The notes under the pieces are model-generated. The model had not been told where the DNA came from. It saw only the letters and a program-made list of their open reading frames with translations, and made no database searches. 64,000 nucleotides of DNA from Streptococcaceae bacterium. Its GTDB lineage: Bacteria > Bacillota > Bacilli > Lactobacillales > Streptococcaceae. Each line of letters starts with the position of its first letter. Within the stretch, counting starts at the first letter, position 1. Made by a program: the position numbers and the translations under genes. The stretch lies in assembly GCA_022484805.1 (NCBI GenBank), contig JAKVKP010000012.1, positions 1 through 64,000 on the forward strand, read 5' to 3'. Below, one piece after another: positions 1 to 64,000 of this stretch.

Positions 1-175
1 ATGCTGAAAGTTTTCATGCCGACTGGTCGAAGGTTGCTTATTGTTTTCAATGATTGAAAATCATAAATCGTATAATACGCGTTAAGTATTTTAAGTGATT
101 GGATTATCCAATAATTTAGGTGGTACAGCGGATAAATTCGCCCTAATCAACATTAGTTGATTGGGGTTTTTTTGA
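1..175 (+). promoter_or_regulatory. T-box leader (3' part), probably for the valS operon
   Basis: The stretch AGGTGGTACAGCGG at 118-131, followed by CCCTAA at 141-146, is a T-box antiterminator: the AGG and CCT flanks pair across the bulge that binds the tRNA acceptor end. The competing terminator is CCCTAATCAAC/GTTGATTGGGG (141-166, loop ATTA) followed by seven T residues. A small hairpin at 102-116 sits where stem III is expected. Stem I and the specifier codon are not clearly visible and may start before the window. The next genes are two small ORFs and then valS with no second leader, so the cognate tRNA is inferred to be tRNA-Val. Confidence 0.75.
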
Positions 176-189
176 ATATAGGGGAATAG

Positions 190-618
190 ATGAAAAAGGA
201 TAAATTCTATTTATATTATTTTATTTTATATTTATTAACTGTTATTATAACGATTCAAATCAATTACCTTAATCCGCTTCAAGTAATGCGTTCTAAAGCG
301 TATGATTTCAATGCGTATTATTTTAGTAGAATTATAATTATTTTCTTGATTTTTGCGCTATTTTATTTAGTGCCATTACTGCTTGGCTATTGGTTTAAAA
401 AGAGTTATTTTCTTTGGCAAATAACCTATCCGGTTTTAATTTGTGGCTACCTTTTTATTGAGAACACTTTTTTTGCTAGTGAGAAATGGCGCGGTCTCTT
501 TCTGGAACCTATTTTCTGGCAAGATAGTTGGTATCTGGCAGTTGCGATTGTAGCAGTTGCAACTGTTGTTTCAATACCTATTAGTTTGGGATCGGCGCAT
601 ATTGGAAAGAAAAATTAG
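190..618 (+). CDS. small polytopic membrane protein, unknown function
   Basis: The 142-residue protein starts at an ATG preceded by AGGGGA. It has about four hydrophobic segments (roughly residues 8-25, 47-67, 76-92 and 113-134) and a basic C-terminus, so it is an integral membrane protein. I recognise no family. It lies 15 bases after the T-box terminator and 11 bases before the next ORF, so it should be the first gene of a charged-tRNA-controlled transcript that ends in valS. That context is the only functional hint. A real gene is likely from its RBS and tight packing. Confidence 0.7.
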   Translation: MKKDKFYLYYFILYLLTVIITIQINYLNPLQVMRSKAYDFNAYYFSRIIIIFLIFALFYLVPLLLGYWFKKSYFLWQITYPVLICGYLFIENTFFASEKWRGLFLEPIFWQDSWYLAVAIVAVATVVSIPISLGSAHIGKKN

Positions 619-629
619 GAGGCGTCTCA

Positions 630-1097
630 ATGGATAAACAAGAACTTTTAAAGATTATTGAAGAAATAGAAGAGATTGCAGATGAACAGATTTTAGTAAA
701 ATTAGAACGTCTTAAGGGATTAATTAATAAAGCACCGAAAAGTAAAACGATTCATCGTTTTAATAAACGATTTGCTGAAATGCCACTATATATTAATTAT
801 CAAGGTATCAAGGCAACCGTATTCTGGGAAAAGAATAATCAAATGCGTATTTTAAAAGGTGCAAATTTGAAAAAAGATTTTACTTTGACTGCTAAAGGTG
901 AGAAATCGTTTTCAGATAAATTTGGTGAGTCACTGAGGTTAGAAAATCATTCAGCAATTCGTGATTTTATACTTATTGAGGATGTTGTATTAAAATCTGT
1001 AAACGAGGTCGGCTTATTTTTATATTTTGGTGGTACCAACTCTTGGCAAGTATTAATGAATGAACAGGGACAAACGTTAGATGAGTTAAGCAAATAA
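630..1097 (+). CDS. DUF4357-like protein
   Basis: A 155-residue soluble protein with an acidic, helical N-terminus (residues 1-35). The C-terminal half (about 70-155) resembles DUF4357: an ILKGA start, a central Lys/Ser-rich stretch and an ending of the type NSWQVLMNEQGQTLDEL, like the family's GW...DGKTLDEL ending. DUF4357 often sits at the C-terminus of nuclease or restriction-related proteins, but here it has no catalytic partner domain. The RBS is AGGAGG. It sits between the membrane protein and valS, 43 bases before valS, so it is probably co-transcribed with it. The family call is from memory of the pattern. Confidence 0.65.
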   Translation: MDKQELLKIIEEIEEIADEQILVKLERLKGLINKAPKSKTIHRFNKRFAEMPLYINYQGIKATVFWEKNNQMRILKGANLKKDFTLTAKGEKSFSDKFGESLRLENHSAIRDFILIEDVVLKSVNEVGLFLYFGGTNSWQVLMNEQGQTLDELSK

Positions 1098-1140
1098 TAA
1101 TAAAAATATATAATGAATTAATTATAAATAAGGAGTTATG

Positions 1141-3777
1141 ATGACAGAAAATTTATCGACAAAATATCAACCGAACGAGGTTGAGGCAGGCAAATATCAG
1201 TGGTGGTTAGCACAAGATTTCTTTAAACCGAGTGGAGATAAGCAGGCAAAACCTTATTCAATTGTGATTCCACCACCAAACGTAACTGGGAAATTGCATT
1301 TAGGTCACGCTTGGGATACTACTTTACAGGATATTTTGATTCGTCAAAAAAGAATGCAAGGATTTGACACTCTCTGGTTACCCGGAATGGATCACGCAGG
1401 GATTGCAACTCAGGCGAAGGTTGAGGCAAGACTTGCTGAAGATGGTATTTCTCGTTATGATTTAGGTCGCGAAAAATTTTTAGACAAGGCTTGGGCATGG
1501 AAGGATGAATATGCAGCCACCATTAAATCACAGTGGGGCAAACTAGGCCTATCACTAGATTATTCTCGTGAACGTTTTACGTTAGATGATGGCCTGTCAG
1601 ACGCAGTACGTACTGTATTCGTAACGCTATATGAAAAGGGTTGGATTTATCGCGGTGAAAAGTTAATCAACTGGGATCCGAAGGCGAGAACAGCACTTTC
1701 TGATATTGAAGTGATTCATAAGGATATTAACGGTGCCTTTTATCATATTAATTATGAGTTAACTGATGGCTCAGGTTTTGTCGAAATTGCGACAACACGT
1801 CCGGAAACATACTTGGGAGATACAGCAGTTATTGTCAATCCAGAAGATGAACGCTATCAACATTTAATTGGTAAAACAGTTAAGCTTCCGATTATTGACC
1901 GTGAAATTCCAATACTTGCAGATGAGCATGCAGATATGGAAAAAGGAACCGGTATCGTAAAAATCACGCCAGCCCACGATCCAAATGACTTTGAGGTGGC
2001 ATTACGCCATGATTTACCAATGATTAATATGATGAACGATGATGGCACGATTAATCATGAGGGTGGCAAATATGAAGGCTTAGATCGCTTTGAAGCACGT
2101 AAGCAAATTGTTCAAGATTTAAAAGTACTTGGTTTATTGGTAGCCGTTAAAGAAACTGTTCATCAAGTTGGTCACTCAGAACGCAGTGGGGCAATTGTTG
2201 AGCCACGTCTTTCGACGCAATGGTTTGTGAAAATGGACGAATTGGCAAAACAGGCGATTGAAAATCAAGCAACTGAGCAAGCGTTAGAATTTTTCCCACC
2301 ACGTTTTAATCAAACCTTTACTCGCTGGATGGAAAATGTACATGACTGGGTTATTTCGCGTCAATTATGGTGGGGGCATCAGATTCCTGCATGGTATCAC
2401 AAAGTAACAGGCGAAACTTACGTTGGTATGGAAGCACCGACTGATATTGAAAACTGGACGCAAGATCCAGATGTCCTAGATACTTGGTTTTCGTCAGCGC
2501 TTTGGCCTTTTTCAACAATGGGCTGGCCGAATACGGACGCAGAGGATTTTAAACGTTATTTCCCGACCTCGACCTTAGTAACTGGCTATGATATTATCTT
2601 CTTTTGGGTGAGTCGGATGATTTTCCAAAGCCTTGAGTTTACAGGTGAAAGACCGTTTAAAAATGTATTGATTCACGGATTGATTCGTGACGAAGATGGG
2701 CGTAAGATGAGTAAATCACTTGGCAATGGAATTGACCCAATGGACGTGATTGAAAAATATGGAGCGGATTCTCTGCGTTGGTTCTTGATTAATGGCTCTG
2801 CACCGGGTCAAGATATTCGTTTTAGTTATGAAAAAATGGATGCTTCTTGGAATTTCATTAATAAAATTTGGAATGTATCACGTTACATCATTATGAATGT
2901 AGAAGATTTGACAATCGAAGAACTTGATTTTGCTAAAAATCGTAATGCAACGGATGACTGGATTTTAACTCGTCTTAATGAAACAATTGAATCGGTTACT
3001 CACCTTTTTGATAAGTTTGAATTTAGCGAAGCTGGTCGTGTCCTTTATAATTTTATTTGGGATGAATTTGCCGATTGGTATATTGAATTGACTAAAGAAG
3101 TGCTATATGGTGATGATGAAGCAGCAAAACTGACAACCAAATCAGTTTTAGTTTATGTTTTAGATAATGTTTTGCGACTCTTGCATCCAATCATGCCATT
3201 TGTAACCGAAGAAATTTGGCAAAAAATTCCACATTCAGGTGATAGTATTGTTATTGCAGAATATCCAACGATTAATTCAGAGCTAAATCATCCTGAAGCA
3301 ACCGCAGGTGTTGAAGCACTTAAAGAGCTGATTCGAGCAGTTCGTAATATCAGAAGTGAAGTGAATACACCGCTTTCTAAAAAAATTAAGTTATTAATAC
3401 AAACGAAGGACAATCAATTAAAAAATTTCTTAATTAATAACAAAAATTATATTGCACGGTTTACTAATCCAGAAATTTTAGAAATTAGTGATTCAATTGA
3501 AATCCCTAAATTAGCAATGAGCGCGGTTTTAACTGGGGCAGAAATCTATTTACCTCTTGCCGATTTAATCAATGTGGAAGAAGAACTTGCTCGTCTTGGT
3601 AAGGAACTTGACAAGTGGACAAAAGAGGTCGAAAGAGTTAATAAAAAACTTTCTAATGATAAATTTGTCAATTCGGCACCAGAAAAAGTGGTTCAAAGTG
3701 AGCGAGCTAAGCAGGCTGATTATTTAGCTAAGCAAGCTGCTGTTCAATCACGGATTGCAGAATTAAAGGCGCTTTAA
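1141..3777 (+). CDS. valS: valine--tRNA ligase
   Basis: Charges tRNA-Val with valine in the cytoplasm. It is a class I synthetase of 878 residues, normal for the family. The HIGH box is HLGH near residue 51 and KMSKS is near residue 522. The CP1 editing domain lies between them, with the usual TTRPET and [10 protein letters not shown] motifs. The C-terminal anticodon-binding domain ends in the ValRS coiled-coil arm rich in Lys and Glu. Two adjacent ATGs exist (1138, 1141); the second gives better spacing (5 bases) from AGGAG. It has no leader of its own and is probably controlled by the T-box at the left edge. Confidence 0.96.
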
Positions 3778-3815
3778 TTCATCAAGCTTGGCTTTAGTTC
3801 CCACAGATAATATCT

Positions 3816-3873
3816 AGCTATGAGACTTAAACGAACGATCCTAGGCTTTGCTTAATAAGCCTCATAGCTTTTA
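3816..3873 (+). terminator. possible terminator after valS
   Basis: AGCTATGAG (3816-3824) and CTCATAGCT (3861-3869) form a perfect 9-bp stem with a long 36-base loop, followed by a short T-run (TTTTA). The large loop and short T-run make this only a moderate terminator. Confidence 0.45.
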
Positions 3874-3890
3874 TGAAGGAGAGATGAGTT

Positions 3891-4433
3891 TTGCGCATTA
3901 TTTCAGGTGAATATGGTGGTCGAAGGTTGAAGGCATTAGAGGGTGATAATACACGACCAACAACTGATAAGGTCAAGGAAAGTATGTTTAACATGATTGG
4001 TCCTTATTTTGATGGTGGGATCTGTTTAGACCTATTTGCCGGAAGTGGTGGTTTATCAATTGAGGCGGCTTCTAGAGGTATTGAGCGGGCAATTTTAATT
4101 GAAAAACACCCAAAGGCAATACAAGTAATACATCACAATATTGCGATTACTAAGGCGCCTGAAAAATTTCAGGTATTGCGAAGTACAGCTAATCAATATA
4201 TTGATAATTTTGCTGAAGATTTTCAATTTGATTTAGTTTTTTTTGATCCACCATATCGTTTACAGGAGATTGAAAAGCAAATTGCTAAACTGGAGGCAAA
4301 ATCAATGCTATCAGAAGATTGTGAAATTGTTTGTGAAACGGATGCTAAAATTGTGCTTTCTGATGTTGGCGCATACACAATCAGGAAACGACAAGTTTAT
4401 GGTACGATTGCAGTGACCATTTATACAAAGTGA
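3891..4433 (+). CDS. rsmD: 16S rRNA (guanine(966)-N(2))-methyltransferase
   Basis: Methylates the exocyclic amine of G966 in 16S rRNA using SAM. The 180-residue protein has the family start [12 protein letters not shown], the SAM-binding loop [14 protein letters not shown] (about 46-59) and the catalytic motif FFDPPY (about 120-125). The start is TTG, 8 bases after AAGGAGA; the nearby ATG at 3884 is out of frame. RsmD directly before coaD and a YlbL-type protease is a conserved Bacilli order. Confidence 0.95.
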
Positions 4434-4488
4434 ATAAAGCTAATCTGTAAATTAACCTAGATTCAAGCGGATCTGAAAAGGAGACATG

Positions 4489-4977
4489 ATGAAAAAAGCA
4501 CTCTATGCAGGCAGTTTTGATATTTTAACCAAAGGCCATTTAGATATTATTCAACGTGGTGCACTTTTATTTGATCAATTATATATTGGTATTTTTTATA
4601 ATATTGAAAAAAAGGGGCTATTTTCAGTTCAAGAACGCCAAGCAATTCTTGAAAAATTAACACAGGGACTACCGAATATTAAAATTATTCAAAGTAGTGG
4701 TGAATTGACGGTTGATGTTGCAGAGCGATTAGATATTCAATATTTATTGCGTGGGATTCGTAATATGACGGATTATCAATATGAAACCGAGATGGCACGC
4801 TTCAATCATGAGATTAATCCAAAAGTTGAGACTGTATTTTTGCAAAGTCGTCCAGAATTTGAGCATATTAGCTCTTCAAGGATGAAGGAATTAATTCACT
4901 TTGGTGGTGAAATTGCAGATTATGTGCCACCACTTGTTGTTCAAAAATTGGAGGAAAAACGGATTGAAAAAGCATAA
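4489..4977 (+). CDS. coaD: phosphopantetheine adenylyltransferase
   Basis: Catalyses the penultimate step of coenzyme A synthesis, transferring AMP from ATP to 4'-phosphopantetheine. The nucleotidyltransferase motif AGSFDILTKGHLDII is at the N-terminus (TxGH) and the ISSSRMKELI motif is near residue 125. At about 162 residues it is a normal CoaD. Two ATGs overlap the RBS AAAGGAG; the second (4489) has better spacing. It overlaps the following protease gene by 14 bases, implying translational coupling. Confidence 0.95.
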   Translation: MKKALYAGSFDILTKGHLDIIQRGALLFDQLYIGIFYNIEKKGLFSVQERQAILEKLTQGLPNIKIIQSSGELTVDVAERLDIQYLLRGIRNMTDYQYETEMARFNHEINPKVETVFLQSRPEFEHISSSRMKELIHFGGEIADYVPPLVVQKLEEKRIEKA

Positions 4978-6001
4978 AGGTAGAATTATTTATGGTTTAG
5001 CGACTGTCATTATTATTTTAGGCTTTTTTTTACCACTCCCTTATTATATCGAGGGACCAGGTACAACAGAAGATTTAAAAAGCTTTGTAACTGTTGATGG
5101 TAAAAAAGATCAGGCAGATGGCTCGTTTTCTTTGACCTCAGTTTCTGTAAGTCAGGCAAGACCATTTACTCTTTTATTTTCAAAATTTAATGATTTTGAA
5201 GAGATTTTAACTAAGGAAGAATTGATGGGTGATCAAACCGATTCCGAATACGAAAGTATTCAGCGTTTCTACATGGAAACCTCTCAAAATATGGCGAAGC
5301 TGAATGCCCTTGAACTAGCTGGTAAATCCTACGATTTTAAATATTTAGGGGTTTATGTAATGGCAACAAGTAAGAATTCAACCTTTAAGGATGTATTACA
5401 GGTCGGTGATACTGTCAGCAAAATTGATGGTAACTCCTTTAAAAATACAGAGGCGCTAATGGCGTATGCTCAGAGTAAAACGGTTGGTGATAAGGTCACA
5501 ATTACCTATCAACAAAACGGTCAAACCAAAGAAGCTGATGGCAAGGTGATTCAGCTTGAAAATGGTAAGTCGGGCATTGGTATTACATTAATTGATCACA
5601 CTGAAATAACGAGCGATCCAACAATCAAAATTGATGCAGGCTCGATTGGTGGTCCTTCGGCAGGTTTAATGTTCACGCTTGAAACCTATCAAACGTTGAC
5701 AGGTAAGGATTTGAGAAATGGCAAAAAAATTGCCGGTACTGGTACGATTGATTCAGAAGGAACGGTTGGCCGAATCGGTGGGATAGATAAAAAAATTGCG
5801 ACAGCGGTTAAAAATAATGTCGATATTTTCTTTGCTCCAGATGATGAAATTACAGATGATATGAAAAAAGCGGATCCAGATATTAAGACGAATTATCAAG
5901 AAGCGATCGCTGCTAAAAAGAAATTAGGTGCAGATATTAAAATTGTACCGGTAAAAACGTTGAGTGATGCAGTTGATTACTTGGAAAATATGAATAAATA
6001 A
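4964..6001 (+). CDS. PDZ/Lon-like (S16) membrane protease, YlbL family
   Basis: A SepM/YlbL-type protease anchored by one N-terminal transmembrane helix (about residues 6-24). A PDZ domain follows (about 120-200), then a C-terminal Lon-type domain with the catalytic Ser in GGPSAGLMFTLE and the Lys in the GGIDKKIATAVKNN region. In Bacilli these enzymes process extracellular substrates such as signal peptides, or act on membrane proteins. I place the start at TTG 4964, 9 bases after GGAGG and inside the coaD 3' end, because the upstream ATG at 4901 would only translate coaD out of frame. About 345 residues. A strong terminator follows. Confidence 0.9.
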   Translation: MKKHKGRIIYGLATVIIILGFFLPLPYYIEGPGTTEDLKSFVTVDGKKDQADGSFSLTSVSVSQARPFTLLFSKFNDFEEILTKEELMGDQTDSEYESIQRFYMETSQNMAKLNALELAGKSYDFKYLGVYVMATSKNSTFKDVLQVGDTVSKIDGNSFKNTEALMAYAQSKTVGDKVTITYQQNGQTKEADGKVIQLENGKSGIGITLIDHTEITSDPTIKIDAGSIGGPSAGLMFTLETYQTLTGKDLRNGKKIAGTGTIDSEGTVGRIGGIDKKIATAVKNNVDIFFAPDDEITDDMKKADPDIKTNYQEAIAAKKKLGADIKIVPVKTLSDAVDYLENMNK

Positions 6002-6008
6002 GCTTACT

Positions 6009-6037
6009 GAGGCAGGATAAAATTCCTGCCTCTTTTT
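6009..6037 (+). terminator. rho-independent terminator
   Basis: GAGGCAGGA/TCCTGCCTC is a perfect 9-bp stem (6009-6017 with 6024-6032), loop TAAAAT, followed by T residues. It ends the rsmD-coaD-protease transcript. Confidence 0.9.
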
Positions 6038-6050
6038 GCCATTGCCACTT

Positions 6051-6205
6051 ACCTTACGAAAATTGTTTACAATTTGAGGCGGTTAGTGGCAAAGGTACTC
6101 AGCGTTCTTTCATTCAGTGCGCTCTGAAATCGCACTGAATGATTAGCTTTCGCTGAGCGCCATAAAGGTTACCTTACGAAAATTGTTTACAATTTGAGGC
6201 GGTTA
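6051..6205. repeat. 35-bp direct repeats flanking an imperfect hairpin
   Basis: A 35-bp sequence beginning ACCTTACGAAAATTG occurs at 6051-6085 and again at 6171-6205, spaced 120 bases. Each copy contains the palindrome AAATTG-TTTA-CAATTT. Between the copies an imperfect hairpin spans about 6098-6160, with ATTCAGTGCG/CGCACTGAAT inside and CTCAGCG/CGCTGAG outside. A partial, rearranged third copy (AGTGACAAAGGTACTCAGCG onward, then AATTTGAGGC) lies at about 6631-6668. No ORF with an RBS lies here. It looks like a degraded palindromic element. Confidence 0.75.
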
Positions 6206-6520
6206 TCTAAAAAGCTAAGAGTGCTTGTTTTGACATGCTCGAACGGTAGACAATTCATTTTCAAGATAAAGGAAACTTACCAATTCATTGGTTTAGTAGA
6301 CTTATCGATGATAAATGAATGTCTCGGGAGAGCATCGTCAAGCACTCGAAGCTAGATTATCTAAAAAGCTAAGAGTGCTTGTTTTGACATGCTCGAACGG
6401 TAGACAATTCATTTTCAAGATAAAGGAAACTTACCAATTCATTGGTTTAGTAGACTTATCGATGATAAATGAATGTCTCGGGAGAGCATCGTCAAGCACT
6501 CGAAGCTAGATTATCTAAAA
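6203..6520. repeat. 154-bp tandem repeat units, each an imperfect palindrome
   Basis: TTATCTAAAA recurs at 6203, 6357 and 6511, an exact 154-bp period. The first two units look identical and a third begins before diverging after AAAAAGCT. Within a unit the left arm (GAGTGCTTG...ATGCTC...AGACAATTCATTT...CCAAT) matches the reverse complement of the right arm (ATTGG...AAATGAATGTCT...GAGCAT...CAAGCACTC), so each unit can fold into a roughly 140-nt hairpin centred on CCAATTCATTGG. The 64-codon ORF across the repeats is not supported as a gene. Confidence 0.85.
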
Positions 6521-6792
6521 AGCTGAAACAGTTGTTTTGAGGTGTAGAAAATTAGGGATTTGGCGTAAGCGTGCAACGCACGTGCGTATCAATTGTCTAT
6601 TTTCCCAACCACAGACTGTTAAGGCTAGGTTAGTGACAAAGGTACTCAGCGTTCTTTCAATTTGAGGCCCAAGGCAAGCAAAAATTGATTAGTAGTAGCT
6701 GAGCCATCAAATAGTTTGAATTTGGAAACATTAGTATTTCGAGTTAGTTTCCAAACAATGATTGAAATTTTCAGAAAATACTGTTAAATTGA
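6521..6792. other. rest of the repeat-rich intergenic region
   Basis: It holds a CGTGC-AAC-GCACG hairpin near 6569-6581 and the partial third copy of the 6081-6121 sequence. Otherwise it is AT-rich, with no ORF that I would support. Confidence 0.5.
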
Positions 6793-6821
6793 TTTACAGA
6801 GTTATTTTTCTTCCGTATAAT
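6793..6821 (+). promoter_or_regulatory. sigma-A promoter of dapH
   Basis: TTTACA (6793-6798), a 17-base spacer and TATAAT (6816-6821), 37 bases before the dapH ATG. A near-consensus housekeeping promoter. Confidence 0.8.
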
Positions 6822-6857
6822 GAAAAGAAATAGATAAAATTAAGGAGACAACTGACG

Positions 6858-7559
6858 ATGAAGGCAGAGGAAATTATTCAATTTATCGGAAATGCAAAAA
6901 AACAGACGCCAGTTAAAGTTTATTTAAAAGGTGATTTAGCGAATATTGCGTTTTCTGATTCAATAAAAACATTTATTAATGGAGATACCGGCGTTATTTT
7001 TGGAAATTGGGATGAGATTTCTGCCATTTTAGAAGCGAATCAGGCAAAAATTACTGAACAGGTGATTGAAAATGATGGTCGTAATTCAGCTGTGCCAATG
7101 GTTGATAAAAAGCAATTCAATGCGCGAATCGAACCAGGTGCAATTATTCGTGATCAGGTTGAAATTGGTAATAATGCAGTTATCATGATGGGAGCAATTA
7201 TTAATATTGGTGCTGTTATTGGTGATGGCACAATGATTGATATGGGTGCAATCTTAGGTGGTCGTGCGACCGTTGGAAAAAATTGTCATGTCGGTGCAGG
7301 TGCTGTTTTAGCGGGTGTGATTGAGCCACCTTCTGCTGAGCCAGTAGTTATCGAAGATGGTGTTCTAATTGGTGCCAATGCGGTGGTTGTTGAGGGTGTT
7401 CGTGTTGGTGCAGGTGCTGTGGTTGCAGCAGGTGCAATTGTGCTTGAGGATGTTGCGCCAAATACGGTTGTGGCTGGTAGCCCAGCACGTGTGATTAAGA
7501 ATGTTGATGCCAAGACAAAAAGTAAAACCGAGTTAATGGATGAGTTGAGGAAATTGTAA
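6858..7559 (+). CDS. dapH: 2,3,4,5-tetrahydropyridine-2,6-dicarboxylate N-acetyltransferase
   Basis: Acetylates tetrahydrodipicolinate in the acetylase branch of the diaminopimelate/lysine pathway, feeding peptidoglycan and lysine synthesis. The 233-residue protein has the DapH N-terminal domain (about 1-85) and a left-handed beta-helix of hexapeptide repeats (about 90-215) with typical I-G-x-x-x-x spacing and the conserved [23 protein letters not shown] segment. The RBS AAGGAG precedes the ATG. The next gene is the deacetylase of the same branch, so together they supply two steps. Confidence 0.95.
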
Positions 7560-7720
7560 TTATTTCTGTGGGCACTGTTCAATCTGATTTTAATCGAAGA
7601 TGAATGAGAAGTTCAGTTGAGAGTCTTTCGAACTGATTTTTAGATTGATTTGAAAAGTTTTAAATCGAAAGAGCTTAAGATTTTAATCGAGAGCTTTTTT
7701 TCGATATTAAGGAGAAATAA

Positions 7721-8845
7721 ATGAATTTAATTGAAATAAGGCGTGCCTTACATCAAATACCAGAAATTGGCTTAGAGGAATTTCAAACACACCAATTTTT
7801 AATGACTCAAATTGATGATTTGATTGCTGGCAAGCCATATATTGAAGTTCGGACGTGGCAAACTGGTATTTTGGTATTTATCAACGGTACTGCACCAACT
7901 AAAACGATTGGCTGGCGAACAGATATTGATGGCTTGCCGATTACTGAGGCAGTTGAGAGTCCCTTTAAATCTCAACGTGAAGGCTATATGCACGCTTGTG
8001 GGCATGATTTTCATATGACAATTGCACTTGGCTTGCTCGAAAAACTGAGTCAAAAACAGCCGAAAGAAAATCTACTATTTCTATTCCAGCCTGCTGAAGA
8101 AAATGAGGCGGGTGGCATGTTAATGTATGATGCGGGTGCATTTGAGAATTGGTTACCAGATGAGTTTTACGGTCTACATGTCAATCCGGAGCTACCAGTT
8201 GGCGCAATTGGCACTCGTATTGGAACATTATTTGCTGGAACCTGTGAGGTTCGAATCACTTTTAAAGGTAAGGGCGGTCACGCAGCATTTCCACATCGAG
8301 CAAACGATATGATTGTTGCGGCGAGTAATTTCATCACAACCGTTCAAACTTTGGTTTCTAGAAATGTTAATCCAATTGAAGGTGCTGTTGTCACCTTTGG
8401 CAGCTTTCATGCAGGGACAACTAATAATGTGATTGCAGAAAGTGCAGAGGTTTATGGTACAATTCGAACGCTAACACAGGAAATGAATCTTTTAACACAA
8501 AAGCGAATTCGAGAAATAGCAGAGGGTGTCGCACAAACCTTCGGTTGTCAAATTGAAATGACCTTGAATCAAAAGGGCTATTTGCCAGTTGAAAACAATC
8601 CCGAATTAACTGAAAAATTGATTAATTATTTTGAATTGCAACCACAGGTAGATTTACAAATTACTGAACCTGCCATGACTGGTGAGGATTTTGGTTATTT
8701 ACTTTCAAAGGTTAAAGGCACGATGTTTTGGTTAGGTGTTGATACACCATATGCGCTACACCATCCAAAATTTAATCCAAATGAAGCTGCTTTGGATTTT
8801 GCGGTCACTGAGATTGGTCAATTTTTAGCGATTAAAATCAAATAA
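7721..8845 (+). CDS. ykuR: N-acetyldiaminopimelate deacetylase (M20 peptidase family)
   Basis: Removes the acetyl group from N-acetyl-LL-diaminopimelate, the third step of the branch begun by DapH. The 374-residue M20-family protein has metal-binding motifs [10 protein letters not shown] (about 66-75), [10 protein letters not shown] (about 91-100), PAEENEAGG (about 125-133) and the final histidine in ALHHPKF. The dimerisation domain lies between. The RBS AAGGAG precedes the ATG. The roughly 160-base gap from dapH holds AT-rich sequence with weak inverted repeats and no clear terminator, so co-transcription is likely. Confidence 0.93.
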
Positions 8846-8877
8846 AATTATTTGTTTTAAGAATTGTCTGAAAATTT

Positions 8878-8887
8878 TTGCTATAAT
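8878..8887 (+). promoter_or_regulatory. extended -10 promoter of hom
   Basis: TTTTTGCTATAATTAGG gives an extended -10 (TGC before TATAAT at 8882-8887) with no good -35. The same TTTTTGCTATAAT string occurs before ridA. The implied start near 8894 leaves a usable leader only for the downstream ATG at 8927. Confidence 0.55.
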
Positions 8888-8926
8888 TAGGAAGATTAAT
8901 TTATGAAAGCATTGAAAGGTGAAAAA

Positions 8927-10216
8927 ATGACAAAACAAATTAAAATTGGCTTATTGGGTCTAGGTACAGTTGGTGGGGGTGTGCCAAACATCTTAAAGGC
9001 ACAAGCGGAAAAAATTAAGCAAAATGCTGGAATTGATATCGTCGTGGCTAAGGGCTTAGTTCGTGATGAGAGCGAAAAAGAATTACGAAAGAAGCAGTTT
9101 GATATTGAATTAACAACAAGCTATGATGAAATTGTTGGCGATCCAGAAATTGATATAGTGATTGAATTAATTGGTAAAATTGAGCCCGCTAAAACCTTTA
9201 TTAGTCGCGCTTTAGCAGCAGGTAAGCATGTTGTGACAGCGAATAAAGATTTGCTAGCACAGCATGGACCTGAATTGATTGCTTTAGCGGTTGAAAATAA
9301 TGTTGATTTATATTATGAAGCAAGTGTGGCTGGTGGTATTCCTATTTTAAGAACAATGGCTAATTCTTTGGCTGATGACGGCATTACGAAGGTACAAGGG
9401 ATTGTCAACGGCACAACCAATTATATGCTGACTAAAATGGTAGAGGAAGGTCAAGATTACGATGCTGTTTTAAAAAAAGCGCAAGAGCTTGGCTTTGCAG
9501 AAAGTGATCCAACAAATGACGTTGATGGTATTGATGCTGCATATAAAATGGTTATTTTAACTCAATTTGCCTATGGTATGGATATTAACTTATCAGATGT
9601 GGCACGTCGTGGTATTCGTCATGTCTCTAAGGATGATGTCGAAATGGGTCAAAAGCTTGGATATGTAATTAAATTGATTGGTGAAAGTGCATTAATTGAT
9701 GATAGTGTTTCGGCTGAAGTGGCACCAATGCTTGTGCCTGAGCAACACCCATTGGCAACGATTAAAAATGAAATGAATGCTGTATTTATTGAATCATACG
9801 GTGTCGGACAATCAATGTATTATGGACCGGGAGCTGGAAGTTTACCAACAGCAACCAGTATTTTGGCAGATGTGATTCAAATTGCTAAAAATATTGCAAA
9901 TGGTACAACTGGTTTAAAATTCAATCCATACCAAACTGAAACGAAATTAGCAGTTGATGATCAAGTTAAAGGCAAATATTATTTTGCTATCGAAACACCA
10001 GATAAAAAGGGTCAAATTTTGAAATTAGCAGAAATTTTCACAAATAATGACGCTAGCTTTGATCAAGTACTTCAACAAAAAGCGAATGGTGAAAAGGCTC
10101 GAGTTGTTGCGATTTCACATACTATTTCAAATGCGCAATTTAAAGCAATTAAGCTTGAAATAGAAGCGATTGAAGGCTTTAAATTAATTAATACGCTACG
10201 TGTTTTAGGTAAATAA
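8927..10216 (+). CDS. hom: homoserine dehydrogenase
   Basis: Reduces aspartate semialdehyde to homoserine for threonine and methionine. The N-terminal Rossmann domain has [13 protein letters not shown], followed by the catalytic domain ([46 protein letters not shown]) and a C-terminal ACT-like domain (from about residue 345), typical of feedback-regulated Hom. I chose ATG 8927 (MTKQIKIG...) over the in-frame ATG 8903 because it has AAGGTG at good spacing and the promoter sits only about 16 bases before 8903. thrB follows at once. Confidence 0.95.
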
Positions 10217-10247
10217 TTATAATATTAAGAATTTGAAGGAGTATTTT

Positions 10248-11114
10248 ATGAGAATACAGGTCCCAGCAACGAGTGCGAATATTGGACCAGGATTTGATTC
10301 ATGTGGTATTGCAGTCAATCAATACTTAGTGATTGGGATTCACGAGCCAACTAAAGCGTGGGAAATTCATCATGATTTAGGTGCCGAGGTACCGAGTGAT
10401 GCTGAAAATTTACTAATTCAGACTGCTTTAAGGGTTGATCCAAATCTAACGCCACATTCAATCCAAATGGTTTCTAAAATTCCGTTGGCGCGTGGCTTGG
10501 GTTCAAGTAGCAGTGTGATTATTGCTGGTATTGAACTTGCGAATCAGCTCTCAAATCTTAAATTAACAAATCAAGAAAAACTTCAAATTGCTACTGAAAT
10601 TGAAGGTCATCCAGATAATGTAGCACCTGCTTTGCTTGGTAATTTTACGATTTCAAGCTATGTTAATGGTCAAGTCCAAACTGTACTACATCAATTTCCA
10701 AAGTGTGCGATTGTTGGCTTTATTCCAAATTATGAGTTAAAAACTAGTGATTCGCGTCATGTTTTACCAGAAGAATTGACTTATAAAGAGGCGGTTGTGG
10801 CAAGCTCAATCGCCAATGTGATGATTGCAGCGCTTTTAAAGGGTGATTTAAAGGCTGCCGGTCAAATGATTGAAGCAGATCATTTTCATGAACCTTATCG
10901 TCAAAAACTCGTACCTGAATTTTTGACCGTTCGTAAACTGGCTAAATCATTTGATAGCTATGCGACCTACTTGAGTGGTGCTGGACCTACGATTCTAACG
11001 CTACTTCCAGAGGCCGAGGCAGTTTCTTTTGCTGACGCACTGTCGAACGAGGGACTTGATGGTAAGATTGAATTATTTGAAATTGATACAGAAGGGCTAA
11101 AGGTTTATCAATAG
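10248..11114 (+). CDS. thrB: homoserine kinase
   Basis: Phosphorylates homoserine on the way to threonine. A GHMP kinase of 288 residues with the start [21 protein letters not shown], the ATP loop [16 protein letters not shown] (about 81-96) and the C-terminal [11 protein letters not shown] motif. ATG 10248 has AAGGAG at 7-8 bases; the longer in-frame start at 10233 begins inside the RBS. It forms an operon with hom (31-base gap). thrC is not in the window. Confidence 0.95.
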
Positions 11115-11135
11115 CTTAATCGGCATTTTGAATTT

Positions 11136-11170
11136 AAAAGAATTGGAGCAATTGAGTTTCAATTCTTTTT
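11136..11170 (+). terminator. rho-independent terminator after thrB
   Basis: AAAAGAATTG (11136-11145) pairs with CAATTCTTTT (from 11160), followed by a T-run. It ends the hom-thrB operon. The remaining roughly 210 bases up to polA are AT-rich; I see no clear feature in them. Confidence 0.75.
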
Positions 11171-11382
11171 TTATGGTTATTTCTGAAATTTACATTCATT
11201 TTCATGGAATAATTTAAAGAAACATTGCACTTATTTTTCATTTATTTCAAGTGATTAATCAAAATGTTTTATTAAGATTATGCAAATACAATTTATGTTA
11301 CAATAAAAGTAATGTATCATTATGACGCAAAGATGCATCATTTGAAACGATAAATATGAATTCAACTTAAGCGAGGATTATC

Positions 11383-14007
11383 ATGTCTAAAAATAAACTA
11401 TTGTTGGTTGATGGCTCATCAATTGCTTTCAGAGCATTTTTTGCCATTCAAAATATTGAAAATTTTAAAAATAGTAGTGGTTTATATACCAATGCAATTT
11501 ATGGTTTTCATACAATGTTAAGTAATATTATCAAAAAAGTATCACCAACTCATATCCTTGTTGCGTTCGATGCAGGTAAAACGACTTTTAGAACTGAAAT
11601 GTTTGCCGAATATAAAGGCGGTCGGCAAAAAATAGTACCTGAATTTCGTGAACAACTACCATTTATTCGTGAAATGCTTAAATATCAGGGGATTCATACA
11701 TATGAACTTGTGAATTATGAAGCTGACGATATAATTGGTACTTTGGCAAAGCAGGCTGAGGCTGCTGATTTTGAGGTTGAAATTTTCTCTGGAGATCGCG
11801 ATTTAACTCAGCTTACCACTGAAAAAACGACTGTTCAGATCACGAGAAAAGGTGTCGATAATTTAGAGACCTATACACCAGACTATATGTTTGAAAAGCT
11901 AGGTATTAACCCAACTCAATTAATTGATTTAAAGGCATTGATGGGAGATAGTTCAGATAATATTCCTGGGGTGACAAAAATTGGTGAAAAGACTGGTTTG
12001 AAACTAATTACGGCCTATCAATCATTGGAAAATTTATATGAGCATATTGATGAATTGAAAAAAAGTAAAATGAAAGAAAACTTGATTAATGAAAAGGATA
12101 TTGCCTTTCTTTCAAAAAAATTAGCAACCATTGATACGGCATCACCACTTGAAATTAGCGTCACAGATTTAGCAGTATCACCTGTTGATAGCGAAGGATT
12201 ACGCCATTTCTATGAACAAATGAATTTTAATAAATTTATCGAAAATGAACTTGGTGAGGCTGAGGTGACACTAGAAGCAATTGATTATCAGCTTGTTAGG
12301 GATTATCAAGCGGGTATGTTTTCAAAGGGTGACTTCCTTTATTTAGAGACTTTAGCTGATAATTACCATACTGCAGATGTGATTTCAGTTGCATGGGGAA
12401 ATGCGAAAAAGCAATATGTGGCTAAGGCAGATGTGTTATTTAATAATCCAGAATTTGAAAAAGATGTTCAAGAAAACTTTTCTAAAACCTATGATTTCAA
12501 AAAGACAAAGATTTTGCTTTCACGCTATCAAATTGAAATTGATACGATTGAATTTGATACCCTGCTCGCTAAATATATTTTAAATGCGGAAACGTCACAT
12601 ACTTTTAAAATTATTGCTGGTCAATATACCAGTATTGAGATTGAGACTGATGAGGCTGTTTATGGCAAGGGGGCAAAGCAAGCAATTCCAGCTGATGAAA
12701 TATTATTTGCACACTTAGCTCGAAAACTTGCAATTTTAGTTTCAAGTGAACAAAGCATGCTTGAAGTATTAGAAAGTAACAATCAATTGCATCTTTTACA
12801 AGAAATTGAACAGCCCTTGGCAGGCGTGTTAGCAAAAATGGAAATGCGCGGTATTAAGGTTGATACCAATCGACTGGAAGAAATGAAGGTTGAGTATATG
12901 GCAATTCTGGCAGACATAGAAAAGACGATTTTTGAATTAGCTGGAGAGCAGTTTAATATCAACTCACCAAAACAGCTTTCTGTTATTTTATTTGAGAAAT
13001 TGCAATTACCTGTGATAAAGAAAACTAAAACGGGTTATTCAACTGCGGTTGATGTGCTTGAAAAATTAGCTCCTCAGGCGCCTATCGTTGAACATATCTT
13101 AAAATATCGGCAAATTGCCAAAATTTTGTCAACCTATTTAGAAGGCCTTTTAAAAGTTGTCGCAGCTGATGGCAAGGTTCATACACGTTATATTCAAACC
13201 TTGACTGCGACAGGACGTCTCAGCTCAGTAGATCCTAATTTACAAAATATTCCAATTCGAATTGAAGAAGGTAGGCGCGTGCGTGAAGCATTTTTACCTT
13301 CATTTGAAGACGGATATATTTATTCATCAGATTATTCACAAATTGAATTGCGTGTCTTAGCGGATATTTCCGGTGATGAGCATTTAAGATTAGCCTTTGA
13401 AGAAAAGCAGGATATCCATACCGCAACTGCTATGCGTGTTTTTGGTATTGAAGAGGCGAGTCAGGTTGATGGCAATATTAGAAGAAAGGCCAAGGCGGTT
13501 AATTTTGGTGTGGTCTATGGCATTTCTGATTATGGATTGGCTGAAAATTTAGGCATTTCAAGAAAAGAAGCTGGCGATTATATTAAAACTTATTTTGAAA
13601 AATATCCAGGTATTAAAAAATATATGGAAGAAATTGTTAGAGAAGCACGTGATAAGGGCTATGTTGAAACGTTATTCCATCGAAGACGTGAAATTTTGGA
13701 GATTAACTCCAGAAATTTCAATCGTAGAAGCTTTGCCGAAAGAACTGCAATTAATTCGCCAATTCAAGGCAGTGCAGCAGATATTCTTAAGGTTGCGATG
13801 ATTCGCCTTGAAAGCGAAATTAGCAAAGCAGGATTGAAGGCAAGAATGCTTTTACAGGTACATGATGAGGTGGTTTTTGAGGTGCCAGCATCTGAAATTG
13901 ATCAATTAGATCAAATTGTAAAAGATATTATGGAGCATACAACTGAGTTAGCTGTGCCTCTAATTGCCGATAGCAATTATGGCAGAAATTGGTATGATGC
14001 GAAATAA
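11383..14007 (+). CDS. polA: DNA polymerase I
   Basis: Fills gaps and removes primers and flaps in replication and repair. The 874 residues hold a 5'-nuclease domain (about 1-295, with ALMGDSSDNIPGV and an H3TH motif), a degenerate 3'-5' exonuclease-like domain (about 300-470) and the polymerase domain. Motif A DYSQIELRVLADISGD is near residue 648, the finger helix RRKAKAVNFGVVYGIS near 703, and motif C QVHDEVVFE near 824. The exonuclease motif I DxE appears as YLE (LYLET near 311), so proofreading is probably lost, as in other Bacilli Pol I. Own transcript likely. Confidence 0.96.
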   Translation: MSKNKLLLVDGSSIAFRAFFAIQNIENFKNSSGLYTNAIYGFHTMLSNIIKKVSPTHILVAFDAGKTTFRTEMFAEYKGGRQKIVPEFREQLPFIREMLKYQGIHTYELVNYEADDIIGTLAKQAEAADFEVEIFSGDRDLTQLTTEKTTVQITRKGVDNLETYTPDYMFEKLGINPTQLIDLKALMGDSSDNIPGVTKIGEKTGLKLITAYQSLENLYEHIDELKKSKMKENLINEKDIAFLSKKLATIDTASPLEISVTDLAVSPVDSEGLRHFYEQMNFNKFIENELGEAEVTLEAIDYQLVRDYQAGMFSKGDFLYLETLADNYHTADVISVAWGNAKKQYVAKADVLFNNPEFEKDVQENFSKTYDFKKTKILLSRYQIEIDTIEFDTLLAKYILNAETSHTFKIIAGQYTSIEIETDEAVYGKGAKQAIPADEILFAHLARKLAILVSSEQSMLEVLESNNQLHLLQEIEQPLAGVLAKMEMRGIKVDTNRLEEMKVEYMAILADIEKTIFELAGEQFNINSPKQLSVILFEKLQLPVIKKTKTGYSTAVDVLEKLAPQAPIVEHILKYRQIAKILSTYLEGLLKVVAADGKVHTRYIQTLTATGRLSSVDPNLQNIPIRIEEGRRVREAFLPSFEDGYIYSSDYSQIELRVLADISGDEHLRLAFEEKQDIHTATAMRVFGIEEASQVDGNIRRKAKAVNFGVVYGISDYGLAENLGISRKEAGDYIKTYFEKYPGIKKYMEEIVREARDKGYVETLFHRRREILEINSRNFNRRSFAERTAINSPIQGSAADILKVAMIRLESEISKAGLKARMLLQVHDEVVFEVPASEIDQLDQIVKDIMEHTTELAVPLIADSNYGRNWYDAK

Positions 14008-14340
14008 GAATACTAATTGACTTTTTTGTCAAGAGCGCTTATCATTTATTATTAGTATTTTGTAGCAAATAATATTGATAATGCTTGGGGAAATAGTAAT
14101 TTAGTATTGGCTTTAATTTAGCTTCGTGAGCTTGACAAGTCTTTTACAAGCCAGCTGCATTCGATGCTAGGCTTTGTAAGTACAAATCCGAACCGCCTTT
14201 TCATGACCGATGGCGATAAATCGTTGATAGGTTAAAATGATAAAATGATTAAGTGACCAAGTTGCAAGTTTCTTTTTATTATAAATGAGGTGAGTAAACG
14301 TTAGTTCAAGCTCGCTAAGCTTTTCAGATAGGAGTATTAT
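14008..14340. other. intergenic region between polA and divIB
   Basis: About 330 bases without a supported gene. AATACTAAT (near 14010) and ATTAGTATT (near 14051) can pair as a weak end-of-polA hairpin. An imperfect inverted repeat (AGCTT-CGTGAGCTTGA near 14119 and its complement near 14309) spans most of the rest. I see no clear promoter. Confidence 0.4.
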
Positions 14341-15252
14341 GTGGCAGATGATCATTTAACGCCTTGGCAAAAGGAAAACCAGAAATATCAGAAACTTCAA
14401 AAAGAAAAGGCTAAGGCTGAGAAGCTCAAGGCGAAACAATCTAAAAAAACAGTTGAAACTGTAATATCAGAGTCTGAAACGGAAAAGCCGGCTGATGAAG
14501 TTGAAAATACGGCACGTGAGTCTATGCTAAGTACGTTGCCTAAAATAAAAAAGGAAAAGCGAATTCAGCTTTTAAAGAAGCTAACACCTTTAATCATTTT
14601 TTTTGTGATTGCTTTTACAATAACTGTTTTTTTTCTTTCTCCTTTCAGTAAGCTTGAAACGATTGAAGTCAGTGGCAATCAAAATGAAAGTAATGCGGCA
14701 ATTATTAAAGCCTCAAAGCTAACGCTTGGCGAGAGTATTTTAGCTGAACGGAAAAAAATGGATCAGGTTCAAGCTAACCTTCAAAAAGCTTTTAAACGAG
14801 TCAATACTGCAACAGTTACTTATTCATTTCCTAATCGCTTTATAATTAAAGTTAAGGAAAAACAAGAGCTAGCATATGTTCAGGACAATGATAGTTTGAA
14901 AGTTGTTCTTGACGATGGAACGATATTGGATGACAAGGTGGAGACACAGAATGAAAATTATCCGGTTATCAAATCCTTTAAATCCACTAAAAAAATTGAA
15001 AAGCTAGTTGCTCAGTATCAAAAGCTTTCAGAGGAATTACGTAGTCAAATTAAATTGATTGAGCTGACGCCGACTAATGCAAATTCAGATTTTTTGACTT
15101 TGACGATGTCGGATGGTAATCAGGTTAAAATAACACTAGAGGATATTGATGATAGATTGAAATATTATCCTGAAGTGGCAAGTCAAATGACTGAAAAAGG
15201 GATTGTGGATATGGAAGCTGGGATCTATAGCTACCCTTATCCCGAATCTTAA
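14341..15252 (+). CDS. divIB: cell division protein DivIB/FtsQ
   Basis: A bitopic divisome protein that stabilises FtsL/DivIC at the septum. It has a long charged cytoplasmic N-terminus (about 1-80, Lys/Glu-rich), one transmembrane helix (about 86-107, IIFFVIAFTITVFFLSPF) and an external POTRA domain (about 108-180: LETIEVSGNQNESNAAII) followed by the beta domain. 303 residues. The start is GTG with AGGAG upstream. It precedes ftsA and ftsZ as in other Bacilli, but a terminator separates it from ftsA. Confidence 0.93.
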   Translation: MADDHLTPWQKENQKYQKLQKEKAKAEKLKAKQSKKTVETVISESETEKPADEVENTARESMLSTLPKIKKEKRIQLLKKLTPLIIFFVIAFTITVFFLSPFSKLETIEVSGNQNESNAAIIKASKLTLGESILAERKKMDQVQANLQKAFKRVNTATVTYSFPNRFIIKVKEKQELAYVQDNDSLKVVLDDGTILDDKVETQNENYPVIKSFKSTKKIEKLVAQYQKLSEELRSQIKLIELTPTNANSDFLTLTMSDGNQVKITLEDIDDRLKYYPEVASQMTEKGIVDMEAGIYSYPYPES

Positions 15253-15273
15253 TTAATGATTAATTTTATAAAT

Positions 15274-15303
15274 AAAACCCTACCTTAATGTAGGGTTTTT
15301 TGT
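15274..15303 (+). terminator. rho-independent terminator after divIB
   Basis: AAAACCCTAC/GTAGGGTTTT (15274-15283 with 15290-15299), loop CTTAAT, then T residues. ftsA must therefore have its own promoter or rely on read-through. Confidence 0.9.
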
Positions 15304-15503
15304 TATGATTAAGACGATAAAAAGGCAATGTCAATTTTTTGTCAATTTTTTTTTAACAAATATATTTCAGAATTTTAAAAAAGTGTAATTTTAACACAAA
15401 AACGATTTAATGAATGCTCATTTTATGGTACACTTAGGAATGTTAAAATTAATGACTAATAGGGCATAAAAATAATTTGTAGATGCAGGAGGAACCATTA
15501 ATT

Positions 15504-16871
15504 ATGGTCAAAGATGGTTTTTTTACGGGGCTTGATATTGGAACAAGTTCAGTTAAGGTGCTAGTAGCTGAATATATAGACGGCCAAATGAATATTATTG
15601 GGGTCGGAAATACAAAATCTGATGGGATTAAAAATGGCGTCATTGTAGACATTGAAAAAACAGTTGAATCAATTAAAAAAGCAGTAAGACAGGCAGAAGA
15701 AAAAGCTGGCGTTCAAGTGACCAACGTCAACGTTGGTTTACCAGCAAATTTATTAAGTGTTGAAGGGTGTCAGGGATTATTAGCAGTTGGTGCTGACAAT
15801 CAGGAGATTACAGATACTGATGTACAGGCGGTTATTAAGTCAGCATTAGTGAGAGCGGTACCACCAGAACGTGAAATTATTACTGTTCTACCAGAAGAAT
15901 TTGTGGTAGATGGTTTTGCAAATATCAGCGATCCACGAGGGATGATTGGTATCCGTTTAGAAATGCGTGGTCAAATGTTTACTGGACCAAAAACAGTCAT
16001 TCACAATATTAAGTCAACCGTTAGAAAGGCTGGTTTAAATATTGATCAATTAGTCCTTACACCACTTTCCTTGACGGAGTCAATTTTGACAGATGGCGAG
16101 AAAGACTTCGGGACAATTGTTATTGATATGGGTGGTGGTCAAACTTCAATCGCGATTATGTTTGATCATCAAGTTAGATACACTTCTGTGGTTCAAGAGG
16201 GTGGCGAATTTGTCACTAAGGATATTTCAGTTGTGTTAAATACGTCAATTAAAAATGCAGAAGGTTTGAAAATCAATTACGGGGAAGCCTATCCAGATCA
16301 CGCAAGTGAAACAGAGGAATTCCCAGTCGATGTAATCGGACAAAATGCACCGGTTAAAGTCAATGAACGCTATCTTTCAGAAATTATTGAAGCGCGTTTA
16401 AGTCAAATTTTTGACAAGGTTCAAAAAGAACTTGATAAAATTGATGCGTTTAATTTACCAGGTGGTGTTATTTTAACAGGCGGTGCAGCAACTTTACCGG
16501 GCTTGGTTGATTTAGCAATTGACCGATTAGGTGTAAATGTTAGATTATACGTACCTAATCAAATGGGACTTAGAAATCCTGTTTTTACAAATGTGATTAG
16601 CATTGTTGAATATGTGGCGTTGCAAAGTGAAATTAATTGGATTTCATATAATGCGGTAATTGGTAATCAAACAGCTATTTCCAATCGTCCTGAACCGGTT
16701 GTAACTAAAGAACCAGTTTATGATGACGTAGATTATAGTGATGACTATGCTGATAATTATGATTATCCAGATGATACAGTCGATAATGATAGAGCACAAG
16801 ACGGTCTGAAAGAAAAAGGTGCGAGCCTAGTGGATCGTGCTAAAGGCTTCTTTAACAATATTTTTGATTAA
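15504..16871 (+). CDS. ftsA: cell division protein FtsA
   Basis: Actin-like ATPase that tethers FtsZ to the membrane. It opens with FFTGLDIGTSSVKVLVAE (phosphate-1 loop), has the 1C subdomain, the phosphate-2 motif VIDMGGGQTSIAI and the adenosine motif GGVILTGGAATLPGL. An acidic Asp/Tyr-rich linker (about 400-435) leads to the C-terminal amphipathic helix (LVDRAKGFFNNIFD) that binds membrane. I chose ATG 15504, 9 bases after AGGAGG; the longer start at 15483 would include the RBS. ftsZ follows 15 bases later. Confidence 0.96.
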   Translation: MVKDGFFTGLDIGTSSVKVLVAEYIDGQMNIIGVGNTKSDGIKNGVIVDIEKTVESIKKAVRQAEEKAGVQVTNVNVGLPANLLSVEGCQGLLAVGADNQEITDTDVQAVIKSALVRAVPPEREIITVLPEEFVVDGFANISDPRGMIGIRLEMRGQMFTGPKTVIHNIKSTVRKAGLNIDQLVLTPLSLTESILTDGEKDFGTIVIDMGGGQTSIAIMFDHQVRYTSVVQEGGEFVTKDISVVLNTSIKNAEGLKINYGEAYPDHASETEEFPVDVIGQNAPVKVNERYLSEIIEARLSQIFDKVQKELDKIDAFNLPGGVILTGGAATLPGLVDLAIDRLGVNVRLYVPNQMGLRNPVFTNVISIVEYVALQSEINWISYNAVIGNQTAISNRPEPVVTKEPVYDDVDYSDDYADNYDYPDDTVDNDRAQDGLKEKGASLVDRAKGFFNNIFD

Positions 16872-16886
16872 ACTTGGAGGGAAATA

Positions 16887-18146
16887 ATGGAAATCTCTTT
16901 TGATACAAATGTCGATCAAGGCGCAGTAATTAAAGTAATTGGTGTCGGCGGTGGTGGCGGAAACGCTGTCAATCGAATGATAGAAGAAGGTGTTAGTGGT
17001 GTTGAATTTATTACTGCTAATACTGATGTGCAAGCATTAAAGTCTTCAAAGGCTGAGCTTGTTATTCAATTAGGACCAAAATTAACTCGAGGCTTAGGTG
17101 CAGGTGCACAGCCTGAGGTTGGTCGCAAGGCTGCTGAAGAAAGTGAAGAAGATATTCGTCAAGCGCTTGAAGGTGCTGATATGGTATTTATTACTGCCGG
17201 TATGGGTGGTGGTACTGGTACAGGTGCTGCACCAGTTATTGCGCATATCGCTAAGGAAATTGGTGCATTGACAGTTGCAGTTGTAACAAGACCATTTGGT
17301 TTTGAAGGCACAAAACGTAGCTTATTTGCTTCAGAAGGTATCTCAGAATTAAAAGATAATGTGGATACTTTTATTATTATTGAAAATAATAGCTTATTAC
17401 AAATTGTTGATCCTAGAACACCAATGCTAGAAGCGCTTAGTGAAGCGGATAATGTTTTACGTCAGGGTGTACAAGGCGTTTCTGATTTAATTACAGCACC
17501 AGGCTTTATCAATCTTGACTTTGCTGATGTGAAAACAGTGATGCAAAATCAAGGTGCTGCTTTAATGGGTATTGGTGAAGCAGAGGGTGATGATCGTGTG
17601 ATTAAAGCAACTCAATTTGCGATTAATTCACCATTACTTGAAACAACAATTGATGGTGCTGAAAATGTCCTACTTAACGTAACTGGTGGACTTAATATGT
17701 CATTGATGGAAACTCAGGACGCTTCTGAGGTTGTCATCCAAGCAGCAGGTCAAGATGTTAACATTTTATTAGGTACTTCAATTGATGAAAGCTTAGGCGA
17801 TCGGATTCGTGTTACGGTTGTTGCAACAGGGATTGAGGATACACCAAAGCAAAAAGGCAGAGGCAATGTTAGACGCACAAATGCTCCAGCGACGACAAGC
17901 CGTGTGCCACAAAATAAAACACAAGCTTATATCGCACCTGAACCAACACCGATTGATGTTGAGGAAGAAGATGAAAATTCACCATTTAATGGCTGGGATA
18001 TCCGTCGCGAGTCTAATGTTCGTCCGAACGTTGATGAATTAAAGCTTAAAACAGATAATACTAGCATTAATACTTTTGAAAAAACAGAAACAAAAACTGA
18101 CGAAGAATTGGATACACCACCGTTTTTTAGACGGAATAAACGCTAA
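16887..18146 (+). CDS. ftsZ: cell division protein FtsZ
   Basis: Tubulin-like GTPase that forms the Z ring. It has the [14 protein letters not shown] loop (about 15-28), the tubulin signature GGGTGTG near 108-114, and the T7 loop [11 protein letters not shown]. An unstructured linker (about 320-405) leads to the C-terminal peptide [11 protein letters not shown] that binds FtsA and SepF. 419 residues. RBS GGAGG. Same transcript as ftsA. Confidence 0.98.
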
Positions 18147-18166
18147 GGTAGATTGGAGCATTCAAG

Positions 18167-18838
18167 ATGCTAGAAGATAATTTTGAAGCAGTCGTTGCTC
18201 GAATCAATCAAGCTAAAGCAAAGGCTAATCGGCATGATGAAGTACATTTGGTTGGGGTTACAAAATATGTTGACGTCGATCAAGCGCGAGCACTTGTGAA
18301 GACTGGTGTTCATGAAATTGCTGAAAATAGAACGGAATTATTTTTAGAAAAGTATCAAGCAATGCAAGATTTAGAAGTTACTTGGCATTTGATTGGTAGC
18401 TTGCAACGCCGTAAAGTTAAAGATGTCATTAATTTAGTAGATTATTTTCATGCCCTAGATAGTTTTAAATTGGCACAAGAGATACAAAAGAGAGCTGAAA
18501 AGACCATTTCAGTCTTTGTACAGGTCAATGTTTCGGGTGAGCTAAGTAAGCATGGCTTCTCACCCGAAGAGTTAAAGCCTTTTATTGAAGCCTTGAATGC
18601 TTTTGATCGAATCAAGGTTGTTGGACTAATGACAATGGCTCCGATTGATGCGAATGAACAAGAATTGAGAGCTTATTTCTCAACACTTCGTCAATATCGA
18701 GATCAAATTAAAAGCATGAATCTACCTTATGCTCCTTGCCAAGAGCTTAGCATGGGTATGAGTCGTGATTATGAAATTGCGATTGAAGCGGGCGCAACTT
18801 ATGTGAGAATCGGTAGTGATTTTTTCAAAAATAACTGA
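18167..18838 (+). CDS. yggS: YggS/YlmE family PLP homeostasis protein
   Basis: A PLP-binding protein without known enzyme activity that buffers pyridoxal phosphate, fold type III. Motifs: VGVTKYVD with the PLP lysine near residue 36, HEIAENRTELFLEKY, WHLIGSLQRRKVK, and the C-terminal LSMGMSRDYEIAIEAGATYVRIGS phosphate-binding segment. 223 residues. It starts 20 bases after ftsZ, its usual place in Gram-positive dcw clusters. Confidence 0.93.
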   Translation: MLEDNFEAVVARINQAKAKANRHDEVHLVGVTKYVDVDQARALVKTGVHEIAENRTELFLEKYQAMQDLEVTWHLIGSLQRRKVKDVINLVDYFHALDSFKLAQEIQKRAEKTISVFVQVNVSGELSKHGFSPEELKPFIEALNAFDRIKVVGLMTMAPIDANEQELRAYFSTLRQYRDQIKSMNLPYAPCQELSMGMSRDYEIAIEAGATYVRIGSDFFKNN

Positions 18839-18940
18839 ACTTTACATTTAAAGTGTCTGAAAACATAATTATTATTTATTTATTTTGATTAATAACAAAT
18901 CTTGTTAAAAATTAGATTTGTAATTATATAGGAGGAAGAT

Positions 18941-19630
18941 ATGTCGTTTTTAGACAAAATTAATAATCTTTCAAATTTTTTTGGAATTAATGATGAAGTG
19001 GATGATTTTGAAGGCGAGACGTTAAATAGTCGCCCAAAACAAGAGCGGATTAGTAAAGAAAAAATTTCACGGCCAGAACAGGCTTCGAATTTTCGACGTC
19101 AGACAACAGCACAGTCGGATAATGTTGTTGCAATGAGACGGCAATCTGAAGACAAAAGACGTCAAGAAGCACCTAGACGTAGTGCAGTTGGTGAAACTTC
19201 AACTGTAAATGATCGAATTAAACCATCATCCACTAAAGCGAGAGAAGATTATTTAGTTAATCAAGAAGCGCGTCAGAGACCCTCCTCTAATACGACAAGG
19301 CAAAATCATGGGAAAGTCCCTTTTACAACTGAAGCACAAAAGGATAACCGACCTAAGATAACGATTAAGCAACCAAGAGTTTACTCAGATGCAATGAAAA
19401 TTGCTGAATTTGCCATGAATGATGAAGCTGTTCTGGTTAATTTTCATTATATGGAAGAGCATCAAGCGCGTCGGATTATTGATTTTCTGACTGGTATTGC
19501 CCATGCCTTACATGGTGATTTACAAAGAGTCGGAAATCAAATTTTCTTATTAACGCCTGCATCCATTCAAATTGATGGTAATGAAGCGAAAAGTTTGGTC
19601 AATAATCAAGATTTTGATTATGAGATATAG
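18941..19630 (+). CDS. sepF: cell division protein SepF
   Basis: Bundles FtsZ filaments and anchors them to membrane. The 229-residue protein has the membrane-binding N-terminus MSFLDKINNLSNFFGI, a long Arg/Gln/Ser-rich linker (about 30-140) and the conserved SepF core (about 141-225: KITIKQPRVYSDAMKIAEFAMND ... IIDFLTGIAHALHGDLQRVGNQIFLLTP). The linker is longer than in B. subtilis SepF. Strong RBS AGGAGG. Confidence 0.95.
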   Translation: MSFLDKINNLSNFFGINDEVDDFEGETLNSRPKQERISKEKISRPEQASNFRRQTTAQSDNVVAMRRQSEDKRRQEAPRRSAVGETSTVNDRIKPSSTKAREDYLVNQEARQRPSSNTTRQNHGKVPFTTEAQKDNRPKITIKQPRVYSDAMKIAEFAMNDEAVLVNFHYMEEHQARRIIDFLTGIAHALHGDLQRVGNQIFLLTPASIQIDGNEAKSLVNNQDFDYEI

Positions 19631-19638
19631 GTGAAGCG

Positions 19639-19914
19639 ATGTTAAGTATATTTCTAAATTTTATTTCCAAATTAGTTGAGATTTATTCTATTTGTATCAT
19701 GATTTATGCAATATTATCTTGGTTTCCAGGTGCCTATCAATCCAAACTTGGTAAGCTAATAACTGCAATAGTCAGACCATATTTAAGTCTGTTTTCAAGA
19801 CTACCTTTGCAATTTGCAGGTATTGATTTTTCTGTCATTGTTGCATTATTTCTCTTACAGTTTGGTTATAGCGGCTTATTAATTTTGATCAACACTGTTT
19901 TATCAGTGGCATAA
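19639..19914 (+). CDS. yggT: YggT family membrane protein (YlmG)
   Basis: 91 residues with two hydrophobic helices (about 5-28 and 58-88) and the family motif AILSWFPGAYQSKLGKLITAIVRPYLSLFSRLPLQFAGIDFS between them. Found with sepF in most Gram-positives; a role in division or envelope assembly is inferred only from that. It starts 8 bases after sepF. Confidence 0.92.
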   Translation: MLSIFLNFISKLVEIYSICIMIYAILSWFPGAYQSKLGKLITAIVRPYLSLFSRLPLQFAGIDFSVIVALFLLQFGYSGLLILINTVLSVA

Positions 19915-19960
19915 AGTGTCGTCGGCTTAGAATGGAATGATTCAGGTCGACTCTTTTTTA
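19913..19960 (+). terminator. possible terminator after yggT
   Basis: AAAGTGTCG (19913-19921) pairs with CGACTCTTT (19948-19956) with one mismatch, followed by more T residues. A weak terminator; ylmH may be partly uncoupled from the upstream genes. Confidence 0.4.
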
Positions 19961-20041
19961 CTAAGCTTTGAATAGATTATTATATAAGCAAAATCGTCAT
20001 TGAAAAAGCGATGTGGCTTATTGTTTGACTGAAGGAATAAT

Positions 20042-20839
20042 ATGTTTGAAAATATTTATCAACATTTTAAAAAGAATGAAGTAACATTTATTGATCAAAT
20101 GAATGAACATTTAATCGAAGTTGAGGAAAGCTATACACCTTTTTTGACTCATTTTTTAAATCCGAGAGAACTTTGGATTTTAGAAAGTTTAATTAATCGT
20201 TATAATGGCTTAAAATTTCGTAGTTTCGGTGGTACAATAAATGCAGAAAGTCAGCGTGTCGTTGTCGTTCCTGATTTTATGATGATTGAAGTATCAGATT
20301 TCCATTTGACACTACTGGAAATTAATTACCCGGTTAAGTTTGCAACACTTTCCCATTCAGAAATCTTAGGAACGTTGTTATCACAGGGTATTGAACGCTT
20401 TAAAATTGGGGATATTTTAACAGATGGCACTCGCTTTCAGGTGATTGTTGATGAGTTGATTGCTGAATTTTTAATTAATCAGGTAGATCGCATTTCATCA
20501 TTAAAAGTTAGGCTAGAAAAAAAAGATTTTTCTGAATTAATCACCTCAACTGATGAATTTGTCGAGCAGGGCTTGACGGTTAATAGCTTAAGAATGGATA
20601 ATTTAATCAGTAATGTCTATAATATTTCTAGAGAGCGAAGTAAAGCGTTAATTGAGCGCGGTAGTGTTAAGCTCAATTTTCAGGTGACCGAAAAAATTAG
20701 TGAAGAAATTAATCTATTAGATTTGATTTCAGTTCGGGGATTTGGCCGCTTTAAACTCACCAATATTAACGGACTCTCAAAAAAAGGAAAAATTAAAATT
20801 GTTGCAGCAGTATTAATAAAAGATAGGAGTAGCAAATGA
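20042..20839 (+). CDS. ylmH: YlmH family S4-domain RNA-binding protein
   Basis: 265 residues with an N-terminal YlmH domain and a C-terminal S4 RNA-binding domain (about 183-240: SLRMDNLISNVYNISRERSKALIERGSVKLN). YlmH proteins are linked to ribosome quality control, adding or recycling tRNA-linked peptides on stalled 50S subunits. It overlaps divIVA by 4 bases (ATGA), so the two are translationally coupled. Confidence 0.93.
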   Translation: MFENIYQHFKKNEVTFIDQMNEHLIEVEESYTPFLTHFLNPRELWILESLINRYNGLKFRSFGGTINAESQRVVVVPDFMMIEVSDFHLTLLEINYPVKFATLSHSEILGTLLSQGIERFKIGDILTDGTRFQVIVDELIAEFLINQVDRISSLKVRLEKKDFSELITSTDEFVEQGLTVNSLRMDNLISNVYNISRERSKALIERGSVKLNFQVTEKISEEINLLDLISVRGFGRFKLTNINGLSKKGKIKIVAAVLIKDRSSK

Positions 20840-21570
20840 ATTTAAGTCCTTTAGATATTCAAAATAAAAGCTTTTCTACAAAAATGCGTGGTTATAATCA
20901 AGATGAAGTAGATGACTTTTTAGATATTCTTGTTCGTGATTATGAAGATTTGCAAACGAAAAATCGTGAGCTTGAAAAGCAAGTGAAGTTAACAAACGAA
21001 AAATTAGAATACTTCAATGATTTGAAAAATACTTTGAATCAATCTATTATTGTTGCTCAAGATACTGCTGACAAGGTGAAATTAGGTGCCTCAAGTGAAG
21101 CAGAAGCACTTTTAAATGATGCTAAGAAGCAATCAGATATTTTGCTTTCAAATGCCAAGAGTCAAGCGACTGCTATTTTAACTGATTCAAGATTGAAGGG
21201 TGCAGAAATACTAAATAAATCTGTTCAGGATGCAAAGACCTTGGCGCGTGAAACGGATGAACTCAAAAAGCAAACAAAGGTTTTCCATCAACGTCTTGCA
21301 TTGATGCTTGAGTCACAATTACAACAAGTAAAATCGAATGAATGGGACGACATATTGCAACCATTTTCAAGCACGATTCCAGATGCTGCAACAACTTTCA
21401 AGGATGTTGTAGCTGATGTCGTAGCTAGTGATAAGGAAGCAACTGGGGAGATAGAAATTAGCGGAGATGCTAGTTTTTTGAGTGAGGCGGACGTGGAAGA
21501 CACTGCGGAAAAGCCTGAGTCTACTGTTACTGATTCACAAGCTGAATCTACTACAGAAACAGAAAAATAA
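20836..21570 (+). CDS. divIVA: cell division initiation protein DivIVA
   Basis: Coiled-coil protein that marks negatively curved membrane at the poles and septum. It has the N-terminal lipid-binding motif LSPLDIQNKSFSTKMRGYNQDEVDDFLD, then a long coiled coil (about 35-165), then an acidic, low-complexity tail (about 170-244). 244 residues. Last gene before the ileS T-box. Confidence 0.94.
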   Translation: MNLSPLDIQNKSFSTKMRGYNQDEVDDFLDILVRDYEDLQTKNRELEKQVKLTNEKLEYFNDLKNTLNQSIIVAQDTADKVKLGASSEAEALLNDAKKQSDILLSNAKSQATAILTDSRLKGAEILNKSVQDAKTLARETDELKKQTKVFHQRLALMLESQLQQVKSNEWDDILQPFSSTIPDAATTFKDVVADVVASDKEATGEIEISGDASFLSEADVEDTAEKPESTVTDSQAESTTETEK

Positions 21571-21605
21571 GATTGTATTAGAACAAGATTAATGTTTTCA
21601 TAATT

Positions 21606-21790
21606 AAAGCGAGCAGCGGCTGGTGTGAGGCTGTATTCAATGAATGATTAATTATCAGCTAATATTTCAATCAACGTGTGATGGCGTTATCGATCAAAGA
21701 GTGATTATAAGTTGTTTTACATTATTGACTTATAATCAAAATTAGGGTGGTACCACGACTTTCTTCGTCCCTGAAGAAGGTCTTTTTTTG
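21606..21790 (+). promoter_or_regulatory. T-box riboswitch of ileS
   Basis: Stem I begins near 21606 with AGCGAGCAGCGGCTGGTGTGAGGCTGT, a typical T-box stem I sequence. ATC at 21654-21656 is the likely isoleucine specifier codon. The T-box is AGGGTGGTACCACG (21744-21757) with closing GTCCCT. The terminator GACTTTCTTC/GAAGAAGGTC (21757-21766 with 21773-21782) is followed by seven T residues. Uncharged tRNA-Ile would stabilise the antiterminator and allow ileS expression. The specifier is a candidate only. Confidence 0.92.
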
Positions 21791-21884
21791 TATATTCATT
21801 AGTTATGATGAGTCGGAGCTATAATGAGCTTCTGCTCTTAAAATGACAATTTTATTGTGAAAATAATGAAAAGAGGAAATAATT

Positions 21885-24671
21885 TTGAAAATGAAAGAAA
21901 CCTTGCAACTTGGTAAAACAGTTTTTCCAATGCGTGCTAATTTGCCGAATCGGGAAGTAAATTGGCAAAAGGAATGGGAAGAGCAGCACATTTATGAATT
22001 GAGACAAAAAGTGAATGAAGATAAACCGACCTTTGTTTTGCATGATGGACCGCCATATGCCAACGGTAACATTCACTTAGGTCATTCTCTTAATAAAATT
22101 TCTAAGGACATTATTGTCCGTTCTAAGTCAATGTCAGGTTATCGTGCGCCGTATGTTCCAGGCTGGGATACACATGGTTTACCAATTGAACAAGTCTTGA
22201 CTAATAAGGGAATTAAGCGTAAAGAGATGCCATTGGTTGATTATCTTGAAGAATGTCGAAAATATGCGCTGTCACAGGTTGACAAGCAACGCTCAGACTT
22301 TAAGCGATTGGGTGTTGCTGGTGATTGGGAAAATCCTTATGTTACTCTTAAGCCAAGCTATGAGGCAGCTCAAGTTCGTGTATTTGGTAAAATGGCTGAA
22401 AAAGGCTATATTTATAAAGGTTTAAAACCGATTTATTGGTCGCCAAGCTCTGAAAGCTCACTTGCCGAAGCAGAAATTGAATATAAAGATGTTGAAAGTC
22501 CTTCATTATACATTGCCTTTAAGGTTATTGACGGCAAAGGTATTTTGGATACAGATACGAGCTTTGTGATTTGGACAACAACTGCTTGGACATTGCCAGC
22601 AAATTTGGGTATTTTTGTGAATCCTGATTTTGATTATGCGCAGATTTTAGTCAACGGTCAAAAATATGTCGTTGCTTTATCCATGCTGCCGATGATTAAA
22701 GAAGCAATTGGTTGGGAAGATGTTGAAGTCTTAAAAACATTTAAGGGTACTGAATTAGAGTATATGACTGCACAGCATCCGTTTTATGATCGTACTTCCT
22801 TAGTGATGTGTGGGGATTATGTTTCTGATGATGCGGGTACTGGTTTGGTGCATACGGCACCCGGACATGGTGAGGATGACTATATTTATTCGCGTAAATA
22901 TAAGCTTGCTGTTCTTTCGCCTGTCGATTCACGTGGTGTCTTTACAGAAGAAGCACCAGGCTTTGAAGGTAAATTTTATGAGAAAGCCGCACCTGAAATT
23001 ATTGAATTATTAAAGGAAAAGGGAGCTTTGCTGAAGGTTTCTTACTTTACCCATAGCTATCCGCATGACTGGAGAACTAAAAAACCTGTTATTTATCGAG
23101 CAACTGCACAATGGTTTGCATCAATTGATAAATTTAGAGCAGATATCTTAGAAGCAGTTGATCAGGTTGATTGGGTAATTCCTTGGGGTAAAACACGTTT
23201 ACACAATATGATTCGTGATCGAGGCGATTGGGTAATTTCAAGGCAACGTGCGTGGGGTGTACCTTTACCAATTTTCTATGGTGAAAATGGTGAGCCAATT
23301 ATTACACCAGCGACAACTGAACGTGTGGCAGAGCTTTTTGCTTTGCATGGCTCAAAAATTTGGTTTGAGAAAACCGCAAAAGAATTGCTACCAGATGGCT
23401 TTACACATCCGTCTAGCCCAAATGGTGAATTTACTAAAGAAACAGATATTATGGATGTTTGGTTTGATTCAGGCTCTTCACATGAGGCTGTCTTGCGTCA
23501 ACGTAAAGAATTGACCTTCCCTGCAGATTTATATCTTGAAGGTAGTGATCAATATCGTGGCTGGTTTAATTCATCAATTACAACCTCTGTTGCCATTAAT
23601 GGTGTGGCGCCTTATAAAGCAGTTCTTTCACAGGGCTTTGTTTTAGATGGTGAAGGTCGTAAAATGAGTAAATCGCTAGGCAATACGATTTTACCTGATA
23701 AGGTGGTCAAGCAATTTGGAGCGGATATTTTACGATTATGGGTTGCCTCTGTTGATACCGAATCTGATGTCCGTGTCTCAATGGAAATCTTAACTCAGGT
23801 TGCTGAAACTTATCGTAAAATCAGAAATACTTTGCGCTTCTTAATTGCGAATACAACTGATTTTAATCCAGCTAAAGATGCGATTAGTTATCAGGATTTG
23901 CGTTCGGTAGATAAATTCCTATTGGTTCGTTTGAATGAAACAGTACAAACAATCAAGGACGGCTATCAAAATTATCAATTTATTACAATTTATAAAACGG
24001 TTATGAATTTCTTAACTACTGAGGTTTCGGCGTTTTACTTAGATTTTGCTAAAGATGTCGTTTATATTGAAGCGGAGGATGCGTTTGAAAGACGTGCAAT
24101 GCAAACCGTATTTTATGAAATTTTGGTTACTTTAACGAAATTATTGACGCCAATTATACCACATACTGCTGAAGAGATTTGGGCAGAATTGAAGGAAGAA
24201 GAAGCATTTGTGCAATTAGCTGAGTTTCCTGAGGTGAATCAATACCCAGATCAGGATGCACTCAAAGAGGAATGGGTTGACTTCTTAGCATTTCGTGATC
24301 AAGTCTTGAAAGCTTTAGAAGTGGCTAGAAACGAAAAATTAATTGGTAAATCACTTGAAGCTAAAGTGACGATTTATCCAAGTGAACCATTGAAGGTTTT
24401 ATTAACTGCATTAGATGAAGATATTGCTCAGCTTTTGATTGTTTCGGACTTTGTCATCGCTGACGGTGAGGCACCTGAGTCGGCACAATTATTTGATGAT
24501 GTGAAAATTGTGATTGAACATGCAGCTGGTGATACTTGTGTCCGCTGTCGTCGTGTTGACGAGACGGTTGGTCAAAATGAGCATCCAAATTTAGCATCAG
24601 TGTGTTCACATTGTGCTGAAATCTTGGTTGCTAATTTCCCAGATGCTGTCGCAAGTGGCTTTGAAAATTAA
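21885..24671 (+). CDS. ileS: isoleucine--tRNA ligase
   Basis: Charges tRNA-Ile; class I, 928 residues. HIGH box [10 protein letters not shown] near residue 62, the editing domain ([13 protein letters not shown] and [15 protein letters not shown]), and KMSKSLGN near residue 593. A C-terminal zinc site uses CVRC (about 884-887) and CSHC (about 906-909). The start is TTG, 7 bases after AAGAGGA, giving the family-typical start [20 protein letters not shown] 21891 is farther from the RBS. Controlled by the T-box just upstream. Confidence 0.96.
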
Positions 24672-24726
24672 TAGATTAATAGATTAATAACCATACATCT
24701 TTATTAATAATCAGATAATGCAATTT

Positions 24727-24825
24727 AAAATAGTGGTCATTTTTTGTTGTGAGACCCAAAAAGTTAGATCGAAAATCTAACTTTTTGGGTCTCACAGCAA
24801 TTGGGTGACTGCTATTTTTATTTAC
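24727..24825 (+). terminator. large nested hairpin, probable ileS terminator
   Basis: The outer stem AAAATAGTGGTCA (24727-24739) pairs with TGACTGCTATTTT (24806-24818; two G-U pairs) and is followed by TATTT. Inside it lies a second stem of 22 perfect pairs (24748-24769 with 24775-24796, loop CGAAA), extendable to 26 pairs with one G-U. The outer stem with T-run alone is a normal terminator; the inner hairpin looks inserted in its loop. Confidence 0.8.
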
Positions 24826-25174
24826 TCAAAGATTGCTTGAATTAATTTTAAAGGCTCTTGAATTTCACAAAATTTTCAGCTAAATGAGTTTTTGATTTCA
24901 AGCTCTTGTTCTTATATTTTTTATTTTAATAATTTACCTAGCTAATTTCTTAGGCTTTTATCAATTGGGGTTTTAAGTTATAATTATATAGAATATGTTG
25001 TTGTTTTTAACGTAGCTATTGCGAATTTGAGAACAATATTTATCATTAAGTAGTAGTTCATTATTAATATAGTTTTTATAATCGGCTAGATTATTAATGT
25101 GAAGCATAGATTATTTATAATAAAAGTCGATTATTTAGTTATCTGTTATTGATAATAAAAGGGAGCATTGATGA
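24826..25174. other. AT-rich intergenic region before zapA
   Basis: About 350 bases with no supported ORF or RNA gene. A TATAAT near 24979-24984 could be a -10 for the zapA-cvpA transcript but has no good -35. Otherwise I see nothing. Confidence 0.4.
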
Positions 25175-25576
25175 ATGAGCAATAAGAAAAGATTCAAATC
25201 ACTTGTAGATGGCAAGCCTTATGTTTTAATCACTACCGCCAATGATCAGCTTTTGCGGACGGCAACTGATATTGTCAATGAAAAGTTTCAGCAAATTAAA
25301 GCACATGCACCGCAAACCAGTCGAGAGGATGTGGCAGTTCTTTTGAGTCTGCAAGTGATTGCTGAACAGGTGCTAAGAGAAAATGAGTTGGAAAAAACCA
25401 AGCAAGAGGTTAATCAGCTGAAAGAAGAATTAGAGCAAGTGCGAGCAGAATTAGAAAATACTCAGAATGGCTTGACTCATTTACCAGAAAAGTCACTGAA
25501 TGTTTTAAAAGAACAAAAAGCGAGTAATGCACGGGCGAAACAGCAAATACTGGCGAGTAAGGAAGAGGGCAAATGA
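25175..25576 (+). CDS. zapA: cell division protein ZapA
   Basis: 133 residues. The N-terminal ZapA globular head (KKRFKSLVDGKPYVLITTANDQLLRTATDIVNEKFQQIK) is followed by a coiled coil (about 55-105), which in ZapA forms antiparallel tetramers that cross-link FtsZ filaments. RBS AAGGGAG. It overlaps cvpA by 4 bases (ATGA), the same order as in other Bacilli (zapA-cvpA-mutS2). Confidence 0.9.
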   Translation: MSNKKRFKSLVDGKPYVLITTANDQLLRTATDIVNEKFQQIKAHAPQTSREDVAVLLSLQVIAEQVLRENELEKTKQEVNQLKEELEQVRAELENTQNGLTHLPEKSLNVLKEQKASNARAKQQILASKEEGK

Positions 25577-26133
25577 TTTCAATTATTATTTTAATTTTTC
25601 TGGCGATTGGTTTTGCGATTGGCTACTTTAGAGGCTTCGCCTTGCAGGCTTATTATATCATTGGGACACTGGTTGCTTATCTGGTTGCAACAATTCTTTT
25701 CAAAAAATACGCGACAATATTTACGTTATGGGTACCTTTCCCATCTGCAACATCTGAATCAAAACTAACGATTTTAAATCAATCTATTATCTTTGATTTG
25801 AATGATGTTTTTTATGCCGCCTTTGCCTTTATGCTTATTTTTATAATTGTCATGGTGCTGGTGAGGGTTTTGGGCATTTTTGCTTATCCACTCAGTCACT
25901 TAAAGGTTTTAGGCAAACATAATCATTGGGTTGGTGGTGTGTTAGGTATAATTGAATTTTATATTGTTATTCTTTTATTCTTAGCAATTTTTGCACTGAT
26001 TCCAGTCAATAGTATCCAAAATGCACTTTCAAATAGTCTATTGGCGAATTCAATGTTATTAAGAACTCCAATTTTTTCACATGATATTTTTAATTCATGG
26101 GTTACAGAAATGATTAATCAAAATCCATTCTAG
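25573..26133 (+). CDS. cvpA: CvpA family membrane protein
   Basis: 186 residues with four hydrophobic segments (about 2-20, 24-43, 78-103, 118-145). Family features include the GYFRGF motif near residues 17-22. CvpA relatives are needed for colicin V production in E. coli and for envelope stress tolerance elsewhere; the molecular role is unknown. Followed by a terminator. Confidence 0.88.
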   Translation: MISIIILIFLAIGFAIGYFRGFALQAYYIIGTLVAYLVATILFKKYATIFTLWVPFPSATSESKLTILNQSIIFDLNDVFYAAFAFMLIFIIVMVLVRVLGIFAYPLSHLKVLGKHNHWVGGVLGIIEFYIVILLFLAIFALIPVNSIQNALSNSLLANSMLLRTPIFSHDIFNSWVTEMINQNPF

Positions 26134-26168
26134 TCTTTTTAATAATTTTGGCGAGATGGTAAGACAAG

Positions 26169-26202
26169 ATAGGCTGGCGATTGTTTTCCAGTCTATTTTT
26201 TT
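26169..26202 (+). terminator. rho-independent terminator after cvpA
   Basis: ATAGGCTGG (26169-26177) pairs with CCAGTCTAT (26188-26196; one G-U), then a run of T residues. Confidence 0.85.
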
Positions 26203-26231
26203 AAAGTAAGAGATTTATCAGGAGAAATATA

Positions 26232-28580
26232 ATGAATAGTAAAATAGAAGAGATATTAGAATTTAATGAAATCATTCAAGAGGTGGCTGGTTATACGTTA
26301 ACTTTTCAAGGTCGGACGGCAGTTAATCAGCTACATCCAACCAATAATCGCCTCCAAATTGAGCAGGATTTTATTGAGGTTGAAGAGGCTACGGCAATTC
26401 TTCGTGAGCGCGCTCAGATACCCATTGCGGAGCTACCAAATTTTGCTGAACATTTTAAAAGAATTGAAATTGGTGCTGATTTAAACGGTGTTGAATTGGC
26501 TCAAATTGGTCGGGTTTTAAGAATTGTAACCACCTTATCACAGTTTTTTGAGCAACTGGATATTGAAACACCAATTATTCGCTTAAAAGAATTAGCTAAT
26601 AAAATAATTACCCTACCAAGAATACGCCAATCCTTGGCAGTCATTGATGAATCTGGCTTTGTTCGTGATGAGGCGAGTGATTATTTAGCCAATATTCGCC
26701 ATTCAATCAAGCGAATTGAGCGTCAAATTCGTGAACGGTTAGAACGCTATACGAAAGAAAGTGCTGAATATCTAAGTGAACCAATTATCACGATTCGGAA
26801 TGAACGTTTTGTTTTACCAGTCAAGCATGAGTATCGTAATAAGTTTGGTGGTGTTATTCATGATCAATCAGCTAGCGGACAGACACTTTACATTGAGCCA
26901 ACTAAAACCTTAACACTCAACAATGATTTAAGCAGTGCTAAATCAAATGAAAAAGCTGAAATACAGCGTATTCTTCGTGAATTAACGGCGGCCTTACGAC
27001 CTTATTTGAATGAGCTAAGACAGAATACTTGGGTAATTAGTCGACTTGATGTGATTCAGGCTAAGGTAAGCTTTGCAGGGAAAATCAAAGGAATTATTCC
27101 TGAAATTAGTCAGCAGCAAGAAATTCAATTAATTGATGCACGCCATCCTTTAATTAATGCTGATTTGGTAGTACCAAATACAATTGAATTAGGACAAAAT
27201 TATCGTTCAATGGTTATTACTGGACCTAATACAGGTGGGAAAACAATTACCTTAAAAACACTAGGCTTACTGCAACTAATGGCGCAGGCAGGGCTGCCAA
27301 TTTCTGCCCGTGAGACCAGTAAGATTGCGATTTTGGATGATATTTTTGCTGATATTGGTGATGAGCAGTCGATTTCACAAAATCTATCAACTTTTTCAAG
27401 TCATATGACACATACTGTTGCCATATTAAAGCAAACAAGCCGAAATACATTAACCTTATTTGATGAGCTGGGTGCTGGAACTGATCCACAAGAAGGAGCG
27501 GCGCTTGCCATTGCGATTTTAGAATTTATTCGCAGTCAAAATGGTCTAGTTGTAGCTACGACCCATTATCCGGAGTTAAAAATTTACGGTGTAAATACAC
27601 CAAATACGATTAATGCCAGCATGGCTTTTGATGTGGAAAGCTTAAGTCCAACCTATCAATTATTAATTGGTATTCCTGGTAAAAGTAATGCTTTTGAAAT
27701 TTCAAGACGTTTAGGATTGAGTGATTCAATTATCAGTCATGCCAAGACCTTAGCTGGTAGTGAAAGTCACGAAATCAATGAGATGCTTGAAAAATTAGAA
27801 CAGACGAACTCACGCTTAAGTCAGTCGTTAGAAGAAGCAGAGCGTATCGAAACAGAAAATGAATCTTTGCATGCAGAGTTAGAAGCAATGTATCAGAAAT
27901 TTACGCGTGAGAAAGATGTGATGCTTAAGAAGGCGGATGAAAAGGCACAGGCAATTGTTGCCAAAACAGAAGCGGATGCTGAAGCGATTATGTCTTCACT
28001 TCGTGAGAAGAATTCAGCAAAAGAGCATGAATTGATTGAAGCCAAAACACAGATTAAAAATCTGCGTGATACGGGTGTTGATTTATCTAAAAATAAAGTG
28101 CTTAAGCGTGCGAAGGCACAGAAGGCTTTAAAAATTGGGGACGAGGTCTTGGTCTTAAACTATGGTCAGCGAGCAACAGTAATCAGACAGCTGGCTGAGG
28201 ATAATTATGAGGTCCAAATGGGCTTGATTAAGATGAAGGCGAATCGAACGGAGCTTGAAAAGGTAGCAAGGGAAGTTAACAAACAATCTAAGGCGACGGT
28301 TAAGCGAGCAAATCGGGGACTTAGCGGTAGTCAGAGCATTAAAACTGAATTGGACCTACGTGGCAAGCGTTATGAAGCGGCGATGACCGAACTGGATCGT
28401 TATATTGATTCAGCTTTACTACAAAATTACCCTCATGTCAGAATTATTCATGGTAAAGGGACAGGAGCCTTGCAGCAGGGGGTTTGGCAATATCTACGCA
28501 GTAATCGTCAAGTCAAGCATTTCGAATATGCAACACCAAATTCTGGCGGTAATGGTGTGACAATTGTAGAATTTAAATAA
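26232..28580 (+). CDS. mutS2: endonuclease MutS2 / ribosome rescue factor
   Basis: A MutS-like ATPase that in Bacilli splits collided ribosomes and/or suppresses recombination. 782 residues: a core and lever domain, Walker A GPNTGGKTITLKT near 333, Walker B LTLFDELGAGTDPQEGAAL near 410, and the clamp with coiled coils (about 515-625). A KOW-like segment (LKIGDEVLVLNYGQRATVIRQL) precedes the C-terminal Smr domain (about 705-782: LDLRGKRYEAA ... IIHGKGTGAL). RBS AGGAGA. A separate gene for another KOW-Smr module follows 14 bases later. Confidence 0.95.
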   Translation: MNSKIEEILEFNEIIQEVAGYTLTFQGRTAVNQLHPTNNRLQIEQDFIEVEEATAILRERAQIPIAELPNFAEHFKRIEIGADLNGVELAQIGRVLRIVTTLSQFFEQLDIETPIIRLKELANKIITLPRIRQSLAVIDESGFVRDEASDYLANIRHSIKRIERQIRERLERYTKESAEYLSEPIITIRNERFVLPVKHEYRNKFGGVIHDQSASGQTLYIEPTKTLTLNNDLSSAKSNEKAEIQRILRELTAALRPYLNELRQNTWVISRLDVIQAKVSFAGKIKGIIPEISQQQEIQLIDARHPLINADLVVPNTIELGQNYRSMVITGPNTGGKTITLKTLGLLQLMAQAGLPISARETSKIAILDDIFADIGDEQSISQNLSTFSSHMTHTVAILKQTSRNTLTLFDELGAGTDPQEGAALAIAILEFIRSQNGLVVATTHYPELKIYGVNTPNTINASMAFDVESLSPTYQLLIGIPGKSNAFEISRRLGLSDSIISHAKTLAGSESHEINEMLEKLEQTNSRLSQSLEEAERIETENESLHAELEAMYQKFTREKDVMLKKADEKAQAIVAKTEADAEAIMSSLREKNSAKEHELIEAKTQIKNLRDTGVDLSKNKVLKRAKAQKALKIGDEVLVLNYGQRATVIRQLAEDNYEVQMGLIKMKANRTELEKVAREVNKQSKATVKRANRGLSGSQSIKTELDLRGKRYEAAMTELDRYIDSALLQNYPHVRIIHGKGTGALQQGVWQYLRSNRQVKHFEYATPNSGGNGVTIVEFK

Positions 28581-28594
28581 GGGAGTGCTTAGGA

Positions 28595-29089
28595 TTGTCA
28601 AGGCAAAATAAATCAAAGCTAGATGAGCAATCAAATCATTATAAAGTAGGTAAATTTGTTCGTGCCAAGCGTTTTAATCAAGATGCAGTGATTAGCCAAG
28701 TACTTTCTCATGAAACCTACCAAATTGAACTATTATCGAATGGTTTAAGGTTGAAGGAAACAATTGATTATTTGGAGCTATTGCCAGCCAATATTCAAGC
28801 ACCGCAACGTGTTCCGGCACAATCAAGCTATCCAGAGTTGAATGTGACCTCTGCCGAGCTTGATTTGCATGGTATGCGCTATGAGCCTGCCCTTACTCAA
28901 GTTGCACAATTTTTAGATCAGGCAATTATTAACCAGTACAGCTATATTCGAATTAACCACGGCAAGGGTAGTGGGGTTCTACAAGCGGGAGTTTGGCATC
29001 TTCTAAGTGTTCATTCACAAGTTAAGCACTATCAGTTTGCGCCTCAAAATTTAGGTGGACGTGGCGTGACAATTGTTGAATTAAAATAA
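28595..29089 (+). CDS. stand-alone KOW-Smr protein, paralogue of the MutS2 C-terminus
   Basis: 164 residues. The C-terminal 75 residues align throughout with the Smr domain of the preceding MutS2: LDLHGMRYEPALTQV, RINHGKGSGVLQAGVWHLL, SQVKHYQFA and GGRGVTIVELK match LDLRGKRYEAAMTEL, RIIHGKGTGALQQGVWQYL, RQVKHFEYA and GGNGVTIVEFK. The N-terminal part (about 15-65, VGKFVRAKRFNQDAVISQVL) mirrors MutS2's KOW-like segment. It lacks the ATPase and clamp. The start is TTG 28595 with GGGAG upstream. Smr domains have nuclease activity and bind ribosomes in some proteins. A domain duplication is inferred. Confidence 0.85.
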   Translation: MSRQNKSKLDEQSNHYKVGKFVRAKRFNQDAVISQVLSHETYQIELLSNGLRLKETIDYLELLPANIQAPQRVPAQSSYPELNVTSAELDLHGMRYEPALTQVAQFLDQAIINQYSYIRINHGKGSGVLQAGVWHLLSVHSQVKHYQFAPQNLGGRGVTIVELK

Positions 29090-29238
29090 TCTAATCTTTG
29101 AATAAGTATCAATATTAAATCTTCTTCGGGTTGCTAACTAATATTCTAATAGAATATGTTATAATAATTTGGATAAGAAACTGAATAATTTTAATCAATT
29201 TCTAAGTAAAACTCAGCATTGAATAGAAGCGAGGCAAA

Positions 29239-30582
29239 ATGGCTAAATTTAAAGATTATAATTTTCCACCTTTTTTGCAAAAGGCATTAGAGAAAATCGA
29301 TTTTACAGAACCGACGGCAGTACAGGAACGTTTGATTCCAGTTATTCGACAAGGTAAAAATGTTATTGGTCAATCGAAGACAGGTAGTGGTAAAACACAT
29401 ACTTTTTTATTACCCATTATTGAAAAAATAAAACCGGAATTAAATCAAGTACAGGCGGTCATCACTGTACCGAGTCGAGAGTTAGCTGAACAAATTTATC
29501 AGGCCGCAATCGAGTTAGTTCAATTTGCCGAGGTGGAGTATCGAATTGCCAACTATGTTGGAGGTACTGATCGTAAAAGGCAGCTTGAGAAATTAGAACA
29601 TACTCAACCTCATCTTGTCATTGGTACAAGCGGACGAATTCTTGATTTAACTAAAACAGAACTAAAACTTTTTACCGCCAAAACATTTGTGGTAGATGAG
29701 GCTGATATGGCACTTGACTTAGGTTTCTTACCTGAAGTTGACCAAATCGCTGCGCAGTTTTCAGAAAATGTACAGTTTTTGGTTTTCTCTGCAACTATTC
29801 CGCAAAAATTACAGCCATTTTTGAAAAAATATTTAAAAAATCCTGTGGCGGAACAGATTGAAAGTCGAACGATTATTAGTGACCAAATTGATAACTGGTT
29901 AATTTCAACCAAGGGTCAGGATAAAAATAACGTTATTTTAAATTTACTACATATTACCAATCCTTATCTCGCAATTATTTTTGCCAATACGAAGCAGCGT
30001 GTTGATGAAATCGCGCATTTTTTGAAGTCAAATGGCTTAAAAGTGGCTAAAATTCATGGTGGCATTGAGCCAAGAGAACGGAAACGGATTATGAAGCAAG
30101 TTCGTAATTTAGATTATCAATATCTTGTTGCTACAGATTTAGCAGCAAGAGGCATTGATATTGAAGGTATTTCACATGTCATCAATGATGAAATTCCAAG
30201 TGATCTTGACTTTTTTGTGCATCGTGTTGGCCGAACTGGTCGAAATCAATTAGATGGTATTGCGATTACTCTATTTACGCCGAGTGATGATCAAGCAATT
30301 GTTGGCTTAGAAAAAATGGGAATACAATTTGTACCTAAAACCATCAAGAATGCTGAAATCGTGGATAGCTATGACCGAAATCGCCGACAACAGCGTGAAA
30401 AGAAGAAGGATGAGCTTGATCCAACGCTGATTGGTTTAGTTAAAAAGAAGAAAAAGAAAATTAAACCGGGCTATAAAAAGAAAATCAATCGCGCAATTTC
30501 TGAAAGAAATAAAACAAAGCGTCGGATAGAGACAAAGCATAAAAACCGCGAAGATCGAAAAGGTCGTAAGCAAAGCTTTTAA
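29239..30582 (+). CDS. cshB: DEAD-box RNA helicase, CshB type
   Basis: An ATP-dependent RNA helicase for RNA remodelling at low temperature, ribosome assembly or RNA decay. 447 residues. The Q-motif region is TAVQERLIPVIRQGKN, Walker A SKTGSGKT near 46-52, DEAD as VDEADMALDLGFLPE near 152, the SAT motif, and HRVGRTGR near 327. A highly basic tail (about 375-447, Lys/Arg runs) should bind RNA. RBS GCGAGG. Confidence 0.92.
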   Translation: MAKFKDYNFPPFLQKALEKIDFTEPTAVQERLIPVIRQGKNVIGQSKTGSGKTHTFLLPIIEKIKPELNQVQAVITVPSRELAEQIYQAAIELVQFAEVEYRIANYVGGTDRKRQLEKLEHTQPHLVIGTSGRILDLTKTELKLFTAKTFVVDEADMALDLGFLPEVDQIAAQFSENVQFLVFSATIPQKLQPFLKKYLKNPVAEQIESRTIISDQIDNWLISTKGQDKNNVILNLLHITNPYLAIIFANTKQRVDEIAHFLKSNGLKVAKIHGGIEPRERKRIMKQVRNLDYQYLVATDLAARGIDIEGISHVINDEIPSDLDFFVHRVGRTGRNQLDGIAITLFTPSDDQAIVGLEKMGIQFVPKTIKNAEIVDSYDRNRRQQREKKKDELDPTLIGLVKKKKKKIKPGYKKKINRAISERNKTKRRIETKHKNREDRKGRKQSF

Positions 30583-30605
30583 AATAAAAATTGGTGGTGA
30601 ATGGC

Positions 30606-31661
30606 TTGAAAGTAATTCCCGAATTAGAGAGTACTTACTGGAAACAGACCAATGATCAAGAAAAATATGAATTATTTGAATTGAAAATCAAACCGAAAAT
30701 TTCTGAAAAATTGAAAATGACTAAGCTGCAGCTGAAAACTTTTGAAATGAGTGGTATTAAACTTCGTTCCTTCCAATTTTTATTGAATCAGGAACCATTT
30801 ACCTTTATTCCGGGTGCTAAAAACGTTATCTTGGGTTGGGATAATGGGGGAAATGATGATATCTTGCGTGAAGTTCTACTTAATGCCTATGATGACTTAG
30901 TGGATAGCGCTGAGCGGCAACGAGAATTTAGTGGGCAAAATTTTAATGATTGGATTAATGCGCACACAACTTATTTAAGGAAAGTGGATATTCCACCAAT
31001 GATTGTTGCTAAATATGCATTGCCTGTTTCGACCGAACCGATTGGTACGATTGATCCAATTACTGGTAAATTTTCAGGAGACGAAGCAGAGTATGATAAA
31101 TTTCATGAAACAATTCAAAGTGTACTTTTTCCAAAATTATCATTTGGTGAGAGTATAAATTTTGTTCAGCCAGAGGCATACTTGGAACAGCATCATTTTT
31201 TCTTGGAACTATTTCCCTTCACAGAAAAATACCGAGTCTTTAAGCATACGCCTCAAACCTATCGAGAAAACTTGAAGTCCATTGATGATAAAGGTTTTCG
31301 ATTATTGACTGAAAATGAATGGGAATATGTCGTAGGTGGTGGAACACGCAAGCTTTTTCGATTTAATACACACGAAGAGGTCGAGGCCCTATTAGAAACG
31401 ACGGGTAGCTTTCATCAGGTTAAGGTAACGGAATCAGAAAATATGTTTGGTTTAGTGATTGATTCCAGTCGAGAGCGTTATGAGTTAACTAATGATGCCT
31501 TTGTTTTGAAGCTGACCAATCAAGCCAAATCGGGTAATATTGTTCGCGATATTTTACCATTAGCAACCTACTACCAATCCCATCGTAGTGTTAATTTTAG
31601 TGATAAATTAGCACCGGAGCAATTTCAGTATCGTAAGGTGATTGACCTTTTAAGTCGCTAA
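30606..31661 (+). CDS. unknown protein with FGE-like C-terminal motifs
   Basis: About 351 residues. The N-terminal half contains FIPGAKNVILGWDNGGND (about 65-82), unknown to me as a named domain. The later segment GFRLLTENEWEYVVGGGTRKLFRFN (about 232-256) resembles the RLPTEAEWEYAARGG motif of formylglycine-generating-enzyme (sulfatase-modifying) domains. The FGE copper-binding cysteines are absent (no Cys in the protein), so it is not an active FGE. It probably follows cshB in one transcript. The start is TTG 30606 with GGTGGTGA at 5 bases; GTG/TTG starts at 30591-30597 lie within the RBS. Confidence 0.6.
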   Translation: MKVIPELESTYWKQTNDQEKYELFELKIKPKISEKLKMTKLQLKTFEMSGIKLRSFQFLLNQEPFTFIPGAKNVILGWDNGGNDDILREVLLNAYDDLVDSAERQREFSGQNFNDWINAHTTYLRKVDIPPMIVAKYALPVSTEPIGTIDPITGKFSGDEAEYDKFHETIQSVLFPKLSFGESINFVQPEAYLEQHHFFLELFPFTEKYRVFKHTPQTYRENLKSIDDKGFRLLTENEWEYVVGGGTRKLFRFNTHEEVEALLETTGSFHQVKVTESENMFGLVIDSSRERYELTNDAFVLKLTNQAKSGNIVRDILPLATYYQSHRSVNFSDKLAPEQFQYRKVIDLLSR

Positions 31662-31714
31662 AAATTTGGAAAAATTTACTTTTTTTGATTTTGGGAAGGA
31701 TAAGGTAGCTAATT

Positions 31715-32275
31715 TTGATAGACAATCAGCATAATGGCAAGCTATATTTACCAAACGACGAAAACTTGGTCAAAGAGCAAAATCAATGGTTAAATCGTCT
31801 ATATGACTTTAACCAAACAAGAGCATCTGAGAGTGAGAAACGGCAGGCAATTCTGAAACAATTATTAGCTGAAATGGGCGAAGATTGTTATATCGAGCCC
31901 CCATTTTATGCGAATTGGGGTGGACATCATCTACATTTTGGAGATCGTGTTTATGCAAATTTTAATTTAACTTGTGTTGACGATACACATATTTATATTG
32001 GTGATGATACAATGATTGGCCCCAATGTAACCATAGCGACAGCAGGGCATCCGATATCTCCAAGTAAACGTTTAGCGAAGTTTCAGTCTAATCAAGCGAT
32101 TACGATAGGAAAAAATTGTTGGTTAGGCGCAGGGGTCATTGTTTTACCGGGCGTATCGATTGGTGATCATAGTATTATTGGTGCAGGCAGTTTAGTTACT
32201 AAATCTATTCCAGCTAACAAAGTTGCATTTGGTAATCCATGTCGTGTTATCCGTGATATCTCTGATGATGAGTAA
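31715..32275 (+). CDS. maa: sugar O-acetyltransferase, maltose/galactoside acetyltransferase family
   Basis: Transfers acetyl groups from acetyl-CoA to sugars, probably for detoxification. 186 residues. An N-terminal mac domain (about 1-58) precedes a left-handed beta-helix. Motifs: PPFYANWGGHHLHFGDRVYANFNLTCVDD, the catalytic His in TAGHPISP, and the C-terminal IIGAGSLVTKSIPANKVAFGNPCRVIR. The start is TTG 31715 with AAGG upstream. The exact acceptor cannot be told from sequence. Confidence 0.85.
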   Translation: MIDNQHNGKLYLPNDENLVKEQNQWLNRLYDFNQTRASESEKRQAILKQLLAEMGEDCYIEPPFYANWGGHHLHFGDRVYANFNLTCVDDTHIYIGDDTMIGPNVTIATAGHPISPSKRLAKFQSNQAITIGKNCWLGAGVIVLPGVSIGDHSIIGAGSLVTKSIPANKVAFGNPCRVIRDISDDE

Positions 32276-32337
32276 GTATTGAAAAAAAACTTTTTTTATG
32301 TTAATTTTAAATGAGATATATTTTATCTGGATTTGTG

Positions 32338-32515
32338 AAGAGAGCTTGTGTTTGGTGCAAACAAGTCAAATCTATAAAGTGCTAAGCATTTTTTGCTGAT
32401 TCTGAAGCAACTCAGAACGTATTCCACGTTACGGATTTAAAGAAATAATGAGACATCATTGTAAATTGGGATGGTACCACGTTGCGACGTTCCCGAATGC
32501 AGTGGTGTTTTTATA
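32338..32515 (+). promoter_or_regulatory. T-box riboswitch of alaS
   Basis: Stem I starts with AAGAGAGCTTGTGTTTGGTGCAAACAAG, and GCT at 32381-32383 is a candidate alanine specifier. The T-box GGGATGGTACCACG (32468-32481) and TTCCC form the antiterminator. A less perfect terminator uses ACCAC...GCAGTGGT and a T-run (32499-32512). It lies 30 bases before alaS. Confidence 0.9.
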
Positions 32516-32545
32516 TTGAAAATTAATCATTTCTAGGAGAGTGTA

Positions 32546-35185
32546 ATGAAACAATTAAGTAGTGCGCAAACGAGACAAATGTTTTTAGATTTTTTTCAAT
32601 CAAAGGGTCATGCGATAGAGCCCTCAGCATCTTTAGTACCAGTTAATGATCCAACGTTACTTTGGATTAATTCAGGTGTTGCAACATTAAAAAAATATTT
32701 TGATGGCTCAGTAGTACCTGAAAATCCAAGAATCACTAATGCACAAAAATCAATTCGAACGAATGATATTGAAAATGTTGGTAAAACAGCACGCCACCAT
32801 ACGATGTTTGAAATGCTCGGTAATTTTTCAATTGGTGATTATTTCCGTGAAGAAGCGATTGCCTGGGCGTTTGAGCTTTTAACTTCACCAAAATGGTTTG
32901 ATTTTCCAGTCGATAAGCTTTATATGACTTATTATCCAGATGATAAAGATAGTTATAATTGCTGGCTCAAGCAGGGTGTTCAACCTGATCATTTAATTCC
33001 AATTGCAGATAATTTTTGGGAAATTGGTGCTGGGCCTAGTGGCCCTGATACAGAAATTTTCTTTGATCGCGGTACAAAATTTGACCCAGAAAATATTGGT
33101 GTTAAATTATTAGCAGAGGATATTGAAAACGATCGCTATATTGAAATTTGGAATATTGTCTTATCTCAATTTAATGCTGATCCAAGTGTACCACGTAGTG
33201 AATATCAAGAACTACCACATAAAAATATTGATACGGGCATGGGCTTAGAGAGAATGGTTTCTATTATTCAAGAGGCACCAACGAACTTTGAAACAGACTT
33301 ATTTATGCCAATTATCCGTCAAATTGAAACAATTTCTGGCAAGCAGTATGATCCAAAGAATCATGCTGAAAATATGAGCTTTAAGGTAATTGCCGACCAT
33401 ATTCGTTCGCTTGCCTTCGCTATTGGCGATGGTGCCTTACCGGGTAATGAAGGACGCGGCTATGTCCTGCGTCGTCTATTACGTCGTGCGGTTATGCACG
33501 GTAAAAAATTAGGTATCAAGGATACCTTCCTTTATCAATTAGTGCCGACAGTAGGCCAAATCATGGCGAGCTACTATCCAGAAGTGACTGCACAACAAGA
33601 GTTTATTGAAAAAGTGATCCGCAATGAGGAAGAGACGTTCCATAAAACGATTGATGCAGGTAGTGGCATGCTTGAAGACCTGCTTGCTTCATTAAAAGCC
33701 AAAGGTGAAACTGTATTAGATGGTCAATCTATTTTTAAACTTTATGATACCTTCGGTTTTCCAGTTGAATTGACAGAAGAATTAGCGAGTGATGAAGGCT
33801 TTAAAATCGATCATCAAGGCTTTGAAGTAGCGATGAAAGCACAACAAGAACGTGCACGAAATGCACGTAGTCAAAATCTTTCAATGGGTAAACAAAATCA
33901 AGCATTAACGGATTTACAGGTTTCCTCTGAGTTTTCTTATAGTGAACACGAAATGACTTCAGCCTTAGTTGCCATTATCGATGATGAAACGGTCTTAAAT
34001 GAGGTTAATACTGGTGAGGTTGAACTTGTTTTTGCACATACACCATTTTATGCCGAATCAGGTGGACAGGTTGCTGATCATGGTCAAATTTTTGCTAAAG
34101 ATGGTGAATTGGTCGCTGAAGTTATAGATGTTCAAAAAGCGCCAAATGGACAGCCATTGCACCGAGTAAAGGTATATGGTCAGCTGGTAAAGGATGAAGG
34201 CTATCTGTTACAAATTGATAATGAGCGTCGTGCAAAAATTATTAAAAATCATACGGCGACTCACTTATTACACGCTGCACTGAAAAATACTTTAGGTAGC
34301 CATGCAAATCAAGCTGGTTCATTGAATGAAACTGAATTTTTGCGTTTTGACTTTACACACTTTGGTGCGACAACGAAGGCCGAATTAGCACAAATTGAAC
34401 ATCAGGTTAATGAAAAGATTTGGGCAGCACTCGATGTTGAAACAATTGAAACCGATATTGATACAGCTAAATCATTGGGCGCAATGGCATTATTTGGTGA
34501 AAAATATGGGAAAGATGTCCGAATGGTTAAAATATCTGACTATTCACTTGAGCTTTGTGGAGGTACTCATGTTAAGAATACCTCAGAAATTGGTATTTTT
34601 AAAATTGTTTCAGAACAAGGAATTGGTTCGGGGACACGCCGAATTGTAGCTGTAACAAGCAAGGAAGCATACGAGCTATATCGTAAGGAAGAAAGTGAAT
34701 TAGACGCTGTTCAAGCCCTAGTTAAGGCACCAAAATTTGATGAAGTGGCGCTTAAGGTTGAAAATCTTCAAGCAGAACTTCGTGCCTTGCAAAAAGAAAA
34801 TGACAAGTTAGCAACCAAGATTGCCAATCAAGCAACAGCGGCTGTTTTTGAAAATGTGCAATCAGCAGGTGAATTGACCTATATTGCCGAAAAGGTTAAT
34901 GTTTCGGATATGAATCAATTGCGCGCGTTGGCTGATAACTGGAAACAAAAGCAAGTTTCTGATGTCTTATTATTAATTTTAGAAGCTAAGGGCAAGGTTA
35001 ATTTATTAATTGCTGCCAATGGCAAGGCCAATGATGAAGGAGTTAAAGCAGGTGAATTAATTAAATCAATCGCACCTTTAGTTGGCGGCGGCGGCGGTGG
35101 ACGCCCCGATTTAGCACAAGCAGGTGGCAAGGATGGATCAGGTATTCCCGCTGCGCTGGCAAAGCTGAAGGAACTATTGAATTAA
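32546..35185 (+). CDS. alaS: alanine--tRNA ligase
   Basis: Class II synthetase of 879 residues. The catalytic core starts [18 protein letters not shown] and has [14 protein letters not shown] and [21 protein letters not shown]. The editing domain has the zinc/catalytic motifs [11 protein letters not shown] near 568 and [13 protein letters not shown] near 670. The C-terminal C-Ala domain ends [45 protein letters not shown]. Its last 24 codons are present a second time 188 bases downstream (see the repeat entry). Confidence 0.97.
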
Positions 35186-35377
35186 TTGTGCTAAATCGGT
35201 AAGGGCTCCCGCAAAATGTTAACATTTTGTGGGTAAAGGAAAGACGACGACGTGATATTCGATTTCGGTACGAAATCAATGAACAAAGTCTGTCTTGACG
35301 CGCACAAGCAGGTGGCAAGGATGGATCAGGTATTCCCGCTGCGCTAGCAAAGCTGAGGGAACTATTGAGTTAATTGT
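35114..35377 (+). repeat. duplicated 3' end of alaS
   Basis: The 76 bases at 35114-35189 (last codons and stop of alaS) recur at 35302-35377 with three substitutions and no gaps. The 112 bases between them (35190-35301) are unrelated to alaS and contain the hairpin CCCGCAAAATG/CATTTTGTGGG (about 35208-35233). The second copy is not translated as part of a gene. This layout resembles the scar of an element that integrated at the alaS 3' end. Confidence 0.9.
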
Positions 35378-35545
35378 TTGGATATATTTTAATTATCAGT
35401 ACAAATTTGTTACATTGCAAAATACCGTTTTTTCGACGAAAAGCATATAAAAAGCAATTTTAGGAAATTAGGCCTAGAATTGCTTTTAATTTATAATGGT
35501 TTAAAATAGGAAATATAAATATGAATAATCAAAGAGGTGGATATA

Positions 35546-36043
35546 ATGATTATTAAAACACAATTTACAACAATTCCCGATTCGTATGCTAAAAAGTCGA
35601 CTGAGCGCATTGATGGCTGTCCAGTTAAGTCTTTTCCGTTTCAAATAATAGACATTCCAGTTGGTGCAAAGTATTTGGCATTTACACTGATTGATCATGA
35701 TGCAATCCCTGTCGCAGGTTTTTCATGGATTCATTGGTCGGTTACTGATTTTGAGGTTACAAATAATTTTATCAGTATTCCAGAAAATTTTAGTCGTTTA
35801 ACTCAGCTGGCGCAAGGTAAAAATTCCCAAATTTCAAAATTTATTGGTAAAACTAATCCCGAAGTGACACAGCGTTACACTGGACCACAGCCGCCAAATG
35901 AGGATCACTGGTATACCTTGACTGTTTATGCTCTATTAGAACCAACGAAGTTAGAAGATGGCTTTTATTTAAATGAACTCTATCATGCAATAGCAGATAA
36001 AGTGGTCGCTAAGGTGCAAGTGAATTTATTAGGTAAATATTAA
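35546..36043 (+). CDS. YbhB/YbcL family Raf kinase inhibitor-like (PEBP) protein
   Basis: 165 residues. PEBP-fold features include the family sequences [29 protein letters not shown] and [11 protein letters not shown], with the ligand-pocket motif [20 protein letters not shown]. Bacterial members have no settled function. The start is ATG 35546 with GAGGTGG at 5 bases; the in-frame GTG at 35537 lies within the RBS. It overlaps yidD by one base (TAATG). Confidence 0.88.
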
Positions 36044-36309
36044 TGTCAAAATTTTTATTATTGCTTGTTCATTGGTATCAACGCTATATTTCATCATGGA
36101 CTAAGCCAAGCTGTCGTTATCATCCGACCTGCTCAAACTACATGATTGATGCCATTAAGATTCATGGTGCATTTAAAGGTACTTTGATGGGATTTGCACG
36201 TATATTGCGTTGTAATCCTTTTGTTAAAGGTGGTATTGATTATGTGCCAGCTAAGTTTAGTTTGAAGCGTAATCCCGATGAAAAGTATATTAACCCAAAT
36301 CAATCATGA
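36043..36309 (+). CDS. yidD: membrane protein insertion efficiency factor YidD
   Basis: 88 residues with the full family signature: [31 protein letters not shown], then [20 protein letters not shown]. The three conserved cysteines are present. It assists YidC/Sec membrane insertion. Translationally coupled to the PEBP gene upstream. Confidence 0.95.
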
Positions 36310-36339
36310 TGGTATTTTACCTATTGGTTGATTTTTATA

Positions 36340-36428
36340 TGCAAATATTCCAATCATTCTCGGAAAGATAGGTCATACTGTATCAAAATGGCTGATATCG
36401 TGCAAATATTCCAACCTTTCTCGGAAAG
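36340..36428 (+). repeat. two 28-bp direct repeats downstream of yidD
   Basis: TGCAAATATTCCAA...TTCTCGGAAAG occurs at 36340-36367 and 36401-36428 (61-base spacing), differing at three or four central positions. The region between yidD and cysK has no supported gene; an apparent 71-codon ORF across the repeats has no RBS. Confidence 0.7.
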
Positions 36429-36513
36429 CAGTGATCGGTCAGACAGCAGTACCTCCTTGTCCGTCCAGCTTGATGATTTACAATCAGGAACAATGAGCAG
36501 CAACTTTTCAATT

Positions 36514-36562
36514 AAAAACGTCCTAGCTTTCTACAAATCGTAAAAGGCTAAGACGCTTTTTA
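36514..36562. terminator. bidirectional terminator between yidD and cysK
   Basis: CGTCCTAGC (36519-36527) pairs with GCTAAGACG (36547-36555; one G-U). A T-run follows on the plus strand and an A-run precedes the stem, so it can stop both converging transcripts. Confidence 0.75.
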
Positions 36563-36587
36563 ATTGTTCTCTGTTAATTGCTTCTCA

Positions 36588-37517
36588 TTAATCTTCAAAC
36601 TCATATAAAGCAGTTGATAGGTAGCGTTCACCATTGTCGGCAGCAATCGCTAGGACTTTTTTACCTTTACCAAGTTTTTTAGCAACTTCAATCGCTGCTT
36701 TAACAGCTGCACCTGAAGAGATACCAATTAGGTAACCTTCTTTAGTTCCAAAGTCACGACCTGTTGCAATGGCATCGTCACTAGTTACTTGAATGATCTC
36801 ATCGTAGGCATCTGTATCTAAAACAACTGGAATAAAGCCAGCAGAGATTCCTTGGATTTTATGAGGGCCAGGGTTACCACCAGATAAAACAGGTGATTCA
36901 GCAGATTCAACGGCAACGATTTTAATATTTGGATTTGCCTTTTTAAGAACGTGACCTGCACCAGTGATTGTGCCACCAGTTCCGACACCTGAAACAAAGG
37001 CATCTAAGCCAGTTGTACCGAATGCTTCGATGATTTCAGGACCAGTTGTTTCTTCGTGAATAAGTGGATTAGCCGGATTGTCAAATTGAAGTGGTAAGAA
37101 CCAACCATTTTCTTCAGCCAATTCTTTTGCTTTAGCAATTGCCCCCTTCATTCCACCGGCACCAGGTGTTAAGACTAATTTGGCACCATAGGCTTGCATT
37201 AAACGACGACGTTCAATTGAGAAGGTTTCTGGCATTACGATGACAACTTGATAGCCCTTGGCAGCACCAGCAAATGACAAACCGATTCCAGTATTACCAG
37301 AGGTTGGTTCAACAATTGTGTCACCTGGTTTAATTTTACCTTCATTTTCAGCTGCTTCAATCATTGACAAAGCAATTCGATCCTTTACTGAACTGGCAGG
37401 GTTGAATGCTTCGAGCTTAACATAGACATCGGCAGCATCTTCTGGGACAAGATGATTAACCTTTAAAATTGGTGTATTACCGACAAGTTCCAAGACGTTA
37501 TTAAAAATTGCTGACAT
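36588..37517 (-). CDS. cysK: cysteine synthase A (O-acetylserine sulfhydrylase)
   Basis: Makes cysteine from O-acetylserine and sulfide with PLP. 309 residues. The PLP lysine is in [15 protein letters not shown] (about 35-49), the substrate loop is [15 protein letters not shown], and the PLP-phosphate loop is [12 protein letters not shown]. The start is ATG 37517, 8 bases after GGAGG; the longer start at 37532 lies within the RBS. Upstream, the palindrome CTCTGAACAGAG (37584-37595) overlaps a possible -10 and could be an operator. Confidence 0.95.
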
Positions 37518-37671
37518 ATTGGCTTCCTCCAAAAAGATAAATTTAGTAAATAATATTTTATGTTCACTACGGTTTCTAGTATACTCTGAACAGAGACAAA
37601 AAAAAAGAATGTTTCTTCTATCGAGTGATAGAATGAAACTATGATAGATGATTATTTTGAGGTATTTAATA

Positions 37672-38661
37672 ATGAAAATAGTAAATATTAGCCCAAGAGG
37701 CTATTGTTATGGCGTCATTGATGCAATGGTAATTGCCAGAAATGCTTCGCTATCTCCTGACTTGCCACGTCCTATTTATATTTTAGGTATGATTGTGCAT
37801 AATAAACACGTTACAGATAGCTTTGAATCGATTGGTGTTCAAACCTTAGATGGACCAAATCGGCTTGAAATTTTAGAAAATATCAATGAGGGGACTGTGA
37901 TTTTTACTGCACATGGCGTTAGCCCACAAGTGGTTAAACGAGCTAAGGAAAAAGGCTTAACTGTCGTTGATGCAAGCTGTCCGGATGTTCTAATCACTCA
38001 TGAATTAGTTGAGCTAAAGCTAGAGATGGGCTATGAAATCATTTATATTGGTAAGAAGGGACATCCTGAGCCAGAAGGTGTGATTGGTATCAATCCACAA
38101 AAGATTCACCTTATTTCTAGTGTTTCAGAGGTTAAGCAGTTAAATTTACAAGGCAAGCTTTTCTTAACTAATCAAACAACGATGAGTCAATGGGATGTTG
38201 ATTCAATCATGGAAAAGGTTAAGGAGAAGTATCCGAATGTAGAAATTCATCAAGATATTTGTCAGGCTACTCAAGAACGACAGGAAGCAGTTGCAGAACA
38301 AGCCAAAGGCTGTGATTTAGTGATTGTTGTTGGTGATCCAAAAAGTAATAATACCAATCGCTTAGCGCAGGTTGCAAATGAGCAGGCGGATGTACCATCT
38401 CGACGTGTAGCGGATATTAGTGAATTGCGTTCAGAATGGTTTGAAGGTGTTGAGGTTGTTGGTATTACAGCTGGTGCTTCAACACCGACACCAATTGTCC
38501 GTGAGGTTATTAAGGAAATTCATCGCATTGCCTCTGGTGAAAGACTAGCTTCAAAAGTTTTGCCAGAAATGATTTTACCTCGAGGTAAGGCAAAGGATCT
38601 TGAGGATAAGCGTGCCAATAGAATGGCATATTTGAGAAAAACGCAATTGGGCAAAGATTAA
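37672..38661 (+). CDS. ispH: 4-hydroxy-3-methylbut-2-enyl diphosphate reductase homologue
   Basis: Last enzyme of the MEP isoprenoid pathway, an iron-sulfur reductase. About 329 residues. Three iron-sulfur cysteines are visible: [11 protein letters not shown] near residue 12, [10 protein letters not shown] near 104, and [14 protein letters not shown] near 196. Also present are TAHGVSP, a [10 protein letters not shown] motif and [15 protein letters not shown] 37672 has GAGG at 9 bases. No other MEP gene is in the window. IspH is uncommon in Lactobacillales, which mostly use mevalonate. Confidence 0.9.
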
Positions 38662-38687
38662 AAATAATTTCTTAACGATTCAGATTT

Positions 38688-38697
38688 TTGCTATAAT
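38688..38697 (+). promoter_or_regulatory. extended -10 promoter of ridA
   Basis: TTTTTGCTATAATC has TGC directly before TATAAT (38692-38697), an extended -10, 55 bases before the ridA start. The -35 is poor. Confidence 0.6.
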
Positions 38698-38751
38698 CAA
38701 GTTAATTTTGAAAATATTTTCAAGAGGAATCAATAATATTAGGAGGCTGAC

Positions 38752-39129
38752 ATGAAAACAGTACACACAGATTTAGCACCCAAGGCGATTGGGCCGTATG
38801 TTCAAGGAAAAATAGCAAATGGTTTTTTATTCGCTTCTGGTCAGGTACCTTTATCTCCAGAAACTGGAGAAGTGATCGGTACAACGATTGAAGCACAGAC
38901 AGAACAAGTGATAAAAAATATTGGTGCGCTTTTAGCAGAAGCTGGTACAGATTTTGATCATGTCGTGAAAACAACTTGTTTTTTATCTGATATTGAGAAT
39001 TTTGTACCCTTTAATGAAGTATACAAGACAGCGTTCAAGGCTGATTTCCCTGCTCGTAGCGCCGTTGAAGTCGCACGATTACCAAAGGATGTCTTAATTG
39101 AAATTGAGGTTATTGCTTTAATTAAGTAA
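38752..39129 (+). CDS. ridA: RidA family reactive intermediate deaminase
   Basis: Hydrolyses reactive enamine/imine intermediates from PLP enzymes such as threonine dehydratase. 125 residues. Motifs AIGPYVQGKIANGFLFASGQVPLSPETGEV, VKTTCFLSDIENFVPFNEVY and the catalytic Arg in FPARSAVEVARLPKDVLIEIEVIA. RBS AGGAGG. Alone on its transcript. Confidence 0.95.
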   Translation: MKTVHTDLAPKAIGPYVQGKIANGFLFASGQVPLSPETGEVIGTTIEAQTEQVIKNIGALLAEAGTDFDHVVKTTCFLSDIENFVPFNEVYKTAFKADFPARSAVEVARLPKDVLIEIEVIALIK

Positions 39130-39199
39130 TTATTTTTTTCATAGTTTCTCTTTCTCCATTTTATTTATTATAAAATAATTAAAATTAGATTAAAAAATA

Positions 39200-39228
39200 T
39201 TGCTTTTTTAATTATAATAATTTATAAT
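39200..39228 (+). promoter_or_regulatory. promoter of the response-regulator gene
   Basis: TTGCTT (39200-39205), a 17-base spacer and TATAAT (39223-39228). The start would fall near 39235, which favours the ATG at 39262 over the ATG at 39244. Confidence 0.65.
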
Positions 39229-39261
39229 TAATGAAAAGGATACATGGAAGGGATTGTTGAT

Positions 39262-39879
39262 ATGAAAGAAAAGTTATTATTAATTACAAGGGATATTGAT
39301 TCGGTTAGAGGCATTGAAAAAGCTTTGGAAATTAAAGGCTATGAGGTAATGATTTCGACGAGCTGTTTATCCGATATTACAAAGGGGCAAACAGATTTTT
39401 GTGAGGCATTTGATTTAGTCGTTTTAAATCAAGCCTTATTAAGTGATTTAAAGCCCGAATGTATTATTAAAATGAAACAGCTTAAAACGCCAGTAGTTGT
39501 TCTATCAGCATTAAATCAAGATGAGAAAAATTATTATCTTTCTTATCCGATTTCTCAGGCGCGATTGACAGATGAGCTAGCGAAGCATTTAAAACAAACT
39601 TCTGAATATCCATTCTTCTTGAATAGCATTTATGATGAAGCAGTAGGTGATCATCTAATCAAGCATCATGTTGAAGTAATTAATCATAAATTAATTATCG
39701 ATGGTGTGCCGATTGTCTTATCAAAAAAGGAATTTCAACTCTTCAGTATTTTAATGGCTGCTGATTATAATTTAGTTGATAACCAAACAATTTTTAAGGG
39801 GATTTGGAATGTCGACTACGAGCTAATTAAACAACCTTTTCAAAATATTGCTGTTTTAAAGGGATTTAAACCCCAATAA
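39262..39879 (+). pseudogene. OmpR-type response regulator, truncated by the prophage
   Basis: About 205 residues: an N-terminal receiver-like domain (about 1-110) and a winged-helix DNA-binding domain (from about 125: HHVEVINHKLIIDGVPIVLSKKEFQLFSILMAADYNLVDNQTIFKGIWN). The receiver lacks the acidic pair (ITRDID instead of VDDE) and the phospho-acceptor is Asn (FDLVVLNQAL), so it cannot be phosphorylated normally. The protein stops shortly after QNIAVL, in the recognition helix, and lacks the wing and the usual RGVGYRL-type end. The prophage integrase gene is 38 bases downstream, so integration probably cut the gene. Confidence 0.75.
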
Positions 39880-39894
39880 AAAAGCTTTTTTTAT

Positions 39895-39918
39895 TTTTAC
39901 GCAGTGTTTTACGCAGTT
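39895..39918. repeat. tandem 12-bp repeat next to the integrase stop (possible arm sites)
   Basis: TTTTACGCAGTG and TTTTACGCAGTT lie head to tail at 39895-39906 and 39907-39918, at the attachment-site side of int. Tandem short repeats of this kind often serve as integrase arm sites; that role is inferred. Confidence 0.45.
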
Positions 39919-41065
39919 ATGATGATTTGATGAAATCGGCAAATATTTCGCCTGTTTGCTTAAGTTTGTTTTGATTAACGTGAGTATAAATATCTAGTGT
40001 GATGCTAGAATTTGCATGACCTAATCTATTTTGGACTTCTTTGATGCTTGCACCAGCTTCCAAAGCAATTGAGGTATGCGTATGTCGTAATCCGTGTATA
40101 GTGATTAATGGTAAACCAGCTTTTTTTTGCAAATTTTTAAATTTTCTGAGAGTTGCTGCGGACATATATGAATTCCCATCATTAGTAAAAACAATTTTAT
40201 TGTTACTAATTCCTAATTTTAACAAGTATTTTCTTTGTTGATTCCGATATTTTTTTAAAACATTAATAGTGTAATCATCTAAGTATATGCTTCGAATGCT
40301 TGTTTTTGTTTTAGGCGTACTTATAACAAAGTCTTTTCCCACTCTACTTAAAGTTTTCGTTATCTTCAATGTTTTATTAGTAAAGTCAATATCATCCCAA
40401 TTCAAAGCTTTTGCTTCGCCAATTCTTAATCCAGTATATGCAATTAGATGTATTGCGGTTACAAATGTTAAATTATCAAATTTCGGCGATAAATTTTTGC
40501 TATCATTTATAAAATTAAAAAATGATAACAATTGTTCTTTAGACCAAGATTTATCCTTTATTTTTTCTTTTACATGCTTTTTAGGCATTAGAACATCGGA
40601 CATTGGATTATATTCAATTTGTCTCATTCGTCTAGCAAATTCAAATACCAGTTTAGTGTATATAAACCAGCTAGAACAATCTTTACCAGTATCTGCCCAT
40701 TCATTTACAATATTTTGCATAAAAATTGGTGTAATTTTTTTTATATCTATATTTTCTAAGATTGGCAGTACATGAAGATTAAACATTGAACTTATGTAAT
40801 GGATTGAACTATCTTTAATATTCGGTTTATGACTTTCAAACCAAAGTTTAAAAAAATCACCAAATGTTTTAGCATTAAAATCATTCATTGATCCATGCTT
40901 TTCAAATTTAACAATTGCGGCATTTACTTTTCTAATCAATTCTTTTTCGGTTTTTGCAGTAATTGTTTTCTTTACGTCTTTATCTGTTAATTCATTTTTA
41001 CCTAGAAAAACACTAGAACGAAAGCGTGTTTCTCCATTTTTTAAAACTATTTTCTTTATTTTCAT
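39917..41065 (-). CDS. int: phage tyrosine integrase
   Basis: Catalyses site-specific integration and excision. 382 residues: an N-terminal AP2-like arm-binding segment (about 1-60), a SAM-like core-binding domain (about 65-165) and the catalytic domain. Catalytic residues: Arg in YTGLRIGEAKALNWDD, His/Arg in HGLRHTH (about 324-328), His in LGHAN (about 350) and the Tyr nucleophile in DIYTHV (about 360). RBS AAAGGA. The C-terminus abuts the left attachment site, as usual. Confidence 0.96.
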   Translation of the reverse strand: MKIKKIVLKNGETRFRSSVFLGKNELTDKDVKKTITAKTEKELIRKVNAAIVKFEKHGSMNDFNAKTFGDFFKLWFESHKPNIKDSSIHYISSMFNLHVLPILENIDIKKITPIFMQNIVNEWADTGKDCSSWFIYTKLVFEFARRMRQIEYNPMSDVLMPKKHVKEKIKDKSWSKEQLLSFFNFINDSKNLSPKFDNLTFVTAIHLIAYTGLRIGEAKALNWDDIDFTNKTLKITKTLSRVGKDFVISTPKTKTSIRSIYLDDYTINVLKKYRNQQRKYLLKLGISNNKIVFTNDGNSYMSAATLRKFKNLQKKAGLPLITIHGLRHTHTSIALEAGASIKEVQNRLGHANSSITLDIYTHVNQNKLKQTGEIFADFIKSS

Positions 41066-41079
41066 TAATTAATCCTTTC

Positions 41080-41099
41080 TAATCGCACGGCAAGCAATT
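41080..41099 (+). repeat. 20-bp perfect direct repeat, copy 1 (int leader)
   Basis: TAATCGCACGGCAAGCAATT lies 14 bases before the int start, on its 5' side. The same 20 bases occur at 45568-45587, immediately after the excisionase-like gene. A shared regulator or RNA contact is inferred. Confidence 0.8.
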
Positions 41100-41114
41100 T
41101 GTTAGGATAAAGTA

Positions 41115-41143
41115 TTGGCATCACCCCTTTAAATTGGTATAAT
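41115..41143 (+). promoter_or_regulatory. strong sigma-A promoter facing away from int
   Basis: TTGGCA (41115-41120), 17 bases, TATAAT (41138-41143). It points rightward, opposite to int and the DUF3800 gene, with no ORF downstream before the hairpin at 41183-41223. Confidence 0.75.
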
Positions 41144-41149
41144 TGAGGT

Positions 41150-41225
41150 ACAAAAAATAAGCCTTTTTCGAGGGTATTTTTTAAACACGTTCGACACCGT
41201 CCAAAGTTGCGAGCGTGTTTTTGTG
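41150..41225 (+). ncRNA. candidate small RNA 1
   Basis: The promoter at 41115-41143 would start a transcript of about 75 nt ending at a terminator-like hairpin: AAACACGTTCG (41183-41193) pairs over 11 bp with CGAGCGTGTTT (41210-41220; one G-U), followed by TT. No start codon with an RBS lies inside. A second unit with a similar AACACG.../...CGTGTT hairpin lies at 42099-42154, on the other side of the DUF3800 gene. A real transcript is inferred, not shown. Confidence 0.5.
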
Positions 41226-41230
41226 TAAAA

Positions 41231-41264
41231 AGAAAAAACGGCAATTAAATTAATAATCGCCGTT
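41231..41264 (-). terminator. terminator of the leftward DUF3800 transcript
   Basis: AACGGC/GCCGTT (41237-41242 with 41259-41264), with further pairing of ATTA and TAAT inside, is followed on the minus strand by six T residues. It separates the DUF3800 gene from int. Between it and the DUF3800 stop (41265-41373) lie two small hairpins (GCGTAT/ATACGC, CAGAG/CTCTG) and no gene. Confidence 0.75.
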
Positions 41265-41373
41265 CAACAAGATAGGGGCGTATTTTAATATACGCTTACT
41301 AATTGTAGCCCATTTCTCGTTTATCAGAGGGCATAGCTCTGTAATTACATATTAGCGATATTTTGCGATGCTG

Positions 41374-42069
41374 TCAATACGAATGCGTAAAATAAATCGG
41401 ATGTTTTCGGCAAACGATATCTGAAAGGTTGTCAAGGATAACTTGTAAATCTTCGCTATTGTTTTCATATCTATTGAATTTGCAATTAGCAAGTAAATCG
41501 GCAATTTGAATAGCTTTATGTTTTGATGAATCTAAATATTTAGTTTCAAACGGAACATTCGTAGTCGTGAAATTTCGTAAATAATTATTTTTAAAATAAT
41601 TGTTCAAGTATACTGGGAAACTATCTCTATTAACTATCTTCGTTTGATTTTGATTATCGATGAAAACGTTTATTTTCGATATATCAGAGAAGTTTTGTTT
41701 TTTTATTTGTTTTATTGTATCCTCAACCAATCTTCTTAAGATGTAATTTTTATGTAATTGAACTGCCTGTTTGTTATCAAAATCAATAGATATTTCTGAT
41801 ACTTTGCTAGCTATAAAAATAGGGTTAAAACAATCTTGACATTCAGAAACTAGCTTTCTTAAAACTTTTCTTTTATATTTATGTTTCATGTTACTGCTTT
41901 TTATTTCTTTTTTTGTGTGATAAATCTTACTCATTTGAATTGAATAAGTTTTTGAAATTTTTTGACTATCTTCGGCTAAGCACCAATAACCACCATAGAT
42001 AAAGTAATCTGAATAATAATTAGTATGTAATTGACCTGAATCGTCAATGTAAATATTTATTTCTTCCAT
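41374..42069 (-). CDS. DUF3800 domain protein
   Basis: About 231 residues. It opens with INIYIDDSGQLHTN, the DUF3800 signature Asp pair. The middle has INVFIDNQNQTK and the end HKAIQIADLLANCKFNRYE, the conserved D in an IQ-x-ADLLA motif. DUF3800 proteins are suspected to have an RNase H-like fold and often occur in prophages and defence loci; the activity is unknown. The start is ATG 42069 with GAGGAAAA upstream. A 10-bp inverted repeat (42076-42085 with 42108-42117) includes this RBS, so translation may be controlled. It sits between int and the Ltp gene, a place where prophages carry host-benefit genes. Confidence 0.8.
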   Translation of the reverse strand: MEEINIYIDDSGQLHTNYYSDYFIYGGYWCLAEDSQKISKTYSIQMSKIYHTKKEIKSSNMKHKYKRKVLRKLVSECQDCFNPIFIASKVSEISIDFDNKQAVQLHKNYILRRLVEDTIKQIKKQNFSDISKINVFIDNQNQTKIVNRDSFPVYLNNYFKNNYLRNFTTTNVPFETKYLDSSKHKAIQIADLLANCKFNRYENNSEDLQVILDNLSDIVCRKHPIYFTHSY

Positions 42070-42087
42070 ACTTTTCCTCATTTCTGA

Positions 42088-42154
42088 TATAATATACTCG
42101 TAGTCTTAGAAATGAGGCTGAACACGCTGTCTTGGTCGGGAGCGTGTTTTTTTA
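42088..42154 (+). ncRNA. candidate small RNA 2, antisense to the DUF3800 leader
   Basis: The extended -10 TGATATAAT (TATAAT at 42088-42093) points rightward. About 55 nt later AACACGCT/AGCGTGTT (42121-42128 with 42141-42148) plus six T residues forms a good terminator. The transcript would be complementary to the 5' leader of the DUF3800 mRNA. Part of the DUF3800 RBS inverted repeat lies within it. Expression is inferred. Confidence 0.5.
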
Positions 42155-42155
42155 T

Positions 42156-42710
42156 TTAGTCATTTAAATGTTGGATAGCGTAATCTGCTTCCTCTTGTGT
42201 AAATTGTTCCCCGTGTTCTGATGTTAATTGGTCTCTTATTGATTCTGGTGACATAGACATAGTTTCTTGATACGATTTTGCTTTAGCTAAAGCATTCGCA
42301 TTGAAATCTGCATTTAAATTATCAACTGCATATTGTGCAGCTTCAGCAGAAAATTTTTCTCCATTTTCTGATACTAATTGATTATAAATTCCAATCTTTG
42401 ACATGTTCATGAGAGATGAATATGATTTCGCTTTATTTAATGCAGACTTATATTCAGTAGGTACACTTTCTTTGGACTCTTCAGTAGAAGATGATTCACT
42501 AGTTGAAGACGATGATTCTTCAATTGTAGAAGAACTAGATGATACTTCTGTAGTAGTATCTGTACTTGCAGTTTCTTTCTTATCTCCACCTTGACCACCA
42601 AGATAACCAACAATAATAACTACCACGATTAACCAAAACCACCATTTTTTATAAAAAGGTTTCTTTAATTTGTAAACATTCCCATTTTCATCCTTAATCT
42701 TCTTTGCCAT
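42156..42710 (-). CDS. Ltp-type superinfection exclusion protein
   Basis: 184 residues. Cytoplasmic Lys-rich start (1-25), one transmembrane helix (WWFWLIVVVIIVGYLGG, about 24-40), a Ser/Thr/Glu-rich linker (about 45-85) and two Ltp repeats: YKSALNKAKSYSSLMNMSKIGIYNQLVSENGEKFSAEAAQYAVDNL and ALAKAKSYQETMSMSPESIRDQLTSEHGEQFTQEEADYAIQHL. The same repeat in the Streptococcus thermophilus phage TP-J34 protein blocks DNA injection by related phages. Unlike TP-J34 Ltp there is no lipobox cysteine; the anchor is the helix. Lysogenic expression is likely from position. Confidence 0.88.
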   Translation of the reverse strand: MAKKIKDENGNVYKLKKPFYKKWWFWLIVVVIIVGYLGGQGGDKKETASTDTTTEVSSSSSTIEESSSSTSESSSTEESKESVPTEYKSALNKAKSYSSLMNMSKIGIYNQLVSENGEKFSAEAAQYAVDNLNADFNANALAKAKSYQETMSMSPESIRDQLTSEHGEQFTQEEADYAIQHLND

Positions 42711-42784
42711 AAACTGTTTTCTCCTTAAAAAATTATTTTGATATATCTATATAAACTCATAGTCACATGACTACGAGGAGTTAC

Positions 42785-43192
42785 CTATCCTAAATAATAC
42801 TCTGATAATTCTTCCTTTATCAACCATTCATTAGTTGATGTTAATGGTAAATCGATTATCTCGGCAACTCTTTTCCAATTTAGAATAGAGCTTTCATCAT
42901 TATCACAATAATCAATTACATCTCTGATTTCTTTCTTAATCATATCCCTATTTGCATCTGCTTCTATTCGAGAATGAGCAGTATATGTTTTATTGTATAC
43001 GCTTTGCATTTCAGTATGATTTAAAACATGGCTCATTTCATGATAGAAAACACGCAATAAATCTTTTTCTTCTAGATTATTATTTAAAAAAATGAATTTT
43101 TCTTCTCTGACGAAAATATATCCACCTTCAGCTTCCATATCACAAAACATGAGTATCACGCCGTGTTGTTTAGCAATTTCTTTGATTGTCAA
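42785..43192 (-). CDS. ImmA/IrrE family metallopeptidase
   Basis: 135 residues with the zinc motif FYHEMSHVLNHTE (HExxH) near residue 50. In ICEBs1 and related phages ImmA cleaves the partner repressor when DNA damage signals arrive. It lies 15 bases after the CI-like repressor gene, so both share a transcript. The repressor is too short for self-cleavage, which fits an ImmA-dependent switch. Confidence 0.88.
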   Translation of the reverse strand: MTIKEIAKQHGVILMFCDMEAEGGYIFVREEKFIFLNNNLEEKDLLRVFYHEMSHVLNHTEMQSVYNKTYTAHSRIEADANRDMIKKEIRDVIDYCDNDESSILNWKRVAEIIDLPLTSTNEWLIKEELSEYYLG

Positions 43193-43207
43193 TAAACAGC
43201 AACCCCT

Positions 43208-43531
43208 TTAATCTTTTTTGTTATCAAAATATCCTTTAAGTAGTGCCTTGATGGTTGCTCTATCAACATCATTTAATTTTTTCCCACTGTACAACATCGC
43301 AACATCGATAGAGTCTTCTAAATCTTCATTCAAAGATACACTGTCACGATCTAACAAATAATCGATAGAAACCCCAAAATAATCCGCAACTTTTTCTAGA
43401 GTTTCAGCTTTAGGACTACTTGTTTTCCATTTATAAAATGCATGTCTGCTAAGTCCTAATTCCTCAGCTAAATCAGTTAAGTTAATATTTCTTTGTTTAG
43501 CAAGTTTTGATACATTATCGAATAATGACAT
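43208..43531 (-). CDS. CI-like repressor, XRE family
   Basis: 107 residues. An HTH_XRE domain (about 4-60: LAKQRNINLTDLAEELGLSRHAFYKWKTSSPKAETLEKVADYFGVSIDYLL) and a short acidic tail, with no peptidase domain. It should repress the early genes by binding the operators at 43561-43781. Start preceded by AAGGTGG. Likely inactivated by the ImmA-type protease encoded next. Confidence 0.9.
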   Translation of the reverse strand: MSLFDNVSKLAKQRNINLTDLAEELGLSRHAFYKWKTSSPKAETLEKVADYFGVSIDYLLDRDSVSLNEDLEDSIDVAMLYSGKKLNDVDRATIKALLKGYFDNKKD

Positions 43532-43584
43532 ATTACCACCTTTTCAACAACGATCAATTTTTATAAAAAATTCTACACTTTTTG

Positions 43585-43613
43585 TTGACAAGTAGAAAGT
43601 TTTATAATATATT
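43585..43613 (+). promoter_or_regulatory. rightward early promoter (PR-like)
   Basis: TTGACA (43585-43590), 17 bases, TATATT (43608-43613). The spacer is the 16-bp operator-like sequence. The start would be near 43620, giving a leader of about 200 nt before the cro-like gene. Confidence 0.7.
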
Positions 43614-43731
43614 AATCGTGTAAGTAAATTTGATAGAAAAAAGCGTAATTAAAAATGACCTATTAAATCCACGTTTGGCGACGATTAAAGATTAAAAAGG
43701 TTTATTTATTAGCTTATTTAACTATGTTTTG

Positions 43732-43760
43732 ATTTTATAAAACTTTCTACTGATTGTCAA
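43732..43760 (-). promoter_or_regulatory. leftward lysogenic promoter (PL-like)
   Basis: On the minus strand, TTGACA (43760-43755), 17 bases, TAAAAT (43737-43732), with the same operator sequence in the spacer. It points at the repressor gene about 200 bases away. It therefore faces the rightward promoter and the two transcripts overlap by about 100 nt. Confidence 0.7.
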
Positions 43761-43821
43761 TTATTTTATAAAAAAATCTATCATTTTTACTTACGTATTA
43801 TTTAGGAAGGAAGTGAATGCT

Positions 43822-44013
43822 ATGCCGAACTTAGATAGCGGTCGTGAAAAAATCAGAAAGTATATCTCAGAAAACGATATTAATATTACTGATTTAGCGA
43901 CTGGTTATGGGTTGCAAAGAACTGATTTAAGTAATTATCTGAATGGAAAAATTGATAATTTAAAATCTCGTCAAATTGTTTTACGTATCATTTCAGATTT
44001 AAAAATTCGATAG
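43822..44013 (+). CDS. Cro-like DNA-binding protein
   Basis: 63 residues with an HTH-type sequence, REKIRKYISENDINITDLATGYGLQRTDLSNYLNGK. First rightward gene after the immunity region, so a Cro-like role is inferred. ATG 43822 has AAGGAAG at 8 bases; the in-frame GTG 43813 abuts the RBS. Confidence 0.75.
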   Translation: MPNLDSGREKIRKYISENDINITDLATGYGLQRTDLSNYLNGKIDNLKSRQIVLRIISDLKIR

Positions 44014-44024
44014 GAGGTGTAGGG

Positions 44025-44237
44025 ATGGAAGGAAAAGAATATTTTATTGCTAGAATCCATTTTTTAAATAGAAAATCGAGTTTTTTAAAATCAAAATATC
44101 TTTTAAATAAAAAGCAGATTGAACTGATCAAAAATATAAATGAATTAATCGAACAATCTGATTTAAATTTTATAGCTATTCAAGATGTTTTGAATGTTGC
44201 CGATGAAGAATTATATCAGAAATTAATTAAAAAATAG
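44025..44237 (+). CDS. small early phage protein, unknown
   Basis: 70 residues, Lys- and Leu-rich, predicted helical. RBS TAGGAGGTG before the ATG. No family recognised. Second gene of the rightward early operon; its 3' end overlaps the opposed small gene at 44227-44448 by 11 bases. Confidence 0.65.
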   Translation: MEGKEYFIARIHFLNRKSSFLKSKYLLNKKQIELIKNINELIEQSDLNFIAIQDVLNVADEELYQKLIKK

Positions 44238-44448
44238 GTTTTTCATCAGCCTTGGCATTGTCTAAATTATATTTTTTATAAATATTTTTTGTAGCACCAA
44301 TGACAAATCTTACATCGTGCTCTGGGAAAGCTTGACGTCCAGTGTCAATTAATACCCAACCATTTTTTAGAAGTTGATTTATATATTTTTCATCATATCC
44401 TTCTAAAATTTCAATTCTGTATATTTTGGTTAAATCCAAATCAATCAC
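44227..44448 (-). CDS. small protein on the opposite strand, unknown
   Basis: 73 residues from a GTG start. The sequence IYRIEILEGYDEKYINQLLKNGWVLIDTGRQ...VRFVIGATKNIYKKYN reads as a compact alpha/beta domain of a kind I recall among small phage hypothetical proteins. It runs against the early operon. The 18-bp palindrome CTCACTTT-CT-AAAGTGAG (44449-44466) sits at its start and could be an operator or hairpin. Confidence 0.55.
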   Translation of the reverse strand: MIDLDLTKIYRIEILEGYDEKYINQLLKNGWVLIDTGRQAFPEHDVRFVIGATKNIYKKYNLDNAKADEKPIF

Positions 44449-44497
44449 CTCACTTTCTAAAGTGAGTATACCAAAAAATCAAAGAAAGGAAGATTAA

Positions 44498-45274
44498 ATG
44501 AACAATTTAAAAGTAACAGGTACACAAACAATCGGGTCAATTCAATTTACAAGAATTGAAGGAGGATTCGGAGAAGGTAAAAAAGCAATGTTGGTTAAAG
44601 ATATTGCAGAAATTCATGGAACAGATGTTAGGTCGATTAATCAAGCAATCAATCGAAATAGAAAAAGATTTTTAGAAGCCAAAGATATTATTGATTTAAA
44701 ATTCGCTATCACACAAAGTGACACCGAAATAAGTGATTATGGTTTTACCCAAAATTCTTTCAACGCTTCAAAAAACATTTATCTTTTATCTGAACGTGGA
44801 TATGCGAAGTTGCTTAAAATTCTTGAAGATGATAAAGCTTGGGAAATTTATGATCAGCTAGTTGATAACTATTTCAGCATGAGAAAAGAACAAGAATTCA
44901 AAATTCCTAAGTCAACTAGAGATTTATCATTATTGGCATTACAAGCAAACGAGGAAACAAACGAGCGATTGGATGATGTTGAAAACCGCATTACAAACTT
45001 TGAAGAAAATAAGCTGATTACTTCAGAGGACGTAGGAACGATTGGCCGTCATGTTCGCAATAAAGTTTATCAGTTCGCTAATGATCGTCATTTAGGCAAG
45101 GAAGCTGTCAGCATGTTATACCAAGACCTTAACTCTAGCGTTAAACAAGTTTTTAATGTTCCAAATCGTGGTCGAATTAAAGATAAAGATTTTCAAGATG
45201 TTTTAGATTTTATTAATTCTTGGGAACCATCATCAGTAACTAAGGCAAAAATTAGTCAAATGTCTTTATTTTAA
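44498..45274 (+). CDS. phage antirepressor (ORF6N + ORF6C)
   Basis: 258 residues. An N-terminal ORF6N/KilA-N-type DNA-binding domain (about 15-120: MLVKDIAEIHGTDVRSINQAINRNRKRFLEAKDI ... IYLLSERGYAKLLKIL) and a C-terminal ORF6C domain (about 140-250: VGTIGRHVRNKVYQFANDRHLGKEAVSMLYQDLNSSVKQVFNVPNRGRI). Antirepressors of this type counteract the CI repressor and promote lytic growth. RBS AAAGGAAG. Confidence 0.92.
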   Translation: MNNLKVTGTQTIGSIQFTRIEGGFGEGKKAMLVKDIAEIHGTDVRSINQAINRNRKRFLEAKDIIDLKFAITQSDTEISDYGFTQNSFNASKNIYLLSERGYAKLLKILEDDKAWEIYDQLVDNYFSMRKEQEFKIPKSTRDLSLLALQANEETNERLDDVENRITNFEENKLITSEDVGTIGRHVRNKVYQFANDRHLGKEAVSMLYQDLNSSVKQVFNVPNRGRIKDKDFQDVLDFINSWEPSSVTKAKISQMSLF

Positions 45275-45288
45275 TAAGGGGGAAGCAT

Positions 45289-45570
45289 ATGGATATATCC
45301 TTATTGAATCAAGAAGCAATCGATAAGCTGGTTGATTTTGTCTTTGACAAAGTAGATGAAGAACTAAAGCAACGCCAAATTTTATTAACTGAGCCTAAGT
45401 TTATCAGTCAAAAGAAATTAATTGATGAGTATGAGCTGGCTTATAATACCTTGGCCAAATATGAAGAACTTGGTTTAAAACGTTCAGAACCAATTGAAGG
45501 CGGCAAGATATTTTATGAAACTGCAGATGTTATTGATTTTTTTAGAAAATATAAAAAATATAGAGATTAA
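45289..45570 (+). CDS. excisionase-like protein (DUF771 type)
   Basis: 93 residues. FISQKKLIDEYELAYNTLAKYEELGLKRSEPIEGGKIFYETADVIDFFRKYKK is a winged-helix/MerR-like DNA-binding motif as in DUF771 and excisionase proteins. The 20-bp sequence found before int begins exactly at the stop codon of this gene (45568-45587), linking the two functionally. Excision directionality or gene control is inferred. Confidence 0.75.
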   Translation: MDISLLNQEAIDKLVDFVFDKVDEELKQRQILLTEPKFISQKKLIDEYELAYNTLAKYEELGLKRSEPIEGGKIFYETADVIDFFRKYKKYRD

Positions 45571-45587
45571 TCGCACGGCAAGCAATT
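45568..45587 (+). repeat. 20-bp perfect direct repeat, copy 2
   Basis: Identical to 41080-41099. It starts with the TAA stop codon of the excisionase-like gene and ends 33 bases before the next ATG. Confidence 0.8.
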
Positions 45588-45619
45588 AATAAAAAAGCGA
45601 ATTAACGGAGGAATGAAGC

Positions 45620-45868
45620 ATGGCAAAAACTATTGAATTGGAACAAAACAAGGAAACAGAGCCATCTGTAAAAGATTTACTAGCGGAAATTGGAGATATT
45701 ATGGTTGATACTGGTTCGCTTGAAGCTAATAAACAATATCCATATAAGCTTGATGGTATTGATCATACTGAAAGTGCATTAGATAGGGCGAAAGGGAACG
45801 CAAACAATATTCTTGAAACAACCTTACCATTAATTTATGAATTATTAGGTTATGAAATTGAGGACTAA
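45620..45868 (+). CDS. small acidic early phage protein, unknown
   Basis: 82 residues, acidic, helical (SVKDLLAEIGDIMVDTGSLEANKQYPYKLDG ... NANNILETTLPLIYELLGYEIED). RBS GGAGG. No family recognised. A structured RNA element follows directly. Confidence 0.65.
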   Translation: MAKTIELEQNKETEPSVKDLLAEIGDIMVDTGSLEANKQYPYKLDGIDHTESALDRAKGNANNILETTLPLIYELLGYEIED

Positions 45869-45875
45869 ATAATGA

Positions 45876-45970
45876 AATTGGATAAAGAAAAAAGCCTTAA
45901 CGATTCCACCGACCAAAGCGAATGTTAAAGGCTAAACACAAGGCTTTTTACAGCCGTTCTTTATCCAATT
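45876..45970 (+). ncRNA. structured RNA element with alternative pairings
   Basis: AATTGGATAAAGAA (45876-45889) and TTCTTTATCCAATT (45957-45970) make a perfect 14-bp closing stem. Inside are the hairpin AGCCTTAAC/GTTAAAGGCT (45893-45901 with 45924-45933, one bulge) and the hairpin GGCT/AGCC (45942-45945 with 45952-45955). An alternative fold pairs AAAAAGCCTT (45889-45898) with AAGGCTTTTT (45940-45949), which resembles a terminator and excludes both inner hairpins. No ORF with an RBS lies inside. A phage regulatory RNA is inferred. Confidence 0.6.
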
Positions 45971-46014
45971 ATAGCAGATTATTGAACATTTTAAAATAAT
46001 TGGAGGAAAATTTT

Positions 46015-46515
46015 ATGCACGTATTAGATTTAGCACCAACCTATGATGGAGATATGCAAAAAGTAAATTTTGCTAATAACGCAGTAGGACATTTATTAGG
46101 TCAATCTTTTGTAAAAAAAATATTAGAAGATAAAGAGATGGACTACCACAATGAACATGATAGTGAGTTAGCGATGTTTGCGAATTTAGCAGTAACAAAA
46201 GTTATTAATGATTTAGTTTTTCAAGGTCGAATTAAGTTGAATGATCGTGAAATCGAGCATAGACGTTTATTGAATATGCCAGTTTCTGATGATGAATTTT
46301 ATAAATTACCTTTAAAAATAAGGTATCGAAGGGTCGTTGGTCGTTTTAGTGAATTATGTATAGATAAACATGGTAAAGAAGAAGGAAGATCAATCGCATA
46401 CAATATTTTGACTGAATTTTCTAATGACCATACAGATAAAAAAACTATTTGTGAAATGCTTGAAAAAGAAATATTTAAGTTAAACGGTACTTTTAAAACG
46501 GAGGTGTCAGCATGA
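46015..46515 (+). CDS. early phage protein, unknown
   Basis: About 166 residues, soluble, with helical segments and a charged C-terminus. No family recognised. ATG 46015 has GGAGG at 8-9 bases; the longer start at 46000 would include the RBS. It overlaps the next gene by 4 bases (ATGA), so it is coupled with it in the pre-replication operon. Confidence 0.7.
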   Translation: MHVLDLAPTYDGDMQKVNFANNAVGHLLGQSFVKKILEDKEMDYHNEHDSELAMFANLAVTKVINDLVFQGRIKLNDREIEHRRLLNMPVSDDEFYKLPLKIRYRRVVGRFSELCIDKHGKEEGRSIAYNILTEFSNDHTDKKTICEMLEKEIFKLNGTFKTEVSA

Positions 46516-46739
46516 GTGAAAATAATCAAGTAAATATTGATGATGTAATCCTATCATCAATAGAATTAAATAATGCGATTATAGGATTAAATATTTATGT
46601 AAATGATCATGTAAGTTCTTGCGATAATTTATCGGCAAATGATATTAATGGTTTGAACGGTTTAGTAGCTACTATTCATGCTTTAGGTGATTATCACAGT
46701 AAAATTACAATCGAGGTGTTAGAAAATGGCACAAATTAA
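46512..46739 (+). CDS. small early phage protein, unknown
   Basis: 75 residues, Asn/Asp-rich, helical (DDVILSSIELNNAIIGLNIYVNDH ... ATIHALGDYHSKITIEVLEN). Overlaps its neighbours on both sides (4 and 14 bases), so it is part of a tightly coupled operon. No family recognised. Confidence 0.65.
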   Translation: MSENNQVNIDDVILSSIELNNAIIGLNIYVNDHVSSCDNLSANDINGLNGLVATIHALGDYHSKITIEVLENGTN

Positions 46740-47136
46740 ACTGACCGATGAATTATTTGTAGATGTGATGGATAAAGTTGTAAGAGAAAGAGCTATTAAA
46801 AAAATAATGAATGGCAGAAAATTTCTTTTATTTTCAAAGCCCGAACAAATTTCTGAATTAATTGAAAAAGAATTAGGTAATCAGTATGAACGGATGATGA
46901 AAACAACTGATGTAAATTCAAAGATGTCAAAATATTATCAAGGAATAGAAGTTTTAATTTCATTGTGGAATAGACGATTAGAATTACATCCAGAACCCCC
47001 CGAAATCTTAGATAAAACTAACCCTAAACGTTTTAAAACGTTTGATGAATATATTTATTCATTTATTAAAGAAAATGGCTTAGAAGCGATGATATTGAAA
47101 TGTGCTGATATACATGATTGCATTTTCGAGGTCTAA
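46726..47136 (+). CDS. early phage protein, unknown
   Basis: 136 residues, basic and helical, with PEQISELIEKELGNQYERMMKTTDV and a Pro-rich stretch ELHPEPPEILDKTNPKRFKTFDEY. No family recognised. RBS GAGGTG inside the upstream gene. Confidence 0.65.
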   Translation: MAQIKLTDELFVDVMDKVVRERAIKKIMNGRKFLLFSKPEQISELIEKELGNQYERMMKTTDVNSKMSKYYQGIEVLISLWNRRLELHPEPPEILDKTNPKRFKTFDEYIYSFIKENGLEAMILKCADIHDCIFEV

Positions 47137-47139
47137 ATT

Positions 47140-47445
47140 ATGGCTGAGTTAAAAAAGATGTTTACTTTAAAAGACAGATATATAAGAGTGGGTGGCAAAG
47201 AAACAGGTTGCTTTATTGATGTTCTTTGTGAAAAATGTGGCACGCAGCTTATCAAAGTTTATGGATTTGATTTTATTGAAACTGGATATGGTAATAAGGG
47301 TGATAATTTTGGCAAAAAAGTAGGTTATCCCAAAAATTTTAGTCCCAATCATCCAAAAACATTTATTCAATGTCCGAATTGTCACGAAAAATATAAAGAA
47401 AGCGATGTTTTTAAAGGCGTTTTCCCTGATGATTTGGATGTTTAA
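47140..47445 (+). CDS. small zinc-ribbon phage protein, unknown
   Basis: 101 residues. Two Cys pairs, LCEKCG (about 28-33) and CPNCHEKY (about 83-90), form a probable zinc ribbon around a Gly/Asn-rich loop. It lies just before the replication initiator gene, so a nucleic-acid role is plausible but not shown. Confidence 0.7.
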   Translation: MAELKKMFTLKDRYIRVGGKETGCFIDVLCEKCGTQLIKVYGFDFIETGYGNKGDNFGKKVGYPKNFSPNHPKTFIQCPNCHEKYKESDVFKGVFPDDLDV

Positions 47446-47468
47446 TTTATAGAAAGGAGAAAACAATT

Positions 47469-48269
47469 TTGTCAAATATAGAGAGAGTCAGTTTTTATAT
47501 TACGATACCTGAATATGTTGTTTATGATAAAAGATTAACATCACTAGCAAAATTAATTTATGGTGAGCTATATACCATTGCCAATGTTACTGGAAAAGGT
47601 TTTACATGGATAAGTAACGGATCGTTAGCAGAAAGGTTTTCAGTTAGCAACAAAACAATTTCAAGAAGTATAAGTTTATTAAATGATTGTGGCTATATCG
47701 AAATAAAATTGATCTATAAACCAAACTCAAAAGAGATTGAACGTAGAGACATTTTTATGGTTACCCCTACCACTCAAATGTCCAAAGGGTATCCCCAAAA
47801 ATGTCCTGACCCTATGGACAAAAAGGTTAAAGAGAATAATACCAATATAATAAACCAATATAATAAACCAAAAGATATAATGTCGAGTTCGATAAATTAC
47901 CAATTTCCAAAATGGCTAAACGATGAATTTATTGAACAGGTAAAAAAAGGTAATCCTGAAAATTATGAGTTTAGAATACCAATAGCATACTTAAATCAAA
48001 AGCTTGGTAAAAATCTTAAATTTGTGGAAGCCAATTTAAAACCAATTAAAGCAAGATTTAAAGATGGGTATAGTTTAGAAAACTTTAAGACCGTAATTGA
48101 TAAAAAATATAATGACTGGATTGGAAGACCTGATATGGTAAATTATTTAAGACCTTCAACATTATTCGGAACTAAGTTTGATGGTTATTTAAATGAAATT
48201 GTAGCCCAAAAGCCTTTTAATGCATCGCTTTACAGAAATAACGATGGTGCTATGGATAATTTATTTTAA
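47469..48269 (+). CDS. phage replication initiator (HTH_36 / DnaD-like)
   Basis: 266 residues. The N-terminal winged helix (about 15-75: YDKRLTSLAKLIYGELYTIANVTGKGFTWISNGSLAERFSVSNKTISRSISLLNDCGYI) resembles HTH_36. The C-terminal domain (about 165-250: AYLNQKLGKNLKFVEANLKPIKARFKDGYSLENFKTVIDKKYNDWIG ... YLRPSTLFGTKFDGYLNE) is the conserved phage replication C-terminal domain. It should bind the phage origin and recruit the DnaC-like loader encoded next. The start is TTG with AAAGGAG. The origin may lie inside this gene; I did not see clear iterons. Confidence 0.88.
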   Translation: MSNIERVSFYITIPEYVVYDKRLTSLAKLIYGELYTIANVTGKGFTWISNGSLAERFSVSNKTISRSISLLNDCGYIEIKLIYKPNSKEIERRDIFMVTPTTQMSKGYPQKCPDPMDKKVKENNTNIINQYNKPKDIMSSSINYQFPKWLNDEFIEQVKKGNPENYEFRIPIAYLNQKLGKNLKFVEANLKPIKARFKDGYSLENFKTVIDKKYNDWIGRPDMVNYLRPSTLFGTKFDGYLNEIVAQKPFNASLYRNNDGAMDNLF

Positions 48270-48278
48270 GGAGTAAGC

Positions 48279-48767
48279 ATGAAATTTGATAGTGAAGATA
48301 AGCAAAAATATTTTGATCACGTTGTAAATAAAATTAAAAACGGTTCTACTCATAATTTTATTTTAACAGGAAAGACAGGACGTGGGAAAACGTATCTCGC
48401 TACTGAAATATCTAAACAATTTAATGGACGAGTGATGTTTGTTCCAGAGCTACTAAGTAAAATGAAACAAGCAATGTTGAAGTATAACGATTACTCGCCT
48501 ATCAAATTTGTTAGTAAAAGAAATCAACCTAATGTAATTGTGCTTGATGATTTTGGTGGTCGTAAACCTACAGAATGGGAAATAGATCAGTTATTCAGAA
48601 TTTTAGAGTATAAAAAAGTAATATATATCATCACAACTAATCTTAGAAGCGATGAACTAGCGGAATTATTTGGTGATAGAATTTTGAGCCGAGTTCTTGA
48701 AAATATGGATAAAAGTGATGTTTATAAAACACAGGGTAATGATAGGCGTTTAAAGATGAAATTTTAA
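48279..48767 (+). CDS. DnaC-like helicase loader ATPase
   Basis: 162 residues, an AAA+ ATPase with Walker A LTGKTGRGKTYLA (about 30-42) and Walker B VIVLDDFGGRKP (about 86-97), and sensor-type TTNLRSDEL. It is shorter than DnaC/DnaI because it lacks the N-terminal helicase-binding domain. Loads the host helicase with the upstream initiator. Confidence 0.88.
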   Translation: MKFDSEDKQKYFDHVVNKIKNGSTHNFILTGKTGRGKTYLATEISKQFNGRVMFVPELLSKMKQAMLKYNDYSPIKFVSKRNQPNVIVLDDFGGRKPTEWEIDQLFRILEYKKVIYIITTNLRSDELAELFGDRILSRVLENMDKSDVYKTQGNDRRLKMKF

Positions 48768-48777
48768 GGAGTGTAAA

Positions 48778-49191
48778 ATGGATAAATTTGGTCAAGCAAG
48801 ATATGACATGTTGAAACCAGCGATAATTGATTATTTAAAGCAATTTAAATCATCGCCTGAACATCAGTCTTTTAGAAGTAAGCACAGTAAGTATGAAGCA
48901 GATACTATATTGATTCTTCAAACTTATAACGAATTACAAAAAGCGTTTAACTATAACGAAATAAATAAGATTGTTGAAACTAAAGATTTTAAGAAGGTAT
49001 CTCAAAAGCTATATGAATTGTGTGATGAACTACATAGCTTAGAATATGAAATTTACAAGTCAACACGAGAAATTGAACATCCCGAAGTTGAATTAGATGA
49101 TCTATATGCTCGTATGATATCAAACAATAAAATGGATTTGTTTGAAATGATCGAGCTGGCATTAGATGAAATAGATAATGCTGTTAATTAA
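48778..49191 (+). CDS. early phage protein, unknown
   Basis: 137 residues, acidic, helical, probably coiled-coil (KLYELCDELHSLEYEIYKSTREIEHPEVELDDLYARM). RBS AAGGAGTG, 10 bases after the loader gene. No family recognised. Confidence 0.7.
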   Translation: MDKFGQARYDMLKPAIIDYLKQFKSSPEHQSFRSKHSKYEADTILILQTYNELQKAFNYNEINKIVETKDFKKVSQKLYELCDELHSLEYEIYKSTREIEHPEVELDDLYARMISNNKMDLFEMIELALDEIDNAVN

Positions 49192-49202
49192 GAGGTGTAA
49201 TG

Positions 49203-49292
49203 ATGTATACAATAAGAGCAAAAAAGTCAAAGAAGTGGCTATATGGTACAGATTACAGATATCCTAGACCGCATCATAGTCAAGTGAAGTAA
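49203..49292 (+). CDS. 29-residue basic phage peptide
   Basis: An ATG (two adjacent, 49200 and 49203) after AGAGGTGT opens a 29-codon frame rich in Lys, Arg, Tyr and His (MYTIRAKKSKKWLYGTDYRY...). Coding is suggested by the RBS and tight spacing. Function unknown. Confidence 0.5.
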   Translation: MYTIRAKKSKKWLYGTDYRYPRPHHSQVK

Positions 49293-49375
49293 TCGAAAAA
49301 TAATAATTTTTAACTACATCTGTTGGTGTCCGATTTTCTAGAGGTCGGCGCTAGCGGTGAGGGTTTGAGAGTATT

Positions 49376-49546
49376 TTACATATCTGTGAAAGTAGTAATG
49401 ATTATTACAATGACATATACGATGACAGAAAAAATGGCTATTCCAGAACCAATATTTTTCAATATTTTAAACTTTGTGGATAATCCAATAAGCAGAATAA
49501 CTAAACCGATAACAAATATCGTGAACATAATTAAAGTAAATCCCAT
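49376..49546 (-). CDS. small two-helix membrane protein on the opposite strand
   Basis: 56 residues. The start is ATG 49546 after AGGGAGTG. Two hydrophobic helices (FTLIMFTIFVIGLVILLIGL and IAIFSVIVYVIVIIITTF) are joined by a Lys-containing loop. It runs against the early operon and is one of three opposed small genes at 49376-50226. No family recognised. The region 49293-49375 between it and the upstream gene holds no gene. Confidence 0.65.
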   Translation of the reverse strand: MGFTLIMFTIFVIGLVILLIGLSTKFKILKNIGSGIAIFSVIVYVIVIIITTFTDM

Positions 49547-49663
49547 AAATAACACTCCCTATTGTTTTTGATTTCAGCATATCAGAATTTTGAGTTAGAA
49601 AGTGATTTATAAAGGATTTTTAACAGGGGTTGACAAGAAATGAGTGGCAATGAAGATTGAAGG

Positions 49664-49695
49664 TAAATAAAAAGTACCCTAATCATAGAGTACTT
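49664..49695 (-). terminator. terminator of the opposed gene at 49703-49930
   Basis: On the minus strand AAGTACTC/GGGTACTT (8 bp with one G-U) is followed by TTTTTATTTA. Positions 49672-49679 pair with 49688-49695. Confidence 0.8.
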
Positions 49696-49702
49696 AATGT
49701 TT

Positions 49703-49930
49703 TTATCTATTAGGAATATCCCTGATAGCTGTGTCTAAATCTGCATAAACCCTGAGAGCATTTTGCATCATTGGGTGATGATTATGGAGTTTAAAAGCAT
49801 CAGTCATACCTATGAGGATGTAACCAATTTTTATTTGTGCCCGCGTTCTCTTGTTTTCAGAAGCATGACGTTCCGACAGATATAATACATTGTCGCTCTC
49901 GTAAATTTTTACAGGATATAGTTTTTTCAT
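49703..49930 (-). CDS. small protein on the opposite strand, unknown
   Basis: 75 residues from ATG 49930 after AGGAAGGAAG. It reads MKKLYPVKIYESDNVLYL ... RTRAQIKIGYILIGMTDAFKLHNHHPMMQNALRVYADLDTAIRDI, a soluble alpha/beta protein. It has its own terminator, so it is a monocistronic accessory unit. No family recognised. Confidence 0.7.
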   Translation of the reverse strand: MKKLYPVKIYESDNVLYLSERHASENKRTRAQIKIGYILIGMTDAFKLHNHHPMMQNALRVYADLDTAIRDIPNR

Positions 49931-50060
49931 ATTAACACTTCCTTCCTGTAATTACAGCATGACACATATTAGAGGAAATAGATATAGATAATCTTAATAG
50001 TATTGATAACTTAATGTTTAAGAAATAAAAGGAGCAAGATGATACGTGAATTGAGTAAAC

Positions 50061-50084
50061 AAAAAAGAGATATCGAAGTATCTC
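50061..50084 (-). terminator. terminator of the opposed gene at 50083-50226
   Basis: On the minus strand GAGATA-CTTCGA-TATCTC is followed by six T residues (50067-50072 with 50079-50084). The stem overlaps the stop codon. Confidence 0.85.
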
Positions 50085-50226
50085 AAGATTTAGATTTTTG
50101 CTTTTTTATCATTCTCCAAACTAGAAAGCTTATTCCTATCACTAATAGTGACCTGCTTTTTAAAATAATACTAGCAATGATAAACAGTAAACTACCGAAT
50201 AACAGAATTCTTGTATTGATTTTCAT
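50083..50226 (-). CDS. small two-helix membrane protein on the opposite strand
   Basis: 47 residues from ATG 50226 after GAGGAGTGATT. Two hydrophobic segments (ILLFGSLLFIIASIIL and LLVIGISFLVWRM) and a basic tail (IKKQKSKS). Its own terminator overlaps the stop codon. A plus-strand 83-codon frame at 50039-50290 with an AAAGGAG RBS covers the same bases. I favour the minus-strand reading because of the terminator and the natural protein. Confidence 0.65.
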   Translation of the reverse strand: MKINTRILLFGSLLFIIASIILKSRSLLVIGISFLVWRMIKKQKSKS

Positions 50227-50304
50227 ACCAATCACTCCTCAAAGTGATTATATCAAACATAAAAATAAATTAATAATAAAAAAATATTAAAAAAGAGGTG
50301 CCGA

Positions 50305-50652
50305 ATGAGTGAGTTAACCGAAAAGATAAACGCTGAAATTGATAAGTTTGGTGATATGGGAGAATACGGAGTTTGTGCTGGCTTAAAGGTTGCAAGAGAC
50401 GTAATTGAGGAACATGAGCTTCAGCATAAAATTGAACTCAACCAAAATCAGCAAGTGGTGCTGGATTGGTTGAAAATGGAGAGTAAAGAAAGCTTTAGCT
50501 GTTTAGATGGTGGATTATCAAGATTGGACGATTTATTCAATGGTGATTGTTATATCGGGATTTATGCAGTTTGGACAAATTTACCAACAGTAGAAGCAGC
50601 ACAAGTCCTACAAGTATTCAGCGCTTGGGTAATCGAACAGGAGGGCGAATGA
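50305..50652 (+). CDS. phage protein, possibly DUF1642-like
   Basis: 115 residues: acidic helical start, then NQNQQVVLDWLKMESKES and an ending AAQVLQVFSAWVIEQEGE that recalls DUF1642 accessory proteins of lactic acid bacterial phages. The resemblance is weak. RBS AGAGGTG. Overlaps the next gene at ATGATG. Confidence 0.65.
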   Translation: MSELTEKINAEIDKFGDMGEYGVCAGLKVARDVIEEHELQHKIELNQNQQVVLDWLKMESKESFSCLDGGLSRLDDLFNGDCYIGIYAVWTNLPTVEAAQVLQVFSAWVIEQEGE

Positions 50653-50987
50653 TGAAAATAACAAAACACGAAGTAACAAGTTTCATAAATGGACACCCCG
50701 GTAACAAGTGGCTTTTTTTAGATAAAAAAGAAGCTTTGGAGCGAGTTAGTAAGCATAGCGAATCCTACTATATCGAATACACAGGAGAAGTTGAAATTGA
50801 CTTATTTTGTGAATCTTGTGATAAAGACTTATCACAAGCTGATGAATATTTAAAAATTGATGGGAATACTCGATATTGTTCTGATTGTTTTGAAGAAAAC
50901 TCTTTCACCTATTATACATGTGGTGGAGACCAAATTGGAGACGAGAATGATTCGGAACTGCATTATGCTAATGAGGCGGTGGACTAA
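50652..50987 (+). CDS. small zinc-ribbon accessory phage protein
   Basis: 111 residues: ITKHEVTSFINGHPGNKWLFLDKKEALERV, then CESCDKDLSQADEY and CSDCFEENSF, a probable zinc-binding pair of CxxC knuckles. ATG 50652 (or 50649) with GGAGGG at 6 bases. The part of the frame upstream of 50649 overlaps the previous gene and is not used. Function unknown. Confidence 0.65.
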   Translation: MKITKHEVTSFINGHPGNKWLFLDKKEALERVSKHSESYYIEYTGEVEIDLFCESCDKDLSQADEYLKIDGNTRYCSDCFEENSFTYYTCGGDQIGDENDSELHYANEAVD

Positions 50988-51021
50988 CCAATGAAAAAGT
51001 TAACAACACAGGAGGTGCGAG

Positions 51022-51402
51022 ATGATACCGAAGTTTAGAGCATTCATAAAAAGAACTGAACAAATAGAAGATGTAACAGAAATTGACTTTGAAACAGAAG
51101 ATATTGAAGTCTCATCTGGCAGTTGGTACGAGATTGATAAAGTCGTTCTTATGCAGTCAACAGGTAAATCAGATATTAAAGGTAATGAAATTTGGCAGAA
51201 AAGTATTGTTAAGGTAGAAAATCATCCATTTCAAAAAGATAAAAATGGTTGTGGCATAGAGATTGATGGTAATTATTTAGTTGAGTGGAACGATGAAGAT
51301 TTAACTTGGTGTGTTGGCAATTTATTATTATTTAGGTTGTTGCCATATGTTACTGTAGTTGGTGATTATTACCGTAATCCAGAGCTGTTGGAGGGTGAGT
51401 GA
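51022..51402 (+). CDS. YopX family protein
   Basis: 126 residues. MIPKFRAFIK...EIDFETEDIEV...DKVVLMQSTGKSDIKGNEIWQKSIVKVE...GNYLVEWNDEDLTW matches the YopX family, common in Firmicute prophages. Role unknown. RBS GGAGGTG. Confidence 0.88.
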   Translation: MIPKFRAFIKRTEQIEDVTEIDFETEDIEVSSGSWYEIDKVVLMQSTGKSDIKGNEIWQKSIVKVENHPFQKDKNGCGIEIDGNYLVEWNDEDLTWCVGNLLLFRLLPYVTVVGDYYRNPELLEGE

Positions 51403-51579
51403 ATGAGCACGATTATTATTGCAATTGTCACATCATTAATTACATCAATTTTAGTAAACAAGCTGCTATCAAATTATTGGGTTAAGTATATGGCAAAGTT
51501 TTTCGAAGAAGAGACAAAACGAACAAAGGAATTTATGGATGATGTAGTTGATGTGATTAAGAATAAGGACGGTAGGTGA
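51403..51579 (+). CDS. small membrane-anchored phage protein
   Basis: 58 residues: one hydrophobic N-terminal helix (MSTIIIAIVTSLITSILVNKLL) and a charged helical tail. RBS GAGGGTG. Start abuts the YopX gene stop; overlaps the next gene by 4 bases (GTGA). Confidence 0.65.
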   Translation: MSTIIIAIVTSLITSILVNKLLSNYWVKYMAKFFEEETKRTKEFMDDVVDVIKNKDGR

Positions 51580-51902
51580 GTGATATCAGAGCACGGACTA
51601 AACAACAAAAAATTATGTTTCTGACAATGGTTAATTTGTCCAACAAGCCTAAATTAACCAAAGATGAACAAGATAAGTTGGATATGCTTAGAAAGCTGTT
51701 TATCAAAGAGAAAAAGACCAATGAGATTGATTTTAAGTTGATTGATCCAAATGGTAAGATTTACAAATTTAGCTCGTATAATGCCGCTAAAGAGCTTTTA
51801 GGTATTAACAGTAAAACTATCAAGAATGCGATAGAAAACGTCATGGATAGTGACCACTGCATTATGTTGGGTAGGTTTAAAGGTTGGCGAGCAGTTAGAT
51901 GA
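51576..51902 (+). CDS. small phage protein, unknown
   Basis: 108 residues from GTG 51576. The C-terminal half (EIDFKLIDPNGKIYKFSSYNAAKELLGINSKTIKNAIENVMDSDHCIMLGRFKGWRAVR) looks like a NUMOD1-type DNA-binding motif as in HNH homing endonucleases, but no nuclease domain is attached. Coupled to its upstream neighbour. Confidence 0.65.
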   Translation: MSDIRARTKQQKIMFLTMVNLSNKPKLTKDEQDKLDMLRKLFIKEKKTNEIDFKLIDPNGKIYKFSSYNAAKELLGINSKTIKNAIENVMDSDHCIMLGRFKGWRAVR

Positions 51903-51918
51903 AATGGAGGGTAATTGA

Positions 51919-52332
51919 TTGGGATTAAGTAAAGCACGATTAGCAACGCTTGATGAAGACTTATCTGAATACAGAAAGATTAATACCAAGATTGCACTTC
52001 GTAAGTTAGAGATTGAAACACAGGCGAATGATGATGAGAATATCGGTGGTGGTCGTAGTTCTTTCGTTTCACGTAAGCCAGAGAACTTAGCTGTTAGGTT
52101 TAGTGAAGATAAGCATATTCAATACTTGGAACAGTTTAAAAAAGACTGTGAGTTATGCTATTCGAAGCTAGAAGATACAGGCAAGACTATCTTTGAGCTA
52201 AGGTGGATTAACAATGAAAAACTAATGTGGGAAGAAATAGCAGGACAACTTAAGTATTCAAGAGCACAAATTTATCGGAAAAGATATAATATCCTTGAAT
52301 CTTTCAATGATATTCGTACAAAAAAAGCATGA
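51919..52332 (+). CDS. ArpU/RinA-like late transcription regulator
   Basis: 137 residues: IALRKLEIETQANDDENIGGGRSSFVSRKPENLAVRFSEDKHIQYLEQFKKDCELCYSKL ... TIFELRWINNEKLMWEEIAGQLKYSRAQIYRKRYNILESF. The last part is a sigma-70 region 4-like HTH; the pattern matches DUF722/ArpU-type regulators that switch on late genes. The start is TTG with GGAGGG. Last gene before the late module. Confidence 0.82.
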   Translation: MGLSKARLATLDEDLSEYRKINTKIALRKLEIETQANDDENIGGGRSSFVSRKPENLAVRFSEDKHIQYLEQFKKDCELCYSKLEDTGKTIFELRWINNEKLMWEEIAGQLKYSRAQIYRKRYNILESFNDIRTKKA

Positions 52333-52524
52333 TGAGACTGGAAACGGTTGTAGTCTCATTGAAATTCCTATAAATTTGTATTGTGGTTATTTTGGATAGC
52401 CAAGTTGTGTTTGCGGTAATCACTGAAACCGTATGTCAGTAAAGCGTTACATATATTGCAGTATATGTATAAAATTAATTAGTGCTAGATATTATCTAGT
52501 GCTTTTTTATTTTGGAGGTAAGTT
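52333..52524 (+). other. early-late intergenic region with hairpins
   Basis: TGAGAC/GTCTCA (52333-52338 with 52352-52357) and ACATATA/TATATGT (52449-52455 with 52462-52468) form small hairpins. The region should hold the late promoter activated by the ArpU-like protein, but I see no good -35/-10 pair. Confidence 0.45.
52481..52509 (+). terminator. terminator at the end of the early region
   Basis: AGTGCTAGATA (52481-52491) pairs with TATCTAGTGCT (52493-52503), two G-U pairs, followed by T residues. Because only one base separates the arms, the top pairs must open. Confidence 0.7.
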
Positions 52525-52767
52525 ATGAATCAAACTATTGAATACTCAATTAAGAATAACGAGATTCCTATTATTATCTTAGATGGTGAGAAGTTAGGAG
52601 TAGTAACGTGTAATTACATATGGGTAACTATGCAAGAGTCTCAACCTACATATTGTGTGTTGATTGCGACATGTACTGATATATCTGGTAATGAATACGT
52701 TATAACTATCGATGAAACTAATAATGAAATTAGCATAGCTGCATTGTATCCTGATAGCCATGACTGA
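52525..52767 (+). CDS. small phage protein, unknown
   Basis: 80 residues, mostly beta-like (EIPIIILDGEKLGVVTCNYIWVTMQESQPTYCVLIATCTD). RBS GGAGGTAAG. Overlaps the HNH gene by 8 bases. No family recognised. Confidence 0.65.
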   Translation: MNQTIEYSIKNNEIPIIILDGEKLGVVTCNYIWVTMQESQPTYCVLIATCTDISGNEYVITIDETNNEISIAALYPDSHD

Positions 52768-53092
52768 TATAGCATTCTATAAATCAAAGCGTTGGTTGCT
52801 GAAGCGTGGTCGTATGTTACGCAGAGATAAGTATGAGTGTCAGAACTGTAAGCGATACTTCAAGACAAAGGAAGCTAAGACAGTACACCACATATACTTC
52901 TACGAGGACTATCCAGAGCTTGCTTTGTGCAGTTGGAATCTTATCAGTCTTTGTGATGGCAAGAACGGCTGCCATAATAAGATGCACAATCGTGTAACCA
53001 ATAAGCCAACTAAGCTTGGCATTGAGTGGCAAGCGAAAAGGAAAAATGAATTTGAAAAAATACATCCCCCCACTCGAAAAAATAAAATTTAA
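52760..53092 (+). CDS. HNH endonuclease
   Basis: 110 residues. YKSKRWLLKRGRMLRRDKYECQNCKRYFKTKEAKTVHHIYFYEDYPELALCSWNLISLCDGKNGCHNKMHNR: Cys pairs and the H-H-N-H pattern of HNH nucleases. In HK97-like phages this small HNH protein works with the terminase in DNA packaging. It lies directly before the terminase genes, as usual. Confidence 0.92.
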   Translation: MTDIAFYKSKRWLLKRGRMLRRDKYECQNCKRYFKTKEAKTVHHIYFYEDYPELALCSWNLISLCDGKNGCHNKMHNRVTNKPTKLGIEWQAKRKNEFEKIHPPTRKNKI

Positions 53093-53179
53093 AAATAAAA
53101 AAGGAACGAGCAGGTTAGCTTTTTCCAAATTTACGAGTTTTTCAGAAATATTTTTTCCACTATGAAATGAGGTGAGAAT

Positions 53180-53542
53180 TTGAGCAAAGCATTACCGTCA
53201 AAAGATACAATAAAGCGGCGAACTATAAAAAGAATGAAAGAGTTAGGAGTTTACAAAGTCCAATATACTCAACTAATTGACGTATTTTCAGATATGTTAC
53301 ATCAGTATAATTATTTGACTAATGAATTTGAAGAATCTGGATACCAAGTAATGATAGAAACCGAAAAATCAGATGGTAAAAAAAGCCCAATTCTCGCAAC
53401 CTTAGAAAATTTAAGAAAAGATATTGGCGTTTATTCAGATAAATTGATGTTAAATCCTAAATCCAACAATTCAGGTGTAAAAAAAGAGCCACCAAAACAA
53501 TCAGCATTCGCTCAATTTCTTAATCAGAGCGGAAGTGGTTAG
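53180..53542 (+). CDS. terS: terminase small subunit (P27 family)
   Basis: 120 residues: LPSKDTIKRRTIKRMKELGVYKVQYTQLIDVFSDMLHQYNYLTNEFEESGYQV ... NLRKDIGVYSDKLMLNPKSN, the P27-type pattern. Binds phage DNA and starts packaging. TTG start with GAGGTGAG. The 87-base gap before it holds no gene. Confidence 0.85.
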   Translation: MSKALPSKDTIKRRTIKRMKELGVYKVQYTQLIDVFSDMLHQYNYLTNEFEESGYQVMIETEKSDGKKSPILATLENLRKDIGVYSDKLMLNPKSNNSGVKKEPPKQSAFAQFLNQSGSG

Positions 53543-55348
53543 ATGAAAATAACTAGTCCCTATTTTAAGGAGGTTAAAAAGTATGCTGATGACATAGTTA
53601 AAGGCAAGGTATTAGTCAATATTGAACGTGTTCAAGCAGCACAACGTTTCTTAGATGATTTAAAATCAAAAAAATGGGATTTTAAGCAAGAACAATTTGA
53701 TTTTGTTATCGGTCTTATTGAGGGAACAATTAAACATCAGCAAGGTCAAAATTTAAAAGGTGAAGATTTAAAAGGGAAACCACTAAAATTATTGATTTGG
53801 CAAAAGTTTATCATAGTCAATCTGTTTGGTTTTTTTAACAAGGATACTAACATTAGGCGTTTTAACGAAGCGCTTATTTTTTTACCCAGAAAACAAGGAA
53901 AGACAGCTTTTGCGAGTGCGTTAAGTTGGGCTAAATCTATTCTTGATAGGCAATCGGGGAGTAAGGTTTATATTTTAGCCAATTCTATAGATCAAACAAA
54001 AGAAGCGTTTGGTTTCTTGTCGTACAATGTTGAATTTTTAAGAGACGATTTACCTAAATTAAGGATACGAGATAATAATCAGGAACATTCAATTTTGACC
54101 AATACTGGCGATGGTAGTGTTGAAGTGATTGCTAAAGCAAATCAAGAAGACAAGTTAGATTCATTTAACTGTAATTGCTTAATACTTGATGAGATTCATT
54201 CATGGAAACGTGCAGGTGCTAAGAAATATACGTTAATGAAAAATGCGATGAAAGCTTATCGTAATAAATTATTAATAGGTATTTCAACCGCTGGCGACGT
54301 CGCAAATGGTTTCTTGGCTCAACGTATCCAAACACTTAAAAAGGTCTTAGACGGTCAAATAGTCAACAATGCATACGATAACTATTTTATCTATCTTTGT
54401 ATGGCTGAACAGGATAAGAAAGGCAACGTTTTAAATCCTGTTACTCATGAAATAACGACCATGAATGACCCGCAAGTTTTAGAATCTGTTACGCCATCAT
54501 TAAATGAAACGACAACGCTTGATGAATTAATCAGCGATGCTGAACAGGCAATGACAGAACCACAGCTTAAATCAGAGTACCTTAATAAAACTTTGAATAT
54601 ATTTACCACCGCTGAAAATGCTTACTTTGATATTGATGAGTTCAAATATTCTGACAGTCAATTTGAATGGAAGTTAGAAGAATTAGCTAAGCTACCAGTC
54701 GTTTGGTTTGGCGGTGCCGACTTGTCTAAGCTGCACGATTTAACAGCAGGTGCATTATATGGCACTTTGAAAAATCATAAGTACAAAGATTCAGATGGCA
54801 ACGAGATTATTAAAGATATTGATATTTCAATAACTCATGCTTTCTTTCCTCGTGCGGGCGCAATTGAAAAAGCTGAGGTTGACAATATACCATTATTTGA
54901 ATGGTCAGAAGAAGGTTGGGCAACGTTGAGCAATACACCAACCGTTTTATATGACGATATCGTAAAATGGTTTATTTCTATGCGTGAACTTGGTTTCAAA
55001 ATAAAAGAAGTTCATTTTGATAAAAAGTTCGGTCGTGAATTTTTCTTGAAGATGAAAAAAGCTAAATTCAAGATGCGTGATGCGCCTCAGTTATTTACTC
55101 GTAAATCAGAGGGATTCAGGCATATTGAAGTGAAAACAAAGAATGCTGAATTATATTATTTACATAGTCGAGCTTATGAGTATTGTGTTTCTAATGTTAA
55201 AGCGATTGAAAAGACTGACGATATGATTCAGTTTGAAAAAGTGCTGCCTAATCAGCGGATTGACTTATTCGATGCAAGCGTGTTTGCTTGCGTGGCCAGT
55301 CTTGAAGGTGGAGAAAATAAGCAGGTTAGAGAAAATTGGGGAATGTGA
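53543..55348 (+). CDS. terL: terminase large subunit
   Basis: Packaging motor ATPase and nuclease, 601 residues. Walker A-type LPRKQGKTAFASALSW (about 113-128), Walker B LILDEIHSWKRAG (about 213-225), coupling motif GISTAGD, and a nuclease domain from about 390 with GGADLSKLHDLTAGAL and a late DASVFA acidic site. It follows terS without a gap. Confidence 0.95.
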   Translation: MKITSPYFKEVKKYADDIVKGKVLVNIERVQAAQRFLDDLKSKKWDFKQEQFDFVIGLIEGTIKHQQGQNLKGEDLKGKPLKLLIWQKFIIVNLFGFFNKDTNIRRFNEALIFLPRKQGKTAFASALSWAKSILDRQSGSKVYILANSIDQTKEAFGFLSYNVEFLRDDLPKLRIRDNNQEHSILTNTGDGSVEVIAKANQEDKLDSFNCNCLILDEIHSWKRAGAKKYTLMKNAMKAYRNKLLIGISTAGDVANGFLAQRIQTLKKVLDGQIVNNAYDNYFIYLCMAEQDKKGNVLNPVTHEITTMNDPQVLESVTPSLNETTTLDELISDAEQAMTEPQLKSEYLNKTLNIFTTAENAYFDIDEFKYSDSQFEWKLEELAKLPVVWFGGADLSKLHDLTAGALYGTLKNHKYKDSDGNEIIKDIDISITHAFFPRAGAIEKAEVDNIPLFEWSEEGWATLSNTPTVLYDDIVKWFISMRELGFKIKEVHFDKKFGREFFLKMKKAKFKMRDAPQLFTRKSEGFRHIEVKTKNAELYYLHSRAYEYCVSNVKAIEKTDDMIQFEKVLPNQRIDLFDASVFACVASLEGGENKQVRENWGM

Positions 55349-55363
55349 TAAGGAGTGATTGAT

Positions 55364-55543
55364 ATGCTATTAAATTTAATCTTTGGTTTCGTTGGTGGTC
55401 TATTCGGTGGTTGGATTATCAAAGTGATAAATAATAAACCACCAGATAACAAAAGAAGAGGGTTCCCAGAAGGATATGGTCAAAAGATTTCAACGCCAGA
55501 TTATGGCGCCAATATCATTTTACCTATTAAAAAGAAAGGCTAG
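55364..55543 (+). CDS. small Gly-rich membrane-anchored phage protein
   Basis: 59 residues: one hydrophobic helix (LLNLIFGFVGGLFGGWIIKVI), then a Pro/Gly-rich tail with GANIILPIKKKG. ATG 55364 has AAGGAG. Small proteins of this type often separate terL and the portal gene; role unknown. Confidence 0.65.
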   Translation: MLLNLIFGFVGGLFGGWIIKVINNKPPDNKRRGFPEGYGQKISTPDYGANIILPIKKKG

Positions 55544-55588
55544 GTGATCCAAATATCTAATTCATTTGAAAGGTGGTGATAAATAAAA

Positions 55589-56824
55589 ATGGTATCAAAT
55601 TTAGAAAAGATTGGTAATTCTACTTATCGACGAAGTAATTCTATTCGTTCCGAAACGATTCAAGAAAGCACAACCACACCGTTAGTATCAATAACGACAC
55701 CAGATTTTTTTAAAGAATTAATTTCGGAAAATTATGTGCGACTTGCTGATAATCCAGAGGTAAGAATGGCAGTTGAGCGTATCGCTGATATGGTCTCTAG
55801 TATGACAATTCAGCTCATGCAAAATTCAGAAAAAGGCGATAATCGTGTAATTAATGATTTATCTAGAGTGGTGGATATTAATCCCAATCGCTATATGACA
55901 AGAAAGAATTTTATAGCATGGGTTACGAGAGTTTTGTTATTAGAGGGCGGTGGAAACGCAGTAGTCAAACCAGTGTTCAATGGATTTAAATTATCGGAAT
56001 TGAAACCAATTCCACCGAGTAACGTATCTTTTAATATTAGCGATGATGATTATTCAATTAACATTGGTGCAGAAGAATATGATCCACAAACTTTATTGCA
56101 TTTTGTGATTAATCCAAAACCGAATCAACCGTTTATCGGAAGCAGTTATAAGATTGCATTAAAAGATTTGGTCAATAATCTGAAACAATCATATGTTACT
56201 AAGAAAGCATTCATGAGCAGTGAATATATGCCAAGCGTAGTTGTTGGGGTTGATTCAGATTCTGCTAATTTAGAAAGCGAAGAGGGTAGAACAGAAATTG
56301 AAAATCGCTATTTAACCAGAAAGAAAGCTGGTGCACCTTGGATTATTCCCGAGGGAATGATTAATGTCCAAACTTTAAAACCATTAACGCTTCAAGATTT
56401 AGCAATTAACGAAGCAGTAGAAATTGATAAAAAGACGGTTGCCTCATTATTAGGTGTTCCGCCTTTTTTGTTAGGTGTCGGGAATTATAGTAAAGACGAG
56501 TATAACAATTTTGTTAATACGAAAATATTGTCATTTGCTCAATCTATTCAGCAAACACTAAATCAATTGATTATTGACCCAACTATGTATTTTAATTTCA
56601 ATCCAAGAAGCCTTTATAACTACTCGCTTAATGATTTAGTTAGTGCTGGTGTGCAGATGGTTAGTGTCAACTCGTTGAGACGTAATGAATTGCGTAATTG
56701 GGTTGGGATGCCACCAGACGCAGAAATGGATGATTTATTGGTGCTTGAAAATTACTTACAGCAAAATGATTTAACAAAACAAAACAAACTCATTCAAGAT
56801 TCAGTGAAAGGAGGTGAGGAGTAA
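55589..56824 (+). CDS. portal protein (HK97 family)
   Basis: Forms the dodecameric DNA gate in the capsid vertex. 411 residues with the portal pattern NPEVRMAVERIADMVSSMTIQLMQ, NPNRYMTRKNFIAWVTRVLLLEGGGNAVV, HFVINPKPNQPFIGSSYKIALKDLVNNLKQ, and the late EAVEIDKKTVASLLGVPPFLLG. RBS GGTGGTGA. Overlaps the protease gene by one base. Confidence 0.94.
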   Translation: MVSNLEKIGNSTYRRSNSIRSETIQESTTTPLVSITTPDFFKELISENYVRLADNPEVRMAVERIADMVSSMTIQLMQNSEKGDNRVINDLSRVVDINPNRYMTRKNFIAWVTRVLLLEGGGNAVVKPVFNGFKLSELKPIPPSNVSFNISDDDYSINIGAEEYDPQTLLHFVINPKPNQPFIGSSYKIALKDLVNNLKQSYVTKKAFMSSEYMPSVVVGVDSDSANLESEEGRTEIENRYLTRKKAGAPWIIPEGMINVQTLKPLTLQDLAINEAVEIDKKTVASLLGVPPFLLGVGNYSKDEYNNFVNTKILSFAQSIQQTLNQLIIDPTMYFNFNPRSLYNYSLNDLVSAGVQMVSVNSLRRNELRNWVGMPPDAEMDDLLVLENYLQQNDLTKQNKLIQDSVKGGEE

Positions 56825-57414
56825 TGAAAAAACGGACTTCCTTTCAAGTGAGGGATATTGGCGAATTAAATACTAATAACGAAGCTACTGAAAAAATTAT
56901 CAGTGGCTATTTTATTGTCTTTAATTCAGAAACGGAATTGTATGACGGTGTTTGGGAAGAAATCGCACCAGAAGCATTAAATGGAGTTGATTTAAGCGAT
57001 GTCAGAGCATTAACAGACCATGAAACTGATAAAGTCCTTGGTCGGACTAAATCGTCAACCTTAAGCTTGTCAGTCGATTCTAAAGGATTGTATGGCGAGA
57101 TAAGGGTTAATGAGCAAGACCAAGAAGCTATGAATCTGTATTCACGTGTAATGCGTGGCGATGTAGACCAATGTTCTTTTGGATTCGATATTTTGAACGA
57201 AGAAATGATTCAAAATCCTGATGGAACAGTCAAATTTATTATCAAGTCTATCAAATTATATGAAGTATCAGTTGTAACATTCCCTGCTTATCAAGATACA
57301 GCAGTAGAGGCACGTAGTAAACAGATTAAAAACGCACATAAAAGAGCGTTTGAATCATTAAAAAAACAAACGGAGGAAAAATTAAATGGCATTAAAACAA
57401 CTTATTTTAGGTAG
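56824..57414 (+). CDS. prohead protease (HK97 family)
   Basis: 196 residues. Cleaves the capsid scaffold. ISGYFIVFNSETELYDGVWEEIAPEAL, the catalytic His in ALTDHETDKVLGRTKS and the Ser in DQCSFGFDILNE. RBS GGAGGTGAGG. Its 3' end overlaps the capsid gene by 29 bases. Confidence 0.93.
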   Translation: MKKRTSFQVRDIGELNTNNEATEKIISGYFIVFNSETELYDGVWEEIAPEALNGVDLSDVRALTDHETDKVLGRTKSSTLSLSVDSKGLYGEIRVNEQDQEAMNLYSRVMRGDVDQCSFGFDILNEEMIQNPDGTVKFIIKSIKLYEVSVVTFPAYQDTAVEARSKQIKNAHKRAFESLKKQTEEKLNGIKTTYFR

Positions 57415-58606
57415 AAAAATTAATGAACGCTCAAACAAGCTAAAAGAATTGCTTGAAAAACGTTCATCTTTAGAAACACGTGAAGGCGAATTGGAAACTG
57501 CATTAACTGAAGCCGAAAAGCCTGAAGATATTGAAGAGGTCGAGAAATCTGCCGATGAATTAGAAAAGGAAATTGCTAAATTAGATGCTGAAATCAAAGA
57601 TTTAGAAGATGACAAATCTGATTTAGAAGCAGAATTAGCTGCAATTAATGAAGATGATACCGCTAAAAAAGATGAGGAAGAAAGGAAAAAACGCTCAATG
57701 AAAAGAAAAACTGTAAAAACACATGAAGGTGCTGAAAAAATCGAAGAATTGCGATCTGGCATTAATTCTTTTGTCCATTCTCGTGGTGAAAAACGTGATG
57801 GGTTTACTTCAATTGAAGGTGGCGCATTAATTCCAGAAGAATTATTAACACCTCAAGAAACTCCTGAAGATGTTGTAGATTTAAGAAATTACGTTAAAGT
57901 AATTCCGGTTAATAGCGGTTCTGGTAAATATCCAGTAATCACTAAATCAGGTAGTAAAATGCATACTGTTGCAGAATTGGCAGCAAACCCAGAACTTGCT
58001 AAGCCAACGATTGTAGAGATTGATTACTCAATTGAAACAAGACGTGGCTATATTCCTGTTTCAGAAGAGGTTATTGACGATGCTGATTATGACGTAACAG
58101 GATTAATTGTTGATGAAATTGATGATCAAGGACGAAATACTTCTAACGAAGATATTGCCGACATTTTAAAAACTGCCACTGCAAAAGCTGTGACGGGAGT
58201 TGATGGATTAAAAGACCTAGTGAACAAAGGCATTAAAAAAGTTTATGATGTTAAATTCTATATCTCATCTTCATTGTATTCTGAACTTGATAAGTTAAAA
58301 GACAAGAACGGACGTTACTTGTTACAAGATTCCATTACTACTGCAAGTGGTAAGGTTCTATTTGGTAAAGAATTAGTTGTTTTAGATGATGATATTATCG
58401 GTACGAACGAGGGAGATTTGGTAGGATTTGTTGGCGATGCAAAAGCTCATACAGCATTCTTTGACCGTAAAAAAGTATCTGTTCAATGGGTAGCAAATGA
58501 AATTTACGGTAAATTATTAGCTGGTGTACTTCGCTATGACGTTAAGAAAACTGATTCAGAAGCAGGTTTCTACATTACTTATACTGCAGCACCTGCAGAA
58601 GGCTAA
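57386..58606 (+). CDS. major capsid protein (HK97 fold)
   Basis: 406 residues. An N-terminal coiled-coil delta domain (about 8-105, Glu/Lys/Leu-rich) serves as scaffold and is removed by the protease. The capsid domain follows, with GGALIPEELLTPQETPEDVVDLRNYVKVIPVNSGSGKYPVI and an ending WVANEIYGKLLAGVLRYDVKKTD. RBS GGAGG. Confidence 0.94.
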   Translation: MALKQLILGRKINERSNKLKELLEKRSSLETREGELETALTEAEKPEDIEEVEKSADELEKEIAKLDAEIKDLEDDKSDLEAELAAINEDDTAKKDEEERKKRSMKRKTVKTHEGAEKIEELRSGINSFVHSRGEKRDGFTSIEGGALIPEELLTPQETPEDVVDLRNYVKVIPVNSGSGKYPVITKSGSKMHTVAELAANPELAKPTIVEIDYSIETRRGYIPVSEEVIDDADYDVTGLIVDEIDDQGRNTSNEDIADILKTATAKAVTGVDGLKDLVNKGIKKVYDVKFYISSSLYSELDKLKDKNGRYLLQDSITTASGKVLFGKELVVLDDDIIGTNEGDLVGFVGDAKAHTAFFDRKKVSVQWVANEIYGKLLAGVLRYDVKKTDSEAGFYITYTAAPAEG

Positions 58607-58636
58607 AAGAGGGGATTTAATCCCTTCTTTTTATTT
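58607..58636 (+). terminator. attenuating terminator after the capsid gene
   Basis: AGAGGGGATT (58608-58617) pairs with AATCCCTTCT (58619-58628; one G-U), then a T-run. It would lower expression of the connector genes relative to capsid. Confidence 0.7.
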
Positions 58637-58656
58637 TGTTTGAAAGGAGAGTATCG

Positions 58657-58833
58657 ATGAAATATAAAGTTTTGATTGATTTTACAGACAAAGAGACCAA
58701 GCATATCTATCGAAAAGGCGATGTGTATCCTGAAAAAGGGCGTAATAAAAAAGCTAGAATTGATGAATTATTATCTGCCGATAATTTGCGAGGACAACCT
58801 TTAATTGAGGAAGTGATCGAAAATGGCAAGTGA
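58657..58833 (+). CDS. small phage structural-region protein
   Basis: 58 residues: MKYKVLIDFTDKETKHIYRKGDVYPEKGRNKKARIDELLSADNLRGQPLIEEV, a compact beta domain common between capsid and connector genes. RBS AAAGGAGAG favours ATG 58657 over 58636. Confidence 0.75.
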   Translation: MKYKVLIDFTDKETKHIYRKGDVYPEKGRNKKARIDELLSADNLRGQPLIEEVIENGK

Positions 58834-59110
58834 TTTTGAAACCTCCGCATTAGATTTGGTTAAAGCTTCTTTAGGGTATAAGTCAAATGTTCGTGATAAA
58901 TTGCTTGAACAAATAATTGCTGGTGTAAAAAATGAATTAATCGATGAAAAAGGCATAGAACTAGACGAAACAAATACAACACATTTAATGTTTGTTGTCG
59001 ATTTATCAGTTTTCCGTTATGAAAATCGTGGAGGTGGAGCTATGCCACGTAATCTTGAATATCGGTTGCGTAATCTGATAATCAAATATGGCGGTGGTAG
59101 CGATGAATAA
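58823..59110 (+). CDS. head-tail connector protein (adaptor)
   Basis: 95 residues, helical: LDLVKASLGYKSNVRDKLLEQIIAGVKNELIDEKGI ... NLEYRLRNLIIKYGG, the gp6-like adaptor pattern. It should bind the portal as the first connector ring. Overlaps the genes on both sides. Confidence 0.82.
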   Translation: MASDFETSALDLVKASLGYKSNVRDKLLEQIIAGVKNELIDEKGIELDETNTTHLMFVVDLSVFRYENRGGGAMPRNLEYRLRNLIIKYGGGSDE

Positions 59111-59414
59111 TTGGGATTTAGAGATTAGTTTGTTACAAGAAGATGGATATGACACCAATAAGATTGGTGATAAAGTACCAAAATACAAAGAAATTGAGCT
59201 TTTAGGATATGAAAAACCTATTTCAAGAGGTGAATTATTGCTTGCTGGTCAGTCAAATATCGAAATTTCTAAGATTATTGTTATTCATCCTTTTGAATAT
59301 AGCAATGAACAGCTTGTAAAAATTGGTGATATTACTTATCAAATCGTTAATACTTACAAAATTTCTAATGAGGAAATTGAGTTGAAACTTAAATCTAAAA
59401 AGGGGTTGAGTTAA
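59103..59414 (+). CDS. head closure/stopper protein
   Basis: 103 residues, beta-rich: DKVPKYKEIELLGYEKPISRGELLLAGQSNIEISKIIVIHPFEYSNEQLVKIGDITYQIVNTYKI. Position and shape fit a head closure protein that stops DNA leakage. ATG 59103 has GGTGG at good spacing; the ATG at 59088 precedes that RBS. Confidence 0.75.
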   Translation: MNNWDLEISLLQEDGYDTNKIGDKVPKYKEIELLGYEKPISRGELLLAGQSNIEISKIIVIHPFEYSNEQLVKIGDITYQIVNTYKISNEEIELKLKSKKGLS

Positions 59415-59761
59415 TGGATATTGGCAGTCTTATTGCTGAATCACTTGCTGAGTATACTGAAGAGGTTAAACAAGAGTTAGAAGTAATAAAAGAGGATGTA
59501 GCTGATAAAACGGTTGATTACTTAATCGCCAATAGTCCAAAGGGCAGACGTGGTAAATATGCTAAGGGTTGGCGGAAGAAAAGAGACGGAACAGGTTATA
59601 TTGTACATAACTCAACTGACTTCCAGTTAACTCATATTTTAGAAAAAGGCCATGCCAAAGAAAATGGCGGTCGAACGCAAGCGCAGCCACATATTGTTGA
59701 TGCTGAACGAGTTGCTATTGAATCTATGGAAAAAAGAACGGAGGCGGCAATTAAATCATGA
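59414..59761 (+). CDS. HK97 gp10-like neck/tail-completion protein
   Basis: 115 residues: VKEDVADKTVDYLIANSPKGRRGKYAKGWRKKRDGTGYIVHNSTDFQLTHILEKGHAKENGGRTQAQPHI matches the HK97 gp10 family (EHGH-type loop as LEKGH). Start overlaps the previous stop (TAATG). Confidence 0.88.
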   Translation: MDIGSLIAESLAEYTEEVKQELEVIKEDVADKTVDYLIANSPKGRRGKYAKGWRKKRDGTGYIVHNSTDFQLTHILEKGHAKENGGRTQAQPHIVDAERVAIESMEKRTEAAIKS

Positions 59762-60078
59762 CATTAACCGAGTTAAGAGCTTTGCTCGATACTATGGCAA
59801 TTCCAGTTAAATATCGTGCGTTTAAAGTCGGTCAAGCTCCGTCTTTACCTTACATTTTATTTTATGTAGATAGCAACGAAGGCACTTTAAAGGCTGATAA
59901 TTATAACTACGCAAAGTTTAGTAACGTCACTATTGAATTATATTCAGAAGAAAAAGACGTTGAATTAGAAGAAAAACTAGAGGCTATTTTAGATAGCAAC
60001 AAAATTGAATATGACACATACGAAAGCTATATAGATACAGAGAATATGTACGAAGTAGCTTATGAAATTATTATCTAG
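59758..60078 (+). CDS. tail terminator-like protein
   Basis: 106 residues: ALLDTMAIPVKYRAFKVGQAPSLPYILFYVDSNEG ... VTIELYSEEKDVELEEKLEAILDSNKI. Fits the tail terminator/minor capsid family placed before the major tail gene. Overlaps the upstream gene by 4 bases. Confidence 0.82.
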   Translation: MTLTELRALLDTMAIPVKYRAFKVGQAPSLPYILFYVDSNEGTLKADNYNYAKFSNVTIELYSEEKDVELEEKLEAILDSNKIEYDTYESYIDTENMYEVAYEIII

Positions 60079-60086
60079 GAGGAAAA

Positions 60087-60668
60087 ATGGTTAAAGAAAA
60101 TAAAGTAACATATGGTCTTGAAAACGCACATTATGCCAAGTTAACTTTCGGTGAAAATGGTGTGCCTACATTTGCAACCCCTGTACCTTTAAAAGGATCG
60201 GTTGAATTTACAATGGATCCTGAAACAAATTCGGTTGAATTTGCTGCGGATAACGATTCTCAATATTTTACTGAAGATGAGAACAATGGTTATAGTGGCA
60301 CATTAACAATCGCAAATATGCCTATGTCTTTCCGTAAAGACATTCTAGGTGAAGAATTAGACGAAACTGACGGTACAATTACGGAATTGGCAGACGCTAA
60401 GTTTAGTCCTTTTGCATTATTATTTCAATTTGATGGTGATGCAACCAAAACACGCCATTTAATTTACTATTGTAATGGCAGCCGTGCCACGATTTCATCT
60501 AAAACAGGAAAGGATATTTCGGGTGTTGAATTGCCTTTCAAATCTAAGCAATTGACTTATGGTGAACGAAAGTTAGTTAAAACACAGACAACTAGCGATG
60601 AATCAACTAAGTATGCTGACTGGTTTAAAGCAGTATACATCAAAGGTGAAACACCAGTAGAAGGGTAG
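60087..60668 (+). CDS. major tail tube protein
   Basis: 193 residues: YGLENAHYAKLTFGENGVPTFATPVPLKGSVEFTMDPETNSVEFAADNDSQYFTEDENNGYSGTLTIANMP, a typical siphovirus tail tube pattern. RBS AGGAGG. Its stop codon lies within the terminator at 60659-60690. Confidence 0.93.
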   Translation: MVKENKVTYGLENAHYAKLTFGENGVPTFATPVPLKGSVEFTMDPETNSVEFAADNDSQYFTEDENNGYSGTLTIANMPMSFRKDILGEELDETDGTITELADAKFSPFALLFQFDGDATKTRHLIYYCNGSRATISSKTGKDISGVELPFKSKQLTYGERKLVKTQTTSDESTKYADWFKAVYIKGETPVEG

Positions 60669-60690
60669 CATTAGCTACTCTTCTTTTTTT
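60659..60690 (+). terminator. terminator after the tail tube gene
   Basis: AGAAGGGTAGC (60659-60669) pairs with GCTACTCTTCT (60674-60684; one G-U), loop ATTA, then T residues. It keeps tail-tube expression above that of the chaperone and tape measure. Confidence 0.85.
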
Positions 60691-60701
60691 AGGAGGAATT
60701 C

Positions 60702-61103
60702 ATGGAAAAAACAATTTATATCGATGAAACACCAGTTCGCTTAAAATCGACCGCTGCAACACCTTTACGTTATAAAGCACAATTTAGAAAAGACTATTTT
60801 TCTGAATTGTTTAAATTATCAAAATTAGCTAATAAGACACCTAAATCTAAGGATAATGAAGATTCTGAAAATGAAGATTTAACACTTGATTTAGATAGTA
60901 TTTCATTTGAAGATTTAAATTATCTTGATTTTGAAATATTCTACAATTTTATTTGGGTATTGGCAAAAACTGCTGATTCAACAATTCCTGAACCGATTGA
61001 GTGGCTAGATACATTCGATTCAATGCCGATTGCCGAAGTATTCCCAATGATTACTGATTTATTGCAAGCGAGTATTCAATCAAAAAAAAAGTTGATGAAA
61101 TAA
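60702..61103 (+). CDS. tail assembly chaperone, short form (gpG-like)
   Basis: 133 residues: MEKTIYIDETPVRLKSTAATPLRYKAQFRKDYFSELFKLSKLANK..., the siphovirus tail assembly chaperone N-part. Ends with a stop 12 bases after a run of nine A residues, the site of a probable -1 frameshift into the next frame. RBS AGGAGG. Confidence 0.9.
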   Translation: MEKTIYIDETPVRLKSTAATPLRYKAQFRKDYFSELFKLSKLANKTPKSKDNEDSENEDLTLDLDSISFEDLNYLDFEIFYNFIWVLAKTADSTIPEPIEWLDTFDSMPIAEVFPMITDLLQASIQSKKKLMK

Positions 61104-61303
61104 GCGGTTCTAGTGAGTTATTCACTGAAGAATCGTTTTTTTATGTCTGTAAAAGAGTTGGTTTAACAATCAATGAAATGGAAAACATGAACATTGGTCA
61201 ATGCTTGGATTATATCCAAGAATGGATTGACAACAATACTAAAGACGAAAATAAACGTGTTCCAGTTCGTAAAGCAACGCAAGCAGATTTCAATAATTTT
61301 TAA
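61082..61303 (+). CDS. frameshift extension of the tail assembly chaperone (gpGT-like)
   Basis: The heptamer A-AAA-AAG at 61085-61091 (in a run of nine A) lets the ribosome slip back one base. It then reads VDEISGSSELFTEESFFYVCKRVGLTINEMENMNIGQCLDYIQEWIDNN and ends VPVRKATQADFNNF at 61303, the usual C-terminal end of such chaperones. It has no RBS of its own. Translation begins at 60702; 61091-61303 is the added 70 codons. The tape measure gene follows 15 bases later. Confidence 0.88.
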   Translation, partial: KKKVDEISGSSELFTEESFFYVCKRVGLTINEMENMNIGQCLDYIQEWIDNNTKDENKRVPVRKATQADFNNF

Positions 61304-61317
61304 GGAAAGGAGAAAAT

Positions 61318-64000
61318 ATGGCAGGAAAAAATATTAAAGGTATTACGATTGAGATTGATGGTAATGCAGAAGGACTTGATAAAGCTTTAAAGGGTGTTAA
61401 TACAACGTCAGTCAAATTAAATTCTGAATTAAAAGACGTCAACAAACTTTTAAAATTTGATCCAAGTAATGCTACTGGTTTAGCTCAAAAGCAAGAATTG
61501 CTGACTAAATCAATTGAGAATACCTCTGATAAGTTGAATCAACTTAAATCAGCACAATCACAGGTAGAAGCTCAATTTAAATCTGGCAACATTGGAGAAG
61601 AACAATATCGAGCGTTTCAACGTGAATTAGCATCTACTGAACAAAGTTTAAATGGTTATAAATCACAATTAAGTGGTTTGCAATCTGAACAAGACAAACT
61701 TTCTCAGAATACTAAACGCTTAGACACACTATTTGAAGCTACAGGAAAAAGTTTAGATGATTATTCCGATATTTTAGGTACTAGAATGGTTAATGCTATT
61801 AAAAACGGTACTGCTACGAGTGACCAACTAGAAGTTGCTTTAAATAAAATCGGTAAAGAAGCGCTTGGAGCTGAAACTGATTTAAACCAGATGAAACAAA
61901 CATTAGATAAAGTTGATGATGGTGGAAGCATTGATAATGTCAAAACTGATTTAGAAGAATTGAAAGTAACATCTAACTCTACCGATGAAGAATTATCGAA
62001 AATTGGTGGTGGTATTACATCAGGAAACATGATACAGGCAACGGAAGTTTTGGCTGAAGCTGGAGAAAAAATAAAAGAGTTTGCTGGTAATGCGCAAGAT
62101 GCTTTCCGTGAAATTGATGATGGAATGGATACCTTTACAACAACTACTGGTCAAAATTCTGATGCAATTAAAGCATCATTTGATGCGATATATACATCTA
62201 TGCCAATTGAAAGCACTGCTGACTTAGGACAAGCATTAGGTTCACTCACTCAGCAATTTGGTTTTACTGGTGACAAATTGACAGGATACGGCACTCAGTT
62301 AATGCAGTTTGCAAATATCAATAATACTGATGTTAAATCAAGTATTGATAATGCAAAAAGTGCGATTGAAACCTATGGCTTAAGTTATGATGACTTAGGT
62401 TCTGTACTTGATACATTTACATACGTCAGTCAACAAACTGGAGTATCCGTTGATGATTTAATGAGCAAAGCGGTTGATGGCGCACCACAGATTAAAACAT
62501 TAGGTCTTTCATTTGATGAAGGTGCGCAAATGTTAGGTCAATTTGAACAAGCAGGTGTTGATAGTTCGGCAGCATTAAGTACTTTATCTAAAGCAAATGT
62601 CGCTTATGCAAAAGATGGTAAAACATTGCAAGAAGGTTTAAATGGCACAATCGATGCTATTTTAGGTGCAACAAATGAAACTGAAGCATTAACAATTGCA
62701 TCTGAAGTTTTCGGTACTAAAGGTGCAACAAAAATGGTTGATGCAATCAAACGAGGCACAATCAATTTAGGTGATTTAGGTTATGCTGCAGAAGATGCAG
62801 CTGGTACTGTTGCAAATACATTTGATGCAACAGTAGACCCAATAGACAGGCAAGATGTTGCGTTGCAAACTGCAAAACTATCTTTTCAAGAAATTGGAGC
62901 AACAATTGCAGAAGGATTACAACCAATTTTAGATGCATTAATTCCGATTTTAAAATCGTTAGGAGAAACATTCTCTAACATGCCAGAAGGTATCAAAACC
63001 TTTGCGGTTGTTTTAGGTACGTTATTGGTAGCATTCACTGCTTTGGCACCGTTTATTGCATCTATAATAACTATATTTTCTGCATTGAGTGGTGCAATAG
63101 CTGCATTATCAGCGGCGGCCGCAGGAGCTGGATTAAGTATAGGCGCATTTATTGGAACGGCTTTGTTACCAATTCTACCGATAATTGCGGGTGTAATAGC
63201 CGCAGTAGTTGCTGTTATATTAGTTATTAAAAATTGGGGTGCAATAGTTGATTGGTTAAAAGAAAATTTCTCAATGTTATCGCCGTTTTTTGATTCATTA
63301 ATGACTAGTATCGGTGATGCGATCAATAGGCTTCAGCCAATTCTTGATATGTTAGTTTCATTTTTTCAAAATACGATAAATAATATTATGACTATACTCA
63401 ACGGTGTTGTTAGTGTTATTCAAGGTGTTCTAAATATTATTGTGGGTATTTTTACGATGAACGGCGAGCAAATTGGTAAAGGTGTAGCTCAAGTTTTTAA
63501 TGGAATATTTAATATTATTGGGGGCATAATGAATCAAGTTATTAACACCGTTTCAACAGCACTCGGTGTGGTAATTTCTGTATTCGTTAATATTTTAGGA
63601 AATATTTTGAGTACGGTTAGTAATGTATTTAATTCAATTATAAATGCAGTTACTCATCCTATGGATACAGTGAAATCTGTTGTAAAAGGTGCAATCGATG
63701 CTATTAAAGGATTTTTCAATTTCTCAATCACATGGCCAAAAATTCCTATGCCACATTTTGGAATTAGTCCATCGGGTTGGAAAATTGGCGACTTGTTAAA
63801 AGGTTCTATCCCTTCATTATCAGTTGATTGGTATGCAAACGGTGGTATTTTAACTAAGCCGACTGTTTTTGGGCAGAACGGTAATAGTTTAATGGTCGGC
63901 GGTGAAGCTGGAAAAGAAGCAGTAGCACCATTAAGCGACTTGATGGCTTATGTAGAAAAAGCGGTTGCCAATCAAATGGGCAATATGGATGGTAATTTTT
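61318..64000 (+). CDS. tail tape measure protein (5' part, runs off the window)
   Basis: At least 894 codons, open to the end. It sets tail length and exits at injection. An N-terminal coiled-coil region (about 25-140: NTTSVKLNSELKDVNKLLKFDPSNATGLAQKQELLTKSIENTSDKLNQL), a central TMP core with FTTTTGQNSDAIKASFDAIYTSMP, a long hydrophobic segment (about 560-640) and a later LMVGGEAGKEAVAPLSDL motif. RBS AAGGAGA. Stop codon not in the window. Confidence 0.95.
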   Translation, partial: MAGKNIKGITIEIDGNAEGLDKALKGVNTTSVKLNSELKDVNKLLKFDPSNATGLAQKQELLTKSIENTSDKLNQLKSAQSQVEAQFKSGNIGEEQYRAFQRELASTEQSLNGYKSQLSGLQSEQDKLSQNTKRLDTLFEATGKSLDDYSDILGTRMVNAIKNGTATSDQLEVALNKIGKEALGAETDLNQMKQTLDKVDDGGSIDNVKTDLEELKVTSNSTDEELSKIGGGITSGNMIQATEVLAEAGEKIKEFAGNAQDAFREIDDGMDTFTTTTGQNSDAIKASFDAIYTSMPIESTADLGQALGSLTQQFGFTGDKLTGYGTQLMQFANINNTDVKSSIDNAKSAIETYGLSYDDLGSVLDTFTYVSQQTGVSVDDLMSKAVDGAPQIKTLGLSFDEGAQMLGQFEQAGVDSSAALSTLSKANVAYAKDGKTLQEGLNGTIDAILGATNETEALTIASEVFGTKGATKMVDAIKRGTINLGDLGYAAEDAAGTVANTFDATVDPIDRQDVALQTAKLSFQEIGATIAEGLQPILDALIPILKSLGETFSNMPEGIKTFAVVLGTLLVAFTALAPFIASIITIFSALSGAIAALSAAAAGAGLSIGAFIGTALLPILPIIAGVIAAVVAVILVIKNWGAIVDWLKENFSMLSPFFDSLMTSIGDAINRLQPILDMLVSFFQNTINNIMTILNGVVSVIQGVLNIIVGIFTMNGEQIGKGVAQVFNGIFNIIGGIMNQVINTVSTALGVVISVFVNILGNILSTVSNVFNSIINAVTHPMDTVKSVVKGAIDAIKGFFNFSITWPKIPMPHFGISPSGWKIGDLLKGSIPSLSVDWYANGGILTKPTVFGQNGNSLMVGGEAGKEAVAPLSDLMAYVEKAVANQMGNMDGNF

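Follow-up and report, generated by a model that had tools for sequence, protein, structure and literature searches.

Face-to-face lytic and lysogenic promoters with a shared operator word, and a possible antisense hairpin between them, in a family of Streptococcaceae prophages

The region between the cI-like and cro-like genes in the window (the whole 64,000-nucleotide stretch of DNA that was analysed) is probably the lysis-lysogeny switch of a temperate phage, consisting of two convergent transcription units that exclude each other and in which CI operators, transcriptional interference and kissing of the two leaders would act together. The convergent architecture, as judged from comparative sequence analysis, is almost certainly real, conserved and widespread. 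The features on which this reading is based are listed in Table 1. The cI-like gene, whose ATG at 43531 is preceded by the Shine-Dalgarno (SD) sequence AAGGTGG, is followed by a gene for an ImmA/IrrE-like peptidase, and the integrase gene is located further to the left of both. The cro-like protein has 66 aa if translated from the GTG at 43813 and 63 aa if translated from the ATG at 43822, with the SD sequence AGGAAGG at 43804-43810. The lysogeny module also contains, beside the ImmA-like gene, a gene for an Ltp-like lipoprotein (42156-42710, minus strand; Pfam 1.7e-47, PHROG superinfection exclusion 2.8e-69), and a gene for a DUF3800 protein (41374-42081, minus strand) lies between those of the integrase and the lipoprotein.

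Table 1. Features of the predicted switch region, in order of position in the window
Feature	Position	Strand	Details
ImmA/IrrE-like M78 metallopeptidase, downstream of cI	42785-43192	-	Pfam PF06114 3.6e-6; PHROG 87 9e-13
cI-like repressor, 107 aa, Cro/C1-type HTH	43208-43531	-	Pfam HTH_26 3.2e-10; PHROG 8 transcriptional regulator 1.1e-21
O1, putative CI operator copy, inverted, upstream of the P_R -35 box	43561-43576	-	2 mismatches; inverted copy conserved at this place, z = 15.7
Predicted lytic promoter P_R	43585-43613	+	TTGACA 43585-43590, 17 nt, TATATT 43608-43613; start expected near 43620
O2, putative CI operator in the P_R spacer	43592-43607	+	GTAGAAAGTTTTATAA; word shared within phages, follows the CI recognition helix
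5' arm of second inverted pair	43620-43637	+	at the expected P_R start; conserved complementarity with the 3' arm, z = 16.8
Predicted leader overlap, complementary, in both RNAs	43620-43725		about 106 nt, from the -10 positions
Core of putative antisense hairpin, CGU-UUGGCG-ACG	43672-43683	+	hexaloop 43675-43680; weaker outer pairing about 43658-43701; covariation in relatives
Predicted lysogenic promoter P_L	43732-43760	-	TTGACA 43760-43755, 17 nt, TAAAAT 43737-43732; start expected near 43725
O3, putative CI operator in the P_L spacer	43735-43750	-	GTAGAAAGTTTTATAA; word shared within phages, follows the CI recognition helix
3' arm of second inverted pair	43777-43794	+	just upstream of the cro SD
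cro-like HTH protein	43813-44013	+	Pfam HTH_26 5.6e-5; PHROG 1337 1.3e-9
ORF6N/ORF6C antirepressor, early operon, right of the switch	44498-45274	+	Pfam 4e-14 and 1.3e-11

The positions, spacing and sequences of P_R and P_L were exactly as given in the initial annotation, and the two promoters, each with 11 of 12 consensus positions, are the top two matches in the 2.5 kb that were scanned, within which no further promoter match scored as high. In the whole 64-kb window there is a single facing pair with the geometry of P_R and P_L, and none turned up in 100 dinucleotide shuffles. Chance as an explanation of the facing pair was ruled out by these shuffles of the window and by Markov controls on the homologues. 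With starts placed from the -10 positions, the leaders would be about 195-200 nt each, and a scan of the window region for promoters and terminators found no intrinsic terminator in them.

The convergent reading is strongly backed by conservation, and the idea that this arrangement might be a peculiarity of one phage was not borne out, as it belongs to a widespread family of predicted convergent switches. The homologous regions, located upstream of CI homologues, were gathered mainly by CI protein similarity; three regions first found by DNA similarity (L003-L005) and one found by DNA similarity that is also a CI protein match (L002) were counted as well. Sets ascertained by the pattern itself were kept out of the statistics, since the motif was part of the query, and a scan of genomes for the architecture only, among whose listed matches were Ruminococcus loci other than phage switches, was left out of the prevalence. 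At a threshold of at least 20 of 24 consensus matches, a convergent pair was detected in 68 of 91 non-redundant CI-upstream regions versus 0.05% in Markov-1 controls; 23 regions had no convergent pair at this threshold, and 17 of the 91 also had a divergent pair. When the starts were placed 6-7 nt after the -10 boxes, the leader overlap across the family had a mean of 106 nt and a range of 88-120.

Four of the counted regions, from another prophage of the same genome (L002), Streptococcus phage MissE1 (L003), E. gallinarum phiEG37K (L004) and E. hirae EH-TP1 (L005), all have facing promoters with -35 boxes 163-178 bp apart, and each phage has its own spacer word, its two spacers being alike. 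The same layout was found in S. pneumoniae MM1 and IPP25, S. oralis PH10, S. pyogenes MGAS315 Javan507 and MGAS5005 Javan513, S. suis phiS10, S. agalactiae phiGBSVK-C, S. equi Javan179, E. faecalis Efs 1-1-1 and Enterococcus vB_ElaS_B1578, and no convergent pair was present in the inspected regions of Listeria A118 and S. thermophilus Sfi21. The layout recurs in prophages of streptococci, lactococci and enterococci. Within Streptococcaceae, most switches with a CI of this family seem to be convergent, those in prophages of S. pyogenes, S. agalactiae, S. suis and S. pneumoniae among them. The genome studied here encodes three CI homologues, and the switch of its second prophage (L002, 1494-1792) is convergent as well, with a different operator word and with the hexaloop described below on the opposite strand.

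Two elements of the initial annotation, the same 16-bp word in inverted orientation in both spacers and a near-copy at 43561, were present as claimed. The word, GTAGAAAGTTTTATAA, has exactly two copies in the window, those in the spacers, and the left promoter has it 3 nt farther from the -35 box than the right one does. O1 and O2 form a pair of facing sites at P_R, 31 bp apart, and P_L has one site, O3. A candidate fourth copy at 43766-43781 has 4 mismatches as counted by eye; a fourth operator at 43766 received little comparative support and was set aside. Copies upstream of P_L were weak across the family (z of 2.4-5.1 vs z = 15.7 for the inverted copy at P_R).

It had also been proposed that the shared word is a repressor operator, and the comparative data agree with this, in that the word changes in concert at both promoters and tracks the CI recognition helix. 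The spacer word differs from phage to phage and is common to both spacers of one phage, with a mean spacer similarity of 8.03 within a phage versus 4.49 between phages (z = 20.7, 0 of 20,000 permutations). Similarity of the spacer words was correlated with similarity of the CI recognition helices (rho 0.257, 0 of 1000 permutations). Because it follows the recognition helix of CI, the spacer word is most likely the CI operator, a conclusion in which we place high confidence. For instance, the helix YSRNTLYKLK is associated with CACC..GGTG-like words in L232, L240 and L249 despite their differing leaders, and the helix MGxNSLYAW with ACTAGCAAAAAGTTTA in L271 and L300. When CIs with either YSRNTLYKLK or YGRNTLYKIK are considered (L232, L240, L249 and L283), the operators are CACC..GGTG-like irrespective of the leader or the cro gene, and there are hints in these cases that a helix-operator code may be readable. 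The table of operators and recognition helices, with entries such as YSRNTLYKLK with CACC..GGTG, also offers a basis from which immunity groups could be predicted.

In the middle of the leader overlap, the hexamer UUGGCG was found in 39 of 60 members of the family, versus 0.8% expected in shuffled sequence, on the strand of P_R (lytic) in 26 and on that of P_L (lysogenic) in 13. The exact hexamer is missing in the other 21, some of which have other GC-rich loops and some of which have no recognisable hairpin. The two bases on either side of UUGGCG can pair with each other in all 38 distinct sequences, through U-A, C-G and A-U pairs next to the loop and G-C, C-G, U-A and U-G pairs at the following position. 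In an alignment of 31 sequences, which includes two named phages chosen from the CI protein search, the three closing pairs were 91.4% paired, with a covariation of 1.02 versus 0.25 in shuffled sequences and at most 0.17 in slid controls. Such a pattern, in which the asymmetric core stays constant and the flanks vary freely but remain complementary, marks a hexaloop on a stem and not a linear protein-binding site, and we consider an RNA hairpin in the overlap to be very likely. The covarying core of the stem comprises just 3-4 bp, with the outer pairing shifting in position, and RNAalifold on MAFFT alignments recovered the short core alone. A single consensus fold for the whole overlap was dropped for the same reason. 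A search of Rfam up to an E-value of 5 gave one match in the window, far below its gathering score, and no matches at the gathering score among 10 relatives.

The same hexamer forms the loop motif of the ColIb-P9 Inc RNA (Asano et al. 1998, as cited in PMC10724649), and it fits YUNR, the U-turn motif that occurs in the recognition loop of the sense or the antisense RNA in loop-loop systems (PMC4485353). The predicted hairpin with its YUNR loop would be located in a region common to two complementary RNAs, both of which we infer from the promoters. The occurrence of the loop on either strand fits a pairing function, since the opposite transcript automatically carries the complement. The earlier suggestion that antisense pairing contributes to the decision was supported in so far as a UUGGCG hairpin with covarying closing pairs is present, on one strand or the other, at the centre of the overlap; the pairing of the leaders itself we infer. 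That antisense kissing is a working part of the switch seems to us slightly favoured by these observations.

Loops of other kinds and in other places were also seen. In some Enterococcus and Lactiplantibacillus phages (L536, L010 and L540), the centre between the promoters has, in place of UUGGCG, a loop of a second class, with the sequence CGUU-GGGG-AACG or the complement of this. Among the matches listed there were, in addition, intergenic loci in metagenome-assembled genomes of Ruminococcus and other Oscillospiraceae with facing near-consensus promoters 100-130 bp apart and no cI or cro neighbour (L329 4873-5052, L362 898-1076, L399 4663-4841, L316 989-1172, L318 869-1042 and L327 1199-1374). 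Between their promoters, the CGCCAA/UUGGCG hexaloop recurs on long hairpins that are rich in GC, two of them in L316; a 4.5S RNA gene and a tRNA gene are located within about 1 kb of the loci in L329, L362 and L399, and Rfam had no match at the locus. These loci are possibly a stand-alone antisense RNA pair.

The initial annotation had further described a second inverted pair outside the first. This pair exists (18 nt, 89% complementary), and its right arm only lies outside the first pair, the left arm being inside. Across the family, the 5' end of the P_R leader has remained complementary to the stretch just before the cro SD (z = 16.8), and no counterpart was found in the P_L leader (z = -0.3). 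Similarity of the second pair between phages was not found to track the CI recognition helix (rho 0.066, 92 of 1000 permutations). The pair may form a stem in the leader, to be opened by antisense pairing, or it may represent the sites of a second protein. For a Cro operator speaks the observation that phages with similar Cro proteins share the arms more (33 of 2000 permutations); against it, the arms in L003 and L263 are nearly identical and the Cro proteins are unrelated. The excess of G-U over A-C combinations in the pair is slight (49 to 33), and some of the arms resemble direct repeats of 11-12 bp; the Cox/Apl sites of P2/186-type switches are direct repeats at 10-11 bp, located between the promoters.

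These observations can be combined in a model of the switch. CI would bind the same operator in both promoter spacers and the third inverted copy beside P_R, as the sequence evidence strongly suggests. The pair of O1 and O2 would shut P_R firmly, and the single O3 would merely tune P_L; because of this two-to-one asymmetry of sites, CI could be made in the lysogen though both promoters carry the operator. When CI is lost, polymerase from P_R would run over P_L, and the reverse would take place in the lysogen, so that each active promoter would interfere with the other because polymerase runs across the opposing promoter. Each leader would fold a complementary hairpin in the overlap of about 106 nt, a structure to which covariation points, with the U-turn hexaloop UUGGCG on one of them. 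Contact between the loops may start the cI leader pairing with the cro leader, and whichever message is rarer would be sacrificed, either by being processed or by no longer being translated. Since neither ribosome-binding site is within the leader overlap, pairing would have to act via processing, structure or premature termination. If the two messages are mutually antisense, pairing alone matters, which would leave the loop free to be on either transcript. Jointly, the protein, polymerase and RNA layers would result in a sharp, heritable decision. For a large group of prophages of Streptococcus, Lactococcus and Enterococcus, the proposal that repressor and lytic mRNAs are mutually antisense, with kissing of the plasmid UUGGCG type added to the shared operators and the collisions of polymerases, is in our judgment evenly balanced between true and false.

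Alternatively, the switch might be convergent and depend, like that of 186, on nothing but CI operators and transcriptional interference, with the hairpin serving some other end, such as the stability of the leader, processing by RNase or the binding of an RNA-binding protein. This is a serious though rather unlikely alternative: all of the evidence on protein and operators stands without RNA pairing, the core of the stem is short, and loop-loop kissing is dispensable in pMV158 (PMC4485353). However, the loop is a known antisense-recognition motif in a stretch common to both RNAs, and it is found on either strand, whereas a hairpin that is bound by a protein or needed for stability should favour one transcript. 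Occurrence in both orientations would also be natural for a DNA element, and the central element, palindromic flanks included, might be a double-stranded DNA site that is bound by a conserved protein of the phage or the host. In P2-like phages, it is between promoters that face each other that proteins of the Cox/Apl type bind (PMC7498355). The constancy of the asymmetric core, with flanks that vary through many complementary combinations, makes such a site improbable. It is very improbable that one promoter alone is active, or that the true starts are divergent and beside each gene, the facing pair being decorative. The starts were deduced from the promoter sequences, and divergent pairs do occur in 17 of the 91 regions at the same threshold, but no other match in the 2.5 kb scanned equals the score of the facing pair, and both promoters and both operators are kept in most homologues. 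If the antisense layer of the switch with leader kissing is real, the weights of repressor, interference and antisense pairing would be separable in a cassette of 300 bp.

Switches of the face-to-face type have been worked out in P2 and 186, and in the Gram-positive phage TP901-1 the promoters are back-to-back. The contrast that the initial annotation drew with the switches of Gram-positive phages is right for TP901-1, in which cI and a small counterpart gene (MOR) are likewise on opposite strands and CI has several operators, but the promoters are arranged back-to-back around a central operator (PMC7250872), whereas here they face each other with operators in their spacers. Modules of the ICEBs1 ImmR/ImmA type share with this switch a gene order in which an M78 peptidase gene comes after the gene of a short HTH repressor, but their promoters are divergent (PMC11318856). 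Convergent promoters in the lysogeny module were predicted, and interference was suggested, for the Clostridium clostridioforme LM41 prophages phi5 and phi12; this is a prediction only, made in a passage that speaks neither of an operator common to the two spacers nor of an antisense hairpin (PMC11318856). In the open-access literature, to which the search was confined, this prediction was the one earlier claim of a convergent switch in a Gram-positive prophage (PMC11318856).

The present switch is set apart from those of 186/P2 and pCF10 because the promoter spacing and the regulator family, respectively, do not agree. As in P2 and 186, the predicted lytic and lysogenic promoters are face-to-face, the early transcripts would overlap and putative repressor operators lie over the lytic promoter (PMC7498355). 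However, P2-like promoters are 40-60 bp apart (PMC7498355) and the predicted starts here about 106 bp, and here there is also an operator in the lysogenic spacer and a UUGGCG hairpin in the overlap. The prgQ/prgX region of the Enterococcus plasmid pCF10 likewise has convergent promoters under a repressor, and an antisense RNA from the opposing promoter acts on the leader (PMC6540685). It is a switch of plasmid conjugation, though, its PrgX is a pheromone-binding RRNPP protein, whereas the repressor here has 107 aa with an HTH only and none of the RRNPP (TPR) character, and its anti-Q RNA works by forming a terminator, of which none was found in the leaders here. The copy-control RNAs of IncI, IncB and IncK plasmids (ColIb-P9 Inc RNA, RNAI) likewise carry a UUGGCG hexaloop on a hairpin and involve complementary RNAs. 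Those RNAs control plasmid replication, whereas here two mRNA leaders would be mutually antisense, with the loop on either of them, and if this antisense layer is real, the decision of a phage and the copy control of a plasmid would have one RNA recognition element in common.
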